The notes under the pieces: generated by a model
Databases searched by the model: none
Seen by the model: the letters and a program-made list of their open reading frames with translations, nothing else
What the model was told of the DNA's origin: nothing
Assembly (NCBI GenBank): GCA_900404475.1
Contig: OUQQ01000196.1
Coordinates: 1,797 to 35,641, forward strand
From: Spongospora subterranea
Lineage: Eukaryota; Endomyxa; Phytomyxea; Plasmodiophorida; Plasmodiophoridae
Direction: 5' to 3'
DNA: 33,845 nucleotides
Program-made: the position numbers and the translations under genes
Shown here: in pieces, positions 1-33,845 of the stretch
Numbering within the stretch: the first letter of the stretch is position 1
Layout: each line of letters opens with the position of its first letter

Positions 1-229
1 TGAATGAGCAAATGGCGACATTTAACTAAGGCTGTCGATATCCCCTACAATCACTTCAAACTCCTACTGAATATTGCAGTCAGGTGAGCCCTGAACTTCA
101 TTTATCCGGAGTGTGTTGGCATCATTATTACTCAGCACAATCGTCGAGAATGCCTTATCAAAGGATATAACATTATCTCTGAAATTGTCTCGGCGCTACT
201 CAGTTGTGAAAAACAAGAGATATTTATTC

Positions 230-539
230 AAGGAACCTATTGATCAGGCCAAGATCATTCCCTTCGTTATTCCTTTTGCCGCCGAACTCATTAGGAAATA
301 GGATTAAAGTCCAATCCGCTGTACAGGTTCCAATGTTCGTACGTGCTGAGTGTAGCTGATGTTGTTTATGGAACAGAGCTCAAGAAGATTTTTAGACTTC
401 TTGAAAGCGATAATGATCCGCCGATTGGGAGAACGAAGAAACTTATGCAGGTTTAAACGTCGAATTTCTGTTTGCAGCCGGGTGGTTGTGAGAAGTGAAT
501 GACAAAGGAATTGATCTTGGCCTGATCAATAAGTTCCTT
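230..539. repeat. Imperfect inverted repeat, 35-36 bp arms
   Basis: Positions 230-264 and 504-539 are reverse complements apart from a few changes. Each arm can be read as a similar peptide, KE-x-IDQAKI followed by a hydrophobic stretch. On the plus strand this falls in a 62-residue ORF (113-301). The other arm reads on the minus strand. This looks like a rearranged fragment of a repeat family I cannot name. Confidence 0.6.
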
Positions 540-715
540 GATGTTGATAGAACCGACCTGGTCGATGAATGATTAAAGAGTTTGAACGGCAAAAGCGCTT
601 CAGCCCCACGTTCCCTTCGCTCTGAAGAGTTCCACCTCGTTGGGTCATTGAAACTGGAAAACAAATCCGTTACTGAACACACTTTCTTAGTCTCAGCAGA
701 CGTCTCCTTTACAAT

Positions 716-2082
716 CACCTTAAGTCCCTTTTATTAATTGAAGACATCCATATTCTCAATTTAGGCCTTGTTCTATCTTTTGAACTATTGAAAGCCGGGA
801 CGAATTTGCCATCGAAAAACTGGCTATTATTTTTGATAATCGTCTGCAATTCGAGAGACAGCTGATCGGTGTGCCATAGCCTATGTAAATCCAGGGACAA
901 ACCGCAGCGAATCATCGCTTTTCGAGCGTACGACACGCCGTTCTCATCACGCATTGCATTAACTGTTCGAACGCAATCTGCTGCCAGCTGCAAAAACCAG
1001 GTCTTCCCAGGATTCTCGATCGCTCATGAATCTCTTCCATGTTTCCGACCTTTGTTTTTGAGGCCGACTCCACTGTTGATTTGCTCAAACTTATACAGCT
1101 CCAATCTTCGCGTCCATTCATCCTTAAATTTTTATATCAGCAAAGAGAGTCGCATGGTTGAATGGCCAAAAAGGTTTGGGAGGAATTGATGAGTGAGAAC
1201 AGATTTCACTGTGTCCGCATGCAGGGAGGCTGAGAACCGCAGATACTCGTTGATAATTTCAGGCCATATTTTGACAGAAACCCACTAAAATTATCAACGA
1301 GTATCTGCGGTTCTCGGCCTCCCTGCATGCGGACACAATGAAATCTGTTCTCACTCATCAGTTCCTCCCAAACCTTCTTGGTCATAAACCATTTTTTTGA
1401 AGTTCGATAACACACGCCCGGCACGTTATCGGGCACTCCTTGAACGGGATAGCTGCACTTTTGATTTTGAAAAAACCATCAATGGCGTGCAGATTTCTGC
1501 ATATGGCCCACCGGTCAATATCACCACCATTGTCATTCCAATTCCTCCAGATACCACGTCGGCATATTTGACGTCGTTGTCACCTCTAAATCCTAAGGTT
1601 TTGCCGTTGTCCATATTGACAATAAACTGAGTCTCGTCCGAATTTTCGACCATTTCTTCATCAATCGCGCCAGATTGAAATTCGCGACCAACCACGCCCA
1701 GGTGATAAGCGATCTCCTTCTCCAGATGGGCCTGACGATCAGGACTTACCATGAGCATCCCCGTTTGGGCTCTATCCACGATGTTCTTCTTATCCATAAA
1801 AGTTTGGATCCAACGCGTCTTGTCCATGATGAAAGCATCTTGCCTGCGAGCTGAACTCGGGATGATCCGATTGTTGAAGTATGTCCAGGGCGAGGTTCCT
1901 TAAGATATGCGGCGAGAACTTGACTCCTGCTTTTCATAATCTATCAAGTTCCGAACAACATTCGTCATGTAATCACGAAACCCACGCCGCTGTCTTTCGA
2001 CCCTTCCTTCCATGGTCTTTAACCTTACAACCCTTCTTATACCACATTGTTGTTGGCTCATCTTCGCTTGATGGCCCACCAT
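716..2082 (-). mobile_element. Decayed DDE transposase, copy 1
   Basis: This is a minus-strand transposase broken by frameshifts and stops. Read from 2082 downwards, the pieces are: an N-terminal region; then 1826-1460 with NSDETQFIVNMDNGKTLGF and KYADVVSGG-x-GMTMVV, the DDE core around one catalytic acid; then 1436-1206 with NVPGVCYRTS; then 1120-716 with KFKDEWTRR and NAMRDENGVSYARKAMIRCG, the C-terminal part. The same order and motifs recur at 20520-19503, which defines a family. It resembles pogo/Tc1-like DDE elements of fungi and oomycetes; the exact superfamily is inferred. No intact reading frame remains, so it cannot encode an active enzyme. Terminal inverted repeats were not found. 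Confidence 0.8.
1171..1376. repeat. Palindrome within transposase copy 1, 89-bp arms
   Basis: Arms 1171-1259 and 1288-1376 are reverse complements with three mismatches, all transitions, around a 28-bp spacer. The right arm is the transposase coding sequence on the minus strand (reading EELMSENRF and MQGGREPQIL). The left arm is an inverted duplicate of it. Strand folding would give a long hairpin. Confidence 0.85.
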
Positions 2083-2099
2083 CGCGAGACTTTCATTGA

Positions 2100-2540
2100 A
2101 TTGGCATTGTCGGAGCCTCGGAACTCTGATGGAAAGAACCGAACTGTTCTAGCAAACAAACCTTTCTGACCATATTACTTTCCATCTTATTACTTGTGCT
2201 CATGCGTGTTTGGTACTCTACGCCACATTTCTGAAGTCGGGATACAATTTTCGTCGCCTCCACATGGGTGAAACGCTTGTCGAGTTATTTAGTGGTTTAC
2301 GGTAATCCATCTGTTGCATTCGACAGCCATCACAATTACCATCGCCCACCAACTGGATCAAAGCCAATGAATGAACCAAATATTCTCCAATTTACAGTAC
2401 ATCAAATGGAAATTAGCCAAAGAAGAATTTGAAAATAACAATGAAGAACGGAGGTTAATAAACTTAAGTACATAAACGTGAACTTTATCGTCATCAAAGT
2501 TTGATCCTCCCAGCTAATCTTGTTAAAAGTCTCCCCAACT
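2100..2540. other. No gene seen
   Basis: This stretch has no ORF, motif or repeat that I can support. It separates transposase copy 1 from the next block of decayed repeats and may hold the remaining upstream end of that element. Confidence 0.4.
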
Positions 2541-2546
2541 TACAGA

Positions 2547-4849
2547 GAGTTGTCAACTCTACTTCCCCGACCGCCTTAAACAGTCAGATGACTCTCCTAG
2601 GTTGCGAATTAACTGGTGCGAGTTCACCAGGGTATGGCGGCAAGTTAATCGCCAGGGGATTAACTCCACCTGTTCGAGGAAGAGTAGTTCCATCACGCTC
2701 GGGCCCCGCCGTTCAAACAGCTCTGATAGACGTAAAAGACTCAATGCTCTGATAATTGTAGACGCTAGAGCTATTCTAGACCTGCATCAACAATACTTCA
2801 TTCGGAAACCGAACTTAGTTTAGCGAAATATTTTAATCAAGAAAATCGTACCGCGATTTGAGATGAGACAAGATCCAGCTTGGATTTGGGTAGGAAAAAT
2901 TCTTGATTTGATGTTTTACAGTTTGAGGCCTGGGCTTCAACGAGTTTGGCGTCGAGAAGAGCGGCTTCGTAGTCAATCGGAGCGAACGCCGAGAAATTCG
3001 CGTTGATTTCCTTTCAGAAACCTATTGACAGAGCTTTAGTCATATCCAGTTGATTGAGATCATGAGACCAACGCTTGATATCTGCGGTCAGTCCTCTTAT
3101 TAGATCAGAAGGACGTCATCTATGTACAGTTCGTAGTAAAGGATTCCAGGTTGTGCAATAAAGTGATTGTTTCGTGAGCCCGAGAGCGACAACGCGATCT
3201 TGAGCGGATACTGTTCAATTGCGCCTTCGATGTAGCCTTTGATAACGGCGGGATTGTGGAAGGAGAAACTTGAAAGGTATTGACCTCAGGACTGAAGCGC
3301 TGCTTTCACGATCTTGATCAACTGGATATGACTAAACGCTCCAGACATCCTCGTCTTCTTGAGAAGTAATAGCTTTTTGGTGAATCGTCGATCCTCCCCC
3401 GGGCCGGACAAAACCGGAATAGACCGATATCATTTGAAAGTCGACGGTACAACCCTGTCTCTCTTCCAACACCCTTTCTGACATTCCCCTCGAGCGTAGT
3501 GGTCAGTTGATTGTCAAAACAAGGATTGACAAACGGAATAATTTTTGATAGACTCTTCAACGAGTTGGCCAGTCTAGGTCTGGAATTGTTGACGCACGTG
3601 TTCCCGTTCCTGAATAACGGGCTCGTGCCTCTACTTATTTGATAACTCAACTGCCTAGGAATAATAAATTTACGTCTGTTTCATCGATCAATTCGATAAG
3701 CGCTCCGTTTCACCGATCAGTTCGGCCTAACCTCACTGATCATTTCAGTGCAGTAGTGGCATCCCTGCCACAGATAGCATCACTATCACCTCTCTATCAT
3801 TCATACAATACCTGACTACCTTATTTCGCCTTCATGGATGTCCAGGTTGAATGATGCAAACCAGAGGGACGAGGAAACTGGATGTGAAACCTCGAGCAGC
3901 ATCCGTTTGTCATTCCTGTTTTTGACAATGAACTGACCTCAGATTGAAGCGTCGCTTTCAGGATCTGAAATTTCGCAACAGCACTCTGTTGAGAGATCGG
4001 TTCAGGATCCCATTTTTAACTTTAAGACATCTAATCAATAATCTTTCTATAATTCAAAAGCTGCAATTACCCAAAACCCTCTTGACGACCTGTACTTGGT
4101 TTTTGATGATGAATCTTGTTGCCATTTCTTAAAAAAGTTTGACAAAAGCATTTTCCAACTCGATTTTGCCATTCGTACGCTAGCCCAATGTAAGAAAAAG
4201 TTAGCCGAACAGCCAAACGAACAGCCGATTTTGATCAGGGGATCATATCTCAACTTGTCGCGGTTTCGCCGTAAAAGGATTTGGCGAGGGCGCAATTGGT
4301 GGGCGCTAAAGTCGCAATCAAAAGCAAAAGCAAAAACCCAAAGAGTCTCAACTCTACTTCCCCTGACCTCCTTAACAGTCAGATGACTTTCCTTTTCGAC
4401 TCCGCTCTTCTCGACGCCGTTGAAGCTGAGGCCATGAAGAATCTCACCTTTACGCTCGTGGAATGTCAGAAAGGGTTTTAGGAGCAGGAGGAGGATTGGC
4501 GATTCAAGTACACTTTCTTTCCAGTCTAGGAGATAACATTCGCCCTGGCCAAGTCGCCTGGGATGAAGAGCAACAACTCGCTTTCGACTCGCTTCGACTC
4601 GCTTTTGGATAACCTACAGGAACAAGCTGCCCCTACCTTGAACCCTCTTGACTCCGCCCGCCAACTCCGACCTGGCGAAATGTCTCATTCCAACAATCAA
4701 ACTTCAGTGGAAACCATAATTCAACATCACCCACCAGCTGCGCCCAAAATGACGAGGCCATGATTCTTATCAGATTGGACGATTTTTGAACGGGGATCAT
4801 CTCTCAACTTGCGTAGGTTGTGGGCGCAGTTGGTGGGTGATGTTGAATT
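2547..4849. repeat. Cluster of decayed, rearranged repeats of unknown family
   Basis: Several segments are shared within this 2.3-kb block. 2547-2598 and 4343-4393 are direct copies, reading NSTSP and LNSQMT in one frame. 3281-3314 and 3934-3966 are direct copies. 3035-3064 and 3307-3336 are inverted copies. 4718-4745 and 4822-4849 are inverted 28-bp arms with one mismatch. Minus-strand 2990-2930 (AALLDAKLVEAQA) resembles plus-strand 4403-4440 (SALLDAVEAEAM). The pattern is that of old, internally rearranged mobile DNA. No intact ORF and no domain was recognised. Confidence 0.55.
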
Positions 4850-4972
4850 ACACTCTTAAACCCATTCTAGTACCAAAGTTTCCTCAATTTCATATCCTGA
4901 TTGTATTATTCTCAATTTTGCAGATTCTCGTCATATTCTGTTGTAATCATATCCCACGTCAAGCATCATTGA

Positions 4973-5647
4973 TTAACGCCCTTCCTGCATACTGGGGAAG
5001 TCTTTGAACAGATCTTTAAACTTATCCAATGGCGCCATCAGCATACCCAAAGCCCCTTCTAAAGCGACCGGCTTCTCAGGCACTAATGTATGGGGTTGAG
5101 TTGGTGCTGTCTTCTTCATGGCTGCAAATTTGGTTGTGGCCCAGGCGTTCTGTGATTCTGATTGATACGCATCGGCAAGTATTGGTAGATCTTCAGATTC
5201 CTCCATTTTCAGATGTTTTTCAAGGTCAGTCCACAATTTCTCGACATTATTGTCGAACTCGCTCATATTATCCTTCACATTCAGTGTTTCTGACAACATC
5301 TCTTTCACCTTATGGTGGTCCGCTCTCGACTTGTCAGCGAGTTGACGGCCGCGATCGCTCACCTTCTCCAGCATCGGATACACGACCAACTCTTCGGCGA
5401 CTGAATGTCGGCAGAGCTCCCAAACAAATTGATTGAACCATTGGTTGGCTTCGTCGCTCGACGCCGCCTTCTTATACTTGTCGTAGCACGTACGCAGCTC
5501 GGTATGATCTCGCTTGATGATATCCACTAATCTATCGGATCCCATTGTCTCTCTGATGGCCTGTTCAGCGACTCCTTGTTGATATCGCAATCTGACGGCT
5601 CTCAATAGACCAGGTTTGAAGCGGTTGACAATGGACATGAATGTCAC
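4973..5647 (-). CDS. Hemerythrin HHE-domain protein
   Basis: A complete 224-residue ORF with no intron needed. It has the hemerythrin-like four-helix metal-binding pattern: His48 in RDHTEL, His81 and Glu85 in CRHSVAEE, His111/His112 in ADHHKV, and His145 with Glu149/Glu150 in KHLKMEES. Such domains hold a non-haem di-iron centre that binds O2 or NO or senses iron and redox state; the specific role here is not known. The first 22 residues are basic and amphipathic with almost no acids, so mitochondrial targeting is possible (inference). Met4 is an alternative start. The tail after residue 160 is proline/alanine-rich and ends in a short amphipathic segment. The nearest gene, PUS10, is on the same strand 570 bp upstream, with no sign of co-regulation. 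Confidence 0.85.
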   Translation of the reverse strand: MTFMSIVNRFKPGLLRAVRLRYQQGVAEQAIRETMGSDRLVDIIKRDHTELRTCYDKYKKAASSDEANQWFNQFVWELCRHSVAEELVVYPMLEKVSDRGRQLADKSRADHHKVKEMLSETLNVKDNMSEFDNNVEKLWTDLEKHLKMEESEDLPILADAYQSESQNAWATTKFAAMKKTAPTQPHTLVPEKPVALEGALGMLMAPLDKFKDLFKDFPSMQEGR

Positions 5648-6217
5648 GCGACTAAAACGCTAATGAACTTCTGCGGTTGAGATGCAACCCGAACCGTTCA
5701 TGCAAACACCGACGCCAAATCCGATACATCTAACGGGAGAGCCCATTTAAGAACTGATCGGACCTGGCATGATGGCACTAATGACAAGATATTGAATAGG
5801 GGCTGTTCACACTTTGATCAGAGCACATGGAAATGAGTTTAGATAGGACTACGACAAGATGACGGGGCCCGACATTGCGATAGATGGGTGGCCCGGTAGA
5901 TAACGGCACCGGTCGTCAACCATACCGCCTTCTTGTAATATATGTCTTGACGGATAACCCCTTCAGGAACAAACGTGTCCTTAGTCGAGAACGACTAGAA
6001 ACAGCGGACGACACCGTCTGTCGTCTCGGCAACAAAACCCGTTTGTCGCGATTTATTCTTGTGTTCAAATGGAACGAATATTGGAATAAGGACAACCGTC
6101 AATCTGTACGTGGCAGGTGCTAGGAAAAAATCAACACCGTCATTGTAAGTTTCGCAACAAAACTAAGCCATTTTTTTTACAAGATTGAACAATAAAAGAT
6201 GAAAATCCTTTTGACAA
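5648..6217. other. Intergenic, no gene supported
   Basis: This is the upstream region of the hemerythrin gene and the 3' side of PUS10. A 79-codon plus-strand ORF (5884-6123) has no recognisable features and I do not call it. An A/T-rich stretch at 6170-6230 fits the PUS10 transcript end. Confidence 0.4.
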
Positions 6218-7804
6218 TTATATATTGGTATGCAAGTCAATGACGTCGAGCTGCAATATATCAGCTTGACAATTTAGCATCGACCCAAGATTAGGTTGCG
6301 TCCTGCCACGATCACCATGAACAAACTCTTTGATATAGGTGCCGGCCTGCGCAACCAGGTCAATGATGGCGAAATGGGAGTTGATCGGACTAATAGACAA
6401 AGAGTGAATGGTTTTGGGACGAGAGAGAAGCGACCGTCGATGAAGAACGCGAATTGGTGTCAACTGATGGATATCAAAGGGAGGCATTGACGAAATTCGT
6501 TCACATTCCGATCGCGCAATCACGGACGATAGCCACACGATAGCTCGATAACTCTTGGTCTTGATTTGGGCGCCAAGCTGCAACGCTTTGAACTCGGCCG
6601 CATAATCAGGAGCCAGCGACAGCGCACTGATTTGAATGCGATCGGTGGACTCATTGACAATATTGGCTAGAGTCGATATGGAATCCCTATCAGGAATTAC
6701 ATGCGGATCCACTATTTCAATGATAAAATGCCGACCGGATCCCAGCATTCTCACATCTACATCCTCCCGCCCAGCTGCATGAAACTTATATCGGTCGCCG
6801 GCCTGAAATACGGATATGATAGGGTCCACGATCAATTCCTGCACAGAGTTGCCGATCTTGCGCTCGTCTTCGTCAAGTAGCCATGGAGTCTGAGATAAAT
6901 CCCGGCAGTACTTTGTGTACGATCCCGTCAATAATATAGGATCATGGTATACACGAACGCTGACAGATATGGGTGTCGTCTCAACAGATGTAATCGATAA
7001 TTGACGAATCTCATCGGACGTCATTACATTGATGGCACGATCCACAAATTTGTTGGATGTTAGATTAGACTGACGTATCCTCTTGGCAGATATATTCAGG
7101 GGAAGGGTTCTCCTAAGATAAGGAGAAAGATTCATAATGATTTCTGGGTCCGATGATGGATGATTTAATGCCAGATCGACATGGAACAATGAAGTAGAAG
7201 AGAATACAGCTGGCAATAAAGAAGATATGGATGAAATCAAAATCGATTTGAGGACCTCTTTGATTGATGTCGGGGGAGATGATCGTGATAGAACTGCCGT
7301 GTAGTACGCTTCTCGAAGCGCGCATACAGGAGGAACCGAAATGGCCAGAGCGTATGATGATAATGATGAATAAGACGAATACAGCGATCGCTCTGATACA
7401 CATGATATGACATCGGGTCGAACTTCATTCCCATGCTGCAGAATCCCGACGCACGCCGGGCAGATGACCGGCGACTGGTCAGATATGATATGATGGGCGA
7501 GGACCTGGCCGGGGTCCAGATCGGGGTGTCGCCCCGTAATATACGATGAGATGATATCCGACGACGATTGATAAATGGGATCGGACGAGGGGATACCCTG
7601 ATAACGTAAAGCGCAACGAGAGCAGAGTGACCTCGGGTTATGAGGTAACGGGGGCGAGAGTGGGTCAGGGGCTATGGCACTGGACCGATCACTGTCAGAC
7701 ACGATACCAGGGGTGACGCCAGGCCCATCTGAGCCCGTCACCGTCATATTGGGGTCAAGATCCGAAGTGTGGGTGGGGGCCTGCTGTACACGATACAGAG
7801 ACAA
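6218..7804 (-). CDS. PUS10: tRNA pseudouridine synthase Pus10
   Basis: A complete 528-residue, intronless ORF. The N-terminal THUMP-like accessory region carries two CxxC pairs (Cys61/Cys64 and Cys115/Cys118), as in the zinc-binding part of Pus10. The C-terminal catalytic half has the family signatures GSYTKYCRDLSQTPW (residues 294-308), FHAAGREDVDVRMLG (341-355, containing the catalytic Asp, 348 or 350) and EFVHGDRGRTQPNLGS (493-508). Archaeal Pus10 makes pseudouridine 54/55 in the tRNA T-loop. Animal PUS10 does so for a tRNA subset and also affects microRNA processing. Length matches the family (about 500-530). The first 55 residues are Ser/Pro/Asp-rich and probably disordered; Met20 is an alternative start. 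As I recall, budding yeast lacks this gene, so its presence argues against a yeast-like lineage. Confidence 0.95.
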   Translation of the reverse strand: MSLYRVQQAPTHTSDLDPNMTVTGSDGPGVTPGIVSDSDRSSAIAPDPLSPPLPHNPRSLCSRCALRYQGIPSSDPIYQSSSDIISSYITGRHPDLDPGQVLAHHIISDQSPVICPACVGILQHGNEVRPDVISCVSERSLYSSYSSLSSYALAISVPPVCALREAYYTAVLSRSSPPTSIKEVLKSILISSISSLLPAVFSSTSLFHVDLALNHPSSDPEIIMNLSPYLRRTLPLNISAKRIRQSNLTSNKFVDRAINVMTSDEIRQLSITSVETTPISVSVRVYHDPILLTGSYTKYCRDLSQTPWLLDEDERKIGNSVQELIVDPIISVFQAGDRYKFHAAGREDVDVRMLGSGRHFIIEIVDPHVIPDRDSISTLANIVNESTDRIQISALSLAPDYAAEFKALQLGAQIKTKSYRAIVWLSSVIARSECERISSMPPFDIHQLTPIRVLHRRSLLSRPKTIHSLSISPINSHFAIIDLVAQAGTYIKEFVHGDRGRTQPNLGSMLNCQADILQLDVIDLHTNI

Positions 7805-8469
7805 CGCAGAACTGGGACTGGAACTGCACTACCGTACCCCCTCCGACGCAAAATCTTGCGCGGGGTCGGCAATCTGGCGCTATTTCTAGAGCGATTGACC
7901 TTTGAAGGCTGACTACAGTACAGACTTTACTACGCAGACGGAGAATTTAGCGATTTTCGATAGGCTTCGTAAGCAGAGAAACTCAAAAAAGCACATTTGT
8001 CATTTTTCGAGGATTGCGGTATGGGCTTTGATTGATGTTATTGCGTTTATTATTGCGCGTTCTCTGAGTAAATCTTTCCTAATTATGGATCGATGGTTGT
8101 CTGATTCCACAGGAATTGCCGTTCAATTTGTTCTTGTTAAGTTGGAAAAACAGTGATAAGTATTACGACATGGTAACAGATTTACAGAAGGGAAAACGTG
8201 TGAGAGTATTGGCGTTGCCTGGTCGAGGAAAGTGCAGTTCGGATTGAGTGATTTGGCTGCATGAAGAGTTGACCAGCGAATTTCGAAGGCTTACGAAATG
8301 TCAATCAAAATTCTCTCCAAGCATTATGTGCACGCTGGCATGACACATTATAAGTGGCAGCCAAAAAGGAACATTCAATGCGAATTTTGCAGAAAGTGGT
8401 GGAGACTTGATAAGTTATACGATCATTAGCAATGCACGTAATCGAGGTTCGCGTTCACCTTCTGTAGCA
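7805..8469. other. Intergenic, no gene supported
   Basis: This lies upstream of PUS10. An 84-codon plus-strand ORF (7902-8156) with a short hydrophobic stretch has no recognisable motif. No RNA gene was seen. Confidence 0.4.
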
Positions 8470-8740
8470 ATGATCCAGGCCTCTTTCTTGCAATTCTATT
8501 TCAGGCAGACTATGCTCTACCTTGAATAACGGATTGGCAACATTTCTGGCGATCATCAGTTCCTCGACGTGTCGTTCCCGCAATGGAAAACCTTGTTGGA
8601 TTTGGCGTTGGTATTCTTAACTTCCGCGACGTCCGCTTATGAGTTGCCATGTGGCAATTGGCATAATTCATCGACGCAAACGATTTAAAGCAAACTCGGC
8701 AAACGGTCGGTAAAACTGCACAAGATCGCTGCCGCGAGTT
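8470..8740 (-). mobile_element. Fragment of the DDE transposase N-terminus
   Basis: The minus-strand reading gives RHVEELMIARNVANPLFK and, further upstream, SDLVQFYRPFAEFALNRL. Positions 8478-8620 match 20580-20730 in opposite orientation, where the peptide reads RHVEELMTARNVANPLFK. It is therefore a third, partial copy of the element at 716-2082 and 19503-20520, containing only the N-terminal region and interrupted by frameshifts. Confidence 0.7.
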
Positions 8741-8824
8741 CTGGACACATTTCCGGGCTCGCGGCAGCGATCGTGTGCAGTTTTACCGGCCGTTTGCCGA
8801 GTTTGCTTCAAATCGTTTGCGTCG
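8672..8824. repeat. Palindrome in transposase fragment, 67-bp arms
   Basis: Arms 8672-8738 and 8758-8824 are reverse complements with about four mismatches and a 19-bp spacer. A diverged single arm is present at 20524-20576. The hairpin lies about 260 bp upstream of the preferred start of the VHS-GAT gene. Confidence 0.85.
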
Positions 8825-9079
8825 CCATACTGTTTGTGATTCTCCGAAATAAGTCTAATCCACAACTCGGCAACGCATAATGGTAATATTTTGGGTCCGT
8901 TGTTGTTAAATAGATTCTGATGTGGCGCATTGTAGTCCCCACTACCGCCGATCATCTCCATGTGCGGGCTGCGTTATAGTGATGGGATGGCGCTCCGCCG
9001 GCGCCTTCCCTTTGACTGTAGTGAACCCTTTAAGAAAAGCCCTGAACAAGTGCAGTTCTTCCCATTTGAGATTGGGCTG

Positions 9080-10102
9080 ATGTCCATAGAATCCCATATA
9101 CAGTTTGCATGCGCTGGTAATCCTGAATCTCGAGCAGACAGAGCCCGACATTATCAGTGTATTTTGGAGGGAATTGCATCACAACACATTACTGATCAGG
9201 ATATCGCCAGTGTGTTGGACCAGATTGACACTTATATAACCTCAAATCTAACGTCCAGATCCTCACTAGAATTATTATCATATCTCACGAGCAATTCTTC
9301 CCTTCAATCATCTCTCTGTGTAATCCTCCAAGGTCATCCATGTCTAAACTCCCTATTAACAATCGCTCGATCCAACTCCCGTTCTCGATCTGACGTTATC
9401 TTATTAATCAAAACATGGTGCAATCATGCGATACTGTCGTCCTGGGCGCTCAGTTCGTATCAAGCTCTAATTGACCAGTTTCCTGGCGATTTGTCGGTAT
9501 TTGATCCATGCACTAGCCGTCAAGATTGGGGCAATAAATTCAAAATGGATTTAATCACCGCTTGCGAACGTATCAAGTTTAGTCAAGATATGAGGGTTGT
9601 ACGAAGTATTCAAGATCGGGTATTACTGTGCCTGATGGAGCTTGATCATGAAGCCACCGTAGATATATTACTTCAGATAAATGATGGTTGCCAAGAAATC
9701 ATCAACAACAAGCGAAACTATTCAGATTTCCCAGCTGAACCTCTTCAAGCCAAGGTCAAAGCCATTACATTCGGTATTTGAGTTTTGTCTTCTGCAGAAG
9801 AGTCCAAAAATGAACGTTCCATTCTAGAGGAGGAGAGAGTTCCTCATATTCTCCTGAGTGGCCCTACTCATGACCCTCCGCCCTCCATACCTGTGCCGCC
9901 ATCGTCCTCGTCAACGGAGTCAGAAAGCGATCCGTTTCATCTAATAGCAGCGCGAGACTCGCATCCTACTACATTCGGTTCAGATCCCAACGGGTTATCC
10001 TCGTTATTTGGCAGTATCGCGGTTCGTGATGATCTTAAATGTGAGGAGCCCCCGACTGAAACTGATCCCATCATTATGCTGTTCGATCCTTTAAAGAAAT
10101 GA
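9080..10102 (+). CDS. VHS-GAT domain trafficking adaptor (GGA/TOM1/Lsb5-like)
   Basis: Residues 1-120 from Met at 9080 form an all-helical VHS/ENTH-like domain, starting IESHIQFACAGNPESRAD and ending LLIKTWCNH. Residues 150-212 look like a GAT domain, with a coiled helix ending DILLQINDGCQEIINN (compare LLQINDDLN in GGA and TOM1). The tail is Ser/Pro-rich with DPF and a terminal DPIIMLFDP, resembling adaptor- or clathrin-binding peptides. Such proteins sort ubiquitylated cargo at the Golgi or endosomes. An in-frame TGA at 9779-9781 splits the ORF; removing 9774-9797 or 9755-9802 restores one frame. With the 24-nt intron the product is 332 residues. Translation could instead begin at 8960 (40 extra residues), but the domain begins at 9080. 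Family assignment is moderate; the choice among GGA, TOM1 and Lsb5 types is open. Confidence 0.7.
9755..9802 (+). other. Candidate very short intron spanning an in-frame TGA
   Basis: The stop at 9779-9781 must be bypassed, because both sides are open in the same frame and look coding. Option one is 9774-9797, 24 nt, with donor GTATTT and a pyrimidine-rich acceptor ending CTGCAG. Option two is 9755-9802, 48 nt, with a weak donor GTCAAA and acceptor GAAGAG. The other introns here are 41 nt or longer and usually begin GTA. Stop-codon readthrough or a real truncation are further possibilities. Confidence 0.55.
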
Positions 10103-10122
10103 GTACTCACTTTATCAATATT

Positions 10123-13100
10123 TTATTGAGCTCTAAATATTACAGTCGATAATTTATGTTTGTCTTTTGTCCTATAATGTTCTAGCCAACATTGCGAGCA
10201 ATACAAAGACTGGCACAGATGGCAAAACTCGAATCCTTCTGCTCCCTTCCGAGATTTCTTGTTGCATAATCCGCATATTGCCGAAGTGGCAGGCCCACAA
10301 CGAAGCTCTGCTAAGATTGGTGCAGGTATTCCCCAACTCAGAACATAACCAGCTGTGTCACCAGACCAGAACTGGTTCAGATCAGGTGACACCGTCAATG
10401 CTGTGATAGGGGACTTATGTTCGCTGCTTCCCAAAATCCTACCGCAATGTATGGATCCATCAAAATCGGCAAACCAGACCACGATGCTACCATCAAAATG
10501 ACCACTTATAAGACACGCCGACCACCCAACGTGCGACGAACAGAACTGTAGTGACATTATCGCGCCAACAGATACGCGCTCATTGGTTGTTGATGCGACC
10601 TTATGACAGTTGCGATCCCAGATAGCAATATTACCATCTCCGAAACCAATACCAATATCTCCATTTCCCATGCAGTCAACTGATAGGATAATTGATGACT
10701 GGATGATATTCTGTGGTAGCAAAACATTCGCCACAGGTTCGAGCCGATTCAAATCCCAAATCAGGATCACCGTGTCTGCTGATGCAGATACAATGATAGA
10801 GAATTCGCTAGAGACTGCTAAGGAGACGATTGCCGTGATGTGACCATCTAGAGTGCCTCTTCTAACAAAGACTTCATCTGATTTCAACCCTTTTCGTTTG
10901 AACACAACAATGCTTGAATCCGAAGCACCGGTTATTAACGCCAAACCGTTAGTCGAAACGTGAACACAGGTAATAATGGCCCCAGGCGAATGAGCGCCAG
11001 TTATAGCCATTCTTGCGTATGATTCAGGTTCAGTTGAAAAAAAGCGAACTGTTCCATCAACCGTGCCCCAAGTGGCGTAAATATCGTTTGCAGGTCCAAT
11101 CAATGCCGAAAATAATGGCGATGTTTTGATTCTATCAGAAGTATATCCAATACATCCGATTGTCTTCCCCATCTGTTTCGCTTCTAGTAATTGAATATGT
11201 TTACAGTACCTGATCAAGTGAGCCTGATCGGTACGACCCTGGCGTGCCGGGTGCTGTTTGGTAAACAGTTGCTTCGGTGTCTGACCAAAGCTTCTAACTT
11301 GCTCAATCAGGGCCGATTTTCGGACAGGGTCGTTTTCTAAAGACTGAAAATCGACTTGTCCTTCATACTGATGTGAATAAATCAGCTATGTAAAATACAA
11401 ATATTATGTGAATCCTACACTGGTGTAATAAAAAGTATTACATGCTTCCACAGCAGCGGGACCTTTCTGCTTGTATCCATAAATTAGATCAATCCAATGA
11501 TGAATATTTGCAGACACATAGTCAGATTCTAGAGCTTGGCGATGAAGGGAGATAAACTTTCTCGGGCTACCGGAAGCCCATGGTGGTAGGACCACGTTAT
11601 CTGTTTCGATTCCGGACGATCGAATGCCAAGATTAAGATTTTTACCATTTACAAGGAATTCTGGCATGAAATAGAATTCGGGTAATAACTCTCGGACATC
11701 GCTGGTGCCTGCATTCGGCCCTGAACACGCATTCCAGCAGTCTCCTAAGTCGTGGAACATTCGATCGGGTTTATCGAATCGACCGCTGTGTAAACGTTTG
11801 AATTGAGAAGTGAACGGTTCCAAACGGACCAAGAAATTGAGGACTACTGGGGCGGAAGAATAATGTGTGCCATAGTTGAATTTTGGGATTTGATCATCCT
11901 CCCATGAATCGTACCGGTCTCTGAACATTTGTTCTCTGTCCCTGTCCAGTGCGCCTATAGGCTTACGTAAGTCTCGAAACGTAGCTGCCGATTCCAAATC
12001 AAGAGCGTCACTATGAAAATCTTGAACTACCCATGGAAATACAGGATACTGGGTAAGGTCGTTAAAGGTCCTTTGCGACAGTAGCGAAAGTTGCATCAAA
12101 TAGTCAAAGTTCGATAACTGCCCTCGCAGCCAGGTGTTAGTTGTAGCTTTCACTAAGCGATTGAGTCGCGAACTCTCTGTAGTAAAAAAAACAGTATTAA
12201 AATGGACCAGGGAGCACCACTTGGCCCATTACCACTATTAAACAAAGTTGCGGTCGAATCAGGATCTACTAATCTGGGGCTAATAAGACTCTCAGTTATT
12301 GACGGGGCATTCACTACAAATGCAACATACCAAGAGGCAATAAGTAGATCATACACGTCTTGCCTATCGGATACAGAGAATACAAGCAAAAAATTGTTAC
12401 CATCGATGAAGGAAATATCAAGCCCCGAAGGGTGCAGAAGATATCGGCACTTAGTTAAATGGGCTATCTGATCAAAGGTGAACCGTGCATTTGAAGGTAA
12501 GTTAGTGTCATTGTCGGCGTTCACTTGAGGGCTTAATTTTGCGTCGTGTGCCCAGTTCGATTTGGCTTGTTTCTTTTTTGATGGTGTCACCGGAGTAACG
12601 TCCCCGTTCTCATTGATGCGATATCCAATAATGAGAGACATTGAATTAGGACAAAGAACGAATATGCATTCTTTTTCATCAAGGCCGATAACCTTCCGGC
12701 ACGGGTAAAACGCTTGGATATCGGTTTCTGCTTCAAGCATGATTTTGAGTCTTTGCTCGCCCCGAAGCCAGAAATCGCTGATCACAGCGTCGTTATTTTG
12801 AGATTCGCTGGAGGCTTCACGTGGTGAATGCAATGCTGGTAATAAATGGGCAAGAGAAACGCTAGAGAGTCGTGATCGCGAATGATATTGGTTAAGTGGC
12901 CGGCGCCTTGACGTCAGCGGACCGGAATGACTTTGTGTTGAAGCATGTTTAGCAGAAGATGGATCAGGAACGTTGAGAAACTCATCTTCCCTTTTGTTTG
13001 CTGGTGCAGGGCTTTCTTTACTATCGGCAGCCTTGATAAGTTCATTCGAAGGCGCTTGCTTTCGGTTTTCCTGAATTGTAAGCTCATGATGGACTTGCGC

Positions 13101-16100
13101 ACGGCGCTTTAATTTCGAGCGAGTCCTGTTGGGGCCTTGAATAAGATCAAGTGTCCATAAGTCTTCCCAGGTCACTGATGGAACATCGTCGTGTTGAGTC
13201 CAAGACAGTGCCTGACAGGCCACTGTCCGATTCAGGTTGTCAAGATGAGAACTCCAGCGACAGGCGTTAGCCTTTTCAGCTTCCTTCGCAATTTGCTTCA
13301 ATGACAGTAAACGCAAAACTTCTCTCTCTCTGGCTTTTTGTAAATGGTGGAGAACTGCAAATTCCATATCGACTTGTGCCCCCGCGTCTCGTTCAAGACG
13401 GTTATTATCTTGTTCAGTGAATTGCGCAATGGCAGCATCTCTCTCACTTTTTTGATCTAATGTATCCCGCTTTCGAACAGATTCATATAACTTCCATACT
13501 GGCTCCAACATCGTGGTTGCCATAAACATGACAGAGTTTCGGTTGTTTTCGGAGCTGAGCCACGATAAAAAAGATGAGTACCTATCCTGCATCAGCCTGG
13601 AAAACCCGTTTTCTAGCAAATCAAGCGTGTATATATCAGGATCCCCTTCCAACCGATAGCTGAAAACGATGAGAGATTCAAAAAGCGAGAAATGTCTCAG
13701 CGCAACCCAATGCCAGATCTTCGCGCAAATATGTTGCGAATTTCCATCTCCATTAATCAGTTGAAGAGTAGCATGATAAAGAACAGAAACTACAAAATCT
13801 TCATCATCCGAAACACATAACAGATGAGCATGTTCAAAAATAAGCTGGTACAGCTCTCCGGAGTGTTCCTGATCGCGCCGCGACAACCGAAACAATATCA
13901 TTCGTCTAGAGGCTTCCAATAGTGCACTTGAGATTAAATCACCTTGACTGGCGGAAAATTGGTCGCGTTCCAGTAAACGGTGCAGAGAAAGGCAATACGC
14001 CGTTTTTTCAAGCACATCTTGTGAATATCTTCCTAGGTATATATGTTCAGCCATATATTGGATCATTGCGAAGAAGCTTGAGCGTAAAGAAGCGTTTTGC
14101 TGAAGATCAGATTGGTTGCAACCGTGTTCAGATATTCGCTCAAAAAGCGCAACGATGATTCTAGACTGGTACGCATTCAACGCAGCTTCGCTAATATTAA
14201 AAGGAACGAGACACAATGCACGACGTAGTAGACTTAGCGGATCGGAACGGGAGAGGAACAACGTTTTGTATAACAGCCATACAAGCAGTTTCTCCATCTT
14301 TAAAAAAACCCATTTAATCGGAAACCTTTGAATATAGTTTAGCTACTTACCTCTTTACTCAAATGTTCTCCGCCCAAGACATCGCTCTCAAAGACAAATC
14401 TCGCATCTGCGACCTGCTTGATGATAGAAATTTCATACAAAGAACCTAGTGGATCAGCATTGATAGAGGAAGAAGAAGACAAAGCAATAATTTCTGTGAT
14501 GGCTTGAATAGAATCAATGAGCAGATCTGAATTGACAGCATCGTTGGGTTTCGATCTCCGAGAACTGTTGGTCCTTGATGAGGTTTCAGCCAACTTCTCA
14601 TGAGTTTTGTGATAGACAAAAGAGTCGTCCGAAAACCTTTTGTCATCCAGAGCAGGCGAGGTGACCTGACCTAAGGGCAATATGGCAGCATCGTCGTCTG
14701 GGATATTCAGCTGAGGCACCCGAGAAATAACGGGAGACATCGAACGCCGCGACATTGGAGAAGATATCAAAGTTTGCGTATTAACAGTAACGGAATGGTT
14801 TGAATCGCGTCGAGAAACGCCAATTGAGGAAGGACGCAGAGCAGATACAGACCCATGTCTATCCATAATTGATGGCCTTTTTACGTGAGTTGCGCCAAAA
14901 ACGATTAAACTAACCAATATATGAGCTGCACCGGGGAAGCAAATAGCGCGAGATTCTGCTGATTGGCTGATGATAACCTTGGTCAACTCTTTTACAGACA
15001 TGGTTTCTAAGGGCGTTTGAGGTAACTGGTCAGAAAATTCAAAATACGGTCTGCCAGAAAGCATCAATAAAAGCATTGAGAAAACTTCTGGGTATGAACA
15101 AAATGGCCGTAGCGTTTTGAAAAGAATATGAAATGAACCTGACTTGAAAAAATTATCTGCCATCAACGGTTGCTTGAGAAAGAATAGATTCATCAGTTGC
15201 AACGCTACTAGAACAGTTCGTCTTTGCGGATTCCGTCCTCCTTCCACCAAAATGCAAATAAAATACGCATCCATGGAGTTGGCGTAAACCCCAAGTTGGG
15301 CGACATTCCCACTCTCAAACGCCTGCCGTACAAGAGATAACAACATCTCAAGTAACCGGTGTCTCCGGTTATCAGCCCACACGGAATGCGACTTCAGCTT
15401 TACCGAAGCTGTCCATGAATGTGTTGACCCCGGAGAGTTGACACTATAAGGGCTGCTGGGAACCGATATCGGGCTTGATTCCTGACTGTAATCGACCTTA
15501 TCACCATTAGATTGGCTGGGTTGCAGCTGGACAGCAGCAATAGCCGAATCACATACAATCGCAAAATTTTCTGGGTTAGTTGATGATGAAATGAATATCC
15601 CGAGAAGCCGTGTCAGGCCAATTTCAGTTTCTTCTGCCAAGTCCTCCTCGCCTAAGACCGATACGATTCTAGGAACAGGATTTCCAATGGACTCAATTGC
15701 CTTTAGATTTTGTTGGGAAGCAGTATTGAAAACGATGGCCTCTTCCAATGTTGTGATCAAGAGCTTCTGCACTGTAGGAGAGGTATTGATCCAAACATTC
15801 ATATCCATAACTAAACTATCAAGAGCCCAGGTGTTTACAATACGGCCACTTTTGCCTCTGCTGTAGAGCCCAATGATAGCCAGAACCAAATCTACAGTTT
15901 TACTGTCCCAAAGAGTGCATAACTTCTTTAGAAGGGACGCAAGCGAGATGTATTCCGATTGGACAGTCATTTTCCTGATAAAATCAGTACAATCACGCAA
16001 CAAGAGGGTGATTGCGAGAAGCCACTGATTTAACTCATCTGGAGTGCGAGATTTGCTCAGGAAACGAAGAAAATGGCTAATGCTGCCTACACTAGTTGAG

Positions 16101-18019
16101 GCTGCCGCTATTCCAATTGGAGAGTATACGGCAACGTGCCCCATGCTTTGGGAATCATCTTGAATATGTGCAGTACATGAACTAATAAGAAACATATAAT
16201 CGACATCTTTGCATGGGAATGGTACAATCCGCGAATGTTGAGCATGTACCATTGCAATAAATGATGAACCGGGAATTAGTTGGTCAGAAAGTGATGCAGC
16301 AGATAGTAAGCTGACTGATCGTGAATGTTGGGATCTTTCAGGGATTGGATGTGTGGCTAGTAGCGCTAGCTCTATCGCAGAACTAGCCTGTAAATATTCT
16401 GCAGTGTGATTGAAGACTCTTTGGGCGCCGCCCACCATTATTGCTTGTCTTCCCAACGCAAACCATTTGGCAGCAATTGGTGAGGTAACTGCCACGTTTA
16501 GAAGTGTGCATGACGTTACCTTCCATCGTGTGTCAGATTTGGGTTGCTGTAAATCAGGCCACGTCCCAATCACGAAAGTGAATTTTCCACTTGCTCCGCT
16601 TTGTCCTGGTTGAGTTCCCCAAGTGTTGGGATATGGAAGCTTTAGTGACTGGATTGTTTCACCATTCACATAAACTGTCATCATTGAGGACTGTAGTAGT
16701 TTTCTTTCGTGCGTTAGCACCAGGTGATACCATATCCCTGCGACCCATTCGAAATCCATTATCGGGATCAAGGTGGAGCCACATTCCAGATACAGATGGC
16801 CACCTTTTACAAATACGGCAAACTGGCCTAGAATGGCGAAAAGATGTATATCACTAGCTTGAGAATCAATGTAAAACCACAACGCAATACTGTACCCTTT
16901 TGGAGGGGGCCATTGCTCAACGTCCGATATTTGTGTGATCATACAGGACGCCCCTGACGTGCCAAGGTCGAACTGAATAAATGGTATTTTGGCGCCAGGT
17001 AACAGGAGTTCTTCCACCAAAAACCCCACCAAATGCGGTGATTTGTCAACAGCGTCCAGAAACCGATTAACACACACAGGCGAAGGACGATAAGTAAGAA
17101 GGATCTTTAACAATGATAGAAAGGGTTTCCACCTAAGATCAGACTCATCCTGCAGTATAGACGAAAACTGTACCAAAAAAGCGTCGGTTATTGATGGTAA
17201 TGACATCATCAAAATAACATTTATCTCAAACTGAGAGAGACATTTTTGAAGAAGGCTGAAAACGTCACGTTGAGCACAATTACTGCAATATGGCAACAAT
17301 TTTACAATGATGGGAATAATTGGAATACTTCCAATGATGCCCGGGCTGAGAGAAGAGAGATCGCTGTTCCACAGAGCATCGAACTCCGACGATGACTGGT
17401 GCAGCGCGGACAAAAAAAAAGACAAAATGAGTGGGTCTGCATTTTCTGGAGTTTGGATAAGTTCAGATTTCAGAACAGCAGCCTCGATTAACCGGAAACT
17501 ATTGAAAAAGTGGCAACTTTGGCGGGCTGCGGCGCAATAGGCTAAAGCCGAGCCAATAACCCTGATCAGGTTACGAAACAGGTCCGCACTTGAAATCGAA
17601 GATAGCATATCGATGAAACACGACAGCATACCTTGATCAACTAGGAAGTATGCCTTGAAAGCGTCCTGAATATCTGTTGATTCCAAATATTGACGGCAAA
17701 TAGTCAACACCAAATCTGATCGATTTCCAGTTGACAACATCTGCTGCAAAATTTTGATAACAGGTGCAGCATCTGGCGGAGCGATGCTCAAAAATGCAAC
17801 AATAAATGTCCTCATATTTGGCAACTCTAGAAGAGATGGAACGAGAGAGAGGAACTCCATCGACTGAGCAACAATGGGGAGTAGTTGCCTGTTTAGCAGG
17901 CATAATTCCACCAAACTTCTACCGAGCGGAATTCGCTCCTCCAGCAACGGTTGTTGGGCGATAAACTTCATAAGAGTGGTGCATTGAACCAGGGGCGGCG
18001 GTCCAGGACCCGAATCCAT
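10123..18019 (-). CDS. BEACH-WD40 protein (beige/ALFY/neurobeachin family)
   Basis: Four exons: 18019-14351, 14297-12233, 12176-11419 and 11367-10123. Introns are 53, 56 and 51 nt (donors GTAAGT, GTAATG, GTAGGA), and phases join to 2,578 codons plus stop. Order: helical armadillo-like N-terminus; ConA-like domain about 345-510 (PPPKGYSIALWFYID); a second helical region; Ser/Arg-rich linker about 1625-1715; PH-BEACH about 1745-1885; BEACH about 1915-2195 (NFDYLM, DLTQYPVFPWVVQDF, FMPEFLVN, VLPPWASG); WD40 repeats about 2215-2520; terminal Cys/His zinc finger. BEACH proteins are large scaffolds in membrane trafficking, lysosome biology and selective autophagy. The zinc finger position recalls ALFY/WDFY3, but its spacing is B-box-like. 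Met at 18019 directly follows an in-frame TGA; a further 5' exon is possible. The stop codon overlaps AATAAA. Confidence 0.93.
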
Positions 18020-18357
18020 TCAGCAAATATCGACAATGTTGACGAATGCGATTTATGAGCGAGGTGTGACTCGAGTTCTGTAGTGTAGCGGTAACAGGTC
18101 ATGCGGAGGGCTGGGACAGATAGATGACTGAGGGCCAGAAGCTGTGGGAAGACGGGAGCGGTTTGGGGAAGGAGATTGTGTTGACTGATCAGGGAATGGG
18201 GCTGCCCGTCATCCGCATCAGCTCTCATTGCACACAGGGCTTCACAGCAAGACTGTTCTATTATATATCTGCAACCATGCTTGGTACGGCCATCTGCAGC
18301 TTCTGTTGAGACCTCAGTCGTAACTACAGTACAGACGTTGACCAAACTGGGGACCAT
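18020..18357 (-). other. Possible additional 5' exon of the BEACH gene
   Basis: An open frame runs from an ATG at 18357 through 18020 and on into the main exon in another frame (stop at 17968). A 44-nt GT-AG segment beginning GTCCTG and ending TGAAG would join EWIR in phase to FIAQQPLLEE of the main frame, replacing the start at 18019. The peptide is helical and plausible, but the donor is weak and an in-frame TGA precedes the ATG. Otherwise this is 5' UTR or promoter. Confidence 0.35.
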
Positions 18358-19502
18358 TCAATCGCCATCAATGGCCTGGATAGCTGGTCTAGCATTGAAA
18401 CAATGTCGAAATAAATCATCATAGTCTTTAACTCAGTCCATGCCCAAGCTTGTATTCATGCTCAAATGGTGATGCAACGACAGGAATACCCCTCAGCCCT
18501 ATTTTTTTAATTTGGAGCAAGGCCGGTAAGATTTTATTAAGAGATTTCAAAGCACGCTCGTTTGTCAACCGTGCTGCCCGCCTCTAAAAACGCCATGTGA
18601 TGCAATTCCCGAATTGTGACCAAACCGCCCAAACCATGTTTGAAAAATGCGAGAGATGTTGTTGACCGAGCAGTTAGTATAGAGAAAACGTTCCCGTGTC
18701 ACAACTGGGTGATTCAAATCCATTACTCGTATATGTTGGTCACCGGGCAACCCTCTAAATTTCATATTCCCATGTGTTTCGTTACTTCCAATAGCGGTTC
18801 GAAATGTGATTCGCTGGCGGCCGCGCTGCGTTTCACAATTCACAGTCAGTGATGGTTGCGCTGACTGATGCTCTTCCGTTTTGGCGATTATCTCGATCCG
18901 GTTTTCATCGACAGTATTTTCAGTCCGATCATCAGCCTGAGATGAAGCAGGATTCTAAGTCGACAAGAGTACTATACTTATTTTCGGGGCCAAATCTGTC
19001 GCGTTCACGCTGAAATAGTAAAAGATTTTCAACGGTAATAACTCTGGTGAATCAGGCAACTACTGAATCGGTTCCAGACTATCGCAGCACGCCCGACAGA
19101 AATATATTTTTTACGGACAGGAGCAGTATGGAAATCGGTTAGATTCGCGGTCACCAGCCTGGGGTCAAAACATGTCGACACACTATAGAGAAGAGAGGTG
19201 ACCCGAGCTGATTTACCCGTTCTGCTGTGAAACTTGTCCACGGCATACACGTCTGGGCACCCGAATTAGTGCGGGTCACAGTATAATAATCCCTGCCCAC
19301 ACTATTTTGGGTGCGGAACTGAAAATTAGTGATAATTGCGGAGAGCGATTTTAAGTACAGACTGCAATGACTGAGGTTCTGTCGTCAAATTCTGTCGTCG
19401 TCTATATATTCGAAAGCAACGGCAACGAGTTTTTCCTACAGTTCGATGCAGCCGCAGCAGGAAGGGAATTTAAGTGCAATCACTGTAATGAACCGAGTCG
19501 AG
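18358..19502. other. Intergenic, no gene supported
   Basis: ORFs of 60-92 codons occur on both strands (for example 18565-18843 and 19029-19250) without recognisable domains. The stretch lies between the BEACH 5' end and transposase copy 2, so it should contain the BEACH promoter. No motif stands out. Confidence 0.35.
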
Positions 19503-20520
19503 TCAGCCTACGTGCAATCTCACATTGAAGTTGAATTCATGGGGATTGTTAAGTTCAAAGGGGCACGCCATCAATGTTTGCTCGGTGTTTTCCAAACAGT
19601 TGCCTGGAGCTCCGGCGTTAATTGCGCTTCGTTCCAAATCTCCATTCACATCGCGAACGAGTCCACACCTAATCATGGCTATACGCGCATATGTCAGACC
19701 GGCGACATCCCTCTGACTATTTACATCCCGCACCGCGTCGGCCGCCAACTGTAGGGAAAACTCTTTGCCTGGGATTGTTAGTTTCCTCGACCACGACGAC
19801 CTGGCGTTTCTTCATGGACCATTGCCCATTCAACACCATGTTGGCTATTCTTGGCCTCTCACCAGGCTGACCGAGCATCTCTAACCTTCGAAAGAGTCTG
19901 CTGGTTGACACAAGTGTGTCGCGCACGGTGGTAAACAGGTCCTCTTTCCGTCCAAAGCTTATTGGAGTTCCGTAGTTCTATTGTGCCCGCCACAGTTGTC
20001 AAGAAAACTCACTTTCTCCCGACCGTGAATGTCGACAGACATGCTTTACGTTCTGCGACCCATTGAGGTAAAAACGGTCCTGTCCACCCATCCTGTCGGG
20101 CTCGTACGGTAATACGCGCTCGGAACGTTTTTCGTAATAGTTTTTATAGGGTAACTGCGTTTTGTGTTTTGAAAAATCGTCATCAAAGCTTCAATATGAG
20201 AAGATGGCCCTCCGGTGATTCGCACGACCACCTCCAGAAACAACATCAGCTAACTTGATTTCTTGGTCACCTTTGAATCCCAATGTCCGACCATTGTCAA
20301 CATTGACGACGAAATGCGGTTCATTAATGCTCTCAATCAGGTCGTCTTGGAGCACACACCCGCAGCAAAATCTCTCTTCACTGCCCAAGATGGTACGCCA
20401 CTGCTTTCTCAATTTGTTCCTGCTTAACAATTTCCTGGTTTGCTTCCGGCTAACAATGTTGTTTTTTTCTTGAAAATCTTGGATCCATCACCAAGGCCTC
20501 TCTTGCAACTCTATTTCAGG
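19503..20520 (-). mobile_element. Decayed DDE transposase, copy 2
   Basis: This is a minus-strand relative of 716-2082. The pieces in order are 20520-20436 (KNNIVSRKQT-like), 20430-20247 (PHFVVNVDNGRTLGFKGD and KLADVVSGG), 20246-20046 (VVRITGG, SAYYRTSPTGWVDRTVF) and 19748-19503 (AADAVRDVNSQRD, LTYARIAMIRCGL). The frames change several times, so it is a pseudogene. Its order and motifs support treating both copies as one family. Confidence 0.8.
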
Positions 20521-20785
20521 TAGTTGCGGCAGCGATCTTGTGCAGCTACCGTCCGTTTGTCCAGTTTGATTTGAATCGACGGAATTTGTTATGAATACCA
20601 ACGCCAAATCCACAAGGTTTTCCATTGCGACACGTCGAGGAACTGATGACCGCCAGGAATGTTGCCAATCCGTTATTCAAGGAAGGGCGTAATCTGCCTG
20701 AAATAGAATTTCAAGAGAGGCCTTGGTGGTGGAATCAACATTTTCAAAAAAAAAAATTGTTAGTCGGAAGCAAACCAGGAAATTT
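20429..20785. repeat. Inverted repeat with about 90-bp arms around transposase N-terminal sequence
   Basis: Arms 20429-20520 and 20697-20785 are reverse complements with several mismatches and small indels in the poly-T/poly-A part. The 176-bp centre and the right arm encode transposase N-terminal peptide on the plus strand (RHVEELMTARNVANPLFK, FQERPWWWNQ). The left arm encodes the adjoining part on the minus strand. Confidence 0.75.
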
Positions 20786-21165
20786 TTATGTAGTTCAGGA
20801 ACAAATTGAGACAGCGTCCTCCTGCATCCATTGTATTGTCGTCCTTCAGTGTCGACATTTGCTGCAGTGCACTTTTTCTGACATCTATGACCTTATTCGC
20901 TGTCAGGCCTTCATTATTGATATTCTCAACTTTATCCGCAAGCTTTGTTGGCCGATTAATCAAGTTGAAGTTTGGTTAGAACGGAGACCATTAATATATG
21001 GACGGCCCAAAAGTTCGAAGTTCATCATCTCGTGCTCGTAATGTTTTACCCCAGTTTTCTCCCGCGAAGGATCTTGGCCATAAAAGTTCAAATTAGCGAG
21101 CGTTTTCAGACCACGTTCAAGGACATGTTGCTGCAGCTTCGGAATACGAGAGCAGAAACTCTGCG
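20786..21165. other. No gene supported
   Basis: Frames are open for up to 114 codons on the plus strand, but the translations show no domain. They appear to run out of the transposon fragment to the left. Confidence 0.35.
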
Positions 21166-21259
21166 TCAGGGGACATTCTCTCCATCCCAGTTAGAGATGC
21201 GGAGTCGACTCAATGACTCGACTCTATTCCAAGTTTTGCGAGTGACTTCCGCAAATTAC

Positions 21260-21463
21260 GCAACTCCGCGTCAGTTGACATTCTCCATCCCAGTACCGCA
21301 ACTCCGCGTCAGTTGACATTCTCTCCATCCCAGTACCGCAACTCCGCGTCAGTTGACATTCTCTCCATCCCAGTACCGCAACTCTCTCCATCCCAGTACC
21401 GCAACTCCGCGTCAGTTGACATTCTCTCCATCCCAGTACCGCAACTCCGCGTCATTTGAAATT
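21260..21463. repeat. Tandem repeat, 40-bp unit, about five copies
   Basis: The unit starts GCAACTCCGCGTCAGTTGAC and ends CATCCCAGTACC. Copies: 21260-21297 (2 bp short), 21298-21337, 21338-21377, a 23-bp partial at 21378-21400, 21401-21440, and a diverging partial from 21441. A degenerate unit lies at about 21166-21200. Full copies are nearly identical, so the expansion is recent or homogenised. Confidence 0.9.
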
Positions 21464-21550
21464 ATTTTGTTGTGTTTCGACCAGGTTGTCAACTAACAAT
21501 AAGATTAATCGTCTCCCCGCCTGAACAAATTCGAATCTCAGCAGCCAGTC

Positions 21551-22970
21551 ATGGTTAATCGCATTCATTGTGGCAATGACGTTGTCGAGTTTTTGCAGCA
21601 GCGGCTAGATACCGGTGAATCCAGCGAAGAAATAGTTCGACGGCTTCGCGAACATCGTCAAATCAATGCCAGTGTTCGCACCGTTCAGAGATGGATCAAA
21701 CGGCACGGCCTGATTCGCTGTATTGCTCCGACAGCGCTGCAGCGCTCCAATGAATGGTTGGCTGACGTCGAATGCATGATTCGTCATGGCAAGACGTACG
21801 AGCAAGTTTTGCACTTTCTGCAGAATGAATATAACGAAAACATATCACTGCGCACGTTAGAGTATATTATTCAGGTATTTATCGTGATTAATTGATTGTG
21901 AAGGTTTGCGATAGGGAACATCGGATGACGTTGTTCGATTGTAGGAAAAGGGGATCAGCGCCAGGAAGCACTTACCGCAAACGCTGGTCGAATCAATGGT
22001 CGCTCTGGAATCTCAGGGTGACGGTCGTTTGATGGGTTGCCGAACAATGACGTTAAGGTTGCGCCAGACGTACAATACAAACGTCACACGTGATGCATTC
22101 AATGAGGCCCAACGCGATCTCGATCCCGATGCAAACGCATCTCGTCTGCAAAGGCGTTTAAACCGTCGGGAGTGTGAGGTCGCGGGTCCAAATGCGCTGT
22201 GGCACATCGACCTGAACGATAAATTACGACAGTTCGGATTCGAGATACATGGGGCAATCGATGGATGGTCTCGTAAACTGATGTGGTTGAGGATGGGATC
22301 CTCTAATCGCCTGCCAGAGCAAATCCTGGCGTACTACCTTTCTGCGGTTGAAAGTGTTGGGTGCATGCCAGCCCGTCAGCGAACAGATCGCGGCCCGGAG
22401 AACACAATGATTGCTGCCGTTCTGTGCCATTTTTATGGGCAGAGCGCTCATATCTTCGGCCGCTCAGTTGCCAACCAGAGAATTGACTGTTGGTGGAACC
22501 AGATATACGCAATGGGTATTGAGCTCTGGATAGAATTCTTCAAAAATTTGGAGCGCGACGGAAACTACAACGTCGACGACGATTACGAATACCGTTGCGC
22601 CATTTTCGTGTTCGGTGATCTGCTTGAAGAAACCCTTGACAAGATATTTGAGGAGTGGAATGCACATAAGATGCGAAAGAGCAGTATCAATCCAGGAGGT
22701 GCCCCCGATATTCTGTATGCGTATCCAGAACTGTACGGCGCTGTTCAATCGGGCAATGTCATCCCACCATCGCTTGTGCAGTATTGTCAAGCTGCGTTCC
22801 CGGGATCTGACGCTGATCTCGCTGACCTATTCGGTGTCAAGATGGACCGTCCCGTTTTCATGGCTGCTTTAGAATTGCAGCAACTGCTCCCTGTCACTCC
22901 GAATAACATGTTGACTGCATACCTCTACCTACGAGAGATCCGAGAGGCGATTATTACACTGCTTCCGTAA
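21551..22970 (+). CDS. Integrase-core (rve-like DDE) protein, transposon-derived
   Basis: Exons 21551-21874 and 21945-22970 are joined by a 70-nt phase-0 intron (GTATTT to TGTAG), giving 449 residues with no breaks. Residues 1-60 are a helix-turn-helix region (SEEIVRRLREHR, SVRTVQRWIKRHG). The integrase core follows: ALWHIDLNDKLRQFGFEIHG with the first Asp, then GAIDGWSRKLMW, RTDRGPEN with the second Asp, and GRSVANQRIDCWWNQ where the third acid is expected. In this family, which I know from basidiomycetes, early fungi and animals, the last motif normally reads NQRIE; here it is Asp. The enzyme may therefore be weakened or inactive, or the gene may be domesticated. A 40-bp tandem repeat ends 88 bp upstream. 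No terminal repeats were identified. Confidence 0.85.
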
Positions 22971-25900
22971 TCGAACAGCGATAATCAGCCAGTAGATCGG
23001 AATGATATGGTTCATAAAGAACCATGAGGCTCTTCCCGCTGTTGCACGAAGGTGTCTACTGTCGTATGATGAACTCTATGTCGACAAAACCGACTCAAAT
23101 AAACGAGGTAGTTTTTAACGAGCAAATGGTTGCAGAATATTTGTATTGGAAGCAAAGCGAAATGCTAGTCGACATCGCGAAAACGAGATGACATTCGATT
23201 GGCAATGTCGTTGTCGCGTATGACCGGTTTCATACGAGTGGCGTCTAGAATTGAATCGGCCTGGCGTTTGAACGACGATTCGCCGTCGACCACAAAGCCG
23301 ATGCCAGAAGAGACGTGATCGAGGAGTTCTTGAGTGACGCACAACGAAGGTGAAATTTAAGACGAGTAACATGCGCTTAGAGTTGATCGCCGGTGATCAA
23401 ATGCTCGACCAGAATGATCGATCAGATAGTGCCATTCACTGATGGCACGGGTGATCCTGTACGGGCCAAGCCATAGGACCATTAATTTGCTAATCTTCAC
23501 GACGAGCCCATAGAACAAAATCACCGTCGATGAAATTGTGGAACTTAGCTTTGATGCTTTGTCAAGAACTTGGAACGTTTGTTGCCAGGAGATCCAGACA
23601 CTGTCTTATGTAATTCCTTAACTTATGATAGTCGCAGAAGATACCTGTGATGCACTAGGGGGCAGATATCATGGAATAACACTCCCTGAGTGGAGATTAT
23701 GGAGTAGTATTCGCAAACCCTTGAGTAGGCGATAATCCACCTAAAATAGGATGGGGAGAATATTTTGATCTTCGTGTATTTCGATTTACGAACATTGGGC
23801 CGCAGCCACGCTAAACTGCGCTTGAAAATGTTTCCTGATCAGCGATCATTGTTCGATCGCGCCACTACTCACTTCGGTACGCTGATTGATGATTGGCTAA
23901 CAGCTAAAGCAAGAGTCCACCATCGGGTGGCAACATATTCACTGAGTAAATCCAGAGGGAATGACATCAGTTTATAACGAGTCTGCGATATTGCTGTTAG
24001 CAAACCACTCAACGACAAATCCACGAAGCGATATTCGCATTCCAAGAGAGGTGCATTGGCGACGCTACTGTTCAGACACTTGTTCGAATACATGTTTTAT
24101 GAATGTCTGGTCGAGATGATAGAGACGGCCTACGGTGAAATGAATGGCGAAAATCGGAAGGCATTGAGGGCATTTAGTCAAATGCGGCCAGTCGGTCGCA
24201 CCGCATTTGATGGCCACCTTTCCTCTCTCTGGAGGAAAGCGCTGTGTATAAACACTTGGCAGAAGCACCAGTGATTCTACAGCTAAAAGAACCTGGTACG
24301 ATTGCTTTTCCGGAAACGACAAAATGGCGATCGTGATTGGCGCGGTATAGCAGCCGCCTGGGATTGTTATTGTATCATCTTGGTTGGCGTTGGGGGCGAG
24401 TTATCGCGGTAAATCCTTCCAGCGGGTAATAAACATCTCACGTTGTTCAACGCATTGGCCACGATGTCGTCGAGAGATGTGATCAGCGGGAATGGTGGGC
24501 GTTGTGTCCAGCCAATAATGTGGATCATTTCAATTGACACAGTCAGGGTGAAATGTGATCGTGTGTGTTATTGTATCAGACACCATTGTTGACCATGATG
24601 AGGGGTCAATGGACGCTTTATTGTCGAGTCCGAATTGCCACGTATTCGCTCTCCCTGTTGTTGGGCAGGGAATCTGACCCTTTAAGCATTATCGTACATA
24701 ATGTGTACGACCTCCCCTGCACGACAACTGTTCTTTGCAATCACGACAGCATCATTGGGATCACTGTTGATTTCGAAAACGCCACGATTTTCCACCGAGT
24801 GTGTTGGTTTAAATTGTGGCCCTCTTCGACTCAGGATCTCGTCGTCTCTTCAGACCGATCTCCCGTCGCAAATCATCGGGTCACACATCGTTCGATGTGA
24901 TCCCGATCCTGTTCATCGCCGGGACCGCCGACAGCTTGTGGGACCGCGAGAAGAGTGCGCCTGGTGGTCGACCCTGCTGGACGTCATCGCCAGCATGCTC
25001 GCCGCCTTGTCGATCTGCATCCCGCTCGTCGATAAGGCCTATTGCCCCTTAGCCCTCATCCTCGCTGTATCCCCTACGTTCTTCGAGACGTAAAATCGTC
25101 AATTTCTCCTCTCAGATAACAACGCCACTGAGCAGTTTTTTCTGAACCGCGTCGCTGTCGTTTTCTACAGACATCACCCGAAAATTCAACAACGACTCAA
25201 CATAGCTCTGTTGGTAATTCGCCAGTTTTGTTTCGAAAATTGCAACGCTCACCGTGTTTCAGATATTCTATGTCGCAGGGGACCTCGTCAAAACAGTAAA
25301 TCTGATCTGCTCGACATCTGTAGTCAGACAATCAACCGCCAGGGAATCCTCAACACATGCCCGATATCAATGAGTTCGGGTTCCCAGGAATTCGTGGTCG
25401 CCAACTCTATGGCCACTCTCGTCGTGGCCGGTTCCGAACTCTACATAATGGCGATGGGTCTTCATAGTCTGTTTCTCGTTCATTCGGCAGTCCCCAAAAA
25501 AACCGAAGAGCCAGCAGGGATCGGTGGCCTTTCTACCTTTGAAACATTTCACGACCTTCGAACTGAATCTGACTCGATTTTTTGCATTAATAACCTCTCG
25601 GGGATTCTGTAGCTGTTTCTGAGTTCCATCGTCCTGTTCAAGCTCTACGCCAAAGCGGTGCCCCGCATCGGCGTTCTCCTCGCGTGTGCCGAAGTTGCTG
25701 CTTTTGGGGACAGCAGTAAGAGCGGCGGCCAAGAAAAACACCGACCAAACCCGATAGGCTCAAGTGATTGTCAACATCGCCTTCGTAATTTTCAGCCGAT
25801 CACGAGATAAACCTTGTTTTACTGTTTAGCACGATTTCACCGATTCAGTTCGGCCATGTTGGTGCCAAGAGTATATCGCTCGAACCCAGAACAAGGATTG

Positions 25901-26409
25901 ACTGTCGCTGAAGTCGCCTTGATGGTCAGAGGAGTCCTTAAGCACGTAACTGCTGGCGTTGACAAAATCGTCATGACAAATGTGGAAGGAAGACTGACAA
26001 AAAATCACTCAGTTTCATCCACTGAACGAGGTCAACGCGTGCAATCTCGTGGGATAGTAGAGCCTTTTACTAAGAACCCGATCTGATTATTAACACCGCT
26101 TTTCGTGCAGAATAAGCTACCTTTCAACCATCAAAGCGGTACATGGGCTCTCTGTCTAGGAGGGGGATTATGGGGCAAAGAGGTCGTAATCATGAAAACA
26201 TGGAGAATTCAGGAGAGATAAACTGCACCAATTAGCCGCAGCAGTCGATCAACATTAGAAACAGGGTGACAGTTATGGCTTACACATTGCGCACTAGATC
26301 AAGGTACAAACCTGTAGAAAAACATAAATAATTTAGGATCATTTTGCGGGTGATGATATATGAAAAGAGTTTCAGTGCACAGACGTTCGACTGGTCTACC
26401 AAACAGGTA
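22971..26409. other. 3.4 kb without a supportable gene
   Basis: Several ORFs of 60-133 codons are present on both strands (such as 24701-25093 and 25211-25612), but none shows a domain, and splice-joined longer frames were not found. A more G/C-rich patch at about 24890-25040 reads a hydrophobic peptide in one frame. A 20-bp motif at 25835-25855 nearly repeats 3708-3728. Probably old repeats and intergenic DNA; a spliced, poorly conserved gene cannot be excluded. Confidence 0.4.
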
Positions 26410-28099
26410 TTATCTTATTCGCGAAAGTCGGGGAGTCTGAGAGCGAAGAGCGCTTCCAGGAGTCTGACTCAGGTCGTTCTGCGCCCTTAGACGGCGAGCA
26501 GGAGTTTTTGGCGGCAATACTTCATCGACAGATGGCCCATTTTGCATCAGTATCTTGGAGCGACGAGCTGGCGTCTTGGGCGGCAGTGATTCATCGGTGC
26601 AAGCTGCATTTTGCTTCAACGTCTTTGAACAGCGACCTGGCGTCTTTGGTGGCAATACTTGATCTGCGAATAATTCATTCTGCACTAACACCTTTGAACG
26701 GCGAGCTGGCGTCTTTGGCGGCACAATTTGATCATCGAAATCGTTGCTATGAAAATCGATTTCCATCTGAGTCGGTGCTCGGCGACGTGGTGTCTTTGGT
26801 AGTAAGTCTTCATCGGCACAGGGTCCATTTTGAGACAGCATGTTTGACCGGCGAGTTGACGCCTGTTGTGGGAATACTTGATCCCCGAGATTGGTCTTTG
26901 AAGAAACGGCTTCCGTCTGAACCGATGCTCGGCGACGTGGTGTCTTTGGCGGTAGTGATTGCTCAACTGGAACGCCCTTCGGAGTCGTCGCATTCTTCTG
27001 AATCCTGGAGCGACGTCCTGGGGTTTTTGGCGGAAGTGATTGACTATCGGCAGGGTCCCACAAAGAATCAGGTTTTATCAGCGCCTTGGATGGTCGATTT
27101 GGAGTTTTTGGCGGCAATGGTTTGGCAGCTGACGTCGGAGAATCAGCGACAACCTGAATTTCGGAACGGCGTCCTGGCGTCTTTCTCCTGACCGCTTGAT
27201 CATCAATATCTACAGTCGGGGAATCGCATCGATTTTCCAGTGTGTGTGAGCGACATCGTGTCGTCGGCAAACTTTTCAGCGGAGAATCGAGGCATTCCAG
27301 ACGACTCGTAGGCGACGACTCCCCAGGTGCTACCTTCGCAGGGAAATTGCTCGACGTTTCCGAATTGGAGGCGAGCTTGAGAGTCTTTGCCCTTGATAGG
27401 CCGCTAAAGACGCTGAGTGGGGAGCGGGTTTCGGCTCTTGCTGTGGAAGGATTGGATGAAGCCGGAGCCTGCCTCAAGTAGGCTCGTCGGGTTTCATTCT
27501 GTGGTGATAGACTGCTTGGAGAGAACCGACCAGAAGTTTCAGAAGAAACTCGATTTGGTGACCGCTTAAACTCCATTGGAATTTTACGAACAGGCGCACG
27601 GGAGTTTGGAAGCCCCGAATTGTTAGTATCCTCCAGCAAGATTGGTCTCCTTCGAGAAATTGTCCCAGCGCTCTGCAAAATAAGCGGATTCTTTGTTCTG
27701 ACAGAGCGAGAAGAAGCTGATTTTAGCGTCCGTCGCGAGCGTTGTGGAGTTTGAATCACATCTTTTGATAAGCAATCTCGTGGGTCTTCAAGGTTGTGCT
27801 GAGCAAAAGTAACGGAAAAGGGATCCCTGTTCTCCTGAGTAATCCTGGAAGTAGTTTTCGATGCTATCGATCGCGCTGACCTGTTCCCGAAACCTTTTTT
27901 TAAAGATTCATCGAAGGTAGCTGTGTCAACGTTGCAGTCTAACTCCACTGGTTCAACATTCTCTTGAGTCAGCGTTGAGATTGAAAGGGCATCAAACGCG
28001 CCAGTTATCTCGTCAGTGTGAATTATTGGTTCTGATAAGCGTTGGGTAGGACCTTCACGGGGCACCATTGACAACGCCCCAGCCTGGCCGGTATTATTT
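26410..28099 (-). CDS. Disordered CDK-site repeat protein: separase C-terminal tail or separate securin-like gene
   Basis: The open frame from the acceptor at 28100 to the stop at 26410 encodes about 562 residues, almost all predicted disordered and rich in Ser, Pro, Arg and Lys. Ten repeats of 20-30 residues cover the last 260 residues, with consensus LPPKTPxRRS; most contain TPxR, the full CDK site. The N-terminal part has RRTL and RSPL (RxxL, D-box-like) and two QENxxP motifs resembling KEN boxes. No folded domain is visible. In the fused model a 31-nt exon (28156-28186) and introns of 46 and 56 nt join it in frame to separase. In the separate model it starts at a 4-residue MFRR exon with an 87-nt intron, only about 28 bp after the separase stop. 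A securin-type role is inference from position and composition. Confidence 0.75.
26485..27195 (-). repeat. Coding tandem repeats (KTPxRR units)
   Basis: Ten degenerate units encode KTPGRRSE, KTPNRPSK, KTPGRRSR, KTPRRRAS, a decayed QASTRRSN, KTPRRRAP, KTPARRSK, KTPGRCSK, KTPARRSK and KTPARRLR. Spacing varies, which points to old duplication with selection on the motif core. The repeat also produces a spurious 227-codon ORF on the opposite strand. Confidence 0.9.
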
Positions 28100-28224
28100 C
28101 TGTCAAGAGAAAAAAAGTAAGCCAATACAACCTCGATTAAAAAAAACCTGCCGACCTGTGATTCTCGATGAATGGCTTAGATATACCTGCGAAACATTAA
28201 AAATGATCAGATAAAAAAAAAGGT

Positions 28225-31200
28225 TCACCTACTCCGGGAATAAACCGGTACCCCATAACAAACTGGGGATGCTCCAACTAATCCTGTAAGCTTGCACGAT
28301 TTTCGAGAATCAGAAACCGCGCTGGATAACTCTAAACAAACTATGTTTTGAGAGCAAGTCGAAAGGTTAACAGAATACCGACCTGGATAATCTTGGCTGT
28401 CGATCCATTTATTCAGCAGGGCTTGGCTGAATCTATCTATATCAGTATCGGTCACATCCCAGAGATTNGGGGATGCTCCAACTAATCCTGTAAGCTTGCA
28501 CGATTTTCGAGAATCAGAAACCGCGCTGGATAACTCTAAACAAACTATGTTTTGAGAGCAAGTCGAAAGGTTAACAGAATACCGACCTGGGTAATCTTGG
28601 CTGTCGATCCATTTATTCAGCAGGGCTTGGCTGAATCTATCTATATCAGTATCGGTCACATCCCAGAGATTGCCAAGGACTGCAGGGCACCCAGCTTGGA
28701 GATAGGACAGACACATGCCACGAGGTTCATACTCACCCGATGATCTTAACAACCCGCTACTGCACCCTAACAGTAAAGAAGTTGAACGAATCTACACAGG
28801 GGAAACCACAATAAGATAAAGAACAAAACAACAATAATTGCTATAGTTACGGTGCTGCTCTTTAGCTCCTGTTGGCCGAAAAATTGCTCTCCCGCAGAAT
28901 GGCCGCAATACAGAAACAAGTCGAACTGAGACAAAGCTTGCCGGTAAGTGTCTTTAGATGGTGGTTGGCCAACAAGACCTGTCCACCCCGACCGTTTACT
29001 AAAATCAGTTTCAAGGCGGGCCTGGACCACAAGATGAGGCAGGGACTCGACTAAAATGTGTTTGCGCACCTGTGTCTCAGGCAGGTCGTTGCCAGGATTG
29101 AGGATATAAAAAGATGAACTGGGATCCAAAACGTGATGCTGGGCGCGGCAACCAATCATGAACTGCTACCATATTCAGTAAACCTCGGTATGAGGACCGC
29201 ACAAACGTCAGAGATTACAAGTGACGGGACGCGCGAGACAGATTGGCCTTGTAGACAAGGCATACTCTCCCATGGTAAGTGTTGAACGGTTTTGTCAAGT
29301 ATCAGAACTACCGGATGTCGCGATGCAGAAACAGTCAGGTCGAAAGCTTCGATTAAAGTGGACGCGCTGAAACCTATTTCCGTAAGCTGTTGAATTCAGA
29401 CGATGATGTTATGCAATGCTTATACCGAAGTTGTCGTCAACGAACTGGAACTGCGTGTCAGATAGATGTGGGTGACCAGCCGCAAAATTGACACAAAGCT
29501 GTCGACTTCGAACGTCTGAATCCATCGTTAGATTCCCCACGATTAATTCAAGACCAAGCGTACCGCCACGGGAGTTACTATTGAGATTCTGCGACCTGTT
29601 TCCTACTGGGTGTCCAAAGAGAAGAGCTTTGTAACATCCTAAGCATTCGTTCTCCAATTTTTCCAGCATTTTGTGCAGTCTCCTGTCCAGCAGGTTTCTT
29701 TCAGACCACCACTGCCTTCTCTACGTAAACACAGGAGGTTCCCAAGCGAAGTAAAACCAGTAACGCAATCAATTGTACCTGAACTGGAGTATCCGCTGGT
29801 GCCTTTGTCGATTCCTTGCTCAGAACCATGATAGAGTTGAATTCTTCGATCACCTCATCAAGGACCTTTCTGGGAACCCGAACAGAAAGTGGCGGCTCGT
29901 TATGGTTGATACGGCATATATAACTGTGGCCATCAACGACTGTTAAGAAAAATTTTGAGTTGATACAATGCATACAGATTGTTCGATGAGCACGTCAAAG
30001 TAACGACAGACCATTCTGGACGAATTGCGTTGATGCAATACTGTAACAAACAAAGTAAGAGTTGTGTCGGATTCGGCAAATCTATATGATCCGCTACATC
30101 TTTGAAAAGTTTGCATGATATTTCGATATCAACGTTGGATGATTTTGGCCTCGGGGCCACCTCGGAGAGACAATTTTCAGCGCTTGCTTTGTCTATTAAA
30201 GATTCTGTTTGGACCGAAACTGACAACCCTAAGGACAATTGAACGACAAAGTTGTAACAGATTATAATAATTACAAACCAGCGTTGAGCGCCCAACCCGA
30301 GACATATGGCCTTGAGATGCCTTCAACTTCAGCAATTAGCAAGGTCAACTTCTGACGAAATGCAGGGATCTTGAACCTTTAATTTAGTACCTATCGACAT
30401 TATTGGTGCTCATGAACCTACCGGAGCATTGGATGTAAGGTTCCATGCCTTGTTAAGATGATATTTGATACGCGATAACAGTGCTATGACGTTACTGGTC
30501 AAAGCAGACAACAACATGATATCGAGGTAAAGAACCTTCTGGCTCTTGTGATGACGGCGATTTCCATAAATAGTCACTGCAGTGGGCTGAGGCCAACCTT
30601 TCAGCTTCCATAAAATGGTATCGCCCAACTTGAATGCTTCCAGCAGCTTCGGCAACCTTCGCCAACTTAGAAAGCAAATCGTCCGTAGGCGACGTATCGG
30701 AATAGGCGATGCGCCTTAAAAGTCGACATTTCAAGACAGAATCTGCAAAACAATTTGAAATAAATTATAAAAGAGAAACCGTGTGCGACTTACTAGGTGA
30801 CAGGCTCATCGCCCTGCTATAATAATTTGAATCCGAGGACGCATCACCTCGTATCAAGCACGCAAGCGCTTGAATGTCGGGAAAGGAAAAGTTTGGAGTA
30901 CTGCAAATAGCGTCCACCCGATCCAGAAGTGTCGACGCCTCCACAAATTTGTGACGCTTTAGTTGTATACGAGCGAGTCCACAAAGCGAGTAGCACGTTG
31001 ACCAAGGTGAGAATTGAGATTCAGCCAACGATAATCCCTTCAAGATAAACTTGAACAAGCGTGTTCAGAAGCCATGGACTAAGATGATACCTGAGTATAA
31101 TAGTAGTAAGCATGCAAATGATTGCCTGTTAGCTCTGATAAATCCCCAAGCATAGTAAGATAGCGATGAAGGCGAATTATAGAAAATTGGTTTCGCCGCG

Positions 31201-33845
31201 GTTGGTTGTATTGATGGCGCACAGCTTGTCCTGCTGCCAGCAACGCCTCTGGTACGTTGCCTGCATGGAGATGTAGCATCGAAATCGACATTAGATAATC
31301 TGATAAGGCGTCGGAAGCACAATTTGGCAGACGATGACATAATGACTCCACGTTCCGAAAGGCGCCAAGAAAAATTATATCCATAAAACGGGAAAACTTT
31401 TGATCTTGACCGAAGCGGTTATACATGTCAACAAAATGTTNTGTCCTGCTGCCAGCAACGCCTCTGGTACGTTGCCTGCATGGAGATGTAGCATCGAAAT
31501 CGACATTAGATAATCTGATAAGGCGTTGGAAGCACAATTTGGCAGACGATGACATAATGACTCCACGTTCCGAAAGGCGCCAAGAAAAATTATATCCATA
31601 AAACGGGAAAACTTTTGATCTTGACCGAAGCGGTTATACATGTCAACAAAATGTTCGGTAAATTGGCTACAGCTATCCCTAACAAACAAAAAAGATTTAT
31701 ATACATAACAGAGCAAAATCAACAAAGCGTAGCGATGTACATGTTTACAATCAACTGCATGATCGATCTGGCCAGCTCAAAAGTCACTTGAGATGGAGAC
31801 TTTAGAAGCCATAGACAGTGGAGCAACAACGGCCCCCGCACCTTCCTGACCAACTGCGCTTCGACTGCCAATGCCAGCGTGTGAGATTCTTTGAGGGCAT
31901 TCCATTGAGATTCGATACAATGAGAGTTTCCTAAGTCTACAAGATTCTCTAAAAATTTTGGGAGCAAAGAGGCACATTCTGAGAGCATATCGATGGGCAT
32001 TGTGCGAGGGCATAGTAACTCTAAAGCAGAATCTGGGAAAAACAACAGATAAATGCATGCCAAGATTCGTACTATTATGTCGTGTGTACCTAAATGCGCC
32101 AGCGCCAAGTTCTGAGTTTCAGTATTGGATGAAGATGATTCGTGCAAATACAGCGACGCCAACAGACTATGGCAGCGAGACTGCAGTAGGTTGTCAGTTA
32201 ACTACAGGAGGACACATGATTAATGCAATGAAAAGGGATAAGGTTTTGATCACTTCTTACTAAAGTCAGGGCCAGGGTTGCCGAATGTTGGGCATCCGAA
32301 TCCTCACGACGCGAATAAGCACACATAGCCATGTTGAAATAGTTTTCTCCACTGCTTATGGCATTCAGACAAAATAGAGAGAAGATAACGACGGCCAGTA
32401 CCTGGGGCAATAATTTATAAGAGTTTTGAACGAATGACTAAGAGCTCTGAATGCGGAGGAAGACATTGTAAACGATGAATACCGGGCGATTTCTGCTTCC
32501 AAAAGCAAAATAGCTTTTTCTTCATCATGTTCCGGCAACAAATCGGCAGAGCATATCTAGGATGGATTACATACAGGCTATGCGATTAACCGAAAGTGAT
32601 ACCGGTTCATTTCTGCAATTACGCCATTTCGCGTTGGCGAACGCAAAAGCTAAGGCCTTTGCTCTACTGGCAGGACAACGGGCGAAGGCGGGACCAAATT
32701 GAGATAAGAAGTCGCCGCTACCTAATTTGATGCAATGTTAGATCACCTGCTGGTTAACAATGTGGTTTAACCTTGACGGGCGCGAACGTCGCTGACCATT
32801 TCAAGGCATTTACCCAAACGCTCCCCAATATTGTCATCAAAATCGAAATTGCAAATAAGTTTCACAGTTCGCAAAAGCATCTAATTTGATAGTAGTCAGA
32901 CTACAGAGGAGATATGATGTCAATACATAAGTTGTACCTGCTCAGCAAATACATCATGGTATGTACTATTGAACAGCATTACCGACATGTTGAAGGATAT
33001 TCCCGAAAGTACGTTCACCTTTTGGAGATCCATTGGATTTGAAGCAAGGATAAGCGATTCTGCAATATCCAGCTGTGATTCAACTTGATCAAAATCGCCG
33101 CCAACCGAGAATGAGCATTGCAGCGCCCTTATGATGTTCTCGAAACTAGACAAATATACGGCGGCGGACTGAAAAAAAATCGAACAATATGACGCCCTTT
33201 TCGGATCTTGTTCTCTGAACGAGATTAAACACGAACTGCATGACTTTTTCGCATGTCTGCCGTCGTTGAGGTACGTTAAACGGCACCAGTCGACGCCGTG
33301 TCTGACCACATCTGATACAAGCTCAAAATAATCGGGGCTGATGCTGGCTGAAAGACATGAAAGTGAGTGAACCAATATAGTTGCAGATCAAGTGAGCGTC
33401 CTACAGAGGGATGGAATGGAACCCTGACCGGTTATCAAAGAACTCCACCAACTCGATAGAATTTTGAGGTCAAGGTCTCCGTCAGAAAGGATATTGATAC
33501 TTGGCATTATCCGAGTTTCTAGTGTAACGAGATCTTTTTGTATCAGCGCCGTATACGCGACACGGTACATCCATTTGACGGCGAAAAAGAGTTCTGCACG
33601 GGGCACAGATTTGGCCCAGCTGCAAATGAAACCTGTTACGTCAACGTTGACCTTGATTTGCGTAGCGGCATCCAGCTCAGAGCGCAATGAGCATTTGAAA
33701 AAGCGAGGATGGTCGCCACTTCTCAACAAATACCGCATGGAGCAACATCGCCAAGTAAAAAATTCCAGGCACGCTTTGGAGCACGATATGTCCCAAGCGG
33801 TCTGATACAAAATTAGGAACAATTTCTTGGAGTGGTCTGAAAACA
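28225..33845 (-). CDS. ESP1: Separase (cohesin-cleaving cysteine protease), 5' partial
   Basis: Separase cleaves the cohesin kleisin Scc1/Rad21 at anaphase onset. The peptidase C50 region is clear: HPVVLILDK and HLPWESMPC (exon 29219-29386), VLDPSSSFYILNPGNDL, the His motif LFLYCGHSAGEQF (His codon 28899-28901), the Cys motif LLLGCSSGLL (Cys codon 28762-28764), GEYEPRG, AGCPAVLGNLWDVTD and DIDRF, and the end CKLTGLVGASPVCYGVPV. Upstream exons encode the long helical repeat region. The first exon runs off the window, so the start is missing. With the two duplicated joins collapsed, about 1,422 residues are visible. The stop at 28225 is used only if the donor at 28232 is not spliced; splicing there continues into 26410-28099. 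The usual GHG is GHS here. Confidence 0.95.
28265..28671. repeat. Duplicated 203-bp segment around a single N (assembly join)
   Basis: 28265-28467 and 28469-28671 are identical apart from one base (A at 28387, G at 28591; synonymous Tyr codon) and meet at N 28468. The copy duplicates part of the separase LWDVTD exon. Because 204 is a multiple of three, the frame survives, but the catalytic-domain segment would be present twice. Confidence 0.95.
31227..31655. repeat. Duplicated 214-bp segment around a single N (assembly join)
   Basis: 31227-31440 and 31442-31655 differ at one base (C at 31312, T at 31527; Asp versus Asn on the minus strand) and meet at N 31441. The 215-bp insertion breaks the separase frame. 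Collapsing it restores AAGQAVRHQYNQ in continuous frame. Confidence 0.95.

Follow-up and report, generated by a model that had tools for sequence, protein, structure and literature searches.

A separase that carried an array of CDK sites of its own would make it directly testable how the enzyme is restrained outside animals and fungi. A locus in the root parasite Spongospora subterranea raises this prospect: does its separase end at the canonical stop codon, or is it spliced to the CDK-site-rich reading frame that follows? The window, the whole stretch of DNA analysed, comprises 33,845 nt of contig OUQQ01000196.1 (GCA_900404475.1), and all positions are counted in it. Every feature of the separase gene and of the CDK-site tail lies on the minus strand, at the coordinates that a sequence-only reading of this DNA had given.

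The in-window part of the separase (peptidase C50) gene, with many short introns, occupies 28225..33845. The C50 protease profile PF03568 matches two ORFs (E 5.5e-19 and 4.3e-23), and spliced alignment to the closest separase, the 1649-aa protein P0002 of Plasmodiophora brassicae (top match at E 3.0e-65, with 52% of residues identical across 71% of the query region), places the N-terminal ~165 residues beyond the window edge. A search of its own genome found C50 exons at this locus and nowhere else, making this the sole separase found by our searches. Gene models were built from codon scores and then by P. brassicae-guided splicing, and introns that the latter forced into the tail were discarded. 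The predicted protein has the features of separases (C50; Esp1/Cut1/ESPL1): by alignment to other separases, the catalytic His (GHSAGEQ, codon 28899..28901) and Cys (GCSSG, codon 28762..28764), together with PWESMP, NLWDVTDxDIDR and a GASPVxYGxPV end. The Asp of the P1-Arg pocket (human D2070) is present in the aligned TDxDID, whereas this protein and that of P. brassicae have Gln in place of the phosphate-docking R2008 of human separase, and Val or Thr at the position of human R2067. The interior of the gene also contains two assembly joins, each a single N between near-identical copies, which the sequence-only reading did not mention; at one, in the last separase exons (28265..28671), two near-identical 203-nt copies flank a single N (28468), and P0002 has one copy, suggesting an assembly artefact.

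Downstream of the separase, ORF P0001 (26410..28099) would form a tail exon of ~563 residues with 21 [ST]P and 12 [ST]Px[KR] sites, including an array of (PP)KTPxRR units at 26491..27183 whose spacing is mainly 69 or 81 nt. These repeats had been noticed from the letters alone, and the counts bear them out: 12 full CDK sites are present against 2.04 expected, a number reached by 0 of 2000 shuffles, and the aligned separase body (1353 residues) has none. No second copy of the tail was found in its own genome at E <= 10, and a Pfam search of the tail gave no match at E <= 0.01. We infer with moderate confidence that the tail is disordered and targeted by CDK at multiple sites, which would make separase itself a direct mitotic CDK substrate. 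Full CDK sites are clustered in the separase polypeptide only if the fusion holds.

Whether it does depends on the junction. The would-be separase stop is a TGA at 28225..28227, following GVPVYSRSR (ORF end GASPVCYGVPVYSRSR-TGA); in the fusion it would be intronic, and its position exactly at the canonical C-terminus in the alignment speaks against fusion. The path proposed from the sequence consists of a 46-nt intron (28187..28232; weak donor A|GTAGGT, very strong acceptor TTTCGCAG), a 31-nt mini-exon (28156..28186) reading ...SISKPFIENHR... and a 56-nt intron (28100..28155; donor GTCGGC, acceptor CTTGACAG), after which the frame continues into ORF 28099-26410 (P0001, 563 codons). On recomputation this arithmetic is exact and the path stays in frame; the first intron also contains CTGAT, which we take to resemble a branch site. 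Splice-site scoring places acceptor 28187 in the top 0.29% and acceptor 28100 in the top 0.09% of 28,597 AG sites, and these two very strong acceptors favour a spliced fusion. The first donor (28232) is weak, scoring 1.4 versus at least 4.1 for 19 training donors that were scored on a matrix built from those same donors.

The reading frame itself says little. Joins by one or two introns of 38-62 nt that preserve the frame number five in the real spacer and were possible in 368 of 500 dinucleotide-shuffled ones, so a frame-preserving join alone is no evidence of fusion. Under looser limits 51 joins exist, among which the path above ranks 10th by raw splice-site sum; the in-frame alternatives include single introns at 28232-28176 (57 nt) and 28228-28100 (129 nt). 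The proposed lengths of 46 and 56 nt do match other introns of the gene, as had been claimed, falling within the 39-59 nt of 19 separase introns kept as reliable. That range is partly our own choice, because 18 of the 19 come from the 24 introns that the P. brassicae-guided spliced alignment placed before the junction, the nineteenth (28382-28341) was set manually, and the six dropped measure 39, 57, 73, 104, 111 and 126 nt. A scan of donor-acceptor distances across 234 kb showed no intron peak that could be used. The join most likely runs through the 46-nt intron, the mini-exon of 31 nt and the 56-nt intron.

The decisive evidence for the fusion reading comes from a relative. Relatives had been suggested as the place to seek the same arrangement, and in the P. 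brassicae separase the open frame runs on past the canonical end GASPVCYGIPV, without interruption, into a tail of 158 residues that bears CDK-type sites. An environmental ORF of 277 aa on a 9,419-bp contig (P0159) matches P0002 letter for letter on either side of a retained intron of 20 codons and is stop-free in a single frame from GCSSG, in the catalytic-Cys exon, to the end of the tail; unlike the window, it has neither stop nor intron between separase end and tail. In a tree of 117 of 163 domain rows, the window protein pairs with P0002 as a clade of two rows (SH-aLRT 99). Another environmental separase, P0154, with 42 residues after YGLP and a KTPRR, was considered as a further relative and rejected, as the tree places it apart from the plasmodiophorids.

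Long extensions are rare among the 120 separases listed: 103 stop within 15 residues of YGxP, three have 16-40 residues after it and two more than 40, and the motif is absent in 12; the ~560-residue extension proposed here would be unlike most of them. P0002 is the only one of the 120 with full CDK sites after YGxP. With the window protein, a separase with its own CDK-site array would be known from two plasmodiophorids. The two share a body without full CDK sites (none in the 1491 residues of P. brassicae), a tail with several and an Arg-rich end; they differ in tail length (158 versus ~560 residues) and in full CDK sites (4 versus 12). Of 1803 ORFs of the Spongospora genome, the window tail is the one that matches the P. 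brassicae tail best. However, the two tails align marginally, at a level that 32 and 53 of 1000 shuffles attain, and four CDK sites are reached by 56 of 2000 shuffles of the P. brassicae tail, and homology of the tails therefore rests on position and motif type. We strongly infer that the KTPxRR ORF is the counterpart of the P. brassicae tail, joined by splicing out the canonical stop. A search of the open-access literature found no paper on separase in P. brassicae.

The main alternative for the junction is that separase ends at its stop and that a gene next to it encodes the KTPxRR protein. Two starts would serve it: an ATG at 28195..28197, the start already foreseen for such a gene and confirmed here 27 nt past the separase stop, which enumeration extends into a two-exon gene (MFR, 11-nt first exon, 87-nt intron, RNNTGQ...), and an ATG at 28066..28068 for an intron-less gene (MVPREG...). 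Besides the placement of the stop at the canonical end, this model draws on a strong donor (GTATAT, 7.99) that follows ATG 28197 and scores far above the fusion donors, and on the compact P. brassicae genome with its overlapping UTRs (PMC4815078). Its 87-nt intron lies outside the 39-59 nt range, although four of the 35 introns estimated for kinesin are longer than 80 nt and the longer separase introns were placed before being dropped. The model leaves acceptor 28187 unexplained, and its intron-less version acceptor 28100 as well. Of 7992 protein-database candidates scored against the tail, none matched at E <= 0.001, in a search that would miss a diverged disordered protein and whose length limits exclude the fused 1649-aa protein. 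In P. brassicae, moreover, the two parts share a single frame; on this model a stop loss there could have joined to separase a neighbour still separate in Spongospora. We regard the separate-gene model as weakened, and unlikely.

The preferred reading, which we consider probable, is a variant separase of plasmodiophorids whose tail, joined by splicing, is disordered and regulated by CDK at multiple sites. The interpretation first put forward on this DNA survives in its fusion part, through the P. brassicae frame and acceptors 28187 and 28100; frame preservation adds nothing to it by itself, and the suggestion that the tail is a securin is not borne out.

Securins, which inhibit and chaperone separase and are degraded by APC/C, are disordered proteins with CDK sites and a D-box, and a fused securin would block the active site as a pseudosubstrate, be switched off through APC/C degrons and leave plasmodiophorids without a free securin. 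The tail is of low hydrophobicity, and each tail has CDK sites and a D-box-like motif. ENxxP, KEN-like without the Lys, is commoner than in shuffles, with two in the window (QENVEP, 27949..27966; QENRDP, 27820..27837; reached by 15 of 2000) and one in P. brassicae (30 of 2000). Two repeats, DESLPPKTP and DEVLPPKTP, have an ExxP core, which resembles the securin pseudosubstrate site. Against this, a true KEN box, the separase-site consensus (S/D/E)xExxR and the docking motifs NxLxPhiE and LPE are absent from both tails, and the window tail has only three ExxP. The window D-box, RPILLEDTN (RxxLxxxxN, 27622..27648), is no rarer than chance, at least one arising in 379 of 2000 shuffles, and the P. 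brassicae match is looser; degrons in cis would, moreover, bring about destruction of the protease. PF04856, the securin profile, matched nothing in the genome, but its controls were silent too, so the result carries no weight either way. Unlike the tail, securins such as human securin/PTTG1, Pds1 and Cut2 are free proteins with a KEN box and a pseudosubstrate. A securin-like protein exists in plants. A survey without Rhizaria found securins only in Metazoa and Fungi (PMC3195147). Taken together, a true cis-securin seems quite improbable. Similarly improbable is the proposal that plasmodiophorids lack a free securin and use the repeat tail as inhibitor in cis, with multisite CDK phosphorylation rather than partner proteolysis timing anaphase.

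A different role is conceivable for the same repeats. S/T-P-x-K/R sequences are DNA-binding motifs, and the basic (S/T)PxRR units (TPxRR in the tail) could bind DNA or act as nuclear-import signals, switched by CDK and bringing separase to cohesin. Separases P0015, P0016, P0017 and P0136 list PF02037, which we take to be the DNA-binding SAP domain, so fusion to a DNA-binding domain may occur in other separases. The first 60 tail residues are, however, acidic (net charge -7), and we rate such a tether as possible but the less likely function.

Under the CDK-regulated reading, it is plausible that the tail would act in cis on separase. As long as CDK1 stays high, the tail in its phosphorylated state may keep the protease inactive or off cohesin. 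It could do so by filling docking patches that bind phosphate, through recruitment of cyclin-CDK-Cks or by covering the basic RR motifs; the anaphase loss of CDK activity would then release it. For Spongospora and the clubroot organism alike, the chromosome-separating enzyme appears to come with a floppy tail that may be a built-in control switch.

There is precedent in human separase, for which PMC10317155 and PMC12609080 describe CDK-regulated disordered inserts and autoinhibitory loops. Like the proposed tail, vertebrate inserts 1 and 2 and the autoinhibitory loops are disordered separase regions that carry CDK1-cyclin B1 control in cis (PMC10317155); unlike it, the inserts are internal to the TPR-like domain, and control centres on S1126 without an array. 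The C-terminal tail would do the job of these internal inserts. The plasmodiophorid separases would also parallel in nature the cis-fusions engineered for structural work, in which a regulator of separase is likewise tied to it in cis, there as a laboratory construct (PMC12609080).

The window has a GC content of 45.8% and belongs to an assembly of 20.59 Mb in 679 contigs; PMC6328671 gives values of 45.1% for Polymyxa betae, 45.7% for Spongospora subterranea and 58.5% for Plasmodiophora brassicae. On its minus strand, positions 33845-28225 encode a separase (C50 protease), recognized by a profile match, with the catalytic His and Cys placed by alignment and a canonical end, GASPVCYGVPV. All four C50 matches in the genome search fall in this gene. 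It is 52% identical to the P. brassicae separase (P0002) in the database search and 61% identical over 192 columns of the tree alignment, and the two group together in the tree (SH-aLRT 99). The GC content of the window is close to the values for P. betae and S. subterranea and far from that of P. brassicae, and we regard the source as a plasmodiophorid (Rhizaria) distinct from P. brassicae. Elsewhere in the genome, a Rad21/Rec8 N-terminal profile match (L038, G000:C537:4246-4401; E 1e-9, one internal stop) may represent a cohesin kleisin cleaved by this separase. The window also contains a plus-strand ORF (21945-22970) coding for an rva_4 integrase core domain (PF24764), probably a mobile element, and, on the minus strand, a hemerythrin HHE domain protein (4973-5659), a Pus10 pseudouridine synthase with both domains in a single ORF (6218-7828) and a large BEACH/neurobeachin-type gene of several ORFs with WD40 repeats (10123-18019).

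In P. brassicae, P0002 continues for 158 residues after GASPVCYGIPV, and this tail contains 10 [ST]P and 4 [ST]Px[KR] sites. The same tail occurs in P0159, a 277-residue ORF that a shorter query picked up on a 9,419-bp environmental contig. P0159 equals P0002 letter for letter on both sides of a retained 20-codon intron; the identity suggests that it is P. brassicae and the intron suggests a genomic DNA source. P0159 is stop-free from GCSSG through the tail end; whatever its origin, the tail shares the frame of the catalytic domain, with no annotation join. The sequence-only reading had proposed looking for the same fusion in relatives, and here separase and tail are indeed one open frame.

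Spliced alignment to P0002 placed 24 introns before the junction between separase and tail in the window. Our reference set keeps 18 of these and adds 28382-28341, matching an intron retained in P0159 (n=19, 39-59 nt). This 42-nt intron near the separase end has a GTCGGT donor; as it lies at about the position of an intron that P0159 retains and P0002 lacks, GTCGG donors may be in use. Six introns were dropped as doubtful or within a duplicated stretch: 31975-31937 (39 nt), 31723-31620 (104), 30097-30041 (57), 29578-29506 (73), 28586-28476 (111) and 28455-28330 (126). Two single-N joins are flanked by near-identical copies (31227-31655, 214 nt; 28265-28671, 203 nt), with one mismatch visible by eye in each. 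They look like assembly artefacts rather than protein repeats, since P0002 has the C-terminal stretch in one copy, and probably represent contig ends that overlap or are allelic. The spacing at the 31227-31655 join is 215, not a multiple of three, and therefore breaks the separase frame.

The proposed path from separase into the tail ORF (P0001) runs through a 46-nt intron (28232-28187), a 31-nt exon and a 56-nt intron (28155-28100). These coordinates and the frame, as first read from the sequence, are exact, and both lengths do match the other separase introns, being typical of the 19 kept. Frame preservation by itself is no more than chance: after shuffling, 368 of 500 spacers still permit an in-frame join with 38-62-nt introns, and five such joins exist in the real one. 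The unusual feature is the pair of acceptors within the spacer, 28187 and 28100, which rank in the top 0.29% and top 0.09% of 28,597 own-genome AG sites scored; among the 19 training acceptors, ranks run from the top 0.2% to the top 42%. The fusion path takes both 28187 and 28100. If instead separase stops at its own end and the tail ORF is a neighbouring gene, a two-exon version uses 28100 alone, leaving 28187 unused, and an intron-less version uses neither. The donor of such a separate gene is strong (7.99), whereas the fusion's first donor is weak (1.4, below all 19 training donors). The separate gene's 87-nt intron lies outside the kept 39-59-nt set, although longer introns stood among the dropped separase set and 4 of 35 intron estimates for kinesins are above 80 nt (taken from gaps between adjacent profile hits, using pairs whose profile gap is within -12 to +5 residues). 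Single introns at 28232-28176 (57 nt) and 28228-28100 (129 nt) would also keep the frame. On balance the fusion splice path is likely, short of proof, and we consider a fusion in the window species quite probable.

The window tail has low hydrophobicity and is mostly basic, a repeat sequence rich in CDK consensus sites. Full CDK sites ([ST]Px[KR]) number, for the window, 0 in 1353 aligned body residues and 12 in the tail, against 0 in the 1491-residue body and 4 in the tail in P. brassicae. Lack of such sites in the body is not distinctive on its own; six of nine other separases examined have none anywhere. The 12 sites exceed all 2000 shuffles (expected 2.04), and the 4 in P. brassicae were equalled in 56 of 2000. 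Tail-to-tail alignment is marginal, its score of 84 being attained 32 times in 1000 when both tails were shuffled and 53 times in 1000 when one was, and the window tail is the best match to the P. brassicae tail among 1803 own-genome ORFs of at least 60 residues compared. The case for homology of the tails rests on position, motif type and body-tail contrast.

The separase search found 519 proteins. Among the best 120, the stretch after YGxP is 15 residues or shorter in 103, 16-40 in three and longer than 40 in two; the motif is missing in 12, and inspection by eye of their last 40 residues showed no long tail (P0001 itself is a thirteenth motif-less row, outside the 12). The two longer tails are those of P0002 and P0035, the latter 69 residues, lysine-rich and without TP sites. 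In a second set of 44 proteins, found with the shorter query, P0159 has the sole long tail and YGxP is missing in two; values above 30 for P0139 and P0143 were false matches of the search pattern. The environmental separase P0154, in the same set, carries one KTPRR in the 42 residues that follow the motif; an STPSKQPRR stretch lies immediately ahead of its C-terminal conserved block. Considered as a further plasmodiophorid relative, it was not placed with plasmodiophorids. The tailed protein is a real separase variant, to date known from plasmodiophorids only.

The tail may act like a securin, as the sequence-only reading had proposed, but securin identity is unlikely on present evidence: a motif scan found no KEN, (S/D/E)xExxR, NxLxPhiE or LPE in either tail. 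The window tail has a D-box-like RPILLEDTN, at a frequency within chance. ENxxP motifs (QENVEP and QENRDP in the window tail, SENEPP in P. brassicae) are commoner than in shuffles, with the KEN lysine missing. In the survey of PMC3195147, whose sampling is without Rhizaria, securins occur only in Metazoa and Fungi and are non-homologous between them. As described in PMC10317155 and PMC12609080, CDK1-phosphorylated disordered inserts within the protein, together with autoinhibitory loops, control human separase, and according to PMC12609080 the enzyme carries positively charged phosphate-docking sites. We favour a mechanism in which the phosphorylated tail would dock on separase in cis. For the five docking residues compared (numbered as in PMC12609080, columns mapped by our alignment), support is mixed: R2071 is conserved in the two species, while R2101 corresponds to Lys in each, R2017 to Lys (P. 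brassicae) or Ser (window), R2067 to Val or Thr, and R2008 to Gln in each. That the tail serves as a cis CDK switch is a plausible reading, at somewhat under an even chance.
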